49,733 nucleotides of DNA from IMG/VR virus record IMGVR_UViG_3300046529_000469, positions 1-49,733 of that record, one strand, 5' to 3'. The notes under the pieces are model-generated. The model had not been told where the DNA came from. It was given only the letters and a program-made list of their open reading frames with translations, and searched no databases. The position numbers and the translations under genes are program-made. Positions 1 to 49,733 of the stretch are shown in pieces (positions within the stretch are counted from its first letter, which is position 1; every line of letters begins with the position of its first letter). The stretch comes from a virus.

Positions 1-300
1 AGGCGACTTTCGCCCTGGCCCTTACAATCTGTCGGTGACGGGCGGCTGGTTGCCGGATGGCGCCGCTTGGAATTGGTGGCAACAGGGATACGACCCGATC
101 ACCGCGCCACGGTCGGCAATGGTCGAGGCTTGCGTCTCGGCCTATTCGCAGACCGTGGCCATGTGCCCTGGCGATCACTGGCGGCTCAACTCAAAGGGCG
201 GGCGCGACCGCGTCAAGAATTCGGCGCTGTCCCGCCTGTTGCGCTATTTCAACGATTATCAATCAACAAGCGATTTCATGCTCAATGCAACGCGCTCGCT
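1..300. repeat. Terminal repeat, left copy (circle junction)
   Basis: These 300 bases recur at the right end (49434-49733) with six substitutions, at 124, 160, 239, 244, 262 and 289. All six fall at synonymous positions of the portal gene. The overlap shows the contig closes into a circle of about 49.43 kb. Physical terminal redundancy would be identical, so the differences point to two co-existing variants in the sample. Confidence 0.93.
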
Positions 301-1375
301 CTATGAGCACGGCAACACCTATGCGCTGGCGTTGCGCAACGATCGCTACGAGGTGGATGAGCTCCACCTGATGGACCCGCTGATGTCGCAGCCGCGGCTC
401 GCGGTCAACGGCGAGATTTTCTATCAACTCTACGGCAACGACGTTATTCAACGCCGCCTTGGCGCCGACAATCAGTTGTTGGTGCCGCAGCGCGACGTGC
501 TGCATATCCGCTTGCATACCAAGCGATATCGCCAGCCGACACCGCTGGTGGGCGAGTCGCCGATCGTTGCCGCCTATGCCGACATCGGCGCCGGCGCAGC
601 TATCGTCAATCAGCAAGGGTCGTTCTACACGAACGAAGCGCGGCCGAGCGCCGTGCTCTCGACCGATCTCATCCTCGATAAGGATCAGGTTCAGGCGTTG
701 CGCGACCGCTGGAACGAGCAGGCGAAGGGCCTCAAGCAAGGCGGCACGCCGATCCTCACCGCCGGCCTCAAGGTGCAGCCGTGGGCCGTCGGCGGGCGCG
801 ACGCGGCGACCGCGGACGTTCTCAAGCTGACCAACGAGCACATCGCGCTCGCCTTCCGCATTCCGCTGCAAATCTTCGGGCTCGGCACCAGCGGGTTTTC
901 GTCCACCGAATTGCTGATGCAGAGCTGGATCGCGAGCGGGCTCGGCTTCGCGCTCAACCACATCGAGGAAGCCATCGGCGCGATGTTCCAGCTCAAAGGC
1001 CAGCCGGACGAGTATGTGGAATTCGACACCGGCGCGTTGCTGCGCTCGGCGCAGAAAGACCGGATCGACTCGCTGGCGCGCGGCGTGCAAGGCGGCATCT
1101 ACGCGCCCAACGAGGCGCGCGAGATGGAGGGCCTCGAGGCCGTGCCATTCGGCGATGAGCCGCGCGTGCAACAGCAAGTCGTGCCCTTGAGTCAGGTCGG
1201 CAAGATCCCGGCCGCGCCTGCGCCTGGCGCGCCGCCGCCGGCGCCCACCGACCAGCCGAAACCGGCCGACCAGCCGAAGCCGCCGCAGAAGGCCAGCCGC
1301 GATGACATACATCGAGAAGTCGGAAACATCTTTGCCAACGCCGATCGGATCGGACGCCGCCGAATGTCTGCTTGA
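2..1375 (+). CDS. Portal protein, HK97 family (5' part cut by the window)
   Basis: The portal forms the dodecameric ring at the capsid vertex through which DNA is packaged and ejected and to which the neck binds. The frame is open from base 2. Joined to the right end (GTG at 49378) the full protein is about 476 aa, normal for HK97-type portals. The body resembles Phage_portal (PF04860): an N-terminal segment with '[12 protein letters not shown]', a central basic part and a Pro/Ala-rich C-terminus (about the last 60 residues). It lies after the capsid gene and a small charged protein. Its last 74 bases overlap the following collagen-like gene in another frame. The family call rests on sequence style and gene order. 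Confidence 0.9.
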
Positions 1376-2312
1376 GGCGTGGCGCGAAGTCCTGGCCGAG
1401 GTGCTCGACAACGCCCGGTGCCAGTGGCAGCGCGAGCACGCCCTCGCCCAGGCGCAGACCGCGGCCACGCTGGCCGAGCTCCGCGCCGAGGTCGCGATCG
1501 CCCGCACCGATATGCGCGAGATGGCGGCCGCGCGCCTGGCCGAGCTCCGCAGCGGGGCCGATGGGGCGCCCGGCCCGACCGGCGAGCCCGGTGCGCCCGG
1601 TGCGCCCGGCAAGGAAGGGCCGCCAGGCGCGTGCGGGGCGCCCGGTGAGCGCGGTTTGCCCGGCCCGCTAGGTGACATAGGCCCTCCCGGCGAACGCGGC
1701 CCAGCGGGCGACCGTGGCGCGCCAGGAGGCCAAGGCGAGCGGGGCGAGCCCGGCCCGGCCGGCCCGACCGGCGAGCGCGGCGAGAAGGGCGCACCGGGGG
1801 CGTTGCGCGCGGTCAAGATTTTTGCCGCCGGCGCAGTCCATTACGAGGGCGAGCTCGTCGCCGCCGCCGGCAGCACTTGGCAGGCGCGCCGGGATACCGC
1901 GGCCGCGCCGCCGCATGAGGATTGGGCGCTCGTTGCCGCGGCCGGGCGCGACGCGCCGGTCCCGGTCGTCCGCGGCACCTGGCGCGAGGGCGAGAGCTAC
2001 CGCGCCCTCGAGGTCGTTGCATTGAACGGCTGCGGCTTCATCGCCCGCGCCGACAATCCGGGGCCGTGCCCTGGCGACGGCTGGCAATTGATCGCGTCGG
2101 CCGGGCGGCCCGGCAAGCAGGGACTCCCCGGCGGCAAGGGCGAGCGCGGCGAGCGCGGCATGCCAGGCATGGCGGCGCCGGCGCCGGCGATCGTGGCCTG
2201 GCGCATCGATCGCAAGACCTACACGGCAACGCCGCTCATGGACGACGGCAACGCCGGCGCGCCGCTCGAGCTGCGCGAGCTGTTCGCTCAATTCCACGGT
2301 GAGGCCGGCTGA
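1302..2312 (+). CDS. Collagen-like virion protein with two small beta modules
   Basis: This 336-aa protein has an N-terminal helical, coiled-coil-like part (residues 20-84), a run of G-X-Y collagen triplets (about 85-167), and two similar Trp-containing segments resembling carbohydrate-binding CBM5/12-type folds (about 170-266, with '[12 protein letters not shown]' and '[10 protein letters not shown]'). A second short G-X-Y run (266-290) and a C-terminal tail follow. It overlaps the portal 3' end by 74 bases and its stop overlaps the connector ATG. Collagen-like triplets usually make trimeric rods in phage fibres. Between portal and connector it is more likely a head or neck decoration, which is inference. 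Its exact start is uncertain because the Shine-Dalgarno sequence is weak. Confidence 0.75.
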
Positions 2313-2941
2313 TGGCTGACATCATCACCAAAATCCTAACGCCCGCCGATACCTACGATCTGCTCACGCTCGACGCGATCAAGCTCGCAATGGGCATCCC
2401 GCCAACGGACACGAGCCAGGACGCGCAGCTCGCCGAGGACATCACGCGCTATTCCGATGTCATCTCGTCGCTTTGCAATCGCGTCTTTGCCCGCGAGGAG
2501 GTGCGCGAGACGTGGCGCTGCCTGGGCTCACGCCGCATGTTCTTGAGTCATTGGCCGGCGGCCGAGGCGGACATCGCGTCGGTCGAGTCGCCGCGCGGCT
2601 CGACGCTCGATCCGAGCGTCTACGAATTCGAGGAGCAATCCGGCAAGCTCGAGCTGTTCGAAACGCGCAGCGAACCGATCGTTGTCACATATACCGGCGG
2701 CTACAATCTGCCCGAAGATGCGCCGCCGGCATTGCGCCAGGTTTGCGAGATCATGCTGCTCGAGGGTCGCGCGTTGCGGCGCTCGTTCGGCTCGAGCGGC
2801 ATCCGGTCAATTTCACATCGTGAAAGCCGTGTGATGTTCTTCGATCCGCTCGTTTCGGGCGCGCGAGCGGCCCAGCAATTCGGCTATTCGATCAATTCGA
2901 TCAATTCGCTTTTGTCCGCCTACATCCGCTTTGAGGTTTGA
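2312..2941 (+). CDS. Head-tail connector (gp6-like adaptor)
   Basis: This 209-aa protein is expected to form the adaptor ring beneath the portal. The start 'ITKILTPADTYDLLTLDAIKLAMGI' region, shown here only by its key words, is typical of gp6-like (QLRG) connectors: a short N-terminal 'LTLDAIK' helix, a middle with 'LSHWPAAEADIASVES' and 'VVTYTGGYN', and a late helix 'ALRQVCEIMLLEGRALR'. The ATG overlaps the stop of the preceding gene by one base (TGATG). It is followed at once by a stopper-like and a terminator-like protein, the usual neck order. Confidence 0.85.
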   Translation: MADIITKILTPADTYDLLTLDAIKLAMGIPPTDTSQDAQLAEDITRYSDVISSLCNRVFAREEVRETWRCLGSRRMFLSHWPAAEADIASVESPRGSTLDPSVYEFEEQSGKLELFETRSEPIVVTYTGGYNLPEDAPPALRQVCEIMLLEGRALRRSFGSSGIRSISHRESRVMFFDPLVSGARAAQQFGYSINSINSLLSAYIRFEV

Positions 2942-2943
2942 CG

Positions 2944-3315
2944 ATGACGATCGGCGGCGGCGTCAACTTCTCGACCATGGTTTTGAGTCCGGCGTTCGAT
3001 GTGTTCGCACGGCCGGTCACGTTCTATCCGTATGTCTCGCAGCCGGCGGGCGCGTCCTTTCTCGGCCGCGGCTACTACTGGAGCGGGCCGGTCGATATCC
3101 AAACCGAGGACGGTGCGATCTATTCCGATCAGAAAACCGCGCTCGATATCCGGGACGTAGAATTCGCCGAGCTGCCGCAGCAAGGCGATCGCCTCGTTAT
3201 CCCCGAAGCCGACGCCGGCCCGGCGCTCGGCGAATTCGAGGTCGTCGATATCGACAGCTACGATGGCGGCATGACCGTGCTCACGCTGCGCAAATGGTTG
3301 CCGCCGGCGCCATGA
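2944..3315 (+). CDS. Putative head closure (stopper) protein
   Basis: This 123-aa beta-rich protein has 'GRGYYWSGPVDIQTEDGAIY' and ends 'TVLTLRKW'. It occupies the slot where lambda gpFII-like head closure proteins sit, between adaptor and tail terminator. A TTG at 2938 would give two more codons. ATG 2944 is preferred because GAGG lies seven bases upstream. Its stop overlaps the next ATG (ATGA at 3312). The function is inferred from size, composition and position and not from a recognised signature. Confidence 0.6.
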   Translation: MTIGGGVNFSTMVLSPAFDVFARPVTFYPYVSQPAGASFLGRGYYWSGPVDIQTEDGAIYSDQKTALDIRDVEFAELPQQGDRLVIPEADAGPALGEFEVVDIDSYDGGMTVLTLRKWLPPAP

Positions 3316-3947
3316 GCATCTCGGACACGCAGAGTTATTCCGCGATCATCCGGGATGCGCTCTATGCCAAGGCGGTGACGCTGCCGTTCTTTGCCGGCTT
3401 CACGTCGCGCCGCTGCCGGCAGCTCCAAATCCAGCCGCAGTTCATCCCGTATCTCGGCGTCTACATCGTCGAGGAAGCGATGGCGCCAGACGGCGAATAT
3501 CAGACCAGCATGATCCGGTTTATCCATTCGCTGTGCATTGGTTTCTCGGTCATCATCAACAACAACGATCAGGTCGAAGGCGAGCTCAAAATCGACGAAG
3601 CCTTCTGGGCGTTGATGAATGGCATCTGGCGCGATCCCAAGCTGACGAATTTCTGGTTTTCCAGCTTGCCCGACAACGTCACGTTTCGCGGCGTCGAAAA
3701 AGGTACGCGCCGGCACAACTTCGGAACATCCGGGACCAACGAGACGCCGTTCGCAGAGTTGCAATATGACGCCTGGGTCGTCTACGGCGCCGAATACGGG
3801 CCGATCATTACCGACGATCTGTTGCGCATGCATGTCGAGATCGTCCCGGTTGAGGGCGACGAGGCGGTGCCGCCGGCCGACGCGGTCCAACGCATCATCC
3901 GCGAATATGAGTTCACGCCTGCACAAGGAGGAAAGACCAATGGTTGA
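3312..3947 (+). CDS. Putative tail terminator / neck protein
   Basis: This 211-aa protein starts at ATG 3312, translationally coupled to the gene before. It lies between the stopper-like protein and the DUF2635/tail sheath pair, the position of the tail terminator in contractile phages. No catalytic motif is visible. It has a mixed alpha/beta look with 'FFAGFTSRRCRQLQIQP' and 'QYDAWVVYGAEYGPIITDD'. Its end overlaps the next gene by eight bases, inside a strong AAGGAGG ribosome-binding site. The role is positional inference. Confidence 0.6.
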   Translation: MSISDTQSYSAIIRDALYAKAVTLPFFAGFTSRRCRQLQIQPQFIPYLGVYIVEEAMAPDGEYQTSMIRFIHSLCIGFSVIINNNDQVEGELKIDEAFWALMNGIWRDPKLTNFWFSSLPDNVTFRGVEKGTRRHNFGTSGTNETPFAELQYDAWVVYGAEYGPIITDDLLRMHVEIVPVEGDEAVPPADAVQRIIREYEFTPAQGGKTNG

Positions 3948-4248
3948 GGTAAAGCTAACCGAGCGTCAAAAGCTGGTCGCCGAGCGCCAGGCGCAACTCA
4001 AGAGCCGGCTTCCGAAGCCCGAGGTCGTGCGCGTCGAGCCGTCAACCGACGTGCTGCGCAAGGCGGTGCGCCATCCCCGCGGCATCGGCTTCCCGCCGAG
4101 CGGCGCGGTCGAGTGGCCGCTTGACCGCTTCACCAAACGGCGGATCGCGGACGGCACCGTAAAGGTCGTTGGCGGCGAGAAGGGCGAAGCGCCCAAGCCT
4201 GCGCAGGCTGCGCCCGGCGGCCCGCCGCCGCCGAAGCCGACCGCCTAA
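3940..4248 (+). CDS. DUF2635-like protein preceding tail sheath
   Basis: This 102-aa protein starts at ATG 3940 behind AAGGAGG. An upstream in-frame start would run through the previous gene, so it is rejected. The core 'RGIGFPPSGAVEWPLDRFTK' followed by RRIADGTV resembles DUF2635 (Mu gp38-like): a Pro-Pro-Gly turn, a Trp-Pro and a terminal 'RR..DG.V'. In Mu-like phages this family sits directly before the sheath gene, as here. The N-terminus (residues 6-25) is charged and helical and the C-terminus is Pro-rich. The role is unknown. Confidence 0.7.
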   Translation: MVEVKLTERQKLVAERQAQLKSRLPKPEVVRVEPSTDVLRKAVRHPRGIGFPPSGAVEWPLDRFTKRRIADGTVKVVGGEKGEAPKPAQAAPGGPPPPKPTA

Positions 4249-4278
4249 TCCAACAATCAATCATTAGGAGAAAGTGCG

Positions 4279-5844
4279 ATGCCCATCAGCTTCAATCAAA
4301 TTCCTTCAAATATCAAGGTTCCCCTGTACTGGGTGGAGGTAGATCCGTCGAAAGCCGGATTGCCGCAGCTCGGGCTGCGGGCGTTGCTCGTCGGCACCGC
4401 GACCGCCGGCGGGGACGCGCCGCACGACATTCCGATCGCGGTCGGATCGCAGGCGCAAGCCGACGCGCATTTCGGCCAGGGCTCCGAGCTCTCGCGGATG
4501 TTCAAGGCTTACTACGCGAGCAACCTGGCCAACGAGGTGTGGGGCCTGCCGGTCGCCGAGCCCAGCGGCGGCACCGCGGCCACCGGCAAGATCATCGTCA
4601 CCGCGGCGCCGACCGAAGCCGGCACGATCCATCTCTACATCGCCGGCGATCACATCCCGGTCAATGTCGGCGCCACCGACACCGTCAACTCGATCCACAC
4701 CGCCATCTCGTTTGCAATCAACGAGAACTTTGATCTGCCGGTGCATTCGGTCGGCGGCCCGACCGACGTGACATTGACCGCCGAGTTCAAGGGCGTTCAC
4801 GGCAACGAGATCACGGTCGCGCTGAACTACTACGGCAGCATCGGCGGCGAGCGCCTGCCGCCCGGTCTGATCATGACGCTGCCGGCCGGCGGTGTGCTCG
4901 CTGGCGGCGTCGGCGTGCCGGTGTTCGATGCTGCGATCTCGAACATGGGCGAGCAGGAATTCGAATACGTCGCCATGCCCTACACCGACTCGACCTCGCT
5001 GTTCGCGTGGGATCAGGAATACGGCTTCACCGATGGCGGTCGATGGGGTTGGATGCGCGAGCATTTCGGCCACGTCTTCTCGGCCAAGCGCGGGCTCTAT
5101 ACCGACCTCATCACGTTCGGTAACACGCAGAATTCCGGCGTGATCTCCGTGCTCGGCTTCGAGGTGGCGAGCCCGTCGCCGTCGTTCGAATGGGCCGCGG
5201 CCTATTGCGGCAAGGCGCAGCGCGCCCTCATCGACGACCCGGCGCGCCCGCTGCAAACGCTCTCGCTCAATCAGATCAAATGCGCGCCCTTGCACAGCCG
5301 TTTTGATTTCGAGGAACTCAACTCGCTGGCCGAAAACGGCATCGCGATCCAAAAGGCCGGCACCGACAACCAGCCGATGATCGCGCGAGAGCAGACGCTC
5401 TATCAGCTCAACCTCTATGGCCAGAGCGACGACGCCTATGAGCTCGTGACCACGCTCGCGACACTGGCCAAGCTGTTGCGCAATCAGAAAGCCGCGGTGA
5501 CCTCGCAATTCCCGCGCTGCAAGCTCGCCGACGATGGAACGCGCTTCGGGCCGGGCCAGGCGATCGTCACGCCCGGCATCGTTCGGGCGGCATTGATCGC
5601 GCAGTACCGGATGGACGAGTTCAACGGGCTGGTCGAGAACGTGACTCAGTTCAAGAACAACCTTCTGGTGGAACGCAACGTCAACGATCCCAACAGGCTC
5701 GATGTCCTTTATCCGCCGGACCTCATCAATCAACTGCGCATCTTCGCGGTGCTGGCGCAGTTCCGCCTGCAATACGACCGCGGCATCGACACCACCACGC
5801 TTCCGCCGATCGGCGTTACCGGCACGCTGCCGGCGGCGGCCTAA
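4279..5844 (+). CDS. Contractile tail sheath protein (Mu gpL-like)
   Basis: This 521-aa protein polymerises around the tail tube and contracts on infection. The N-terminus 'ISFNQIPSNIKVPLYWVEVD' is the classic Mu gpL-type opening, and the C-terminal domain contains 'GPGQAIVTPGIVRAALIAQY', typical of sheath proteins. Length matches the family. The ATG follows TTAGGAGAAAG. It is followed by a tube protein, and the two genes make the phage a myovirus. The middle (about residues 100-230) is an extra beta-rich domain that probably faces outward. Confidence 0.92.
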   Translation: MPISFNQIPSNIKVPLYWVEVDPSKAGLPQLGLRALLVGTATAGGDAPHDIPIAVGSQAQADAHFGQGSELSRMFKAYYASNLANEVWGLPVAEPSGGTAATGKIIVTAAPTEAGTIHLYIAGDHIPVNVGATDTVNSIHTAISFAINENFDLPVHSVGGPTDVTLTAEFKGVHGNEITVALNYYGSIGGERLPPGLIMTLPAGGVLAGGVGVPVFDAAISNMGEQEFEYVAMPYTDSTSLFAWDQEYGFTDGGRWGWMREHFGHVFSAKRGLYTDLITFGNTQNSGVISVLGFEVASPSPSFEWAAAYCGKAQRALIDDPARPLQTLSLNQIKCAPLHSRFDFEELNSLAENGIAIQKAGTDNQPMIAREQTLYQLNLYGQSDDAYELVTTLATLAKLLRNQKAAVTSQFPRCKLADDGTRFGPGQAIVTPGIVRAALIAQYRMDEFNGLVENVTQFKNNLLVERNVNDPNRLDVLYPPDLINQLRIFAVLAQFRLQYDRGIDTTTLPPIGVTGTLPAAA

Positions 5845-5888
5845 CTTTCGTTCCTCGCATCATCAACCCGTAAGCAAAGGAGAAACCT

Positions 5889-6254
5889 ATGGCCCAACTC
5901 TTTGCGGGCACGGCCTTCCTCTGGGCCGACAACCGACAACTGGCGTTGCGCGGCAACTTCACCGTCTCGCCGAGCAACGTCGAGCGCACCATGATCGCAG
6001 GCCAGGACCGCGTCCACGGCTATCAGGAGCTGCCGCGCGTTCCCTACATCGAGGGCGACATCTCGACCACGCCCGACTTGTTGATGGAAACACTCGAGGC
6101 GGAAACTGACGTGACTGTCATCGCGCAGCTCGCCAACCGCAAGCAGTACACGCTCATCCAAGCGTCGTGCAAAGCCGGGTTCGATATCAATACCCGCGAC
6201 GGCCAGGCGCGCGTCCGCTGGGAAGGCGTGCAATGCGACGAGAGCTCGTGGTGA
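5889..6254 (+). CDS. Tail tube protein (Mu gpM-like)
   Basis: This 121-aa protein forms the inner tail tube inside the sheath. Features of the Mu gpM-type tube family (PF10618) include 'ALRGNFTVSPSNVERTMIAG', a mid segment 'PYIEGDISTTPD' and a C-terminal 'GQARVRWEGVQCDE'. Length is typical. A good AAAGGAGA ribosome-binding site precedes ATG 5889. The gene sits directly after the sheath gene and before the tail assembly chaperone, the standard order. Confidence 0.92.
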   Translation: MAQLFAGTAFLWADNRQLALRGNFTVSPSNVERTMIAGQDRVHGYQELPRVPYIEGDISTTPDLLMETLEAETDVTVIAQLANRKQYTLIQASCKAGFDINTRDGQARVRWEGVQCDESSW

Positions 6255-6258
6255 GCGC

Positions 6259-6639
6259 ATGAACATACCCGTCCGCGAAGGGTTCGTCGCCGAGCAGCCG
6301 GTGGCGCCGGAAGCCGCGCCGGCCGCGGCGCCGGCGCGCGTCGAGACCTGGCCGATTAAGGTCAAGCTACTCCATCATCCGATCCGCAATCATAAGAACG
6401 AGGAAGTCCACGAGATTTCGTTCCGCGAGCCGACCGCCGCCGACATCATCCGCAACGGCAACCCGTGCCGCATCGATGCCGATTGGGAAATCATCATCGA
6501 CGACCGAAAAATGGCGGCGATGGTGGCGACGCTCGGCGGCATCCTCACGCCCGAGGTCGAGCGGCTCGATCCGCGCGACTTCGCTTCGTGCGCCTTTAGG
6601 CTGCGGGGTTTTTTTCTGCCGGAGCCGGCGGCCTGGTAG
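6259..6639 (+). CDS. Tail assembly chaperone, short form (Mu gp41-like)
   Basis: The 126-aa zero-frame product has an Ala/Pro-rich N-terminus and a conserved body ('ISFREPTAADIIRNGNP', 'MAAMVATLGGILTPEVERLD') like Phage_TAC_7 (PF10109) chaperones. It ends at TAG 6637 just after a T7 run. Tail chaperones usually come as a short and a frameshifted long form that bind the tape measure protein during tail assembly. The long form is listed separately. Confidence 0.85.
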   Translation: MNIPVREGFVAEQPVAPEAAPAAAPARVETWPIKVKLLHHPIRNHKNEEVHEISFREPTAADIIRNGNPCRIDADWEIIIDDRKMAAMVATLGGILTPEVERLDPRDFASCAFRLRGFFLPEPAAW

Positions 6640-6815
6640 GCACCGACGCCGGCGACAACTTCGTGCTCGACTGCTACTGGCTCGCTCGTTGGTATCACCA
6701 ATGCCCCGACGTTTTTCTGTCCATGCCGATCTCGCATGTGCAGACGCATCTCAAATACACGCACCGCATCGGCGAGCTCAGGCGCCAGGCAAACGCCGAC
6801 CGCGAGGATCGTTGA
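6259..6815 (+). CDS. Tail assembly chaperone, -1 frameshifted long form (Mu gp41/42-like)
   Basis: Slipping back one base at T_TTT_TTT (6609-6615) moves translation into a frame open to TGA 6813. The product is about 185 aa. The added part runs SAGAGGLVGTDAGDN, then 'FVLDCYWLARWYHQCPD', and ends in a basic helix. The extension has no start codon or ribosome-binding site of its own and lies directly before the tape measure gene, as in Mu and many other tailed phages. That frameshifting occurs is inference from this layout. Confidence 0.8.
6609..6615 (+). promoter_or_regulatory. -1 ribosomal frameshift slippery site T_TTT_TTT
   Basis: In the zero frame the codons are GGT TTT TTT CTG, giving the canonical X_XXX_XXX heptamer. 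The following bases are very GC-rich (from 6619) and could pair to stall the ribosome. The -1 frame downstream stays open for 66 codons to the tape measure start. Confidence 0.85.
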
Positions 6816-6818
6816 ACA

Positions 6819-9128
<2,310 letters not shown>

Positions 9129-9134
9129 CGATCG

Positions 9135-9725
9135 ATGCTGATCACCGATCTACCCAATACCAAATGGCGCGATGAGTTGTTGCCCGCATCCTTCCGCGGC
9201 GCGTTCTTTCACGTCGAGGCGGGTAGCAAGGAGTCGGGGCGCGCGATCGTCGTGCATGAGTTCCCCAAGCGCGACCTACCCTATCCCGAGGACATGGGCC
9301 GGCGGACGCGGCAATTCTCGGTGCGCGGCTATTGCATCGTCTATCCGGTCAACACCGGCGAGCCGCTCTATAACCGCGACTACCGGATCGCGCGCGATTT
9401 GTTGTTCACCGCGCTCGAGGAGGAAGGCAAGGGCGTGCTCCAATTGCCGACTATCCCGCCGATGCTGGTGGTCTGCCCGCAATACCGTTGGACCGAGGAG
9501 CAGAAGCTCGGCGGCTATTGTACGTTTGATATGACCTTCGTCGAGTGGGGTGACCCGCCCGGCGCCGCGCCGACCGACTCACGCGACGAGCTCATCAATC
9601 AATCGCAGGCGGTGACCGCCCGCATGCTCGAGGTCATGAAAGGCAGCGACGCCGCGATCCGCGCGCTCGCCGGACTGCCGCCGCGCGCACCGGCGGTGAC
9701 GCCATCGGGCGTCGGCCATGCTTAA
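9135..9725 (+). CDS. DNA circulation protein N-terminal part (Mu gpN-like, split)
   Basis: This 196-aa protein resembles the DNA_circ_N domain (PF07157) of Mu gpN: 'WRDELLPASFRGAFFHVEAG', 'GRAIVVHEFPKRDLPYPED' and 'CTFDMTFVEWG'. In Mu gpN is one protein of about 490 aa in the upper baseplate or tail hub. Here the conserved C-terminal part is a separate gene that overlaps this one by eight bases. The name is historical and the structural role is baseplate assembly. Confidence 0.85.
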   Translation: MLITDLPNTKWRDELLPASFRGAFFHVEAGSKESGRAIVVHEFPKRDLPYPEDMGRRTRQFSVRGYCIVYPVNTGEPLYNRDYRIARDLLFTALEEEGKGVLQLPTIPPMLVVCPQYRWTEEQKLGGYCTFDMTFVEWGDPPGAAPTDSRDELINQSQAVTARMLEVMKGSDAAIRALAGLPPRAPAVTPSGVGHA

Positions 9726-10386
9726 AAGCGAAGCGATCGAAGCCGCCGGCATCTTGCAGCGCAGCCTGGGCGTGCTGGTCGCCGCGGTTCCGGCGCAAGG
9801 CCGCGCGGGCTCCGATCTGCGCCTGGCGTGCTTCGCGTTGCAGGCGAATGCTATGCGGCTCATCGGCGCTGACGCCGCCGGGCCATACCTCGCCAATTGC
9901 TTCGACCTCGCGCGCGCGGCCGGCGTGACGCAGCCGCAGCTCGCCCGAGTGCGCGTCTCGACGGGCGCCGAGCCCACGACGATGAGCGGCGCGACGCGCA
10001 TCAAGTGGTCGATCATCGGCATGTGCTTGGCGGCCGAGGGGCGCGTGATCTCGGCGATGACTTTCACCAGCCGCGAGGACGCCGACGCGCTCAAGCTGCA
10101 AATGAACACGGTCTTTGCACAAGTCGAGGAAGCGGTCGCCGACGCGATGGATCAGATGACGTTCCAGGCAATGGTCTCTTTGCACGCCAGCATCATGTTT
10201 TATCTGGTCGAGACGGCGCGCCCGCTGCCGCGGCTTCTGCAATTCGCGTTCGCGCTGCCGATGCCGACGCTGGTCATGGCCTATCGGCTTTATGCCGACG
10301 CCAGCCGCGGCGACGAGCTTAGAGAAGAAAATAAAGTGGTTCATCCGGCATTTGCGCCGCCGGCCGGCCTGGCGCTGTCGGCTTAG
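9718..10386 (+). CDS. DNA circulation protein C-terminal part (Mu gpN-like, split)
   Basis: This 222-aa protein starts inside the end of the preceding gene. Its C-terminus 'LREENKVVHPAFAPPAGLAL' matches the terminal motif of gpN-like proteins (N..VHP.F.P...L). The N-terminal part is helical ('AIEAAGILQRSLGVLVAAVP'). Together with the previous gene it makes about 418 aa, close to a full gpN. No frameshift signal joins them, so they appear to be two genuinely separate subunits. Confidence 0.78.
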   Translation: MLKSEAIEAAGILQRSLGVLVAAVPAQGRAGSDLRLACFALQANAMRLIGADAAGPYLANCFDLARAAGVTQPQLARVRVSTGAEPTTMSGATRIKWSIIGMCLAAEGRVISAMTFTSREDADALKLQMNTVFAQVEEAVADAMDQMTFQAMVSLHASIMFYLVETARPLPRLLQFAFALPMPTLVMAYRLYADASRGDELREENKVVHPAFAPPAGLALSA

Positions 10387-11592
10387 ATGGCCGACGACGC
10401 CGCGTCCGCGCCGGCGGCACCGGCGCCCGACCAGCTTCCGGGGCCGGTCTTCAACCCGGACGAGATCGCGACCGTCGTCGTCGATGGTCGCAGGTTTCAA
10501 AGCTGGAAATCCGTTTGGGTGCAGCATCGATGGGCCGAGGCTTATCCGCTGTTCCGCTTTACGTCCGCGGACATCGAGCAAGTGCCGGCCGATTGGCAAA
10601 AGCTGCAATTCAAGCCGGGCGACGAGTGCGCGATCTATCTCGGCAATGAGCTCGCGATCACCGGCGTCATCGTCACGCGCCAGACCGCCTATTCCAAGGA
10701 AAGCAAGGGCATTCAGTTCCAGGGCATCGGCGTCACGTGGTATGCGGCGCGCGCGAGCGTCATCCACAAGACCGGCAATTTCGACAACAAATCATTCATG
10801 CAAATCGCCGAGGAAGTGCTGGCGCCGACCGGGATCAAGATCATACCGATCGGCAACGTCAACGCAGAGCCGTTCGTCAAATGCCAGGTCGAGCCGGGCG
10901 AGACGATCTGGAATTTCCTCGAACGCCTGGCGCGCCCGCGCGGCATCGTGATGGGGAGCGACAAAGACGGCAACTTCTTGGCGATCGACGACCATACGAT
11001 GCCGATCAGCGCGAGCTTGGTCGAAGGCGTCAACATCATAAGTTGCCAGGCGGTCATCTCGATCGAGAACATCTTTACCGACTACATTATCCGCGGCCAG
11101 ACCGCGGCCAGCGACACGCAGAACATGGCGGCGGCTTCCGAGCAGGAGGCGCACTATCCCGGCACCGCGAAACGCTACTCGCCGGTGCTGACGCCGGCCG
11201 AGCAACCCGTGTGGAGCATCGGCGAGCTGCAAGAGCGCGCCAAGAACGAGTCGATATGGCACGAGGGCACCATCATCGAGGCGACCATCGTCGTGCAAGG
11301 CTGGATGCGGCCAGGCACGCATCAGCTATGGCGCGCCGGCGATGACGTGAGCGTCAAATCACCGATGGCGATGCTCGACATGGTCCTCAAGATCAGGACC
11401 ATCACGTTTACGCAAGACCGCAATCAAGGAACGCTAACGGCGCTCGAGCTGGTCGCACCGTGGTTGCTCAAGGATGCCGGCGACTTTGACGTCAGCAATC
11501 CAACCGCGCCGCAGGCGCCCGATGCAAACGCCACGCCGGCGGCGCCGGTAACATCGCCGAGCGAGCCGCCGCCGCCAAACTTGGAGGAATAA
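10387..11592 (+). CDS. Baseplate hub protein (Mu gp44 / gpP-like)
   Basis: This 401-aa protein resembles the late-control/gp44 family that forms the trimeric hub between tail tube and spike. Diagnostic segments are 'FRFTSADIEQVPADWQKLQF' near the N-terminus, 'QIAEEVLAPTGIKIIPIGN' in the middle, and a C-terminal OB-like stretch 'WRAGDDVSVKSPMAMLDM'. The last 30 residues are Pro/Ala-rich. The ATG abuts the previous stop and a spike gene follows after two bases. Confidence 0.87.
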   Translation: MADDAASAPAAPAPDQLPGPVFNPDEIATVVVDGRRFQSWKSVWVQHRWAEAYPLFRFTSADIEQVPADWQKLQFKPGDECAIYLGNELAITGVIVTRQTAYSKESKGIQFQGIGVTWYAARASVIHKTGNFDNKSFMQIAEEVLAPTGIKIIPIGNVNAEPFVKCQVEPGETIWNFLERLARPRGIVMGSDKDGNFLAIDDHTMPISASLVEGVNIISCQAVISIENIFTDYIIRGQTAASDTQNMAAASEQEAHYPGTAKRYSPVLTPAEQPVWSIGELQERAKNESIWHEGTIIEATIVVQGWMRPGTHQLWRAGDDVSVKSPMAMLDMVLKIRTITFTQDRNQGTLTALELVAPWLLKDAGDFDVSNPTAPQAPDANATPAAPVTSPSEPPPPNLEE

Positions 11593-11594
11593 GG

Positions 11595-12518
11595 ATGCAT
11601 CGCGCTACGCCGCTCAATACCAGCTTCCGCGCCTACTCGTCGGGCGGCGCCCGCACCATGATCAGCGGGGCCGACGACGGCAAAATGATGCAGGAGATGG
11701 CCGGCAACTTTATGAAGGGCGAGACCCGCGACAAGGTCGAGTCGCCGCAGAACTACGGGTTCTCGTCGGTGGTGCGCGCCGCCACCAAAGACGCGCAGGG
11801 AATGATCAAGGAAGCCGCCGAGGGGTTTATCAGCTTCATCGGCGGCAACCGATCGTTTCCGGTCTGCGCCATCATGGACGACCGGCGCCATCGCCCGATG
11901 GGTTTGAAGGAAGGCGAGAACGCGCAATATGACGACCTTGGGCAGATGACGTTGTTGCGCCGCGCCGGCTTGTTCCTGTTGTCGCTCGACGGGCCGGACG
12001 ATAGCCAGAAGCAAAGCGGCGGCGGCCAGGGCGGCAGCGGCGGGTCGAGCGGGCAGCAACAAACCGTCAAACGCTTTGTTTCGATCCGGCACGTCGAAAA
12101 GAAAAAGCAGCAACGTAAAGGCGGCAGCGTTTCCAGCGCCGACGGCTCGAGCTCGAGCAGCGGAAGCGGCGGCATCGGTAGCGCGCGCGATACGAGCGGA
12201 GGAAGCGGTAGCGGCCAGAGCGGCGGACAGAGCCAACAAGATTTCAAGCACGAAGGCGAGAGCGTCAATCACGAAATCCGCGTCAGCAAGGGCCGCATCG
12301 AGTTCCGCTCGGGCGACAGCGTGGTCGGTTACTACGACGGCCAAAACAAGACCTGGGTCTTCATCGGCAAGATCAAGCTCGGCACCGAGAGCGCCTCGCA
12401 TCCCGTCTACGGCGTCAATCAAGGGCTCGGCCACACGACCGATCCCAACGGCAACGATGCGGTGCTGGTCAACGCGCCGAAGCCGGGGCCGCCGACCTCG
12501 CTGGACACGAAGCCTTAA
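11595..12518 (+). CDS. Baseplate spike protein (Mu gp45 / gpV-like)
   Basis: This 307-aa protein fits the membrane-piercing spike of Mu-like baseplates. The core has the gp45 landmarks 'DDRRHRPMGLKEGENAQYDD' and a C-terminal beta-prism region from 'NHEIRVSKGRIEFRSGD' to 'KIKLGTESASHPV'. It carries an N-terminal extension and a Ser/Gly-rich low-complexity insert (about residues 140-215) absent from Mu gp45. GGAGG precedes ATG 11595. Confidence 0.85.
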   Translation: MHRATPLNTSFRAYSSGGARTMISGADDGKMMQEMAGNFMKGETRDKVESPQNYGFSSVVRAATKDAQGMIKEAAEGFISFIGGNRSFPVCAIMDDRRHRPMGLKEGENAQYDDLGQMTLLRRAGLFLLSLDGPDDSQKQSGGGQGGSGGSSGQQQTVKRFVSIRHVEKKKQQRKGGSVSSADGSSSSSGSGGIGSARDTSGGSGSGQSGGQSQQDFKHEGESVNHEIRVSKGRIEFRSGDSVVGYYDGQNKTWVFIGKIKLGTESASHPVYGVNQGLGHTTDPNGNDAVLVNAPKPGPPTSLDTKP

Positions 12519-12522
12519 AGCG

Positions 12523-13026
12523 ATGCCCGACATCCGGCTTGTCCAGCGCACCGATTTTCCGGGCCGCACATCGGTTTCGGTCGATTGGCTGTTGCTGGGC
12601 GACGGCACGCTCGACGATACCGAGGCGCTCGCGACCGCGGTCATCGTCGCGCTCGGCACCGATCGCCTGGCGTCGATCGACGACGAGCTGCCCGACCCGG
12701 ACTCGACCGATCGGCGCGGCTGGTGGGGCGACCTCGACGCGCAGGAGATATGGGGCGGCTGGGAAATAGGCTCGCGCCTTTGGCTGATGCAGCGCGCGAA
12801 AATCACTGGTTCGAATGCCGCGGTCGGCTCAACGCTCGTTCGCGTCAAGCATTATATCCAAGAGGCAATCCAGCCGTTTCTCTCGCTGCGCATTGGCACG
12901 TCGATGGACGTGCAAGTCGAGCGGTTCGATACCCAGCGCATCGACGCCTTGGTGCGCCTCTATCGCGGGCCGCTCACCGCGGTCGAGCTCCGCTATCAAA
13001 TCCTCTGGCAAGACATCATCGAGTGA
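12523..13026 (+). CDS. Baseplate wedge protein (Mu gp46 / gp25-like)
   Basis: This 167-aa protein fits the GP46 family (PF07409). It contains 'RRGWWGDLDAQEIWGGWEIG', the hallmark WWGD motif, followed by 'SRLWLMQRAKIT' and an ending with 'VELRYQILWQDII'. ATG 12523 lies four bases after the spike stop. The longer reading frame upstream overlaps the spike gene and is rejected. It precedes the gp47/baseplate J gene as in Mu. Confidence 0.88.
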   Translation: MPDIRLVQRTDFPGRTSVSVDWLLLGDGTLDDTEALATAVIVALGTDRLASIDDELPDPDSTDRRGWWGDLDAQEIWGGWEIGSRLWLMQRAKITGSNAAVGSTLVRVKHYIQEAIQPFLSLRIGTSMDVQVERFDTQRIDALVRLYRGPLTAVELRYQILWQDIIE

Positions 13027-13032
13027 CGCCGC

Positions 13033-14121
13033 ATGCCGTGGTCAACGCCGACGCTCAAATCCGTTCGTAGCCAAGTCCGCGATTTCATCCGCGGCTCGCT
13101 GCCGGGCGCCGACGCGAGCGTGCCGAATTCGGTCTTGCGCGTCATGTCCGATACGCAGGGCGCGCTCTGCCATCTCAATCTGCAATATCTCGACTGGCTG
13201 GCGCTGCAATTGATGCCGGACACGGCCGAGACGGAATGGCTCGACCGGCACGGCGACATCTGGCTCACCAATTCGGACGGCTCGACCGGCCGCAAGTCGG
13301 CGACGCTGGCCAGCGGGACCGCGAGCTTCCAAGGCCTCGTCGATGGCGCGCTCCTCCCGATGGGGACGCAGCTCTCGGCGGGCGGCACGCCGGCGGTCGG
13401 CTACGAGACGACGCAGGACATCACGACCTCGAGCTCGGCCCTGGTCGTCGGGCCGATCCGCGCGCTCGATCCCGGCTCGGCCGGCAATCAAGTGGACGGC
13501 GCCGTGCTGACGATCGCGCCCGGCGTCGCCAACATCGATAACTCGGCGACGGTCGTTCATCTCACCGGCGGCGTCGATACCGAGACCGACGACCAGCTTC
13601 GCGCCCGGATATTGCTGCGCATTCGCCAGCCGCCGATGGGCGGCGCGCAGGCCGATTACGTCAATTGGGCGCTCGCGGTGCCTGGCGTGACGCGCGCCTG
13701 GGCCGCGCCCGAGCAAGGACCGGGCACGATGACTGTTCGCTTCCTGATGGACGATCTGCGCGCCGACGATGACGGCTGGCCGACGCCGGACGACGTGCAA
13801 GCGGTCGCGGACTACATCGACGTGATGCGGCCGGTCACGGTGAAGGACTGCTACGTGGTGGCGCCGATTAAGGAGTTCATCGACATCACGATCGCAAACC
13901 TCGAGCCGGACACGTCGGAGGCGCAGGCCGAAATAGAGCAGAGCGTCCGCGATATGCTGTTCGCCAAGGCCGCGCCTGGTCAGACCATCTATGCGTCCTG
14001 GGTGAGCTACGCGATCATGAGCGCGCCGAGCGTTCAATCGTTCCAGCTCGTCACGACCGCCGATTACGTGATGCCATCGCTCGGTCATATGGCGGTGCTC
14101 GAAACGATCCTCTACCAATGA
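13033..14121 (+). CDS. Baseplate J-like protein (Mu gp47)
   Basis: This 362-aa wedge protein of the contractile baseplate has the usual length. Visible family features are 'QYLDWLALQLMPDTAETEWL' near residue 50, 'TGRKSATLASGTASFQG', 'GGVDTETDDQLRARILLRIR' and 'PMGGAQADYVNWALAVPGVT'. These match baseplate J (PF04865). It overlaps the next gene by four bases (ATGA). Confidence 0.92.
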   Translation: MPWSTPTLKSVRSQVRDFIRGSLPGADASVPNSVLRVMSDTQGALCHLNLQYLDWLALQLMPDTAETEWLDRHGDIWLTNSDGSTGRKSATLASGTASFQGLVDGALLPMGTQLSAGGTPAVGYETTQDITTSSSALVVGPIRALDPGSAGNQVDGAVLTIAPGVANIDNSATVVHLTGGVDTETDDQLRARILLRIRQPPMGGAQADYVNWALAVPGVTRAWAAPEQGPGTMTVRFLMDDLRADDDGWPTPDDVQAVADYIDVMRPVTVKDCYVVAPIKEFIDITIANLEPDTSEAQAEIEQSVRDMLFAKAAPGQTIYASWVSYAIMSAPSVQSFQLVTTADYVMPSLGHMAVLETILYQ

Positions 14122-14921
14122 CGCAGGCGTTAGGCTTCTGGGCAGAGCCGCTGCCGACCGACCGGCATATCCGGCGCAGCGGCGACGACTACACGCAGGC
14201 GTTTCTATCGCTCCTTCCGCAAGGCCAGGCGTGGCCGAAGCACGATGTCGGCGGCGTGCTGTTCGGCGTCTGCGACGGGCTCTCGCAGTATTGGGGTTTC
14301 GTGGACGGGCGCGCCGGCGATCTGCTCGAGCGCGAGAGCGACCCGCGGCAGACGGTCGAGCTCCTGCCCGATTGGGAACGCAACTTCGGCCTGCCCGATC
14401 CTTGCTACGCCGAGCCGCAGACCATAGGGCAGCGCCAGCTCGCGCTCGTCATGCGGATGACGATGCAAGGCGGGCAATCGCGCCAGTTTTTCATCAATGT
14501 CGCGGCGATGCTCGGCTACGACATAACGATTACTGAATATCGCACGTTCGTTTGTGGCATCGATCGTTGCGGAGATAATCGCGTCTACGGCGACGGCTCC
14601 GATCCGATGTACAACGAATGGGGCATCCCGATCAAAAATCCGAATGGGCAGAACGTCGCCGGCGGCGAGCTGTCGGAATATCCGTATTACGGGCTCGGGC
14701 CTGAAACCAACCGTTTCTATTGGACGGTGCATGTCCATCAAGCCGCGCTGACGTGGTTCCGCGTTACCAAGGGCCAGACTGGCGTCGATCCGCATTTGCG
14801 CATTGGGCTCGCGACCGATCTTGAATGTTTGTTAAATCGCTGGAAGCCGGCGCACACCGAAATCATCTTCGACTATTCCGGTATTGGAAAGCCGGGCGAT
14901 CCAATGGCAGGGACACCATGA
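14118..14921 (+). CDS. Baseplate-fibre connector (Mu gp48 / DUF2313-like)
   Basis: This 267-aa protein resembles YmfQ/DUF2313 (PF10076), which links baseplate wedge to tail fibre. Key segments are 'DDYTQAFLSLLPQGQAWP', 'LLPDWERNFGLPDPCYAE' and a C-terminal 'LECLLNRWKPAHTEIIFDYS'. The start overlaps the stop of the gp47-like gene. It is the last conserved baseplate gene before the fibre module. Confidence 0.88.
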   Translation: MTQALGFWAEPLPTDRHIRRSGDDYTQAFLSLLPQGQAWPKHDVGGVLFGVCDGLSQYWGFVDGRAGDLLERESDPRQTVELLPDWERNFGLPDPCYAEPQTIGQRQLALVMRMTMQGGQSRQFFINVAAMLGYDITITEYRTFVCGIDRCGDNRVYGDGSDPMYNEWGIPIKNPNGQNVAGGELSEYPYYGLGPETNRFYWTVHVHQAALTWFRVTKGQTGVDPHLRIGLATDLECLLNRWKPAHTEIIFDYSGIGKPGDPMAGTP

Positions 14922-14931
14922 GGCAACGGCA

Positions 14932-16239
14932 ATGAAATACGAGCAACCGTTCGGCGTCAGCGACCCCAACGCCTCCTATATCAACGGCAATCCATCGACC
15001 GGGACGATGGGCTCGATCCCGCCGGCGGCTTCGATCGAGAACCCGCAGCGCGAGATCGTCAATTTCATTGCCGATGCTAATTTGGTGCCGGCCGATACCG
15101 ACCTGCATCAGCTTGGCAGATCGGTGCAGAGCAACGGGGTTATCTACTGCGACGATCAGGGAACGCAAAACCAGTTGGCGATAACTTTGAGCCCGCCGAT
15201 CACCGCGCTGATCAAGGGAATGGTATTCATCGTCAAGTCGCCGATCTCAAACACCGGGCCGTCAACGCTCAAGGTCAATGCGCTTGCGCCGATTGCCATC
15301 GTGCGCTCGACGGATCAGGCGCCGCTTACCCTTGGCGACATCTCGGCGAATTGTCTGCAAGCGTATGGTTACGACGGCACGCATTTTCAGATGGTCTGGT
15401 CGCAACGCCAGCCGGGCGCGCCGATCTACCTGACCGCACCGCAGACTTATTATGTCAATGGTACAACCGGACAGGACACTTACGACGGCACGACGGCACT
15501 TGTCGGAGGCGGTCATGGGCCGTTCAAGACGATCCAGAAGGCGTGCAATCAAATACCGCTCTACAACATGAACGGCTACAACGTCACGATCAATGTTGCG
15601 GACGGCACCTACGCGAACTTTGTCGTCCCGCCGCAGAACGGTTCCGGCAACGTAATCCTAAACGGCAACACATCAAATCCAGCCGCTTGCTCGGTTGTCG
15701 GCACCAACGTCACGGCAATTTTGGTGCGATCAGGCAATTATTGTATCATCGACGGATTTAAGGTGTCGGCCTCCGGGCCGTCAACTCCTGGCGATGTCAT
15801 AGCCGGCGTCTGGGCTCAATTAGGCGGCACGTGGGCTTATCTGGAGCACATGGAGTTCGGCACCTGTACGGGGCCGCACATGTTTGCTCAATTCGCCGGG
15901 ACCATCGCAAATCTAAATCCGCATTCACCTTGGAAAATCACCGGCAATGCAACCTATTTCGCTCGCGCCGACGGTGGCGGCTCGACAATCGGCAGCAACG
16001 CCTTTGCCGGCCCCGATGTCACTATCCCTGGGGCGATCTACTTCAGCGGCGCATTCATTGAAGCCTCCTACGCCGGCGCAGCCGGTCTTGTATTCGGGGC
16101 GCTGACGGGCGCGGCCAATGTGACTGGGTTCAAATTCCTGGTGTCGCTGAATGGCGTGATCGTGAGCGGTGGCGGCGGCGTGAATTATTACCCAGGAACG
16201 GGCGCCGGAACGGCCTCAAGCGGAGGGCAATATTTATGA
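14932..16239 (+). CDS. Tail fibre/spike with predicted parallel beta-helix
   Basis: This 435-aa protein follows the DUF2313 protein. ATG 14932 has GAGG eight bases upstream, so the 16 upstream codons are not used here. The N-terminal 170 residues look like an attachment domain ('SIPPAASIENPQREIVNFIA'). From about residue 173 the pattern 'YYVNGTTGQDTYDGTTALVG' then 'GPFKTIQKACNQIP' is typical of pectate-lyase-like right-handed beta-helices. The C-terminus is Gly-rich. No catalytic residues were identified, so it may bind or degrade surface polysaccharide. Confidence 0.72.
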   Translation: MKYEQPFGVSDPNASYINGNPSTGTMGSIPPAASIENPQREIVNFIADANLVPADTDLHQLGRSVQSNGVIYCDDQGTQNQLAITLSPPITALIKGMVFIVKSPISNTGPSTLKVNALAPIAIVRSTDQAPLTLGDISANCLQAYGYDGTHFQMVWSQRQPGAPIYLTAPQTYYVNGTTGQDTYDGTTALVGGGHGPFKTIQKACNQIPLYNMNGYNVTINVADGTYANFVVPPQNGSGNVILNGNTSNPAACSVVGTNVTAILVRSGNYCIIDGFKVSASGPSTPGDVIAGVWAQLGGTWAYLEHMEFGTCTGPHMFAQFAGTIANLNPHSPWKITGNATYFARADGGGSTIGSNAFAGPDVTIPGAIYFSGAFIEASYAGAAGLVFGALTGAANVTGFKFLVSLNGVIVSGGGGVNYYPGTGAGTASSGGQYL

Positions 16240-16784
16240 TCACGGGCAATCTTTCCGATTGGTACTGGTTCGTGGCTGGCGATCAAGCAAACGTCTGGTC
16301 GAGCGCCCGCGCGATGTCGGTTCCGGTCGATGATCAGCAATACCAAGATTGGTTGGCGATGGGGTACCGATACACAACGCCGATCGGCTCGATGGCTGAA
16401 CTGCGGTCGGTGCTCGCGGTGCAGTATCCGCCGGGCACGCTGGAAACTTATGCGGCCTATTTGCGCTCCAATAAGGCGAGCGGCGGCTGCACAATCGGCG
16501 GCGAGCCGTACCTGACCGATCCTGTGTCGCGAAACACTGTTGCCAGCGCGCACGACTATGCAGTGGCAAATCCCGGTCACATCACCGATTGGAAACTGGC
16601 CGATGGCACGTTCATTCAATTGGACGAGCCTGGGCTTGCGCATGTGCTCCAAGAGATGGCGACGTTCGTGCAGACCTGTTTCTCATGCGAGAGCACCACG
16701 CTCGCGGGCATCACCGGCGGCACGATCACGAGTCTGGCGCAGATCGATGCTGCCTTCGCCGCCATCTCAAATGTGCTCCCATAG
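16236..16784 (+). CDS. DUF4376-like tail fibre-associated protein
   Basis: This 182-aa protein overlaps the beta-helix gene by four bases. The C-terminal half has 'ITDWKLADGTFIQLDEPGLA' and 'ATFVQTCFSCESTTLAGI', which resemble DUF4376 (PF14301), common at the ends of phage tail fibre proteins or as separate small proteins beside them. The N-terminus ('NLSDWYWFVAGDQANVWSSA') looks like a short beta module. It probably assists or caps the fibre; this is inference. Confidence 0.65.
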   Translation: MITGNLSDWYWFVAGDQANVWSSARAMSVPVDDQQYQDWLAMGYRYTTPIGSMAELRSVLAVQYPPGTLETYAAYLRSNKASGGCTIGGEPYLTDPVSRNTVASAHDYAVANPGHITDWKLADGTFIQLDEPGLAHVLQEMATFVQTCFSCESTTLAGITGGTITSLAQIDAAFAAISNVLP

Positions 16785-16796
16785 AGATTAGCCGCA

Positions 16797-17156
16797 ATGG
16801 CAATCGTCAACATAACCGTCGATAACGACGCTGACTTCTATCAACTATTCCAATACGTCTCGACCAATCCCGATGGCAGCATCGGGCAACCGATCAACAT
16901 GACCGGCGCCGCGCTGGAAATGATGCTACGCAGGCATGCGGCGGACGACACCGCGGTGCTTCGGCTGGCAACGGACAGCGGCGAGTTTGTGCTGACCGAC
17001 CCGATCAACGGCTACTTCACGCTGAAGATTACCCAGGCCGTGCTCGAGCAGCTCGGCATCGGCAGCTATGACCAATCAAACATCATGGCGCTCGGCGGCC
17101 TCAAAACGAAGGTATGGGGCGGAACGATCGTCGTCAATCCGGGGCCGACGCGATGA
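16797..17156 (+). CDS. Conserved-looking beta-sandwich protein beside the tail fibre
   Basis: This 119-aa protein has no signature I can name. It begins '[20 protein letters not shown]' and contains a '[19 protein letters not shown]' strand-turn-helix, a pattern seen in small phage proteins placed before collagen-like fibres and loosely like BppU N-terminal domains. It overlaps the fibre ATG by four bases, so expression is coupled. It may be an adaptor for the fibre. Confidence 0.55.
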
Positions 17157-19444
17157 ACTCCGTCGAGGTCATCACCGATCCTCCCATCACCGTCGCGGCC
17201 GATGTCGCCGATGCGCTCGTGCTGCTCGGCCCCGGCGATGTGGAGACGATCATAACGGGCGTGCAGGGACCGCCCGGCCCTCCCGGCCCGGCCGGCGGCC
17301 CGCCTGGACCGTCTGGCCCGCCCGGCCCGCAGGGACCATCCGGTGGGCCGCCCGGCCCAGCGGGGCCGCAGGGCATTCAAGGGCCGCAGGGTCCGGCGGG
17401 GCCGCAGGGAGCGGCCTCGACCGCACCGGGGCCGCAGGGACCGCCAGGGCCGCAAGGGCAACAGGGACCGGCCTCGACCGTGCCGGGACCGCAGGGACCG
17501 CAAGGCGCGCAGGGCGCGCAGGGATCGCCGGGCGCGCAGGGGCCGACCGGAGTGACGGGCGGGCAAGGCCCGGCCGGGCCGCCTGGACAGACAGGTCCGC
17601 AGGGGGCCACGGGTGCGGCATCCACGGTGCCGGGGCCGCCGGGCGTGGACGGCAATACCGTGCTCTATGGCGCGGCCGATCCGGTCGCTGCGACCGGCGC
17701 CAACGGCAATTTCTTCATCAACACGACTTCGCATTTTATGTTTGGTCCGAAGTCTGCCGGCGCTTGGCCGGCCGGCGCTTCGATGATTGGGCCGGAAGGC
17801 CCGACAGGGCAAACCGGAGCGCAAGGATCGGCGGGCGCAACGGGAACCCGAGGTAGTCTCTGGTATGAAGGCATTGGTCCGCCTCCAACGGGAAGTGCGA
17901 CAGAAACATGGAATGCGGCCGACCTTTCCGCAGTCACGCTGACCAACAACAATCTAACCGCTACGGGGACGGCGGCAGGAGGCGTGCGCAGCACTGCCGG
18001 GCTGAGTTCCGGCAAACTTTATTACGAAGGCAAGATAACCGCCATTCAAACTAACAGTTTGGGGATTGGCATCTGCACGGCAGGTGCGAATTTGGCAACA
18101 ATCAATACAGCGTATGCCAATGCCGCTGCAGTAAATAGATTGGGGATCATATTTCTCAACGGTAGCAACTCTGGCGTTTCGCTGGGCATGCGAGCGGTCA
18201 ACGATATTATCGGACTTGCTGTTGATTTAACCGCGCGCCTGATCTGGTTTCGGGTCGCGCCGGCCGGAAACTGGAACGCCAGCGGGACTGCAAACCCGGC
18301 GACCGGCGCAGGCGGCATCAGCATCAGTGTTTTAACCGGAGCAGTATTTTGCCTTTTTTCATCTGGCGCTAACGGCGACGCAGTCACCGCGAATTTGGGC
18401 GCCAGTGCATTCAGCGGGGCTGTGCCATCGGGCTTTTCCGCAGGCTGGTTCGCGCCTGCGATCAGTGGGCTGCTCGTCGGCGACAACTATCTCAACGGCA
18501 GCAACGGCGATGTCTACACGCTGACCGCAACGGGCTGGGGTTCGCCGGTCGGCAATATCCGCGGACCGCAAGGGCCAGCGGGAGCAGGTTCGCCTTCAAC
18601 TGTCCCGCCGATCATGGACGGCGTTGCGACGGTCGGCATTTCAACCAACTTCTCCCGCGAAGATCACGTTCATCCAAGCGATACATCTCGCGCGCCCCTC
18701 GCATCGCCGGCCTTGACCGGAACCCCAACCGTACCGACCGCAGCGCCCGCAACCAACACAACACAGGCCGCGAGCACCGCGTTCGTCACGGCCGCAGTCG
18801 CAAGCCACCCCTCGGTGCGGGCGATCAGAATGTTCAACGCCAGCGGCACTTACACCCCTACCGTTGGCATGACCACTTGCATCATCGAAATGGTTGGTGC
18901 CGGCGCCGGCGGCAACGGTTACGCAGCCCAAAGCAGCTTTTACGATATCGGCGGCGGCGGCGGATCAGGAGCATATGCGCGCAAATTCGCAACCGCCGCC
19001 CAGATCGGCGCCTCACAAGCCGTGACCGTGGGCGGCGGCGGCCCCGGCGGCCCCGGCACTACGAACAGCGCCGGCTATGCCGGCGGCGATAGCAGCGTCG
19101 GCGTGCTCTGCGTCGCCAAGGGCGCCCCATCGAACGGCAGCGGCTTGGCTCCCGGTGGTGGCGCCGTCCTGGCCGGCTGCGTCGGGGACTTCACCGCCCC
19201 CGGCAGTCCAGGGCAATTCGGCGTTCAAGCAGCCCAGGGCGCCACCGTCTTCACCGGCGGCGCCGGCGGCAGCAGTATGTTGGGACCGGGCGGAATGCAA
19301 ACACAATGGACCGCGACAGTCCTCACCGGCAACAACGCCCTCGGATACGGCGGCGGCGGCTCGGGCGGCTCGATCGGACAAGCCACCGGTGGCGTGGGCG
19401 GCGGCAATGGCGGCAACGGCGTCGTCATGATTACGGAATTTTAG
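17153..19444 (+). CDS. Large collagen-like tail fibre with SPRY-like and Gly-rich tip domains
   Basis: This is a 763-aa modular fibre. A short N-terminal domain (1-35) is followed by collagen G-X-Y repeats (about 36-166), a beta linker, a second short G-X-Y stretch, a SPRY/concanavalin-like domain (about 240-430: '[20 protein letters not shown]', '[13 protein letters not shown]'), another G-X-Y stub near 471, and the common phage motif '[20 protein letters not shown]'. The C-terminal 200 residues are glycine-rich with GGGG and GGGGPGGPG runs, recalling polyglycine-type receptor-binding tips. ATG 17153 overlaps the previous stop. It is the likely receptor-binding protein. Confidence 0.85.
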
Positions 19445-19456
19445 GGACAGCGCCGC

Positions 19457-19777
19457 ATGGGCATCTATATCGTAATCGAGCAAGCGACCGGCATCATCGA
19501 CAATCGGATCGTGCTGGACGATCCGGCACAATGGGAACCGCCGGCAGGTCATGTCCTTGTCGAGGAAACGGGCGAGCCGATGGCAATCGGCGGAACATAC
19601 ATTGATGGTGTTTACACGCCGCCGCCGGAACCAGAGCCGGTGCCGGAGCCACCGCTGCCGCCACAAGCCGATCCGCAAACGACCGTGCTCTACGACCACG
19701 AGAACCGGATACGAGCGCAGGAAGGCGCGCCGCCGCTGTCGCTGGCCGAGTTCCTGATTAAGGCCGCTCCCACATGA
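19457..19777 (+). CDS. Small protein downstream of tail fibre, Pro-rich
   Basis: This 106-aa protein begins with a short beta domain ('GIYIVIEQATGIIDNRIVLD'), then has a Pro/Glu-rich linker (residues about 53-72) and a helical C-terminus. Its place directly after the receptor-binding fibre resembles tail fibre assembly proteins, but no family motif is evident. Its stop overlaps the start of the next tiny membrane protein. Confidence 0.6.
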   Translation: MGIYIVIEQATGIIDNRIVLDDPAQWEPPAGHVLVEETGEPMAIGGTYIDGVYTPPPEPEPVPEPPLPPQADPQTTVLYDHENRIRAQEGAPPLSLAEFLIKAAPT

Positions 19778-19881
19778 TGATCCCCGAGAGCTATCGCCCT
19801 TGGCTTCTGCTCGCCGGCTTCCTTCTGATCCTCGTGGGCGGGATCTGGGTCGTGCATACGCTCGAGGCGATGTATCCGTAG
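19774..19881 (+). CDS. Tiny single-span membrane protein (35 aa)
   Basis: Its ATG 19774 overlaps the preceding TGA. The product has a short polar N-terminus (MMIPESYRP), one hydrophobic span 'WLLLAGFLLILVGGIWVV' and a short tail. It sits before a second single-span protein at the end of the late operon. It could be a lysis accessory (holin- or pinholin-type) protein. This is positional inference only. Confidence 0.55.
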   Translation: MMIPESYRPWLLLAGFLLILVGGIWVVHTLEAMYP

Positions 19882-19893
19882 GAAGGCAGAGCG

Positions 19894-20127
19894 ATGGCGC
19901 CGATCGAGGAAACGGGTAAGGCGGTGACGGCGACTCTCGATGCCATGAAATCGACGCCGCTCGCGATCGCGCTCTTGGTGGTCAATGTCGCGTTCCTGGG
20001 GGTCGCCGCTTATGTGCTCGGCGAAGTGGCGGCCAATGCGAGCGAACGCAATAAGGCGCAGCTCGAGCTCATCACCAATCTCGTTCGCGACATCCGTGAT
20101 TGCCGGCAGGGACCGCCGACGCTATAG
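19894..20127 (+). CDS. Single-span membrane protein, holin-like candidate
   Basis: This 77-aa protein has GGAAGG eleven bases before ATG 19894. The N-terminus is amphipathic (residues 1-20), one membrane span follows ('PLAIALLVVNVAFLGVAAYV', about 22-44), then a charged coiled-coil-like tail to residue 70. It is the last gene before the strong terminator at 20160. It could be a holin or other membrane-anchored late protein. A second, two-span candidate lies next to the endolysin at 45112. Confidence 0.65.
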   Translation: MAPIEETGKAVTATLDAMKSTPLAIALLVVNVAFLGVAAYVLGEVAANASERNKAQLELITNLVRDIRDCRQGPPTL

Positions 20128-20159
20128 TCACACGTCAACCCAAACCCACGGCAGCTTTC

Positions 20160-20188
20160 GCCCTCGCGCAATGCGGGGGCTTTTTTTT
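20160..20188 (+). terminator. Rho-independent terminator of the late operon
   Basis: An 8-bp GC-rich stem (GCCCTCGC with GCGGGGGC, one G-U pair) with a GCAAT loop is followed by eight T. It lies 33 bases after the last late gene and just before the 3' end of the opposing HTH gene. Confidence 0.9.
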
Positions 20189-20192
20189 GCCC

Positions 20193-20441
20193 TCACCGCA
20201 ACAGACCTTCGCGCATGGCGATAGCGACGGCGTGCGCGCGATCGACGGCGTTGAGATTGAGCAGGATCGAGCGGACGTGCTTGCGGATGGTTTCCGGGCT
20301 GACCTCGAGCTGGCGGGCAATGTCTTCCGTCGCTCGCCCCTGGGCGATCATGCGCAGCACGAGAAGCTGGCGGTCGGTCAGCGTGTGCGACCGAGGCCGC
20401 CGAGGAGGCTTGGCCATGCCGGTCTCGTGAAAAGGAAGCAT
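20193..20441 (-). CDS. LuxR-type (GerE) HTH DNA-binding protein
   Basis: This 82-aa protein consists almost only of a LuxR C-terminal HTH: 'LTDRQLLVLRMIAQGRATED', then IARQLEVSPETIRKHV and a third helix to 'AVAIAMREGLL'. There is no receiver or ligand-binding domain. It may start at ATG 20441 (TGAGGT about ten bases upstream) or at a second Met eight codons on. It is transcribed away from the Xre gene across an intergenic region with two matching palindromes, so it probably takes part in the lysis-lysogeny or early-late switch. The target is unknown. Confidence 0.85.
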   Translation of the reverse strand: MLPFHETGMAKPPRRPRSHTLTDRQLLVLRMIAQGRATEDIARQLEVSPETIRKHVRSILLNLNAVDRAHAVAIAMREGLLR

Positions 20442-20494
20442 GTTGGAAATACCTCATAAATGCGGCTGATACAAAGCGGGCCGCCCGCTACCGC

Positions 20495-20508
20495 TACCCG
20501 TTCGGGTA
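20495..20508. promoter_or_regulatory. Palindromic operator candidate O1
   Basis: TACCCG-TT-CGGGTA is a perfect 6-bp-arm dyad 54 bases upstream of the LuxR-type HTH start. It matches the core of a second dyad at 20630, centre to centre 137 bases away. Their shared sequence and placement in the divergent control region suggest binding by one of the two flanking regulators. Confidence 0.7.
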
Positions 20509-20629
20509 AGTCAATAGATTGTGACGGCGGCTTAAAATTCAAGCCTTGACTCCCATTACTTGTGCCGGTGCCAAGGCCACTCCCCCTAGCTCTAGATGAG
20601 TCGGATAGGCGGCAAATAAATTCAGCACA

Positions 20630-20647
20630 ACTACCCGCTCGGGTAGT
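20630..20647. promoter_or_regulatory. Palindromic operator candidate O2
   Basis: ACTACCCG-CT-CGGGTAGT is a perfect dyad with 8-bp arms and the same TACCCG/CGGGTA core as O1. It lies 40 bases upstream of the Xre gene start, where a repressor would block its promoter. Confidence 0.72.
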
Positions 20648-20686
20648 GCTACTTATTGCCTCGGTCGGGTTGGAGGGCGGACTCCA

Positions 20687-20959
20687 TTGGCCACTGTCAG
20701 CGAGCGCAACGCTGCGATCGGAAAACGGACCACCGAGATGCGCGAGGACCGCGGGCTCACGCAGGCGGCGCTCGCCGCGGCGATCGGCGTGAGCAAATAC
20801 ATGATCTATCGTTTCGAGCACGGGCATACCCGCATTGCGATCGAGTACCTCGAGAAGATCGCCGCGGCGCTGCAATGCCGCGTCGAGGATTTGCTCGCGC
20901 CGCCTGGCTCGCCCTTCCGCAAGCGACGATTGAGGGGACGCAATGGCAATGACGTATGA
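20687..20959 (+). CDS. Xre-family HTH transcriptional regulator
   Basis: This 90-aa protein has one HTH_3 domain: 'RTTEMREDRGLTQAALAAAI', GVSKYMIYRFEHGHTRI and 'EYLEKIAAALQCRVEDLLAP'. The start is TTG 20687 with GGAGGG ten bases upstream. The next ATG would cut into the first helix. It diverges from the LuxR-type gene and lacks the peptidase tail of CI-like repressors, so it is closer to small Cro/Xre proteins. It is a candidate for the immunity switch. Confidence 0.85.
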   Translation: MATVSERNAAIGKRTTEMREDRGLTQAALAAAIGVSKYMIYRFEHGHTRIAIEYLEKIAAALQCRVEDLLAPPGSPFRKRRLRGRNGNDV

Positions 20960-21132
20960 CCGCTGGAAGGCGACCGAGCTCGAGCCTTACGACGACCGCC
21001 TGGCGCCGCTGCGGTGCCGCTACCACGATGGCGTCTGCCGGTATGATTGCGCCAGCCGCGGCTCGCGCTGCCTGATCGATGGCCTCGTCGATCTGGCCTG
21101 GGCTCTGGGGCGAGGACGAGGAGGGCGAATGA
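20943..21132 (+). pseudogene. Small Cys-containing protein with probable frameshift at GGGG
   Basis: ATG 20943 opens a frame with 'TYDRWKATELEPYDDRLAPL' and 'RCRYHDGVCRYDCASRGSRC' (five Cys in about 22 residues). As written the frame runs on to 21299, 166 bases deep into the next gene with a low-quality basic tail. Removing one G from the run at 21107-21110 gives an acidic end GEDEEGE and a TGA at 21130, next to the ATG at 21134. That fits normal operon spacing, so a one-base insertion (real or a sequence error) is likely. Function unknown; a small metal-binding protein is possible. Confidence 0.55.
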
Positions 21133-21133
21133 A

Positions 21134-21445
21134 ATGGCGGCCACGTATCACGGCTGGCGCGACAAGGACGGCACCGCGCACGTCGAGGCGGACGGCGCTC
21201 CACTCGATCTGCGGCTCGATCTCGACAACCACTCGCCGACCGGCATCGAATGGGGATACGGCGGGTCGGGACCGGCGCAGCTCGCGCTCGCGCTCCTAGC
21301 CGATGCGCTCGACGACGACGCGCTCGCCTTGCGGCTTCATCAACAGTTCAAACGGAAAAGCATCACGCCGATCCCGCGGGATCGGGAATGGTGGATGACC
21401 GACGAACAGGTGCGCGCGATCGCCGCCGGTTTGTCGAGACTATGA
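21134..21445 (+). CDS. DUF6166-like protein
   Basis: This 103-aa protein begins 'AATYHGWRDKDGTAHVEADG' and has the conserved core 'TGIEWGYGGSGPAQLALALL', which matches DUF6166, a small family in phages and mobile elements of unknown function. ATG 21134 is chosen; upstream codons overlap the preceding gene. Its stop overlaps ATG 21442 of the next reading frame. It belongs to the small accessory run between the Xre regulator and the integrase. Confidence 0.7.
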   Translation: MAATYHGWRDKDGTAHVEADGAPLDLRLDLDNHSPTGIEWGYGGSGPAQLALALLADALDDDALALRLHQQFKRKSITPIPRDREWWMTDEQVRAIAAGLSRL

Positions 21446-21456
21446 GGGGCAGACTG

Positions 21457-21810
21457 ATGAAAGGCACCATGCTGGTTATCCCGGTCGCCGGCCGGCCATC
21501 GGTGACGGAATATAGGATGCCGATCGATCTGCCGGCGTTGCAGAAGGCGGTCGGCGGCTACCTCGAGGTCGTGCCCTATTTCAACGAGATATTTCATGGC
21601 GGCCAATGGCGACGCTGCGTCGCGTTCGCCGATGAGGACGGCAAGCGCAAGCAGCTTCCTTACAATGGCGTGGCGCACATTTGCTGGGACGAGGCGCTGC
21701 GCCGCCGGCCACGGGCCAAGGGTCAGCCGCCGCCAACGTCCGCGCCGGACTATCTCTGCGGCCCGGTGGTGGTGCTGTTCGGCGACGATGAATGGATGAG
21801 CGAGCTATGA
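21457..21810 (+). CDS. DUF3846-like protein
   Basis: This 117-aa protein contains 'IDLPALQKAVGGYLEVVPYF' and 'FADEDGKRKQLPYNGVAHIC', resembling DUF3846 (PF12957), a small family common in phages and plasmids. ATG 21457 has GAGGGG eight bases upstream; an ATG at 21442 is an alternative. The C-terminus 'DYLCGPVVVLFGDDEWMSEL' overlaps the next ATG. The biochemical role is unknown. Confidence 0.65.
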   Translation: MKGTMLVIPVAGRPSVTEYRMPIDLPALQKAVGGYLEVVPYFNEIFHGGQWRRCVAFADEDGKRKQLPYNGVAHICWDEALRRRPRAKGQPPPTSAPDYLCGPVVVLFGDDEWMSEL

Positions 21811-22388
21811 GCGAGCGCGTGCTGTTCGACGCTGACCGCAAAGGGCCGCGGCGCTGCGGCGATTGTCAATTGTGCTGCAAGCTACTTCCGGTGCAGACGC
21901 TGGCAAAGAAGGCGAGCGAGCGTTGCAGGCATCAGAAAGCCGGCAAGGGCTGCGCGGTCTATCGCCGGCCAGGCTTCCCACCGGAATGTCATTTCTGGTC
22001 CTGCCGCTGGCTCTTGCACGAGTCGGGCACCGAGAGCATGCGGCGGCCCGATCGCGCGCACTACTGCATCGACATGATGCCGGATTACATCACGATCATC
22101 CACAATGAGACCGGCGCGCGAACCCGGTGGGAGGTCGTCCAGATATGGTGCGATCCCGGATACCGCGACGCGCACTGCGATCCGGCGCTGCGCGCGTTCC
22201 TCGAGGCCAAGCGGATACCGGGGATCGTGCGGTTCAGCGAGACCGACGCGCTGCATCTCATCCCTCCCTCCCGAAGCGACGACAACCAATGGCATGAGGT
22301 CACCGGCGCCATGCGAGAGACAACGCACACGCCGGCTCAGATCGCGGCCGCGATTGGCGTGCATACGCAAGTCGTGATCAATGAGTAA
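21807..22388 (+). CDS. YkgJ-like Cys-cluster protein
   Basis: This 193-aa protein has a CGDCQLCC cluster near residue 15 and further Cys residues (C-X9-C with CHFWSC), the pattern of the YkgJ/UPF0153 zinc- or iron-chelate family. The C-terminal part ends with a helix-turn 'THTPAQIAAAIGVHTQVVIN'. ATG 21807 overlaps the previous TGA. No phage role is established for the family; metal storage or redox is a guess. Confidence 0.65.
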   Translation: MSERVLFDADRKGPRRCGDCQLCCKLLPVQTLAKKASERCRHQKAGKGCAVYRRPGFPPECHFWSCRWLLHESGTESMRRPDRAHYCIDMMPDYITIIHNETGARTRWEVVQIWCDPGYRDAHCDPALRAFLEAKRIPGIVRFSETDALHLIPPSRSDDNQWHEVTGAMRETTHTPAQIAAAIGVHTQVVINE

Positions 22389-22656
22389 GAAGCGCGACGA
22401 AACTGTCTTGATTTGCATGCCGGCGCCGAAAGTCGGCGAGCCACTCATTCTTGCCGACAACGTGCTCGACGTCTGCGGCTGCGGCGCCAGCGTGCAGCGC
22501 CGCCCGCATACGCCGAAGGGCGCGCGGATCGTGTGCGTCGGGTGCCTTGAAAAGCGCGGCGTGCAGCCAGGCGACGAGCTCGTGATCACGCCGCGGTCGG
22601 TGATCGAGCTCGCCACGTATTTCGGCGCGCGCAAGCCGCCGGGAGGCGCCCATTGA
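22381..22656 (+). CDS. Small four-Cys (zinc-ribbon-like) protein
   Basis: This 91-aa protein has a CGCG pair and a CVGC pair about 23 residues apart, which could coordinate zinc. It overlaps the preceding gene by eight bases. No family was recognised. It is the last gene before a 345-base noncoding region and the integrase. Confidence 0.6.
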   Translation: MSKKRDETVLICMPAPKVGEPLILADNVLDVCGCGASVQRRPHTPKGARIVCVGCLEKRGVQPGDELVITPRSVIELATYFGARKPPGGAH

Positions 22657-22696
22657 TCCGGGTCTTACACCGCCCGCGCCCTTCTCCCTTCCTTCT

Positions 22697-22725
22697 CCCC
22701 CCGTTTTCCCCCCGTTTTCCCCCCG
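22697..22725. repeat. Pyrimidine tandem repeat CCCCCCGTTTT
   Basis: Two full 11-base units CCCCCCGTTTT and the first seven bases of a third follow one another. A 6-bp dyad (GGACCC at 22753, GGGTCC at 22763) lies downstream without a T tail. The function of the repeat is unknown. Confidence 0.75.
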
Positions 22726-22775
22726 CGTCCAAAGCGATATTTCTCTTTCGCCGGACCCGCCGGGGTCCACAGCTC

Positions 22776-22798
22776 TAGTGGACACTAAATGGACACTG
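22776..22798. repeat. Direct repeat, left copy (integrase arm-site candidate)
   Basis: This 23-base element contains TGGACACT twice. It recurs at 22975-22997 with one mismatch, 199 bases away. The paired repeats bracket an AT-rich stretch directly upstream of the integrase, as arm-type sites do around attP. Confidence 0.75.
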
Positions 22799-22974
22799 TA
22801 GCCTTTTTCTTTTGTATGTCTTTGATATTATTATCGTTTTTTAGATTTAGGGACGCTCCCTCGGGGCGTATTAATGCTAAACTGAGCAATGCCTTAAGAT
22901 GCGAGAAGCCTTTGATTTATCGGTAAAACAAGTGCATATGAGTGCATAGCCGTCCACCGCCGTGCATAGCCGTG
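22799..22974. other. Candidate attP region, AT-rich noncoding
   Basis: The interval between the two 23-base direct repeats has no plausible gene, is much richer in A and T than its surroundings, and includes GTGCATAGCCGT twice (22942 and 22962) plus a related GTGCATA at 22932. This matches the expected look of a phage attachment site beside a tyrosine integrase. No crossover core could be identified because the bacterial site is not in the window. Confidence 0.5.
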
Positions 22975-22997
22975 TAGTGGACACTAAGTGGACACTG
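22975..22997. repeat. Direct repeat, right copy (integrase arm-site candidate)
   Basis: It differs from the copy at 22776-22798 at one base. It ends four bases before the integrase ATG, so integrase binding here could also autoregulate its own gene. Confidence 0.75.
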
Positions 22998-23001
22998 GAA
23001 C

Positions 23002-24270
23002 ATGCCGAAGCCTCGAAACCCCAAGCTCGACAGCCCGACCGCCCGCGCCAAGCTGGCGCCCGCCAAGAAGCCGTATTGGACGACGATCGCGCCTGGCATC
23101 TCGCTCGGCTACCGCCGCAACGAGGGCGCCGGCACTTGGTCGGTTCGCGTAATCGGCCACGGGGCGACTTGGATCAAACGCCTTGCCATTGCCGACGACC
23201 TCGAGAAAGCCGCGCCACCGACCGTCCTAGGCTACTGGCAGGCCATCGAGGAGGCGAGGAAGCTCGCGCGACAGGAACCGGGCGCGCCGGTGGACGATAG
23301 CCGGCCGGTAACGGTGGGCGAGGCCCTCGACGGCTACGAGCTCGATCTCAAGGCGCGCGGGGCCGACATCGCGAATGTGCGGCGCCCTCGGAAGGCCATG
23401 CCGTCCGCGCTCCTGGAGAAGCCGGTGCAGCTTCTCACCGCCGGCGAGCTCAAGCGGTGGCGCAACAGCCTCGTCGGAGGCATAGCCTCAAAGGGCCGGG
23501 CGGCGGCCAGCGTCAACCGCATGGTCAAGGGGCTGCGCGCCGCGCTCGTCCAGGCCGGCGAAAACGATCCGCGCATCCGCAATCAGGCCGAATTCAAGAT
23601 CGGGCTCAAGCCGCTGCCGGGCGCCGGCCGGGCGCGCAACATCATCCTAACCGACACCGAGGTCCGCGCCTTCGTCGCCGCGGCCTATGCGCTCAATCCG
23701 GCGCTGGGGCTACTGTTCGACGTGTTGGCGGTCACCGGGACGCGGCCGTCGCAGGCCATCAGGCTTACGGTTGCCGATCTGCAAGCCGACCCGCGGTCGC
23801 CGCGGCTTCTGATCCCGCGCTCGGGCAAGGGCGGGAACCGCGATCGGATCGAGCGCAAGACGGAGCAAGTCCCGGTCCCGATCACGCTTGGCCTGGCGCA
23901 CCGGCTGCAAGCCGCGGCCGCGGGCCGCCCGGCAACCGCGCTTCTGTTGTGCCAGGGCGACGGCTCGACTTGGCCGCGCGAGCCGCTGAAGCATTATAAC
24001 CGCCGCAAGCTCGTCCAAAGCATCGGGCTCGATCCCGCCGAGGTCACGACCTACGCGCTGCGCCACTCGGCGATCGTGCGCCAGCTCCTCGCCAACGTCC
24101 CGATCCGGCTCATCGCCGCGCAATGCGATACGTCGGTCGCCATGATCGAGAGCAACTATTCCAAGCACATCGCCTCGCACGGCGACGAGCTGTCCCGGCG
24201 CGGCTTGCTGGCCGACGAGGCGCCGGCCGACAACATCGTCGCATTCCAAAAAAAGGAAGTTGATCGATGA
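23002..24270 (+). CDS. int: Tyrosine recombinase (phage integrase)
   Basis: This 422-aa integrase carries out site-specific recombination between phage and host attachment sites. An N-terminal arm-binding region (1-100) is followed by a SAM-like core-binding domain (about 103-205) and a catalytic domain. Visible active-site residues are Arg248 (in VTGTRPSQAIRL), a Lys near 275, His355 and Arg360 (YALRHSAIVRQLL), and nucleophile Tyr386 (MIESNYSKHI). Length is typical. It follows the repeat-rich attP candidate, so the phage is temperate. Its last 48 bases are duplicated at 25803. Confidence 0.95.
   Translation: MPKPRNPKLDSPTARAKLAPAKKPYWTTIAPGISLGYRRNEGAGTWSVRVIGHGATWIKRLAIADDLEKAAPPTVLGYWQAIEEARKLARQEPGAPVDDSRPVTVGEALDGYELDLKARGADIANVRRPRKAMPSALLEKPVQLLTAGELKRWRNSLVGGIASKGRAAASVNRMVKGLRAALVQAGENDPRIRNQAEFKIGLKPLPGAGRARNIILTDTEVRAFVAAAYALNPALGLLFDVLAVTGTRPSQAIRLTVADLQADPRSPRLLIPRSGKGGNRDRIERKTEQVPVPITLGLAHRLQAAAAGRPATALLLCQGDGSTWPREPLKHYNRRKLVQSIGLDPAEVTTYALRHSAIVRQLLANVPIRLIAAQCDTSVAMIESNYSKHIASHGDELSRRGLLADEAPADNIVAFQKKEVDR
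24219..24266. repeat. 48-bp direct repeat, copy 1 (integrase 3' end)
   Basis: This is the 3' end of the integrase, including the GGAAG that serves as ribosome-binding site for the next gene. It recurs at 25803-25850 with two substitutions (46 of 48 identical). The copies bracket a 1.5-kb cassette of small genes. Confidence 0.9.
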
Positions 24271-24479
24271 GCGAACCGGATTTGAATTTTATTGCTCGCC
24301 AGATCGAGCGTCTCGTTAGCGACGTCGCGGGCGTGCGCGATGATATGGCCGTGCTGACCTCCATCGTGCTGCGGCAGGACGGAACCCTGACGGCGCTTTT
24401 GCAGGAGACCCGCGCGACGCATGCGCAAATCGCGCGGATGAATAATCGCATCCACAAACTTGAGGACACAGCACCATGA
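24267..24479 (+). CDS. Small coiled-coil protein
   Basis: This 70-aa protein overlaps the integrase stop (ATGA) and uses the GGAAG inside the 48-bp repeat as ribosome-binding site. It is almost wholly helical with heptad spacing ('IARQIERLVSDVAGVRDDMA', 'IARMNNRIHKLEDTAP'). Function is unknown. It is the first gene of the repeat-bounded cassette. Confidence 0.6.
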   Translation: MSEPDLNFIARQIERLVSDVAGVRDDMAVLTSIVLRQDGTLTALLQETRATHAQIARMNNRIHKLEDTAP

Positions 24480-24606
24480 TGCGCTTTGCTCCCGCTCTAT
24501 TTGGCAGAGCCATCATGCCTCTCGGCTCTATCTGCTCGACTCGTTCAAGAACCAGCCTGAGCTATTTCGCAAGCGCCTCGCCACCGCGACAGGAGAACCG
24601 AGATGA
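24460..24606 (+). CDS. Possible small protein with uncertain start
   Basis: A frame ending at TGA 24604 gives a convincing C-terminus, 'SRLYLLDSFKNQPELFRKRL' then ATATGEPR, and overlaps the next ATG (ATGA). Its 5' end is unclear: the only in-frame start is TTG 24460 inside the previous gene. A competing frame from ATG 24479 begins MRFAPALF, nearly the same as the secreted protein at 25001, and then degenerates. The segment may be a recombination scar that fused two gene fragments. Confidence 0.35.
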   Translation: MRTQHHDALCSRSIWQSHHASRLYLLDSFKNQPELFRKRLATATGEPR

Positions 24607-24842
24607 CCCGCGAGCCAACTCATCACTTCATGCGCCGTTTGCTGCAAGCAGCACTGCGCGAAAAGGAGGCGGCCATAGCCGCACTCGTCGCCGAGGCAGA
24701 CCCCATCCGCAAGAAGCTTGCTGATCTTGATAAAGTGCTTGTCTCGCGGAAAAGGGACGGCGCTTTGGTCAAACCCTGGGGCGCGGTGATTTCAGACGAA
24801 GAATCCCTCGCCAGGGCAACAAAGCGCAGGGCTTTGAAATGA
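24603..24842 (+). CDS. Small helical protein
   Basis: This 79-aa protein is charged and mainly helical ('AALREKEAAIAALVAEADPI') with a C-terminus 'GAVISDEESLARATKRRALK'. ATG 24603 overlaps the preceding frame, and its TGA overlaps the next ATG at 24839. The first 13 bases (ATGACCCGCGAGC) are identical to those of the next gene. No family recognised. Confidence 0.55.
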   Translation: MTREPTHHFMRRLLQAALREKEAAIAALVAEADPIRKKLADLDKVLVSRKRDGALVKPWGAVISDEESLARATKRRALK

Positions 24843-24995
24843 CCCGCGAGCAAGCGCTGGCCTATATCGGACTCTGCGTCGACGACGCTTCTCGACCAAC
24901 AAATCGATCGCGAGTTCGACCGCCTCGTCGCGATTTCTGTCGAACGTATCCCGACGACCGGGCATGTCCCGGCAACCATTAGTTTGAAAGGGTAA
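24839..24995 (+). pseudogene. Frameshifted small gene
   Basis: ATG 24839 encodes MTREQALAYIGLCVDD, after which the frame becomes Arg-rich and ends at TAG. One base over, the sequence reads LLDQQIDREFDRLVAISVER and then IPTTGHVPATISLKG to TAA 24993. The two halves together make a sensible protein of about 51 aa, so a single indel near 24880-24886 is likely, natural or from assembly. Function unknown. Confidence 0.55.
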
Positions 24996-25000
24996 CTGAA

Positions 25001-25564
25001 ATGCGTTTTGCTCAAGCTCTATTCCTCGCGACGTTGATCGTCGCATCCTCGCCCGCGCATGCGCTCGAAGTGGGCGAAACCGTCCAATTCAAAGGCGAGG
25101 TTCCCCAAGGCTGCACGTTTTATGGCGACGCACGCGAATTGCTGCGGCTGCGGACGCTGGGCAATTATCGCGGCGCGCAGTTCTATGTGGACAGTCTCGC
25201 CATCGATCGCGAGATGGCGATCGTTCGGGCCGTGCGACCCAATCCGCTTCCGTTGTACGTTGACGGGAAGGTTCGTTATTGCGGCGAGCTCGGCGGTCTA
25301 ACGAAGGAATATCTCGTTGTCCGAAAGTCTCCCGCCGAGACCCTCAAAAGCGCCGTCCCCTTGGCGCCTGGGCATACGGCATATGATCCGTTGCCGATGG
25401 CATGGTTTTGCGTTGTGCCGACAATGACATACGATATTCGTAAGATTGACCCCAACAAGCCGCGCGAGCCCGAGCCGGACCCGAAGACCTATTGCATCTG
25501 GGCCTTTCTGAGCGACACGCAGCCGGCCAAGCAATCGGGCCTCCCCGCAGCAGGAGAGGAATGA
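25001..25564 (+). CDS. Secreted four-cysteine protein
   Basis: This 187-aa protein has a clear signal peptide (MRFAQALFLATLIVASSPAHA, cleavage after residue 21). The mature part has four Cys (38, 94, 137, 165) that could form two disulfides, and a Pro/Glu-rich stretch (150-162). It would be exported to the periplasm or beyond. No family is recognised. A secreted protein inside an integrase-linked cassette suggests a lysogenic-conversion or superinfection role, which is inference. GGGTAACTGAA precedes the ATG, a poor ribosome-binding site. Confidence 0.65.
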   Translation: MRFAQALFLATLIVASSPAHALEVGETVQFKGEVPQGCTFYGDARELLRLRTLGNYRGAQFYVDSLAIDREMAIVRAVRPNPLPLYVDGKVRYCGELGGLTKEYLVVRKSPAETLKSAVPLAPGHTAYDPLPMAWFCVVPTMTYDIRKIDPNKPREPEPDPKTYCIWAFLSDTQPAKQSGLPAAGEE

Positions 25565-25764
25565 TGACCATCATGATGGCGAAGCTCTACGACGCGCTGC
25601 GGGCCGGCAATGTCCCGGACGAAAAGGCGCGCGCCGCTGCTGAAGAGGCCGCAGCATACGAGAACAGAGCCGCGCGGATCGACACCGATCTCACCGTTCT
25701 AAAGTGGATGGTGGCGACCAATCTCGCCATGACGATCGCGATCCTTTTCAAGACGTTTCTATAG
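25561..25764 (+). CDS. Coiled coil plus C-terminal TM protein (DUF1640-like)
   Basis: This 67-aa protein has helices 'KARAAAEEAAAYENRAARID' and a C-terminal membrane span 'LTVLKWMVATNLAMTIAILF'. This layout resembles the short DUF1640/CCDC90-like proteins frequent in alphaproteobacterial phages. ATG 25561 overlaps the stop of the secreted protein gene. Role unknown. Confidence 0.65.
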   Translation: MMTIMMAKLYDALRAGNVPDEKARAAAEEAAAYENRAARIDTDLTVLKWMVATNLAMTIAILFKTFL

Positions 25765-25802
25765 CGGCTCGCAGTGGACCGCGCATGTCAGCTCGCCGGC
25801 AG

Positions 25803-25850
25803 GGCGCCGGCCGATAACGTCGTCGCATTCCAAAAAAAGGAAGTTGATCG
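25803..25850. repeat. 48-bp direct repeat, copy 2 (duplicate of integrase 3' end)
   Basis: It matches 24219-24266 at 46 of 48 bases. No integrase frame precedes it, so it is a displaced fragment. It again supplies GGAAG to a following gene. Confidence 0.9.
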
Positions 25851-26032
25851 TGACCGCCCCGAAAACACTAGGCGAATATCGCGACTTCGTTGCCCTGATC
25901 GCCGACGAGGACAGTCCCGCCGTCAAATTCTTCGATGACAAGATCCGGGAGCAGGGCGCGAACGAGCGGGTGATTGCCGACGAAAGTCAGATGCTGATGC
26001 TGATCGGATCATTACTGACCTATTTGAAGTGA
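25850..26032 (+). CDS. Small acidic protein after the repeat
   Basis: This 60-aa product starts at GTG 25850, ten bases after the GGAAG of the duplicated repeat. TTG 25844 is an alternative. It is helical and acidic ('TLGEYRDFVALIADEDSPAV') with no recognised family. It occupies the same position behind repeat copy 2 that the coiled-coil gene occupies behind copy 1. It converges on the leftward operon. Confidence 0.55.
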   Translation: MTAPKTLGEYRDFVALIADEDSPAVKFFDDKIREQGANERVIADESQMLMLIGSLLTYLK

Positions 26033-26091
26033 ATGAAAACCTCGACAACCTTCTCGCCGTCGTTCCAGATTGCCGCATTGGCTCGCCATCT

Positions 26092-26262
26092 TCATCCCAT
26101 CTGGTGCGCAGAACTCTCGTCTGCGGACCGGAATGGCACGAGCGGGAATGTTGGTTCGCAGTCAGGGCAGCCGCAACCGTAATCCACGACCCATCCGCAT
26201 TTGGGGCATGCGATGTCGTCCCATGATGGCCTCGGAGTCTCGGCTTGTTTTATGATTGACAT
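26092..26262 (-). CDS. Small zinc-ribbon-like protein
   Basis: This 56-aa protein has CPKCG and CGCPDC pairs about ten residues apart, a rubredoxin- or zinc-ribbon-like knuckle pair. ATG 26262 overlaps the stop region of the PP-loop gene by 13 bases. It is the last gene of the leftward operon. Confidence 0.5.
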   Translation of the reverse strand: MSIIKQAETPRPSWDDIACPKCGWVVDYGCGCPDCEPTFPLVPFRSADESSAHQMG

Positions 26263-27074
26263 AGCAATCCACACTCCACGTCATGCTCCTCGGCGACTTC
26301 CTCGAATAGCTCTGGCGACCGGGCTATCTCTTGCAGGAGTCCCGCGTAGCTATCGCGGCGGTCAAACCAGCCCTTCACGCTCTCCTCCTGATCGATCCAC
26401 CACCTTGCTGACGCCGGGCTTTGCCGGATCAGGCGCTTACGCAGACCGCGACCCTTGAGGAAGCACAAGTCACAGTTTCCGCCACTCGGCTCTAAATCAA
26501 GGTCGAACGGTTGTTCTCGCCAGAACTCGGTTACATCCCGAAGATGTCTGTGAGCCTTGGCGAGGGGTGCAACACATCGGCGGCCGTCCCGCTCGTTGCG
26601 CTCCAGCATCTTAAAGACGCGCATGCCCTCATCATCCCGCAGGCCGATGATTTCGGCATATCCGGCCTCAAACCCTTTTGATTTGAGGAAGGAAGCCATC
26701 GCCTTAACCTTGAGGACTTGCGTGCAAAATCTTGCCTGCCAATTGGGCGGCATCCCCTTTTTGGCGATGAGCGCCGCAAACGGCTCCCCAAGTCGGCTGG
26801 CTGAATTGTATCCGACCTCCTCAAAGCCCTCCGGGGTGTCCCGCCACTCGATCCAATGCACCTTGACTGCCCAGCGCGTCCCGCATTCGTGAACGAACCG
26901 CAGGGTTTCCTCGCGCTCCTTGCCTGTGTTGGCGAACACGACCAGCACCCCGGATGGCAACGAGCCGCCATGAGCCGCAAGTATCTCATGCAACATATAG
27001 CCCGAGGTACGGCCACCACTGAACGAGATGGTGGCGGGGGCTTGGATCAGGAACGGGTTAGGTTTCGCTAACAT
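26250..27074 (-). CDS. PP-loop enzyme, phosphoadenosine phosphosulfate reductase-like
   Basis: This 274-aa protein carries the PP-loop 'SFSGGRTSGYMLHE' (residues 17-30; SGGRTS binds ATP or PAPS phosphates) and later 'VVFANTGKEREETLRFVHEC' and 'GLRDDEGMRVFKML'. A C-terminal NCDLCFLKG motif could bind metal or be redox-active. The family (adenine nucleotide alpha hydrolase-like) is frequent in phages and related to PAPS reductase, DndC and other thiolation enzymes. The substrate is not evident. A VUT-like remnant lies just upstream, so a link to nucleobase modification is conceivable. Confidence 0.82.
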   Translation of the reverse strand: MLAKPNPFLIQAPATISFSGGRTSGYMLHEILAAHGGSLPSGVLVVFANTGKEREETLRFVHECGTRWAVKVHWIEWRDTPEGFEEVGYNSASRLGEPFAALIAKKGMPPNWQARFCTQVLKVKAMASFLKSKGFEAGYAEIIGLRDDEGMRVFKMLERNERDGRRCVAPLAKAHRHLRDVTEFWREQPFDLDLEPSGGNCDLCFLKGRGLRKRLIRQSPASARWWIDQEESVKGWFDRRDSYAGLLQEIARSPELFEEVAEEHDVECGLLCQS

Positions 27075-27108
27075 GAATGGTTTCCACTATTCTCGTGTGC
27101 GGCGCGGT

Positions 27109-27342
27109 TCACAGCGCCAACTCCACTTGCTTTGCCGAGACGGCCCAACTCGATCCGCACTGGCGCTGAACGATGTCGCGCAAGACGAGCGCTGCCCCGA
27201 TCATGAGCACGCCAGAGGGTGCCATGATGCCCGGCGCAACGGGGATCAGGCACGGGCCGTTCGGTATGCAAACGGTGCCGAAGTTGCCAATCAGCCAATT
27301 CGCGGCCGGGATTGTGAGGATATAGAGGGCAATAAGGATCAT
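27109..27342 (-). pseudogene. VUT/YhhQ-like membrane protein, short or truncated
   Basis: The 77-aa product has a first span 'MILIALYILTIPAANWLIGN' and a second region ending 'MIGAALVLRDIVQRQCG', with the A-N-W and R-D-x-x-Q landmarks of the VUT_1 (queuosine precursor transporter) family. Full-length family members are about twice as long with several more spans. This one ends in an unrelated tail before the PP-loop gene. TTG 27357 is an alternative start. It may be a natural short form or a remnant. Confidence 0.55.
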
Positions 27343-27369
27343 GGGATTAGCTTTCAAAATCCGGTGCGC

Positions 27370-27735
27370 TCACCTGCTGTCTGCGCCCTCGCTGCCGTTT
27401 CCCTTTTTTGGCTCACCGGCGTCGAGGCGCTCCTGCAACGCGCGGATCGTCTCGATGGCCCCGGTCGCGCGGCCCACAAATTCGGCAACGCGCTCGCCGG
27501 CAATCTGTGAATGCTTGCGCATGGCTGTGGCGAGCTCGCGCATGTTCTCCGCAATCTCGAAGGCGCCGTCTTGAAGGGCTTGTGCGGCCCGCTCGATCTC
27601 GTGCGCGGCTGACTCGCCGATCTGATCGACGGCTTGCACGGTGACGCCGGCGAGCGCCAGCGGGTCACGGACGCGAGGCGGCATGTAGTTATTCTCTTGG
27701 TCGCGGATGTAGTCTCGCTCGTTATCGGTGGTCAT
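27370..27735 (-). CDS. Helical protein of unknown function
   Basis: This 121-aa protein is charged and helical in its middle ('ESAAHEIERAAQALQDGAFE', 'ELATAMRKHSQIAGERVAEF') with a short Gly/Lys-rich C-terminus. GGAGG lies about six bases before ATG 27735 on the minus strand. No family recognised. Confidence 0.6.
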   Translation of the reverse strand: MTTDNERDYIRDQENNYMPPRVRDPLALAGVTVQAVDQIGESAAHEIERAAQALQDGAFEIAENMRELATAMRKHSQIAGERVAEFVGRATGAIETIRALQERLDAGEPKKGNGSEGADSR

Positions 27736-27772
27736 GCTTCCTCCTTGTGACGTGGGTCATGGGGATTTCTGC

Positions 27773-28066
27773 TCAAGGCCCACCAGTAACTGCGCCTGTA
27801 GCGTTACCAACGTATGGTACGGATTTGGCTGACGGCGGTCCAAGCCGATCCTCCAGGCTCTTGATCCACCCCGCGTCATCGATGCAGGTTTGGCAGTGAT
27901 CAAATGGGCAGCCGGCGAAGTGCCAAAGGCGGCGCAAATCGGCCCGCAGCCGCTCGATCTCGGCCTCGCGGTTGCCGATAAGCGCGTGCAACAGCGCGTT
28001 GGCCTTCATCAGGTCATCGCGTTCCGCACGTAAGCCTGTCATCGGTTGCATCTCCAATATCGCCAT
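27773..28066 (-). CDS. Coiled-coil protein with Cys/His cluster
   Basis: This 97-aa protein starts at ATG 28066 and overlaps the preceding gene by 28 bases. Helices 'LRAERDDLMKANALLHALIG' and 'NREAEIERLRADLRRLWHFA' form a likely coiled coil, followed by CPFDHCQTC, which could bind a metal. Function unknown. Confidence 0.6.
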   Translation of the reverse strand: MAILEMQPMTGLRAERDDLMKANALLHALIGNREAEIERLRADLRRLWHFAGCPFDHCQTCIDDAGWIKSLEDRLGPPSAKSVPYVGNATGAVTGGP

Positions 28067-28383
28067 CCGTTTTCCTTGACGTACCATGTGCGTCCGCGCG
28101 GGCCGCAGACCGGATCGGCGCGCGGCTTGAGCGGCGCGATCGGCGCCTCGACCGGCAGCGCGATGCGCTCGATCGCCACCGGCTTCGGCGCCGGCGCTTC
28201 GACCGGGAGCTCGGCGACCGCGGGCGTTGGCAGCGGGAGCCGATCGGACTTGCCTTCGGCGACGATAGGCGCCTGGCGCTCAACGGGCGCTGCGGGCGCG
28301 ACTGCGGCGGGGCGGGCGATATAGATGCCGAGCACCGCAGCGGTCACCGCAATCCCGAAGGTAGCTGCGCCAAGATGAGTCAT
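28039..28383 (-). CDS. Membrane-anchored protein with Pro/Ala linker
   Basis: This 114-aa protein has an N-terminal membrane span (residues about 5-25, 'GAATFGIAVTAAVLGIYIAR'), a long Pro/Ala/Val-rich linker (26-85) and a compact C-terminus 'CGPRGRTWYVKENGWRYWRC'. The last part is a small Trp-rich motif with two Cys. It overlaps the upstream HTH gene by four bases. The topology suggests a periplasmic C-terminal tip. Role unknown. Confidence 0.6.
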   Translation of the reverse strand: MTHLGAATFGIAVTAAVLGIYIARPAAVAPAAPVERQAPIVAEGKSDRLPLPTPAVAELPVEAPAPKPVAIERIALPVEAPIAPLKPRADPVCGPRGRTWYVKENGWRYWRCNR

Positions 28384-28583
28384 GTCATTTGCTGGACTGC
28401 TTGCCGCAGCTTGCTCCGCGAGGCGACGAGGGCTTTCCCAAACTTGCTGATCGGCAATAGGTTCTCGCGATACGAGCGATAGACCATGTATTTGGTCATT
28501 CCCAATTCCGTGGCGATCGCATCGGCTCCGATGAGCAGATCATCGGCGAGGCTCGCGTTGTTGCTGTCGGTGTCGGAGGTCAC
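28380..28583 (-). CDS. Small HTH protein, excisionase/AlpA-like (1)
   Basis: This 67-aa protein contains 'LLIGADAIATELGMTKYMVY' then RSYRENLLPISKFGKALVAS, the winged-helix layout of MerR/AlpA/Xis proteins that read a 'tool-box' of helix then wing. It overlaps the neighbouring small HTH gene by four bases. It could be a recombination directionality factor or a regulator of the leftward operon. Confidence 0.72.
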   Translation of the reverse strand: MTSDTDSNNASLADDLLIGADAIATELGMTKYMVYRSYRENLLPISKFGKALVASRSKLRQAVQQMT

Positions 28584-28804
28584 TTGGCGTTCCCCTCATG
28601 CTCCCGGCGCCATTGATCGGCGGCCTCCATCGAAATTACGATGTGACTCCCAAATCGCATCTCGCGTGGCCCGAGTCCTTGTCGCCGCAGGATATAATAG
28701 AGGCTCCTGCTTATCCCGAAGGCTTTGCAGAATTCATCGATGGTCAAAGCGAGCCGCGGGCTCGCCTTTTCCTCTTCCTCTTGTTGTTGGTTCGAGCGCG
28801 CCAT
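28580..28804 (-). CDS. Small HTH protein, excisionase/AlpA-like (2)
   Basis: This 74-aa protein contains 'LTIDEFCKAFGISRSLYYIL' and RRQGLGPREMRFGSHIVIS, a typical AlpA/Xis winged helix with the wing 'G.RE.R.G...VIS'. The N-terminus is Gln/Glu-rich. Two such proteins in tandem suggest one excisionase and one regulator. Which is which cannot be told. Confidence 0.75.
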   Translation of the reverse strand: MARSNQQQEEEEKASPRLALTIDEFCKAFGISRSLYYILRRQGLGPREMRFGSHIVISMEAADQWRREHEGNAK

Positions 28805-29664
28805 TATCTCGGCATGTCCTCTGCCGCCCCGGTCGGGGAGCTCTCGGCGGTCGCCGGCTGCGGCGCTATCGGCTCGAGCGGCGGGAATGTTTCATCGGCC
28901 GACGCCATTCCGTCACTGACTGCCTTCGCCATCGCGATCACCCTAGCAATATCGGGCGCCAACCATGATTGGTTCGGGCGGCCGATGACGCGCTCGACCC
29001 GGTTGAGCGCAATCGGAATGCGGGCGAGGCCCTCAAGTGTGCGCTGGCGATAGTTTGCCAAGTCCTTGCCGATCTTATCGACCAAGGAGTTGCGCGCATG
29101 CTCGAAAGCATAATCCGCATAAATTTGCAGGCTGTTGATGATGCAGTTGCGGATCGCCTTGCTCTGGCCGATCTGATAGGCGATGTCGAGCTGGCGGTCG
29201 GCGTCTTTGGTCTTCATCGAGGTTTGGGATTTGCGTTGACGGTACGCGCGCTCCATGCTGAAGCCGGTTTCGATGTCGGAAAACCGCGCATAGAAAACCC
29301 AGGCATCGCCGACGTCGATTTCGCGGACCTCGTTTATGTTGTTGCCGAAGATGCGCGCCACGTCATTGGCGAGTTTGATGCTCGGCCCTTCGATCCAATC
29401 CTGGCCGCCGTCCTTCTTTTTGACCGGAAAGCGATAAAACCAATCGGGTCCGGCGGCGGCGGCGAGTTGTTCGAGCTTCTGCAAAATCCTAGCCTCGTCG
29501 CGATGCACAGCAACAAGTTGCGCGCCGATGACGCGATCGGCGAGCCCGGCGGTCGGTCGCACGAGGCTATGACCGGACGGGACTGGTTGCTGCAATTGGC
29601 CGGCGGCGTTGGCAAATTGCGCCAGAGCGCCGCGGCGGTCTTCAATATCCTGATGATCAGTCAT
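28804..29664 (-). CDS. Putative single-strand annealing/recombination protein
   Basis: This 286-aa protein contains 'GPSIKLANDVARIFGNNINE' and 'AYQIGQSKAIRNCIINSLQI', a layout shared with a phage family (motif GPS[IV].LA) found in recombination modules and thought to be strand-annealing proteins. A central basic segment 'RAYRQRKSQTSMKTKDADRQ' may contact DNA. The C-terminus is Pro/Ser/Ala-rich and disordered. It is encoded in the same operon as a YqaJ exonuclease, and such exonucleases normally have an annealing partner. Assignment is by motif and context, not by a firm family match. Confidence 0.6.
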   Translation of the reverse strand: MTDHQDIEDRRGALAQFANAAGQLQQPVPSGHSLVRPTAGLADRVIGAQLVAVHRDEARILQKLEQLAAAAGPDWFYRFPVKKKDGGQDWIEGPSIKLANDVARIFGNNINEVREIDVGDAWVFYARFSDIETGFSMERAYRQRKSQTSMKTKDADRQLDIAYQIGQSKAIRNCIINSLQIYADYAFEHARNSLVDKIGKDLANYRQRTLEGLARIPIALNRVERVIGRPNQSWLAPDIARVIAMAKAVSDGMASADETFPPLEPIAPQPATAESSPTGAAEDMPR

Positions 29665-29680
29665 CTATCAAACTCCTGTT

Positions 29681-29951
29681 GGAGGCGGGCCGCCATGACC
29701 CGCCTCGCCGCTCCATCACGAGCCTTGCCATGCCATGCCGCGGCATTCCTGCCTCACCGGGCCGGTACCATGTCCCGCCATGACGCCCTGAACCTCATCC
29801 AGCCTCGCCTGCCGTGTCTCGCCTGTCCGCACCGTGCCCGAGCTAATAGGGCAGAGCCCAACCGGGCCTGCCATGCTTTGCCGAGTCTCGCCCAACGCGG
29901 GAGTGGCAAACCTCAGCGCTCCAGCCCACGCCACGCCTGCCTCGCCTGTAT
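29681..29951 (-). repeat. Degenerate pentamer tract A (GGCNN on transcribed strand)
   Basis: This noncoding stretch between the annealing-protein gene and the 185-aa gene is made of NNGCC units (+ strand), with ten units in one phase at 29701-29750 and phase shifts afterwards. It includes a perfect 12-base palindrome ATGCCGCGGCAT (29735-29746). Two similar tracts separate the upstream genes of the same operon. No good coding frame is present. Confidence 0.8.
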
Positions 29952-30509
29952 TCACGCCACTGCCCTTTCGACCGTTGTGCGGAGCTCGACGACCTTGGCC
30001 AGAAGAGCCTCGAGTTGATTGCTTAGACCCGGAAATCGCGAGTCTAAAATTCCCGTGATCCGTCTTGCGCGACTGATCGAGCTTTCGCACCGAGCTAACT
30101 CAGCAATCATAACGGCCGTTGCATTCTCGCGGTTCATCTCATCGCCAACCAAAGCGATGTAGCCTTGCGTCAAAGGTGCTGCGGTCGGATCGCGAACAAA
30201 ATACGGCGCCGACAAGCGTTCGTTTTTGTAGATCACTGTTACGGTGACATATTGGACGATAAGATCGCGAGCACGATCGAGCCGCCGCAAGTTGGCTTCC
30301 TTGCGATCATCCCAACCAAATTCGCGATGCAGAACGTGCTTTGGATTTTTGGCGGCTTGCACGACCCTATCGGGCGTGATGCGGCCTTGCCGATCGCGCA
30401 ACTCTTCGAGTGCTGCCTTGATGGCCGCGGCTCGAGCTGACGGTGCCCGCGTCGCACCAGCCGTTGCCGTTGCCGTTGTCTTGCTTCGCGCTACTGCTCG
30501 CTTCGCCAT
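29952..30509 (-). CDS. Conserved-looking recombination-operon protein of unknown function
   Basis: This 185-aa protein starts at ATG 30509, behind AGAGGA. An N-terminal basic Ala/Thr-rich tail (1-35) is followed by 'ELRDRQGRITPDRVVQAAKN' and 'HREFGWDDRKEANLRRLDRA', a segment seen in phage proteins next to RecT/Erf-type genes, and a C-terminal helical part. Upstream in-frame codons would translate pentamer tract B and are rejected. Function unknown; DNA-binding is plausible from the basic N-terminus. Confidence 0.7.
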   Translation of the reverse strand: MAKRAVARSKTTATATAGATRAPSARAAAIKAALEELRDRQGRITPDRVVQAAKNPKHVLHREFGWDDRKEANLRRLDRARDLIVQYVTVTVIYKNERLSAPYFVRDPTAAPLTQGYIALVGDEMNRENATAVMIAELARCESSISRARRITGILDSRFPGLSNQLEALLAKVVELRTTVERAVA

Positions 30510-30521
30510 TTGTTTGTTTCC

Positions 30522-30960
30522 TCTGCCTGCGTTGCCTTGACCCGCATCACCACGCCGTCCGTGCCGGGCCTTTCCTAGACACAACGCGCCTCGTCGTGCC
30601 TGCCATGCCTCATCGGACCTCGCCAAAACGGCCCTCAGCGGATCAAGCGTCGCTTCGCCTGCGTTGCCCGACCTCACCAGAACATCCCACGCGCGCCGCG
30701 CCTCACATCACCTCGCCTGCCGTGCCGGGCCTGACGCTTCTCGTCTCGCCCAGCCATTCTGAGGGCGCCCAGCCCCGCCTCGCCTGCCAGGTCGTCCTCG
30801 TCTCGCCCGGCCGTGCTCCGCCGAGCCATGACCTGCCCCGCCGACGCCTTGCCATGCCGCGCCCGTCAGCCCACGCCGTGCCTGCCGAGCCCAACCGCAC
30901 CTATCCGCATTCGTGCCGCGCCTCTCCCTATCCCAGCTCTCCTAGCCCTGCCGTGCCAAA
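30522..30960 (-). repeat. Degenerate pentamer tract B (GGCNN on transcribed strand)
   Basis: About 440 bases without a plausible gene lie between the 284-aa and 185-aa genes. NNGCC pentamers run in phase over nine units at 30556-30600, and many more occur with shifted phase ('CCTTGCCATGCCGCGCCC' near 30847). It has the same composition and strand bias as tracts A and C. Confidence 0.8.
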
Positions 30961-30972
30961 AGCCCGCTTTCC

Positions 30973-31827
30973 TCAAATCGGTGCCTCGCTTCCCTCATAT
31001 CGTTCGCCGCCATTGGCTTCGATATGCACGCGCCTGCCGCGCGGCCTCGTCGGCGAGGACGGCACGTCTTGCTCGCGGCGCGTAACTTCTTGATTGAACC
31101 AGAGCAGCAATTCTTCGGTGTCGGTGTCGAAACAAACGGGCCGCTCCATTGCCCGCTCCTGCGCCGCCCTGCCCATCGTCTTCACGATGCGCTTGAAGTC
31201 GGCGTCGGTTGAGTCAACCAATTTGAATGCGCCGTAGGGACCGCCCTTTTGGCCGCGCCAATCGCCGATGCCGACGATCATGCCGGCGGCGCTGAACAGA
31301 TTGGTAATCGTCCGCTCGCTTAGAATTTTGCGGACATAGCGCACGGTCACCTTGCAGGCCCAATCCGGGAATAGCGGGCGCGTGCGAACGTCCGGTGTGT
31401 GGTTCATGTCCGAGTTGCGCACCATCGCCATGAACAGTTGCGGCAGGCCGAATAGATCGATGTTCACGTCGGCAATGCGCGTGAGCCGCTCGATCTTGGC
31501 TTTGGTCGCTCCCGGCATGTCGAGCGCCGCCGAGGCGATGCAGCCGTGAAATGCGCCGTTCGGAATATGGATCAAAGCCGGCGCCTTGGGGTCGCGGTTG
31601 CGATATACGGCGCCGCGGAATTCGGCGACCGGGTCGTGCTTGAGTGTCTGCTCCATGTCGGCGCGATTGCGCGTCTGCGAAGGAAGCAACAACTCGTGCC
31701 AAGCCTTTTGGTTAAAGCGGTTCATGATCAATGGCGATGTGCCAAGGACGTGAAAATAGATTTCCGCCATCTCGATCTCTTGAACCTCGATCATCTGGTC
31801 GTTCTTTTTCGTCGCTTGCTTTGCCAT
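30973..31827 (-). CDS. Unknown 284-aa protein of the recombination operon
   Basis: Its N-terminal strand-loop 'IYFHVLGTSPLIMNRFNQKA' and a Gly-rich loop 'GMIVGIGDWRGQKGGPYGAF' give a pattern (G-T-S-P-L-I...K-A then G.G..R...GG.YG.F) that recalls RAMP/Cas7-like folds. That is a speculative comparison. The middle contains 'FHGCIASAALDMPGATKAKI'. It lies between the exonuclease and annealing-protein genes and is flanked on both sides by pentamer tracts. The start ATG 31827 has GGGAG eight bases upstream. No catalytic residues identified. Confidence 0.65.
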   Translation of the reverse strand: MAKQATKKNDQMIEVQEIEMAEIYFHVLGTSPLIMNRFNQKAWHELLLPSQTRNRADMEQTLKHDPVAEFRGAVYRNRDPKAPALIHIPNGAFHGCIASAALDMPGATKAKIERLTRIADVNIDLFGLPQLFMAMVRNSDMNHTPDVRTRPLFPDWACKVTVRYVRKILSERTITNLFSAAGMIVGIGDWRGQKGGPYGAFKLVDSTDADFKRIVKTMGRAAQERAMERPVCFDTDTEELLLWFNQEVTRREQDVPSSPTRPRGRRVHIEANGGERYEGSEAPI

Positions 31828-31869
31828 GTTGAAGCTCCCACGCTTGTTTGGTTGATGGATTATTATAAG

Positions 31870-32325
31870 ACTTCGCCTGCCTCGCCTTACCGCAGCATTC
31901 AGCGTCAGGCCTTACCAGGCCTCTCGGCACCAATCCGCGCCTGCCTTGCCTCGCCCCGTCTCGTTGGGCCAAAGTCATCCAAGACATCCGGGCCGGGCCT
32001 GCCTCGCCCGTCCGCGCCTGTCCAGAACCCGTCTAGCCACGACCTGCCTTTCCTGCCTCGCCCGGCCATGCCGTGCCCGGCTCTGCCCTTGTGTGCGTTG
32101 CTACGTCGGGTCTGGCTCGGCCGCGCCTGCCTTGCCTGTTTGTTAGTGCGCGCCCGGCTTTCTGGGGCCAACCGGATTGCCGGGCGCGCGGCGGTCGCAT
32201 AGCGGCGGAACCGAGTTGTTCATCGGTAGCGATGCGACCGCTTTCGTTTTGCCTGCCTCGCCACGGCGTGCCTATCCGCGGCTTGTCCGGCGCTGCCTGT
32301 TCTGGCCTTGTCCAGCCTGCCATGC
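31870..32325 (-). repeat. Degenerate pentamer tract C (GGCNN on transcribed strand)
   Basis: About 450 noncoding bases lie between the exonuclease and the 284-aa gene. From 32051 to 32125 fifteen consecutive pentamers stay in one phase with a nearly invariant G every fifth base (CCNNG on +). The tract is interrupted at 32148-32241 by two perfect hairpins and then resumes. Confidence 0.85.
32148..32241. other. Double hairpin element inside tract C
   Basis: Hairpin 1 has perfect 11-bp arms GCGCGCCCGGC (32148-32158) and GCCGGGCGCGC (32179-32189) with a 20-base loop. Hairpin 2 has perfect 10-bp arms GCGGTCGCAT (32191-32200) and ATGCGACCGC (32232-32241) with a nested 5-bp stem (ACCGA 32210, TCGGT 32223). 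The two lie one base apart. It could be a structured RNA element, a processing signal or a protein-binding site. Confidence 0.75.
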
Positions 32326-33267
32326 CTAAGTTTCCGCCGATTGCTTGAGAATTTTAAACATGCGATAGCTTGAGGCCGCAACGCTGTAAGCCTTTTTGTT
32401 GATCGTCTTCCAACTTAGCCGGCGCCCATCAAGCAAACGTCCGTATGTGTGATCGCCCAGCTTGGCGCACAGCTCGGTCTTTAGCTCGGTTTCGCTATCT
32501 CGCAGGCGCTTCAATGCGCTTTGTACCTCGATCAGTTCCTCAGTTGCCGCCGCGGCTCTATTGTCGCCGGATAAATCAATTTCGCTCCCGTCATCATGCG
32601 GGAATAGCTGCTTGACCAGCCGCTCGTCGCGCTGCGGTTCGAAGGGCGGCATAATGTTGGCGTCGAGGTGATTGCGCCAGAAGTTGGCGACATCATCGAG
32701 GATAGCCTCCTCGACCACCGGATCGCGCTCGACATCGATCAAATTGAAATCCCATCCGTATTCGCCGACGCTCAAGACCACGACCGACGCCCATTGGCAT
32801 TCTGCCAGCATCATGGTTGTCAGCACTTGCAAAAGGTAATGCGCAGGGACGCGCGGCTCGCCGTCTTCGTCGTCGCCGAACCATTTTTCTTTGAAGACGC
32901 TCCGCGCAACCGTCTTCGCCTCGACCAGGCCGATGCCCTCGCGATCGGGCCGGAAGGCGAAGCCGTCCGGCGTGGCCGCGATCCGGTGCTCGCGATCGAT
33001 CAGGTGGAGTGCAGCGCGTTGCACTTGCCATTCCGGCCGCATGTCGGCGAGGGCCTGGAATACGGCGGACTCGCCCCAACGTCCGCGTCGCATGACGGCA
33101 TTGTCAACGCGCGGCGGCCGCAAGCCTTTCTTTTCGGCATACAGCTCGGCGAGCGAACCATAGGGCGCGACGCCACAAACGGTTCCGACCTCGCTTCCGT
33201 TGACGAATTGCAGGCGGGCGCCGAGCCAGTCATATTCGGGCACAATGGAAATCCGGTCGACAGCCAT
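32326..33267 (-). CDS. YqaJ-type viral recombinase/exonuclease
   Basis: This 313-aa PD-(D/E)XK nuclease is expected to resect double-strand ends for phage recombination. Motifs: 'MRRGRWGESAVFQALADM' (Glu66), TPDGFAF (Asp101), 'GIGLVEAKTVARS' (Glu116, Lys118) and 'HYLLQVLTTMMLAECQWASV' (Gln in helix). These are the YqaJ (PF09588) signature residues in order. The C-terminal 90 residues are a helical extension. It is the first gene of the leftward operon and is separated from the next by tract C. Confidence 0.9.
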   Translation of the reverse strand: MAVDRISIVPEYDWLGARLQFVNGSEVGTVCGVAPYGSLAELYAEKKGLRPPRVDNAVMRRGRWGESAVFQALADMRPEWQVQRAALHLIDREHRIAATPDGFAFRPDREGIGLVEAKTVARSVFKEKWFGDDEDGEPRVPAHYLLQVLTTMMLAECQWASVVVLSVGEYGWDFNLIDVERDPVVEEAILDDVANFWRNHLDANIMPPFEPQRDERLVKQLFPHDDGSEIDLSGDNRAAAATEELIEVQSALKRLRDSETELKTELCAKLGDHTYGRLLDGRRLSWKTINKKAYSVAASSYRMFKILKQSAET

Positions 33268-33630
33268 TACGGGTTTCCCCTGAGTGTCGGTTGATAGTTG
33301 CGGTTAGTGTCGTTTGGTGGCGTTTAGTATCGTTTGGTGGCGTTTAGTTGCTCGTGGTATCGCAACGTCGTTGATTGATCCGTTTGGTGATCTTGCCGCC
33401 GCGAAAATAAAGGTCAAGGCGTTGCGGCGCGACGGTATAGGGCATGTGTACTGCCCTTGTTTTGAAAACTGTTGCGCGTGCCGAGGTATAGCTGCTTCGG
33501 AGTTGCAATTTCCGCCACCAACTTTTTTTTCGGCGCCGATTTTACCAGTGAGCCTACGTATTGACGCACGCAAGCGAGCGGGACCAAGGTGGGCGCTCGC
33601 GAATAATCTCAATCAAACGAAGTGGCCGGC
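33268..33630. other. Divergent control region of the two early operons
   Basis: No plausible gene lies in these 363 bases. The region separates the leftward recombination operon from the rightward methylase/replication operon, so both promoters should lie here. It contains the 20-bp tandem repeat at 33311-33350 and an AT-richer stretch (33400-33540) with a T8 run. No confident -35/-10 pair was assigned. Confidence 0.7.
33311..33350. repeat. Tandem 20-bp repeat, operator/iteron candidate
   Basis: Two head-to-tail units begin CGTTTGGTGGCGTTTAGT and differ only in their last two or three bases. The 20-base period equals about two helical turns, so bound proteins would stack on one face. The core GTTTGGTGGCG recurs inverted at 40661-40671. 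Confidence 0.8.
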
Positions 33631-34659
33631 ATGACAGCGCGCACGCGCCAGCTTACTTTGCACGACGTGGGTGTCGCCGCGAGCAACTTCGGACTCAGCG
33701 TGCCGGGCAAACTCACGACGACAAGCTGGCAGTTGCCGGCCGATATGCTCGAGGATCAATGGGTAGCCGCCGGTTTATGCCTTCAGCGGATCGAGGGCGC
33801 GGTGCAATGGTGGCTCGGCGATTGGTGGGCTTACGGCGAGCACGTTTACGGCGAGCGGAAGGCGTTGTTCAAGGAAGGCCAACCGCTCGCGGATATGAAT
33901 TTCCAGACGGTCATGGATTACGGCTGGGTAGCGAAGGCGGTGACAACCTCGTTTCGAAACGAGGTTCTTTCGTTCGCGCATCACCGGCACGTCGCTTCGC
34001 TCGCGCCCGACCTACAGCGCGAATGGCTTGAGCGCGCGATTGAGGGCGAGGACGGCAAGCCGTGGTCGTCCAATCAATTGAAGGCTGGGATTGCGCGGGC
34101 CGCCGCGTTTGCGCGCACCAAGAAAATCGAATTTGACGCAGCCTCGCTCGGTAAGTTCGTCGTGCTCTACGCAGATCCACCGTGGCGTTACGAGAACCCG
34201 CCGATGGGCGGATCGAACCGCTCGATCGAGAACCATTACCCGACGATGGACCTCGATGAGATTTGCGCGCTGCCGGTCGGCGAGATCGCGCACGATAACG
34301 CCGTGCTTTTCATGTGGGCGACCTCGCCCAAGCTCGCCGAGTGCATGCAAGTGCTCGCCGCATGGGGCTTCAATTATCGAACCGATATGGTCTGGGTCAA
34401 AGACAAGATCGGCATGGGCTACCATGTGCGGGAAAAGCATGAGTCATTGCTGATCGCGAAGCGGGGCGAGTTGCCGCCGCCGGCGGTCGAGGCGCGTCCA
34501 GCATCCGTGGTCGAAGCGCCGCGGCTCGAGCACAGCGCAAAGCCGCTGGTTTTCTATGACATTATCGACACGATGTATCCTGGCGTCCGCAAGAAGGAAT
34601 TATTTGGTCGTGCGCCGGATGAACGGCCGCTCTGGTCTACCTGGGGTAACCAGGCATGA
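33631..34659 (+). CDS. MT-A70-type DNA adenine methyltransferase with N-terminal domain
   Basis: This 342-aa protein has the catalytic motif DPPW (residues 182-185 in 'VVLYADPPWRYENPP') and the later 'NAVLFMWATSPKLAECMQVL' and 'GYHVREKHESLLIAKRG' of MT-A70/N6-adenine methylases. The first 170 residues are an extra domain with 'IEGAVQWWLGDWWAYGEHVY' and 'SFAHHRHVASLAPDLQREWL', seen in front of some plasmid or phage DNA-binding proteins. ATG 33631 is preferred over GTG 33622; neither has a strong ribosome-binding site. Likely role: protecting phage DNA from host restriction, or regulation. Confidence 0.88.
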   Translation: MTARTRQLTLHDVGVAASNFGLSVPGKLTTTSWQLPADMLEDQWVAAGLCLQRIEGAVQWWLGDWWAYGEHVYGERKALFKEGQPLADMNFQTVMDYGWVAKAVTTSFRNEVLSFAHHRHVASLAPDLQREWLERAIEGEDGKPWSSNQLKAGIARAAAFARTKKIEFDAASLGKFVVLYADPPWRYENPPMGGSNRSIENHYPTMDLDEICALPVGEIAHDNAVLFMWATSPKLAECMQVLAAWGFNYRTDMVWVKDKIGMGYHVREKHESLLIAKRGELPPPAVEARPASVVEAPRLEHSAKPLVFYDIIDTMYPGVRKKELFGRAPDERPLWSTWGNQA

Positions 34660-35060
34660 CGATACGGCAACCTGATTTTGATATTGATCGAGCGATCGGC
34701 GCGCAAGGGGAGTTATGGGTAAGCAGCGTGCGAAAGGCGCTTGCTGCTGGGCGCATTGAAGTTAAGGGGCCAAAGCCATTTTTGCGCGAACAGAGTTTCT
34801 ACGTCGAGTATGCTTGTCGTGGTCGAGATGGCAAATGGCGGCTGTCCGGTATTGCAACAACCAAATCGGAAGTGCTGATCTTTACCTTTGGCGAGCTTCC
34901 CGGCGGCCTTTTGATTGACCGTGAATGGTGCCTGCGCGCCGCCCGCGTGGCTTACAAGAATCCATTAAATCGAAAGGAGTGCAAACGCGGGAGCAATCCG
35001 ACAAAAGCCGTTGCGGTATCGCTCGCGCATCTTTGGATAACACGGCCGGGGGAGCCATGA
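34656..35060 (+). CDS. Possible PD-(D/E)XK-like small protein
   Basis: This 134-aa protein has 'IGAQGELWVSSVRKALAAGR' followed by IEVK and a later YVEY, an order (G-E ... E-V-K) seen in compact restriction-like nucleases, but the catalytic Asp is not certain. It overlaps the methylase by four bases. The C-terminus is basic ('RKECKRGSNPTKAVAVS'). Linkage to a methylase could hint at restriction-modification; the evidence is thin. Confidence 0.5.
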   Translation: MTIRQPDFDIDRAIGAQGELWVSSVRKALAAGRIEVKGPKPFLREQSFYVEYACRGRDGKWRLSGIATTKSEVLIFTFGELPGGLLIDREWCLRAARVAYKNPLNRKECKRGSNPTKAVAVSLAHLWITRPGEP

Positions 35061-35263
35061 CCGACATCCTCGGCCTCGCTCAATTCACGGCCGACGAGAA
35101 ACACCGCGAGGCGCTGCGCGAGCTGGCGATGCGCAAGCGGCTCTATCCGCGGTGGGTCGAGAAGGGCGCGATGACCGCGAAGGATGCCGCTCAAAAGATC
35201 GCGCTCATGGAGGCGATCGCCGCCGACTACGGCAAGTTCGCCGAGCAGGAGCGCCTCATATGA
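35057..35263 (+). CDS. Small helical protein with duplicated start
   Basis: This 68-aa helical protein ('EALRELAMRKRLYPRWVEKG', 'AKDAAQKIALMEAIAADYGK') has no recognised family. Its first 25 bases match the start of the next gene (35260) at 22 positions (MTDILGLA versus MTDILALD). It overlaps both neighbours by four bases. Short helical proteins of this type are common before RuvC-like genes in phages. Confidence 0.65.
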   Translation: MTDILGLAQFTADEKHREALRELAMRKRLYPRWVEKGAMTAKDAAQKIALMEAIAADYGKFAEQERLI

Positions 35264-35814
35264 CCGACATTCTCGCCCTCGATCTTGCGACTATCACCGG
35301 ATGGGCGCGCGGGCGCGTCGGCGAGACTCCAACATCGGGCTCGATCCGTTTCGGCACGCGCGAGGCCAGCGACGGCGCGGTCTTCGCCCATGTCATCGGC
35401 TGGATAAGCAAGCTGCTCGAGCCAGAGCCGCGGCCGGACATCATCGCCCTCGAGGCCATGCTGCCGCCTGGCGCCAAGGTCGGGCAGACTAACTCGAGCA
35501 CACGCGATCGGCTCGCCGGTTTGCACGCCATCGTCCGCGGCGTGGCACACATCCGCGGCGCCGGCGAGATCGAGATCGCCTGCTATTCGGTCGGCGACAT
35601 CCGGCACCATTTCATCGGGCAGCGCGGCTTGCGGCGCACTCAGGCCAAGCAAGAGATCGTCACGCGCTGCGCGATGCTCGGCTGGCGGGCCGTGGACAAC
35701 AACGCTGGCGACGCGCTCGCCGCCTGGTCGTTCGCCTGCTCGATCATCGATCCGGCGCAGGCGCTCAAGGTGTCGCCGCTGTTCAACAAGCAATTGCGCG
35801 TGCATGTGCAATGA
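35260..35814 (+). CDS. RuvC-like Holliday junction resolvase
   Basis: This 184-aa RNase H-fold nuclease has 'ILALDLATITGWARGRVGE' (Asp8), 'PDIIALEAMLPPG' (Glu65) and the C-terminal 'AVDNNAGDALAAWSFACSI' (Asp146, Asp151), the acidic residues of RuvC-type resolvases in order. It would resolve branched DNA before packaging or during recombination. It is coupled to both neighbours by ATGA overlaps. Confidence 0.87.
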   Translation: MTDILALDLATITGWARGRVGETPTSGSIRFGTREASDGAVFAHVIGWISKLLEPEPRPDIIALEAMLPPGAKVGQTNSSTRDRLAGLHAIVRGVAHIRGAGEIEIACYSVGDIRHHFIGQRGLRRTQAKQEIVTRCAMLGWRAVDNNAGDALAAWSFACSIIDPAQALKVSPLFNKQLRVHVQ

Positions 35815-36017
35815 GGCTGCCCGACGACGCAACCGCATACGCCAGGCGCGTACAGGAGCGCATCGGATGGATACTCGACGGCAATTATGCCGAGCCCGAT
35901 GATGTGTTCAAGCCGTTCGTGATCGCGCTAGTGCGCCGCGCGGTCGATGGCAACGACGAGGATGCCGACCGCGCCCTCGAGGCGCTGCGCAAGCTGTTTC
36001 CGCCGAGGATGCAATGA
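35811..36017 (+). CDS. Small unknown protein
   Basis: This 68-aa protein is helical ('ATAYARRVQERIGWILDGNY', 'VIALVRRAVDGNDEDADRAL') and acidic in the middle. ATG 35811 and its stop overlap the neighbouring genes by four bases each, so it is surely translated within the operon. No family recognised. Confidence 0.65.
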   Translation: MRLPDDATAYARRVQERIGWILDGNYAEPDDVFKPFVIALVRRAVDGNDEDADRALEALRKLFPPRMQ

Positions 36018-36187
36018 GCGATCGCAAGTCACTCCCGCTGCGGCGGCGCGCCGAGACTGAACGCTTCAACCTACCGGAAGGCAAGACGTGGAAGGACGTC
36101 AAATGGGCCACATTGTTCTTGGCATTCGAGGACGGGGCGTTCGCCAGCCTCGACTACGACAAGCGCCCGGAGCTGAACAAGAAATGA
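36014..36187 (+). CDS. Small protein (57 aa) with N-terminus duplicated in next gene
   Basis: The product begins MSDRKSLPLRRRAET and continues 'FNLPEGKTWKDVKWATLFLA'. Its first 44 bases match those of the next gene at 40 positions. ATGA overlaps join it to both neighbours. No family recognised. Confidence 0.7.
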   Translation: MSDRKSLPLRRRAETERFNLPEGKTWKDVKWATLFLAFEDGAFASLDYDKRPELNKK

Positions 36188-36498
36188 GCGATCGCAAGCC
36201 ACTCCCGCTGCGGCGAAGGGCCGAGACCATCAAGGTCCGGCACGGCGGCGCCACCTATCACATCAGCACCGGGCATTATGCCGGCGGCCAACTCGGCGAG
36301 GTCTTCGTCAGCACGAACAAGGTCGGCAGCAACATCGAGGCAATGGCGCGCGACCTGGCTATTCTCCTATCGCTCGGGCTCCAACATGGTTGCTCGATCG
36401 AAACCATGAGCGGGGCGCTCACGCGCGAGCAGGACGGCTCGCCCTCGACCATCGCCGGCGCGGTTGCCGATAGGCTGGCAATGAAGGAGCCGGCATGA
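36184..36498 (+). CDS. TSCPD-like domain protein
   Basis: This 104-aa protein begins MSDRKPLPLRRRAET and has 'GEVFVSTNKVGSNIEAMARD' and 'LAILLSLGLQHGCSIETMSG', matching the TSCPD domain (PF12637) found at the ends of ribonucleotide reductases and as stand-alone phage proteins. The role of the stand-alone form is unknown. It overlaps the cytosine methylase start by four bases. Confidence 0.72.
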   Translation: MSDRKPLPLRRRAETIKVRHGGATYHISTGHYAGGQLGEVFVSTNKVGSNIEAMARDLAILLSLGLQHGCSIETMSGALTREQDGSPSTIAGAVADRLAMKEPA

Positions 36499-37307
36499 AG
36501 CCGCTCGCCATCGACCTGTTCTGCGGACTCGGCGGCTGGACCGAGGCGCTGCTGGCCGAGGGCTACGACGTGGTGGGCTTCGACATCGAGCGGCACCACT
36601 ACGGCGACCACCGCTACCCGGCCCAGCTCGTGCTGCAGGACGTGACGACGCTGCACGGGTCGCAATTCCGGGACGCCGCGCTCATCGTCGCCTCGCCGCC
36701 CTGCCAAGCCTACAGCTACCGGGCCATGCCGTGGAAGCGCGCCAAGGCGCTCCCGCCGCCCGACAACAGCCTGTTCGAGACGTGCTTCCGCATCCAGCGC
36801 GAGGCGTCCGCGGCGGCCGGCCGGCATGTGCCGCTGATCGTCGAGAACGTGCGCGGGGCGCAGAAATGGGTCGGGCGGGCGCGCTGGAACTTCGGCTCGT
36901 TCTACCTGTGGGGCGACGTGCCGGCGCTGATGCCGGTGACGGCCAAGGCGGTGAAGGTCGGCGGCCTGGATTGGAACGGCTACAAGAACGGCGACCCGAA
37001 TTATCGTGGGCAGGCGTTCAATACGCACGCCGAGCGCAACATCAAGAACACCGGCGGCTCGTGGTCCGCCATCGCCCACAACACGACCAGCGGCAAAGGC
37101 CGGAACCCGGACGGGCGCCAACTTGCGGACGGCATCCAGCAGGGCGGCACGTGGTGGCACGACCCCGGCTCGGCATCGATGACCAGCGGCAGCAAGTCCC
37201 CCGCCCGCAAGATGGCCAGCGCCATGATCGCGAAAATTCCGCAGCCGCTCGCCCGCCATATCGCGCGGACATTCAAAGCGACCCAGCCAACAGGGGAGCC
37301 GCCATGA
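36495..37307 (+). CDS. DNA cytosine-5 methyltransferase
   Basis: This 270-aa enzyme has the SAM-binding motif 'AIDLFCGLGGWTEALL' (residues 5-20), the catalytic Cys70 in 'IVASPPCQAYSYR', and an ENV motif ('PLIVENVRGAQKWVG') near 115. It is shorter than bacterial C5 methylases, with a small target-recognition part, as is common in phages. Its likely function is to protect phage DNA against host restriction. It is the second methylase of the operon. Confidence 0.9.
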   Translation: MKPLAIDLFCGLGGWTEALLAEGYDVVGFDIERHHYGDHRYPAQLVLQDVTTLHGSQFRDAALIVASPPCQAYSYRAMPWKRAKALPPPDNSLFETCFRIQREASAAAGRHVPLIVENVRGAQKWVGRARWNFGSFYLWGDVPALMPVTAKAVKVGGLDWNGYKNGDPNYRGQAFNTHAERNIKNTGGSWSAIAHNTTSGKGRNPDGRQLADGIQQGGTWWHDPGSASMTSGSKSPARKMASAMIAKIPQPLARHIARTFKATQPTGEPP

Positions 37308-37513
37308 CCACATCAGCCGAAACAACGGGACGCCTGCGGCCGGCCTATCACCGCTGGCGCAAATGCCCCATTCGCCTCGAGGCCGACGACTTCGCGCGAC
37401 TCTGCCATGCCGCCGGTATGCGCAACACGCTGCCGATCGTGCTGCTCGAGCGCATCGTCCAAGTTACGTTGCGCGCCAATCTCATCGACGCCGTGCTGGA
37501 CGACAAGCAATGA
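37304..37513 (+). CDS. Small unknown protein
   Basis: This 69-aa protein starts at ATG 37304, overlapping the methylase stop. It has 'HRWRKCPIRLEADDFARLCH' and a helical 'LPIVLLERIVQVTLRANLID'. No family recognised. It is coupled to the next small gene by ATGA. Confidence 0.6.
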   Translation: MTTSAETTGRLRPAYHRWRKCPIRLEADDFARLCHAAGMRNTLPIVLLERIVQVTLRANLIDAVLDDKQ

Positions 37514-37716
37514 CCGAGCGCATTGCGCCCGTTCTGGTTTTGCGCGCACGCGCCGAGGCGCGGTCTTTGCTCTTTCGCTGCGGCGAATTCACGCTCGGCG
37601 AGGCGCTCGACCCGCTGTTCGCCTATGCCTACAAGGCCGGCCTGGTCAACATGCTGGGCACGGAAGCGATCGAAGATATCATTTACGACGCATTCGGGAT
37701 CGAGCATGCCGCATGA
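37510..37716 (+). CDS. Small unknown protein
   Basis: This 68-aa protein is mainly helical ('RCGEFTLGEALDPLFAYAYK', 'VNMLGTEAIEDIIYDAFGIE'). ATG 37510 overlaps the previous stop and its own stop overlaps the ATPase start. No family recognised. Confidence 0.6.
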   Translation: MTERIAPVLVLRARAEARSLLFRCGEFTLGEALDPLFAYAYKAGLVNMLGTEAIEDIIYDAFGIEHAA

Positions 37717-39101
37717 CAGAGCTTGGCCAATTCGAAAAAGGATTTGCGGTCTGGAAAAGCGTTTTGGCGCCGATCAAGGACATCGAGCGCCGCATGATCA
37801 TCTTCGGCAACATGGCGCAGGAAGTCGCCGGCTACGTTGGCAAGGGCCTCGACAAAACTGCGGCGGCTGATGGGCTCTACGAAACCGCGCAAGCGCATGG
37901 GTTGGTCGGACATTTCGGCGAGGACGTGGTGCAATTGCGCATCGGCGAGGCGTTCGAGTACGTCGAGGCGCATCAGCCGAAAGGCACCAACGGCTCAACG
38001 ACGCCACCAGGCGCGATCCGCATCCTGAGCAAAGCGGAATTCATCAAGGGCTTCGTGCCGCCGGATTATCTGGTCGATGGCATCTTTCAACGCCGCTTCA
38101 TCTATGCGCTCACCGGCCAGACCGGCCACGCTAAGACCGCGGTGGCGCTGCACCTCGCTCAGCTCGTCAGCTCGACCGACTACAACGCAATGTTCGGGCT
38201 GCACCGCGTCGAGAAAGGCCGCGTGCTCTACCTCGTCGGCGAAAACCCCGACGACGTTCGCATGCGCGTCATTGGCAGCGACAGCTTCCGCAAGGACGAC
38301 CCGACCCAGGACAACATCACGTTCATCCCCGGCGTCTTCGACATCGCCCAGATGTGGAGCACGATCGAGGCCGACGCTAAAGCAAACGGCGAAGCTAGCC
38401 TCGTCATCATCGATACCAGCGCAGCCTATTTTCTCGGGAACGAGGAATTAAGCAACACGCAGATGGGCGCCTATGCCCGCACACTGCGACGGCTCACGAC
38501 GTTGCCCGGCAAGCCGTGCGTCCTCGTGCTCTGCCATCCGATCAAATACGTCACCGATCCTTCCCAATTGCTGCCGCGCGGCGGCGGCGCCTATCTCGCC
38601 GAAATGGACGGCAACCTCACGCTCTGGCGCACCAGCGACGACGTGGTGGAACTGCATTACAACAAAATTCGCGGGCCTGGCTTCCAGGCCATGTCGTTCA
38701 AGCTCGACCCCATCAAGTCGGACAAGCTGCTCGACCAAAAAGGTAGGCAGATCAGCACGGTGCGCGCCGTTCCCATCAGCCAGCGCGAGGAAGAGCAGCA
38801 CGACAACAAAGCCGAGGAAGACGAGGATCGCGTGCTCGCCGCCATGCTGAACATGCCGGCCGACAACGGCGGTTCGTTCGCGAGCTGGGCGACGAACATT
38901 GGGTGGATATCCGAAAGTGGCGAAGTCTACCGGAAAAAGGTCGAGCGCCTGATCGCCAATCTGGAAAAGAAAAAGCCGAAGCTCACCACCAAGATTCGCA
39001 ACAAGTGGCAGCTCACCGAGGAAGGCAAGGACGCCGCCCGTCAGGCCGTCCTGCGCTTCAATCGGCGCAAAGATACCGACAGCCAAAAGGCTATGTTTTG
39101 A
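37713..39101 (+). CDS. RepA-like AAA/RecA-fold ATPase (replication)
   Basis: This 462-aa protein has Walker A GQTGHAKT (135-142) and Walker B 'LVIIDTSAAYF' (231-235) plus 'RLTTLPGKPCVLVLCHPIKY', the layout of the AAA_25/RepA-like hexameric helicases of phages and plasmids. An N-terminal 100-aa domain precedes it. The C-terminal 110 residues end in a winged-helix-like part ('TTKIRNKWQLTEEGKDAARQ'). It probably loads or acts as the replicative helicase. A heptamer cluster that could be its origin lies 590 bases downstream. Confidence 0.85.
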   Translation: MTELGQFEKGFAVWKSVLAPIKDIERRMIIFGNMAQEVAGYVGKGLDKTAAADGLYETAQAHGLVGHFGEDVVQLRIGEAFEYVEAHQPKGTNGSTTPPGAIRILSKAEFIKGFVPPDYLVDGIFQRRFIYALTGQTGHAKTAVALHLAQLVSSTDYNAMFGLHRVEKGRVLYLVGENPDDVRMRVIGSDSFRKDDPTQDNITFIPGVFDIAQMWSTIEADAKANGEASLVIIDTSAAYFLGNEELSNTQMGAYARTLRRLTTLPGKPCVLVLCHPIKYVTDPSQLLPRGGGAYLAEMDGNLTLWRTSDDVVELHYNKIRGPGFQAMSFKLDPIKSDKLLDQKGRQISTVRAVPISQREEEQHDNKAEEDEDRVLAAMLNMPADNGGSFASWATNIGWISESGEVYRKKVERLIANLEKKKPKLTTKIRNKWQLTEEGKDAARQAVLRFNRRKDTDSQKAMF

Positions 39102-39113
39102 GGAGTGCGCAGC

Positions 39114-39686
39114 ATGAACTTCGCCGAGCCTATCAAACAGCAATGCAGAAAATGCCGCGGTAGATTCGACCAGGAAGCGTTCTTCCGAAAGAACCAGCGG
39201 CGTAAAGGCGTGGCACATATATGTGCCACCGAGTATCGACCTGTCTGCATCGGCTGCGAAACAACCGCTCGGACCGAGCACAAAAAAGCCGACCAATGGT
39301 TCGCAAAAGCACGATCAACAATTCAACGCCACGCCAGACGCTACAAGAAAACTACAAAGGAATTTGTACGTCTGTACGGGTGGGACACTTCGCGCGTGGC
39401 CCACATCCTGAAACATGCCTTTGACAACACCTGTCCATATTGCCGAGACCCCTACGCCAATATGCCAAACCCACAGTGGCAAGTGACGATGGATATCCTC
39501 GATCCTCAGAAAGCGCCATTCCTCGAAACCAATACCCAACCGTGCTGCCAGACTTGCAATCGGGAAAAGTCGAACACGCCGCCTGAATTATGGGCCAGAA
39601 AATTGCGCGCTTGGGCTGAATGGGAGGCTTGGCGAAAAACCCGCGATCCTCAGCCTCAGCAATTGGGACTATTTGCGCTGCCTTAA
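39114..39686 (+). CDS. Zinc-binding HNH-like protein
   Basis: This 190-aa protein has three Cys pairs: CRKC near the N-terminus, CIGC near residue 45, and CPYC later paired with CCQTC in 'NTQPCCQTCNREKSNTPPEL'. The last part resembles a degenerate HNH fold with N and zinc ligands. GAGGAG lies nine bases before ATG 39114. It may be a homing-type or replication-associated nuclease. It is the last gene of the rightward early operon. Confidence 0.7.
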   Translation: MNFAEPIKQQCRKCRGRFDQEAFFRKNQRRKGVAHICATEYRPVCIGCETTARTEHKKADQWFAKARSTIQRHARRYKKTTKEFVRLYGWDTSRVAHILKHAFDNTCPYCRDPYANMPNPQWQVTMDILDPQKAPFLETNTQPCCQTCNREKSNTPPELWARKLRAWAEWEAWRKTRDPQPQQLGLFALP

Positions 39687-39688
39687 TC

Positions 39689-39882
39689 TGGGACAGGTAG
39701 GTGTCCCAAAACCAAATCGACAACCAGTTGTATTCACAATTTTGCCTCGTTGGACAAAACGATTTGTCCCAGTTGTCCCAAAATCAATCAACCTATTGTT
39801 GGGCAATAACAAAGTCTGGGACAAACCTTGTCCCAACGCCCACGCCGGAATCCATACCCGGCAGGGGAGCGGTTTTGGGACA
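39689..39882. promoter_or_regulatory. Heptamer cluster TGGGACA/TGTCCCA (origin or operator candidate)
   Basis: Seven exact copies of TGGGACA lie in both orientations at 39689 (+), 39702 (-), 39765 (-), 39774 (-), 39817 (+), 39829 (-) and 39876 (+), plus a one-mismatch copy at 39750. Two pairs form dyads (39689/39702 and 39817/39829). The surrounding sequence is AT-rich compared with the genome and carries no plausible gene (39687-40015). It lies between the replication operon and the late operon. Confidence 0.8.
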
Positions 39883-40015
39883 GGACAAGTGTTAGTCCTA
39901 TATAGAAGAACTCTGAGTAAGAGGATTTTTCGATCCGAATTCGAAATCTAAAAACAAGGGGTTTCGCGCGCCCAAATTTGACGCGCCCGCCGCGGCTGCG
40001 TTAAGGCAATGCGGC

Positions 40016-40615
40016 ATGACCTTCTGGTCGGTCGCGCAAATCTACATCAATCGCGAGTCATACGTCGCCGGCAGGATCACCGATGCCGGCTTTGAGGTCT
40101 TCGCGCCCAAAACCCGCATCCGCGTCAAAGGCACGTTTCGGGTCGTCGCCTTGTTCCCCGGCTACGCTTTCGTCCGCATCGTCGATCGCTGGCGCGCGGT
40201 CGCCAAAACGCCTGGCGTGCTCGGGCTGGTCATGAGCGGCGAGCAACCGGCGCAATGCCCAGATATCGAGGTTGAGAAAATCCGCGCAGCAATGCGCAAC
40301 GGCCTCGTCCAATTGCCGAAAATGCCGCAACGCGCCAAGCCGCGACCGTTCAAGGTCGGACAGAATATCCGCGTCCTGACCGGATCCTTCACCGGCTTCG
40401 ATGCCGTCTATGCCGGCATGAGCACGCGCGATCGCCAGCTCGTCCTCTTGACCATGTTCGGGCGCCAGACCCGCGTCGAGCTAGCAACAATCGATGAGAT
40501 TGTTGGGGCCGAAAGTTGCGCGCAAAATCAATCCGGTGTACGTGGGTTTCGTGGGGAAAAAATCGAGTCCCCTGGACGCGCGGCGCGCGCCTTGCAGGCT
40601 GCGATAAAAGCGTAA
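40016..40615 (+). CDS. NusG-like transcription antitermination protein
   Basis: This 199-aa protein has an NGN domain ('WSVAQIYINRESYVAGRITD', GFEVFAPKTRI, 'VVALFPGYAFVRIVDRW') and a C-terminal KOW segment ('FKVGQNIRVLTGSFTGFDAV'). Such NusG/RfaH/LoaP paralogues bind RNA polymerase and let it pass terminators. It is the first gene before the whole late region, which suggests it promotes late transcription. No ops-like recruitment site was recognised. The ribosome-binding site is weak (AAGGC). Confidence 0.88.
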   Translation: MTFWSVAQIYINRESYVAGRITDAGFEVFAPKTRIRVKGTFRVVALFPGYAFVRIVDRWRAVAKTPGVLGLVMSGEQPAQCPDIEVEKIRAAMRNGLVQLPKMPQRAKPRPFKVGQNIRVLTGSFTGFDAVYAGMSTRDRQLVLLTMFGRQTRVELATIDEIVGAESCAQNQSGVRGFRGEKIESPGRAARALQAAIKA

Positions 40616-40660
40616 CCAAACAACACGAAGCGGTGCTAGGCGCAATCAAGCAGCACCAAT

Positions 40661-40671
40661 CGCCACCAAAC
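40661..40671. repeat. Inverted copy of the early-operon repeat core
   Basis: CGCCACCAAAC is the reverse complement of the GTTTGGTGGCG core of the 20-bp tandem repeat at 33311-33350. Nearby CCAAACAACAC (40617) is related. One protein may bind both control regions. Confidence 0.5.
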
Positions 40672-40686
40672 AACACAACATTTCCG

Positions 40687-40702
40687 CGTTTCACGTGAAA
40701 CA
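40687..40702. promoter_or_regulatory. parS-like palindrome
   Basis: CGTTTCACGTGAAACA contains a perfect 14-base palindrome and matches the conserved bacterial chromosomal parS 16-mer (TGTTTCACGTGAAACA) at 15 positions. It lies nine bases before ATG 40711. No ParB gene was recognised in the window, so a host ParB or Noc-like protein would be the expected reader. Confidence 0.75.
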
Positions 40703-40710
40703 GCAACGCG

Positions 40711-41121
40711 ATGCCATACCTCGTCGAAGTCGATAGCGACGCAGTCCTGCTTCGGCTTCAGAAGATGATCTGGAAAATCCAGCACTTCAAAACGATCGAC
40801 ATCGGAAGCGAGCTGTCCGATTGGCAGACCCAGGACATGCATCGCCATCGACCGTTTACGATGCGATCGCGTCGAGCTGGTCGAGCCGCAACAGTCGTGC
40901 GACCGCATTCGCTTTACGAAACAAGGGCATCGGTCAAATACCAGAGCGGCCTCGAGCGCAAGGCCGCCAGCAAATCCAAGCGCGCCAGGAGCAAGCGCAA
41001 TCTGCGTGCGCTCGCGCTCTGGCAACGCAAGACCTCGACGCGACCGATCCTGCGCGAGGAGCTCGGCCAGAAGCTCGTGGCGCGGATGGCGCGGCTACTC
41101 CAAGAGAAGATCCGTTGGTGA
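40711..41121 (+). CDS. Unknown basic late protein
   Basis: This 136-aa protein has an N-terminal 'YLVEVDSDAVLLRLQKMIWK' and a strongly basic C-terminal half ('SKSKRARSKRNLRALALWQR'). It could be a minor virion or DNA-associated protein. No family recognised. The parS-like palindrome lies directly before it, and the late genes follow. Confidence 0.6.
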   Translation: MPYLVEVDSDAVLLRLQKMIWKIQHFKTIDIGSELSDWQTQDMHRHRPFTMRSRRAGRAATVVRPHSLYETRASVKYQSGLERKAASKSKRARSKRNLRALALWQRKTSTRPILREELGQKLVARMARLLQEKIRW

Positions 41122-41122
41122 A

Positions 41123-41686
41123 ATGCCGAAAGAGATCGTTAGGCAGCAATCGCTATTTCCAGAGTTTGTGATTGATGACCGCGAAGTAGATGACGCGGAA
41201 GGTGATTTTGTCGACTCATCACGTCTTGGTCGCTATGCTGAGTTCATAGTTTGCGCTGAGCTAACGCGGCTTGGGTATCACGCCTTGCACGTTGATGCGC
41301 CTGGATTTGATATCATTTTGACTGTCGAAGATCGAAGTTTGCGCGTCCAAGTCAAATCGACTGCTACGATAAAGCATCCAGTTTCGCACGCCAAAATTTA
41401 CACCAAGAGAATGCCGAGCAAGCAGCAAGCGGTTGCGGTGTGGAATTGCAAAAGACACACTCAAGCATCGAACGGCGGCAACAGAACGGATCGATCGCCT
41501 AAACGCCTCACGATATGCGATGCCGATGTCGTCGCGCTCTTTCACCACAAGTTCAAGACAGTGATCTTCTTTCCAATTCAATCCGTACCCGCATCAGGAC
41601 GGTTCGAACTCCCTTTAACGCAGATCAAGCACGATGCCGCGGAGGAAAGTCTCAAGGCGACGTTGGATTGTCTGCTAGGTCTTTGA
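41123..41686 (+). CDS. PD-(D/E)XK-like nuclease-fold protein
   Basis: This 187-aa protein has 'GRYAEFIVCAELTRLGYHAL' (Glu), 'VDAPGFDIILTVEDRSLRVQ' (Asp) and VKST (Gln/Lys), the E...D...QVK order of restriction-like folds. Its base composition is visibly lower in GC than its neighbours, suggesting recent acquisition. It sits directly before the small terminase, a common site for inserted nucleases. It might act in packaging or as a homing-type or exclusion nuclease. Confidence 0.72.
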   Translation: MPKEIVRQQSLFPEFVIDDREVDDAEGDFVDSSRLGRYAEFIVCAELTRLGYHALHVDAPGFDIILTVEDRSLRVQVKSTATIKHPVSHAKIYTKRMPSKQQAVAVWNCKRHTQASNGGNRTDRSPKRLTICDADVVALFHHKFKTVIFFPIQSVPASGRFELPLTQIKHDAAEESLKATLDCLLGL

Positions 41687-41810
41687 AAAAGCAATAGCTT
41701 TTCAAGCCCGGCGGGGGGGATAGGCAAAACGCAGGACCGGCCAATGGCCGCGGCGCGCGCCGAGCTCACTTTTGGAACTTGCACATCCGAAAAAAATTGG
41801 AGCCGAAACA

Positions 41811-42266
41811 ATGAGATCGGGACCGAAGCCGCAATCGCTGCGGCTCAAGCTATTGCGCGGCAATCCCGGCATGGCGTTGGACCGGCTCAATCTCAACGAG
41901 CCGCAGCCGGAAGGGATTGTCGAGGTGCCCGAGCCGCCTGCGTGTCTGTCGGGCGTGGCCGCGGATGAGTGGCGGGTGGCGGCCGGACAGCTCATCGTCA
42001 TGGGCATATTCAGCAAGGTCGATCTGGCTTTGCTGGCGGCTTACTGCCTTTCCTATGGGGTTTGGCACGGCGCTGCGATGGCATTGCGCGACAACCCTCG
42101 CCTGACCCGCAACGCGCACATCTCGATCGCGAGCAAGGCCGCGGCCGACATGATCCGGCTGGCTAACGAATTCGGGTTTAGTCCGGCGGCGCGGACGCGG
42201 ATCAATGCCGGCTCGAGCGGCGCCGGTCGCCGGCCGGGCAAGTTCGACCGCTTTCTGTCCGGCTGA
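41811..42266 (+). CDS. terS: Terminase small subunit, P27 family
   Basis: This 151-aa protein recognises phage DNA and directs the large subunit. It begins 'RSGPKPQSLRLKLLRGNPGM', the usual opening of P27-type small terminases (PF05119), and has 'AADEWRVAAGQLIVMGIFSK' and 'DLALLAAYCLSYGVWHGAAM'. ATG 41811 has GGAG nine bases upstream. An upstream TTG would add 13 codons. TGATG overlap couples it to the large subunit. Confidence 0.87.
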   Translation: MRSGPKPQSLRLKLLRGNPGMALDRLNLNEPQPEGIVEVPEPPACLSGVAADEWRVAAGQLIVMGIFSKVDLALLAAYCLSYGVWHGAAMALRDNPRLTRNAHISIASKAAADMIRLANEFGFSPAARTRINAGSSGAGRRPGKFDRFLSG

Positions 42267-43837
42267 TGCCCGTCCAGCGCACCGCGGACGGCAAGCGCCG
42301 CGCCCAGGATGTGATCGACTTCATCGAATGCCTGACCATCCCGAGCGGGACCGGCCAGGGCAAGCCGTTCAAGCTGCATCCGTTCCAGCGGGCTTTTCTC
42401 AAGGATATTTACGAGCCGCACATCGGCGGCCGCCGTGTTGTGCGGCGTGCGATCCTCTCGATGGCGCGAAAGAACGGCAAGACGGCGTTGATCGCGACGA
42501 TGGCGCTCGCGCATCTGGTCGGGCCGGAAAGGGTCGTCAACGGGGAAATCTATTCGGCCGCCAATGACCGCGATCAGGCTTCGATCGTGTTCAAGTTCGC
42601 CAAGCAGATCGTCGAGCTCGAACCGCAGCTCGCGGCCGAGATCGAAGTCATTACCTCGACCAAGACCATGTTTTCGCGGCGCACCGGCTCGATCTACCGT
42701 GCGGTGAGCGCGGAGGCCGGCACCAAGCACGGATATTTGCCCAGCGTCGTGATCTACGATGAGCTCGCGCAGGCCAAGAGCCGGGCCTTGTATGATGTTC
42801 TCGATACCAGCTTCGGGGCGCGCGATGAGCCACTGTTCATCACCATCTCGACGCAGTCGAATGATCCCGAGCATGTGCTCTCAAAGCTGATCGACGACGG
42901 GCTGGCGGGCACCGATCCGTCGATCGTTTGCCACTTGCACGCCGCCGCCGAGGGCTGCGAGCTCGATGACGAGGCGCAATGGGCGAAAGCCAATCCGGCG
43001 CTCGGCAAGTTCCGCGATCGCGAAGACCTCGTCGCCGCGGTGCGCCAGGCCAAGCGCATGCCGGCGGGCGAACCCAAGGTCCGCAACCTATTTCTCAATC
43101 AGCGGGTGGCACCGATATCCTCGCTGATCTCGCGCGCCGAGTGGATGGCGTGCGCCGGCGATGCCAGGATCGCGGACGGCGAGGAGGTCTACCTCGCGCT
43201 CGATTTGTCGAGCGTCATCGATCTGACCGCGTTGATGGTCGGCTCGATCTCCGACCCGACGCGGGTGGTGCCGTATTTCTGGAAGCCGGCCGACCATCTG
43301 ACCGAGCACGCCAATCGCGACTTCGGTAGCGGAACGCACCGCTATCGGGAATGGGTCGAGGCCGGGCATCTGCGGCTCTCGCCCGGCAAGACCATCGATC
43401 CCGAGACGATCGCGCGCTTCATCGGCGAGCTCACGCAACGCTACCGCGTCAAGGGCATGGCCTATGATCGCTGGCGCATGGGCGACATCCTCCGGGAGTT
43501 TGATCGCATCGGCTTGCAGGCTTACGAAGACGGCGAGAAGGGCGGCGACGGCTTACGGCTCGTCCCCTGGGGCCAGGGCTTCAAGGACATGGCGCCGGCG
43601 ATCGACGCGCTCGAGCTCGCCATCATGGAGCGGCGACTCGTCCATCCAAGCAATCCCGTGCTCAACTGGAACATGGCCAATGCGGTTGCGACTATGGACC
43701 CGGCTGGCAATCGTAAGCTCGACAAAGACAAGGCGCGCTTCCGCATTGACGGCGCTGTCGCGCTCGCGATGCTGCTCGGTCTGCGCTCGCGTGACCGCGT
43801 TGCTAAACCGATCGATCTTGAAACGCTGATCGCTTGA
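42266..43837 (+). CDS. terL: Terminase large subunit (Terminase_1 type)
   Basis: This 523-aa packaging motor has an ATPase with Walker A-like 'SMARKNGKTALIATMAL' (residues 65-81) and Walker B 'SVVIYDELAQAKSRALYD' near 160, and a nuclease domain starting around 'EVYLALDLSSVIDLTALM'. The family is PF03354/PF20441-type. Length is typical. It follows the small subunit directly, and a secreted protein gene and an HNH gene follow. Confidence 0.95.
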   Translation: MPVQRTADGKRRAQDVIDFIECLTIPSGTGQGKPFKLHPFQRAFLKDIYEPHIGGRRVVRRAILSMARKNGKTALIATMALAHLVGPERVVNGEIYSAANDRDQASIVFKFAKQIVELEPQLAAEIEVITSTKTMFSRRTGSIYRAVSAEAGTKHGYLPSVVIYDELAQAKSRALYDVLDTSFGARDEPLFITISTQSNDPEHVLSKLIDDGLAGTDPSIVCHLHAAAEGCELDDEAQWAKANPALGKFRDREDLVAAVRQAKRMPAGEPKVRNLFLNQRVAPISSLISRAEWMACAGDARIADGEEVYLALDLSSVIDLTALMVGSISDPTRVVPYFWKPADHLTEHANRDFGSGTHRYREWVEAGHLRLSPGKTIDPETIARFIGELTQRYRVKGMAYDRWRMGDILREFDRIGLQAYEDGEKGGDGLRLVPWGQGFKDMAPAIDALELAIMERRLVHPSNPVLNWNMANAVATMDPAGNRKLDKDKARFRIDGAVALAMLLGLRSRDRVAKPIDLETLIA

Positions 43838-43862
43838 ACTACCCAACATGAAAGAGGCAACT

Positions 43863-44648
43863 ATGAAAAGACTTGCGCTTACGGCTTTCATCCTGGCGGC
43901 GCTCGCGCTGCCCGCATCCGCCAGCACCGTCACGCTGGGCGGCGTGACCTGGGACACCACCAACTCCGGTAGCCTAAGCCTTGGAAACGTGGTGCCGGCC
44001 GGCAACCAACCGCAGAACGCGCCGTGCGTGATTTGCGGCGCGACCCAGCCGCAACAGCCGGCAAACTTCGGCTACAACGATTACAGCAACAACGGAGCCA
44101 CGTCATCGATCACCGCGTTCTCCGATGAGGGCAATGGCGGCCGCAACACGCTGGCCGACAACACCTTCGCGACCGGCTACACCGTCGGCGCCGGAAGTCC
44201 GTTCCTGCTGTTCCTGCTCGCCAACAACGACACGAGCCTGGGCTTCTCGATCGGCGTGGACGTGAACGACACCAATCAGGCGCAGACGCTCAACTCGTTT
44301 TTCTTCCTCGACTTCACGACGCGCACCGTGCTGGCGAGCTTCACCGGCGGCACGACCGGCAACGTGCCGTCGCTCAACAACGGCACCGGCTTCCCGGATT
44401 ACTCCATCACCGGGGCGCTGCTCAATCTCAACGACGTTCATGTGGGAGATACGATCGGCTTCGTGGCGCTGATGACCGGATTGAACGATGGCCCGGACTC
44501 GTTCTTCATCGAGGCGGCACCGGCGGCTGTCGTCACGCCGCTGCCGGCTTCGCTGCCGTTCTTTGCAGCGGGCTTGCTGGGGCTGGTCGGCCTGATGCGT
44601 TCGCGGCGCCGGCAATGCATCAGCGGTGATGCGGCGGCATCGGCCTAG
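43863..44648 (+). CDS. Secreted VPLPA-CTERM-like protein
   Basis: This 261-aa protein has a signal peptide (MKRLALTAFILAALALPASA) and a C-terminal sorting-like tail: TPLPA (225-229), a hydrophobic span 'SLPFFAAGLLGLVGLM' (230-245) and RSRRR (246-250), as in VPLPA-CTERM proteins recognised by exosortase-type systems. ATG 43863 has AAAGAGG five bases upstream; ATG 43848 is an alternative. Unusually an 11-residue extension (QCISGDAAASA) follows the basic cluster. The middle is a beta-rich secreted domain with Cys pair CVIC. It lies inside the late operon between terminase and HNH genes, so it looks like a host-derived moron. Confidence 0.85.
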   Translation: MKRLALTAFILAALALPASASTVTLGGVTWDTTNSGSLSLGNVVPAGNQPQNAPCVICGATQPQQPANFGYNDYSNNGATSSITAFSDEGNGGRNTLADNTFATGYTVGAGSPFLLFLLANNDTSLGFSIGVDVNDTNQAQTLNSFFFLDFTTRTVLASFTGGTTGNVPSLNNGTGFPDYSITGALLNLNDVHVGDTIGFVALMTGLNDGPDSFFIEAAPAAVVTPLPASLPFFAAGLLGLVGLMRSRRRQCISGDAAASA

Positions 44649-44769
44649 TGCCAAGAAACGCCACGCGGTGGCCACTCATTGGCGGATCATTCGCGACCGC
44701 AAAGGCCGCGTCAAGAAGCGCATCCGGGTCGCCGGCTCCTTGCGCGGCAAATTGGTTGAACGAGGTTGA
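44629..44769 (+). CDS. Tiny basic protein (46 aa)
   Basis: ATG 44629 opens a frame overlapping the end of the VPLPA-CTERM gene by 20 bases. The product is very basic: 'SAKKRHAVATHWRIIRDRKG' and 'RVKKRIRVAGSLRGKLVERG'. Its end lies three bases before the HNH start. The regular basic composition and good spacing suggest a real gene, though its ribosome-binding site is poor. Function unknown, perhaps nucleic-acid binding. Confidence 0.5.
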   Translation: MRRHRPSAKKRHAVATHWRIIRDRKGRVKKRIRVAGSLRGKLVERG

Positions 44770-44772
44770 GCC

Positions 44773-45099
44773 ATGCCGCGACCAGGCGAGGCCCGCACCG
44801 CCTGGTCGCATTTCTACGGCAAGGCGTCGTGGCAGCGGCGGCGCCGGTTGCAACTGCGAGCGCATCCGCTCTGCGCCTTCTGCCTGGCGCGCGGCGTCGT
44901 CACGGTCGCTCGCATCGTCGATCACGTCGAGCCGCACAAGGGCGATTGGAACAAGTTTGTAATCGGCAAGCTGCAATCGCTCTGCGAAGCCTGCCACAAC
45001 TCGTCCAAGCGTTTCATCGAGCTCGACGGCTACAGCATCGACGTTGACGACGACGGCTGGCCGCTCGATCCGAAGCATCCGGCAAACAAGGTTCGATAG
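44773..45099 (+). CDS. HNH endonuclease next to terminase
   Basis: This 108-aa protein has 'CAFCLARGVVTVARIVDHVE' and later 'LCEACHNSSKRFIELDG', the CxxC...H...CxxC HNH pattern (PF01844). GAGG lies seven bases before ATG 44773. HNH proteins beside terminases are needed for DNA maturation in HK97-like phages. It is coupled to the lysis genes that follow. Confidence 0.9.
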   Translation: MPRPGEARTAWSHFYGKASWQRRRRLQLRAHPLCAFCLARGVVTVARIVDHVEPHKGDWNKFVIGKLQSLCEACHNSSKRFIELDGYSIDVDDDGWPLDPKHPANKVR

Positions 45100-45111
45100 G
45101 GAGGCGATCAA

Positions 45112-45348
45112 ATGGGAATTCTCATCAGCTTTGCTTACCTCCTGCTTTACATCGCGATCGTCATCTTCATCGCATTCTGCATTGTTTGGTTGATCACGGG
45201 CTTCATGGGTTGGTCGATCGACGCGAACGTCTACAAGTGGGGCAAGGTCATCGTCGGTCTGCTCTGCATTATCGCCGTTCTAGTCTGGCTTTCCGGGTTG
45301 ATCGGCTTCGGTCCCGGCCTGCCGGAACCGCATCTGATGTACCGATGA
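45112..45348 (+). CDS. Two-span membrane protein, holin candidate
   Basis: This 78-aa protein has two hydrophobic spans: 'ISFAYLLLYIAIVIFIAFCI' (about 4-30) and 'VIVGLLCIIAVLVWLSGLIG' (about 47-66). Its stop overlaps the endolysin start (ATGA), the classic holin-endolysin arrangement. The ATG 45112 has GGGAGG nine bases upstream. A separate membrane protein pair lies at the other end of the late region. Confidence 0.72.
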   Translation: MGILISFAYLLLYIAIVIFIAFCIVWLITGFMGWSIDANVYKWGKVIVGLLCIIAVLVWLSGLIGFGPGLPEPHLMYR

Positions 45349-46328
45349 TCGAGCGGCCCACGATCTCGATCGGCTCGCAAGGGAGCCAGGTGACGCTGGT
45401 GCAACGCCTGCTCGGCGTGCGCCCGCTCGACGGCGACTTCGGCAACATCACCGCCGACGCGGTTGAGGTTTATCAACTCATGTGCGACCTCGTCGTTGAC
45501 GGCGTGGTCGGGCCGCAGACCTGGGACGCGCTCGACGCCGAATTCGGCTTGCCGCCCTACCCGCCGCCGCTGCTCGAGCCGCTCGACCCGGCGACCGCGG
45601 CCGCCATTGTCGGCCTGGCGCGCTCGTCCGCGATTGCGCATTACGAATGGGCCGACCGCGGCCAGGCGCCGCCCGCCTATATCGCCGGCATGGCGATCGC
45701 GTTCGCAACGTGCATTCGCAAACTATTTGCCTTCGACACATCCGCGCTCGATATGGCGAAAGCCAATTCGCACAACGAGGACAAGGACGCGCTCGCATGG
45801 TACGCCGACATATTCAACGACCTCGAGATGAGCAACGAAACCGCCGGACTAAAAACCCTGCGGCACCTTTTTGTCTTATTGCTCGGCCTCGGTATGCGAG
45901 AGTCGTCCGGCCAGCATTGCGAGGGTCGCGACCAGAGCGCGACCAACGTCGAAAGTGAAACCGCCGAGGCCGGGCTGTTCCAGCAAAGTTTCAATTCCTC
46001 AAGCTGCTCGACCGAGATCGAAAAGCTGATGGCGGAATACGCTGCCGGGCTCGGCATCGAGCCGCCGGCGCAATGCGCGTTGCACATCTTTGCCGATGGC
46101 GTCGAGTGTTCGGAAACGGATTGGGAAAACTACGGTGCCGGCGAGGGCCGCGCATTCCAGAAGCTCTGCAAGTGCTGCCCGCAATTCGCGGTCGAGGCCG
46201 CGGCCGTTGCGCTGCGCCATCTGCGCCAGCATTGGGGACCAATCAACCGGCGCGAGGTCGAGGTCCGGCCCGAGGCCAATGACCTGTTCGCGGATGTCGA
46301 GGCGCTGATCACGGCCGGCATCGTCTAA
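45345..46328 (+). CDS. Endolysin with peptidoglycan-binding domain
   Basis: This 327-aa protein has an N-terminal PG_binding_1 domain (1-65: 'GSQGSQVTLVQRLLGVRPLD', 'VDGVVGPQTWDAL'), a Pro-rich linker, and a lysozyme/transglycosylase-like domain with catalytic-looking Glu186 in 'LLGLGMRESSGQHCEGRD', followed by ETAEAGLFQQSFNSSS. It should cleave cell-wall glycan at lysis. It has no signal peptide, so it needs the holin. Start ATG 45345 overlaps the holin candidate stop. Confidence 0.87.
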   Translation: MIERPTISIGSQGSQVTLVQRLLGVRPLDGDFGNITADAVEVYQLMCDLVVDGVVGPQTWDALDAEFGLPPYPPPLLEPLDPATAAAIVGLARSSAIAHYEWADRGQAPPAYIAGMAIAFATCIRKLFAFDTSALDMAKANSHNEDKDALAWYADIFNDLEMSNETAGLKTLRHLFVLLLGLGMRESSGQHCEGRDQSATNVESETAEAGLFQQSFNSSSCSTEIEKLMAEYAAGLGIEPPAQCALHIFADGVECSETDWENYGAGEGRAFQKLCKCCPQFAVEAAAVALRHLRQHWGPINRREVEVRPEANDLFADVEALITAGIV

Positions 46329-46358
46329 CCCGCAATCCTAAAAAGGGGAGATTACCCA

Positions 46359-46760
46359 ATGTCGATCACTATTGTTGATGGGCCGACCATTCCGCTCGGC
46401 GAGTCGCTTTCAGATGCCGCAGACTGCTCCGCGGGCAACATCGTCCGCATCACCGTCCCGCAGGAATTCACGCCCGCAAATTTGACCTTTCAGGTCTCGA
46501 GCGACGGCAACCTGTTCAACGACTTGTTCGACAGCAAGGGCGGCGAGGTCACCGTTGTCGCCAAGCCGAATACCTCGATCCTGATTTCGGAGGCGTGGGG
46601 CCGCTCGATCAATTTCGTGAAAATCAGGTCCGGCTCGCGCGACCATCCGGTTGTGCAGTCGCGCGACGAATGCAAGTTCGGCATCGCGGTCGAGACCGGC
46701 GCCGGCGCCGGCGCCATGGCGGCCGGGCATCGCTCCGACGATCCCAACCCGCACCGCTGA
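46359..46760 (+). CDS. Unknown beta-rich protein
   Basis: This 133-aa protein has 'NIVRITVPQEFTPANLTFQV' and 'TVVAKPNTSILISEAWGRSI', suggesting a beta-sandwich, and a Gly/Ala-rich C-terminus. GGGGAG lies about ten bases before ATG 46359. Placed between endolysin and capsid, it could be a virion decoration or spike protein. No family recognised. Confidence 0.6.
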   Translation: MSITIVDGPTIPLGESLSDAADCSAGNIVRITVPQEFTPANLTFQVSSDGNLFNDLFDSKGGEVTVVAKPNTSILISEAWGRSINFVKIRSGSRDHPVVQSRDECKFGIAVETGAGAGAMAAGHRSDDPNPHR

Positions 46761-46776
46761 GAGGCACAGTGCGGTA

Positions 46777-46824
46777 GGCTCGCTGCGGCCGACCTAACCA
46801 CGCCGGCCGCGGCGAGCCGCTTTT
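46777..46824 (+). terminator. Hairpin terminator before capsid gene
   Basis: A 15-bp stem (GGCTCGCTGCGGCCG at 46777-46791 with CGGCCGCGGCGAGCC at 46804-46818, one G-U pair) has a 12-base loop and is followed by GCTTTTCC. The T run is short, so the efficiency is uncertain. It may separate lysis from head expression, and a NusG-like antiterminator is encoded upstream. Confidence 0.65.
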
Positions 46825-46854
46825 CCATTCCCAAATTTTGGTAGGAGGCCGGCT

Positions 46855-48990
46855 ATGGACGCAGCCGCGAAGCTATCTCGCCAAGACCTCGAGCCCGAGG
46901 AGGACGAGAGCGAGGACGATTTCATGGAGCGGTGCACCGACGAGATCGGGGACGAGGAGGCCTGCCAGATACTTTGGGAAAATCGCGGCGCCGGCGACAT
47001 TCGCCACAAGACCCACGAGGGCAAGGTCGGGGCGCTTGAGTTCATCCTCTCCGACGAAACGCCGGATCGAATGGATGACGTGATCATGGCGGACGGCTGG
47101 GAGCTCGCCGCCTTCAAGAAAAACCCGATTGCTTTGTTTGCTCACAACTCATCATGGCCGATCGGCAAGTGGAGCAAGCTCCGCGTCGTGGACAAGCAAT
47201 TGCGCGGCGAGCTCGAGCTGGCGCCCAAGGGCACGTCCGAGCGCATCGACGAGCTCCGCGCGTTGATCGCTGCCGACATTCTGCGCGCCGTTTCGGTCGG
47301 CTTCCGGCCGATGGAAACCAAGCCGCGCAAGGAGTCCGACTACGGCGTGTTTTATACCAAAGCCGAGCTGGTCGAGTGCAGCCTGGTCTCGGTCCCGGCC
47401 AATCCAAACGCCCTGGCGGTCGCCAAGGGCCTTAGAATTTCCCCTGCAACGATCGACCTCGTCTTCGCCGGGCATGGCGCAAAAGACCGGGCCGCTCGCC
47501 GCGGGGCTCAACCGGCGGGCAAGCCGACACGACCTCCCATCAGAAAGGGCACGACCATGTCGTCGTTTGCTCAACGTATTACTGCGGTCGAACAACGCAT
47601 CAACGGACTGAAAGATCAATTGACCGACCATTGGGACAAGCAGGGCGACGCCAGCAACGTCAGCGATGACAGCCTGGGCGCCGCCAACGAGTTGAGCGCA
47701 AGCCTCACGCAGGCGGAACGCACGCTCGCTTCCCTGCGCGATGCCGAGCGGCAACTCGGTGAGACTTCCGACAATGGCGGCTCGCGCGCGCTCGTCACCA
47801 CCGCTCGCGGCAGCACGGCCATCACTCCAATCGCCGCCCACCAGACTGCGAGCATCGACACGCCGCGGCCGTTCGGAATGCCACGCAAGAAAACGGAAGG
47901 ACTCGATCTGCTCGTGCATTGCGGCGTCGCGCAATTGTTCGCGCATCAGAAGCGCCAGCCGATCGACGTGACGATGCGCGAAATCTACGGGGACGACGAG
48001 CAGCACCGGCAAGCGGTGATGTGGATCATGCGCGCCGCGACCGCGCCGGCCACCACTACCGCGGTCGGATGGGCCGCGGAATTGGCGCAGACCACCTACG
48101 CTGCGTTCATGGAAGTCCTCTATCCGGCGGCGATCTATCCGCGGCTTGCAGCGAAGGGATTGTCGCTTTCGTTTGGTCCCTACGGCAAAATCCTGATCCC
48201 GACGCGCGCGACCACGCCGACGATCGCCGGCTCGTTTGTTGGTGAAGGTTTGCCGATCCCGGTTCGCCAAGGGCTGTTCAGCTCGCAGACCTTGACGCCG
48301 AAGAAAATGGCCGTGATCACCACTTGGACCAGGGAATTGTCCGAGCATTCCGTGCCGGCGGTCGAGGGCTTGCTCCGCGACGCGATCCAAAACGACACCG
48401 CTATCTCGCTTGATAGTGTGCTGCTCGATGCCAACCCGGCGACCGTGGTGCGGCCCGCCGGCATCCTCAACGGCGTGGCCGGCTTGACGCCGACCGCCGC
48501 CGGCGGCTTCACCGCCCTGGTCGGTGACATCAAGCAAATATCCGGCGCGCTGCTCACCGGCACCAAGGGCAATGTGCGCGCGCCGGTCTGGCTTCTCAAT
48601 CCGCAGCAAGCAAATTCTATCGGGCTTGTAGCGGCGCCGGGCGCGGGCGTTTTCCCGTTCCGCGACGAAATCAGTCAAGGCAGGCTCGGCGGATGGCCGG
48701 TCATCACTTCTGGCACGGTGCCGCTCGGCACGGTGATCGCCCTCGATGCCGCCGACTTCGTGGCGGTTGGCGGCGACGCGCCAAGGTTCGAAATCAGCGA
48801 CCAGGCTACGCTGGTCTTCGACGACACCGCGCCGACCGACATCGGCACGTCCGGGGCGCCCGCCGTGGTCGGTGCGCCGGCCAAGTCGATGTTCCAAACC
48901 GATAGCCTCGCCCTTCGGCTGATCCTACCAACGAACTGGTGCATCAGGCGTGCGGGCGTCGTTGCTTGGGTTGCCGGCGTTACTTGGTAG
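46855..48990 (+). CDS. Fused prohead protease-major capsid protein
   Basis: This 711-aa protein combines an HK97-type prohead protease (residues about 50-195) with an HK97-fold major capsid protein (about 330-711). Protease motifs are His97 in 'FAHNSSWPIGKW' and Ser147 in 'ILRAVSVGFRP', followed by 'ELVECSLVSVPANPNAL'. The linker (about 235-330) is a coiled-coil scaffold-like delta domain ('SFAQRITAVEQRINGLKDQL'). Met235 (ATG 47557) has AGAAAGGG ahead, so a separate capsid protein can probably start there. Capsid features include 'LYPAAIYPRLAAKGLSLSFG' and 'GGWPVITSGTVPLGTVIALD'. TAGGAGG precedes the main ATG. Confidence 0.92.
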   Translation: MDAAAKLSRQDLEPEEDESEDDFMERCTDEIGDEEACQILWENRGAGDIRHKTHEGKVGALEFILSDETPDRMDDVIMADGWELAAFKKNPIALFAHNSSWPIGKWSKLRVVDKQLRGELELAPKGTSERIDELRALIAADILRAVSVGFRPMETKPRKESDYGVFYTKAELVECSLVSVPANPNALAVAKGLRISPATIDLVFAGHGAKDRAARRGAQPAGKPTRPPIRKGTTMSSFAQRITAVEQRINGLKDQLTDHWDKQGDASNVSDDSLGAANELSASLTQAERTLASLRDAERQLGETSDNGGSRALVTTARGSTAITPIAAHQTASIDTPRPFGMPRKKTEGLDLLVHCGVAQLFAHQKRQPIDVTMREIYGDDEQHRQAVMWIMRAATAPATTTAVGWAAELAQTTYAAFMEVLYPAAIYPRLAAKGLSLSFGPYGKILIPTRATTPTIAGSFVGEGLPIPVRQGLFSSQTLTPKKMAVITTWTRELSEHSVPAVEGLLRDAIQNDTAISLDSVLLDANPATVVRPAGILNGVAGLTPTAAGGFTALVGDIKQISGALLTGTKGNVRAPVWLLNPQQANSIGLVAAPGAGVFPFRDEISQGRLGGWPVITSGTVPLGTVIALDAADFVAVGGDAPRFEISDQATLVFDDTAPTDIGTSGAPAVVGAPAKSMFQTDSLALRLILPTNWCIRRAGVVAWVAGVTW
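47543..47559 (+). promoter_or_regulatory. Internal ribosome-binding site and start for capsid-only protein
   Basis: AGAAAGGG lies six bases before the in-frame ATG 47557 (Met235). Initiation there would give a 477-aa scaffold-capsid protein without the protease, which would solve the stoichiometry problem of the fusion. Confidence 0.6.
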
Positions 48991-49001
48991 TTCACGCCTT
49001 A

Positions 49002-49016
49002 TCACCCTTTGGGTGA
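49002..49016 (+). other. Small stem-loop after the capsid gene
   Basis: TCACCC-TTT-GGGTGA is a perfect 6-bp stem 12 bases after the capsid stop. There is no T run, so an mRNA-stability or processing role is more likely than termination. Confidence 0.45.
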
Positions 49017-49051
49017 AAGACTGAAACACACGCAAACGAAAGGAACATCAG

Positions 49052-49381
49052 ATGGCCGATCAGCCTCACGACGACGCCGCCGCCAACAAGAAGCGCGTCG
49101 AGGAAACCAAGAAGCGGCTCGCGGACGAAAAGACCGCCCGCGAGAAAGGACACGCCGAGCAACGCGAGACAATGGCGGGCGTGAAGCCGACGCCGACCCA
49201 GGAGGAAAACGACCTGGCGGCAAGCGGCGTGCATGTGGTCGAGAAGGAGCCGGACGGCTCGCCGGCCGATACCGGCATGCTGCCGGCGGCCGAGCGCGAA
49301 AAGCGCCAGGCCGAGGCGGGCAAGACTCCGCAGCGCGGCACCTATCCGACCAGAGCGACCACGGCAAACCCATCGACGTGA
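49052..49381 (+). CDS. Small charged protein between capsid and portal
   Basis: This 109-aa protein is highly charged and helical ('NKKRVEETKKRLADEKTARE') with a Pro/Thr-rich C-terminus. AAAGGAA precedes ATG 49052. It overlaps the portal GTG start by four bases. Position suggests a head-assembly helper; no family recognised. Confidence 0.65.
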   Translation: MADQPHDDAAANKKRVEETKKRLADEKTAREKGHAEQRETMAGVKPTPTQEENDLAASGVHVVEKEPDGSPADTGMLPAAEREKRQAEAGKTPQRGTYPTRATTANPST

Positions 49382-49733
49382 GCGCACGCGCCTGGCTAGG
49401 GCGGATCGCCGATCGCCTCGTTCGCCGAGGCGAAGGCGACTTTCGCCCTGGCCCTTACAATCTGTCGGTGACGGGCGGCTGGTTGCCGGATGGCGCCGCT
49501 TGGAATTGGTGGCAACAGGGATACGACCCGATCACCGCGCCACGGTCGGCAATGGTTGAGGCTTGCGTCTCGGCCTATTCGCAGACCGTGGCGATGTGCC
49601 CTGGCGATCACTGGCGGCTCAACTCAAAGGGCGGGCGCGACCGCGTCAAGAATTCGGCGCTGTCCCGCCTGCTGCGATATTTCAACGATTATCAGTCAAC
49701 AAGCGATTTCATGCTCAATGCGACGCGCTCGCT
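49378..49733 (+). CDS. Portal protein, 5' end (continues at base 1)
   Basis: GTG 49378 overlaps the previous TGA (GTGA). The product begins VSARAWLGRIADRLVRRGEG and runs into the 300-base repeat. The same frame continues at base 2 on the left end. The start is chosen from the overlap and the absence of a better codon before the conserved 'VTGGWLPDG' segment. Confidence 0.85.
   Translation, partial: MSARAWLGRIADRLVRRGEGDFRPGPYNLSVTGGWLPDGAAWNWWQQGYDPITAPRSAMVEACVSAYSQTVAMCPGDHWRLNSKGGRDRVKNSALSRLLRYFNDYQSTSDFMLNATRS
49434..49733. repeat. Terminal repeat, right copy
   Basis: It matches bases 1-300 at 294 positions. All six differences are synonymous in the portal frame, which argues for biological variants over random sequence error. 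Confidence 0.93.

Follow-up and report, generated by a model that had tools for sequence, protein, structure and literature searches.

What are the long repeat tracts that part the genes of a phage recombination operon, and which of their neighbours do they serve? The window analysed here, scanned over its whole length, is a 49.7-kb IMG/VR virus record whose four leftward genes (YqaJ-type exonuclease, 284-aa protein, 185-aa protein and annealing protein candidate) are separated by minus-strand intergenic gaps of 498 nt (31828-32325), 463 nt (30510-30972) and 287 nt (29665-29951). The original prediction held that tracts of a GGCNN pentamer fill these gaps, with a period of five exceeding that of shuffled sequence, and both claims are confirmed. 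GGC intervals are multiples of 5 in 27 of 38, 28 of 46 and 16 of 26 cases (498-, 463- and 287-nt gaps, respectively), and the counts of GGC pairs in 5k phase are 72, 75 and 54, where dinucleotide shuffles average 15.0, 17.0 and 9.3 (z = 10.7, 10.0 and 11.2). That no comparable tract exists elsewhere in the window is likewise correct: all eight best-ranked windows of a period-5 Fourier scan overlap the three gaps, and long minus-strand GGCNN tracts found by an HMM scan are confined to them, with weaker plus-strand calls (1576-1791, 2112-2218 and 17490-17590) lying inside GC-rich coding sequence and shuffled windows yielding 0.2 tracts each.

The genome is GC-rich and open frames extend into the tracts, so that a low-complexity repeat or an artefact of GC-skewed coding might be suspected; given z values of about 10-11 against dinucleotide shuffles, and unit steps of 4-6 bases that are conserved in relatives and incompatible with any codon frame, we regard this as having a negligible chance of being right, and the guide-target matches presented below exclude it. 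Because unit length shifts by one base at the steps, the tracts are non-coding. The degenerate five-base unit originally described stands, refined to a GGYNN consensus (1.22, 0.79 and 0.68 bits at positions 1-3; 0.10 and 0.03 bits at NN) with a second level of organisation, in which runs of some 10-14 pentamers are closed by a 4-base step, GGCA/GGC. The NN letters are hypervariable whereas GGY is conserved, a perfect GGY core being present in only 54% of units in the window arrays. Arrays lie on both sides of the gene for the 284-aa protein and after that for the 185-aa protein, and the clear guides contain 10-14 units (Table 1).

Table 1. Features of the recombination operon and its tracts as interpreted here (window coordinates).
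Feature	Position	Strand	Basis
YqaJ/RecE-like exonuclease gene	32326..33267	-	Pfam YqaJ 3.9e-14; PHROG 434 RecE-like 4.3e-58
vrRNA array A, one guide	32253..32328	-	HMM and unit parse
Guide 1 of array A, 12 units, target relatives' YqaJ gene	32258..32317	-	23/24 at L004:5162+
Double hairpin, judged ancestral and outside VIPR	about 32140..32245	-	homologous element in VIPR-less L009-L011 and in L004/L005
vrRNA array B, about 4 guides, one with a 1-nt deletion	31877..32136	-	HMM, unit parse
vipr gene, 284 aa, RAMP-fold predicted RNA-binding protein	30973..31827	-	PHROG 4652, hhalign, Foldseek
vrRNA array C, degenerate, several indels	30527..30957	-	HMM, unit parse
Putative vap (accessory) gene, 185 aa	29952..30509	-	PHROG 15946 8.1e-10
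vrRNA array D, 4 guides	29690..29946	-	HMM, unit parse
Guide 4 of array D, 12 units, target relatives' annealing gene	29690..29749	-	23/24 at L006:4253+ and L014:6712+
Single-strand annealing protein candidate, 286 aa	28804..29664	-	PHROG 3657 3e-38

Viral Interference Programmable Repeat (VIPR) systems are known from phage SUSP1 and a P. fulva prophage through a 2026 preprint (PMC13142463). It describes guides of 9-16 repeats each, in which alternating GGY/NN is read with a one-base skip, and a Vipr-guide complex that binds double-stranded DNA and represses transcription; it also mentions staggered or overlapping arrays, vrRNA with an invariant structured 3' tail and accessory genes named vap1-6. 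The 284-aa protein of the window matches PHROG 4652 at 2.8e-16, the family that SUSP1 Vipr matches at 1.4e-96, the SUSP1 gene (KT454805 28474-29061, minus strand, with GGY arrays on its flanks) being taken as Vipr by size, place and flanking arrays as given in the preprint. Alignment of the two proteins by hhalign gives a probability of 97.3 and an E value of 2.7e-11, with RP.F..W and G.GDWR blocks aligned. An AlphaFold model of the 284-aa protein (mean pLDDT 72) has CRISPR RAMPs (Cmr, Csm3, Cas7-11) as all of its best Foldseek matches in the PDB; since the structures resemble each other only modestly (TM about 0.3-0.5), the PHROG and profile evidence outweighs that from the fold. From sequence profiles and this model we identify the protein as Vipr, a predicted compact RAMP homologue. 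Its 185-aa neighbour, for which the model is of low confidence and gave no fold match, is probably vap; a PHROG 15946 homologue is present in 26 of the 82 Vipr-encoding loci among the matches listed in the census below.

With the VIPR systems described, the window shares a PHROG 4652 Vipr, flanking same-strand GGY/NN pentamer arrays, hypervariable NN letters, the one-nucleotide skip with wobble alignment, the targeting of competing phages and one small gene next to vipr. It differs in its accessory gene (PHROG 15946, as against PHROG 5926 in SUSP1), in guides that abut via GGCA/GGC with no SUSP1-like 3' tail visible between them, in cores looser than those reported for SUSP1, and in arrays that lie between recombination-operon genes and target the homologous genes of relatives. 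Our reading, to which we give a probability of roughly 93%, is that a VIPR system has been inserted in the phage recombination operon, with the three tracts as its vrRNA arrays, and that this system likely silences the recombination operon of competitors. Our analysis shows how the repeats are built, which family and fold Vipr has, the target matches with their skip rule, and the self-mismatch; expression, RNA processing, binding and repression at this locus would be expected by analogy with PMC13142463. The kind of system is already known, very recently so; this member has loose GGY cores and a recombination operon split by arrays, and the locus may itself already figure in the preprint's supplementary tables, because the preprint cites IMG/VR.

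Class 1 CRISPR effectors (Csm3, Cmr6 and the Cas7-11 RAMPs) have in common with the window protein the RAMP fold and a glycine-rich loop-like motif, and the family binds RNA periodically; the window differs from Class 1 CRISPR-Cas in its single RAMP gene, the absence of cas genes and palindromic repeats, and its noncontiguous guide. A Class 1 CRISPR-Cas locus was ruled out, as the neighbours are not cas genes and the guides match only with a gap. An Rfam search found no ribozyme, riboswitch or other family.

The guide code was examined by scanning the viral DNA gathered for this analysis, arrays masked, with 10-unit windows scored over 20 letters. At a skip of one base, 14 of 437 distinct windows from the phage family reach 19-20/20, against 1 for shuffled guides, while skips of 0, 2 and 3 bring 0, 1 and 0 of the 437 to that score; the 14 windows correspond to about five guides, because neighbouring windows overlap. 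An enlarged guide set and database gave 19 of 2865 windows at 19-20, versus 3 with shuffled guides. Within the recombination genes of relatives such scores are attained by register-correct windows only, the skipped base is the third (wobble) base of the codon, as is usual under the VIPR target rule, and guide boundaries coincide with GGCA steps. Guide 1 of array A (read 32317-32258; NN = TG AA CA CA AG CG AA GC TA AC GT GA) matches the YqaJ gene of L004 (L numbers denote the records and loci compared) in 23 of 24 letters, and guide 4 of array D (read 29749-29690; NN = AT GC AT AT AA TC AT GC GA GG AT GG) the annealing gene of L006, also in 23 of 24, each match starting exactly after a GGCA step; the L006 codons concerned are ATc GCg ATg ATg AAg TCg ATc GCc GAt GGc ATg GCa. 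Allowing up to three mismatches, the annealing-gene site is present in 14 of 25 related records, and a reversed-pattern control in 0. The targets of these two guides are the relatives' homologues of the two genes that surround the tracts, YqaJ at the border of the insertion site and the annealing protein candidate (which has distant Gordonia homologues, part of them annotated ssDNA binding protein), and it is competing mobile elements that are targeted, as expected of a VIPR.

A convincing target was found for only two of the ~12 window guides: the viral DNA scans returned none for those of array B, and two further guides matched three loci in viral contigs, which we treated as chance since the matches do not extend past the searched core or are out of frame. 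Thin sampling of these phages could account for the guides without a found target. The lack of targets for most guides, the low share of perfect GGY cores and the indels of array C, which may be decaying, would suit a former VIPR whose guides are being lost and are no longer used by the phage. We consider this unlikely: the vipr and vap reading frames are intact, and the two matched guides have 1/24 NN mismatches despite 8 and 6 core deviations, a pattern unlike random decay. Over three matched guides, a comparison biased in that these were chosen for NN matching, deviations affect 20 of 111 core positions versus 2 of 74 NN letters (Fisher P = 0.001). Because neutral decay would strike core and NN equally, the non-GGY units are probably still functional, and guide cores may tolerate them beyond what is reported. 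The most relaxed core position is the second G.

The same numbers bear on the possibility that the tracts are RNA or DNA binding sites of Vipr or the annealing protein through which the operon would be controlled in cis, much as by a TRAP-type leader, with NN irrelevant. In TRAP-type NAGNN leader RNAs a five-base repeat is bound by repeated protein subunits, and here too period 5 would fit a repeating subunit and the arrays directly precede each ribosome-binding site. The five-base repeat is what is shared; the variable letters here encode targets, the protein fold is unrelated and action would be in trans. With NN letters that match relatives' genes at 23/24, at skip 1 and in the correct register only, and matched guides that vary more in the core than in NN, cis control of this kind is very unlikely. 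The structured or protein-bound leader RNA of the original prediction was nevertheless on the right track, the tracts more exactly encoding, as we read them, guide RNAs for the adjoining RAMP-fold protein.

The window's own alleles match its guides less well than those of nearly all relatives, with 15/24 for YqaJ (guide 1) and 17/24 for the annealing gene (guide 4). Divergence of the own alleles from the family around the target sites ranks 10th of 249 and 19th of 235 sliding windows, and the most divergent sliding windows of both genes lie at or near the guide target sites. Conversely, a guide of L002 fits a conserved YqaJ stretch (AELYAEKKGLRPP), scoring 26/26 against several relatives and 25/26 against this window, and reaches at most 18/26 in L002's own genome. 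A guide of L007 in turn matches L002 at 19/20 over 10 units and 21/24 over 12 units, the weakest match of the set, and these sequence matches suggest that the two VIPRs may target each other's phage. The L002 guide also has a 24/26 match at L009:4065 (minus), close to where a small, possibly regulatory gene begins.

In the mechanism we propose, each guide would consist of ~10-14 GGYNN pentamers between GGCA/GGC steps and be coated by Vipr (284 aa, Cas7-like RAMP), with the GGY of each unit held by the protein, NN pairing with DNA, and one target base per unit skipped, landing on codon wobble positions. Two guides would be directed at YqaJ and the annealing gene in close relatives, the phage's own alleles being too diverged for targeting, and the likely outcome would be transcriptional silencing of the recombination operon in a co-infecting competitor or a resident prophage. 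More tentatively, at somewhat less than even odds, VIPR may be an allele-specific weapon in the recombination operon, the phage's own alleles having diverged at guide sites to escape; through such escape VIPR could therefore drive the divergence of recombination modules and could limit gene exchange among closely related phages. The analysis is an independent confirmation, from sequence alone, of the noncontiguous one-nucleotide-skip guide code in uncultivated phages far from SUSP1, suggests that the homologous recombination genes in near relatives can serve as guide targets, and makes available natural guide-target pairs with self-mismatched controls built in. It also raises the questions of how a phage acquires its guides and avoids targeting itself.

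Whether the tracts belong to Vipr or to the recombination genes is decided by comparing who carries them. YqaJ and annealing genes are present without vipr and without tracts in L009-L011 and L015, so the tracts are not tied to these two genes, and more widely (L004-L006, L009-L013 and L015) no tracts lie between the pair, whether adjacent or split by other cargo. L002 and L003 have the 284- and 185-aa genes beside different neighbours and retain the tracts, which are also present in L007, L008 and L018, where a distant 284-aa homologue and a ParB-like gene lie between YqaJ and the annealing gene. A census of viral contigs by pattern alone (seven consecutive GGCNN units, no protein information) found at least 120 loci, and among the matches listed 82 of 120 encode Vipr. 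Arrays of 20 units or more occur at 78 of the listed loci, of which 63 have a Vipr homologue, two the annealing family and none this YqaJ family; in this long-array set the array-vipr gap has a median of 19 bp, and the strand of vipr is shared by 80 of 81 arrays. The arrays therefore follow Vipr, not YqaJ, and do not always flank YqaJ/annealing genes.

These distributions also tell against the tracts being recombination substrates or module-exchange linkers for the adjacent enzymes, as originally suggested. The different cargo found in the YqaJ-annealing interval among relatives might favour such roles; yet the cargo of L004, L006 and L012 carries no tracts, VIPR-less relatives with both genes lack them, and among the census matches listed arrays elsewhere go with Vipr without YqaJ. 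Since the NN dinucleotides carry target information, the tracts are not module linkers, and we hold either role to be highly improbable. The double hairpin between arrays A and B is, in the VIPR-less relatives, all that separates YqaJ from the annealing gene and, judged by this distribution, is older than the arrays and no part of VIPR.

Near the recombination operon the window also has a PAPS-reductase-like gene (26250-27074) and an MT-A70-type DNA methyltransferase gene (33622-34659). A genome-contig scan for a host gave homologues from Ensifer and Bradyrhizobium that are only 50-54% identical, so that the host can be placed no more firmly than as probably Rhizobiales.

The YqaJ-annealing interval (window 29664-32326; L004, L006, L007, L012, L020) is a cargo hot spot, containing two different VIPRs (with a PHROG 15946 vap or a ParB-like gene), an apparently HATPase-like gene pair (L006), a gene similar to HNH-type endonucleases (L004/L005) and further unknowns. 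At L020:4256-5460 a vipr-like gene is flanked by pentamer tracts with a CGCNN core on the gene strand, not GGY; the L020 tract is opposite in strand to its vipr-like gene and does not follow GGY, its skip scan returned low-complexity matches owing to its constant letters, and it may represent the 'related consensus' of a different VIPR type. In SUSP1, a 1.7-kb gap without annotated genes (KT454805 72919-74614; L206:22919-24614) lies separate from the VIPR locus. Very long arrays occur at L092:1956-3546 (325 units) and L058:7605-9177 (315 units), the L092 guides being short, mostly 7-8 units between GGCA steps, below the 9-16 repeats given in PMC13142463. A 1340-nt array at L014:9077-10416 has about 20 guides and uses 4-base steps GGCT or GGCC in place of GGCA, and in L150 and L151 the annealing gene has a VIPR with a ParB-like accessory gene downstream of it (about 11160-14190), outside the YqaJ-annealing interval.
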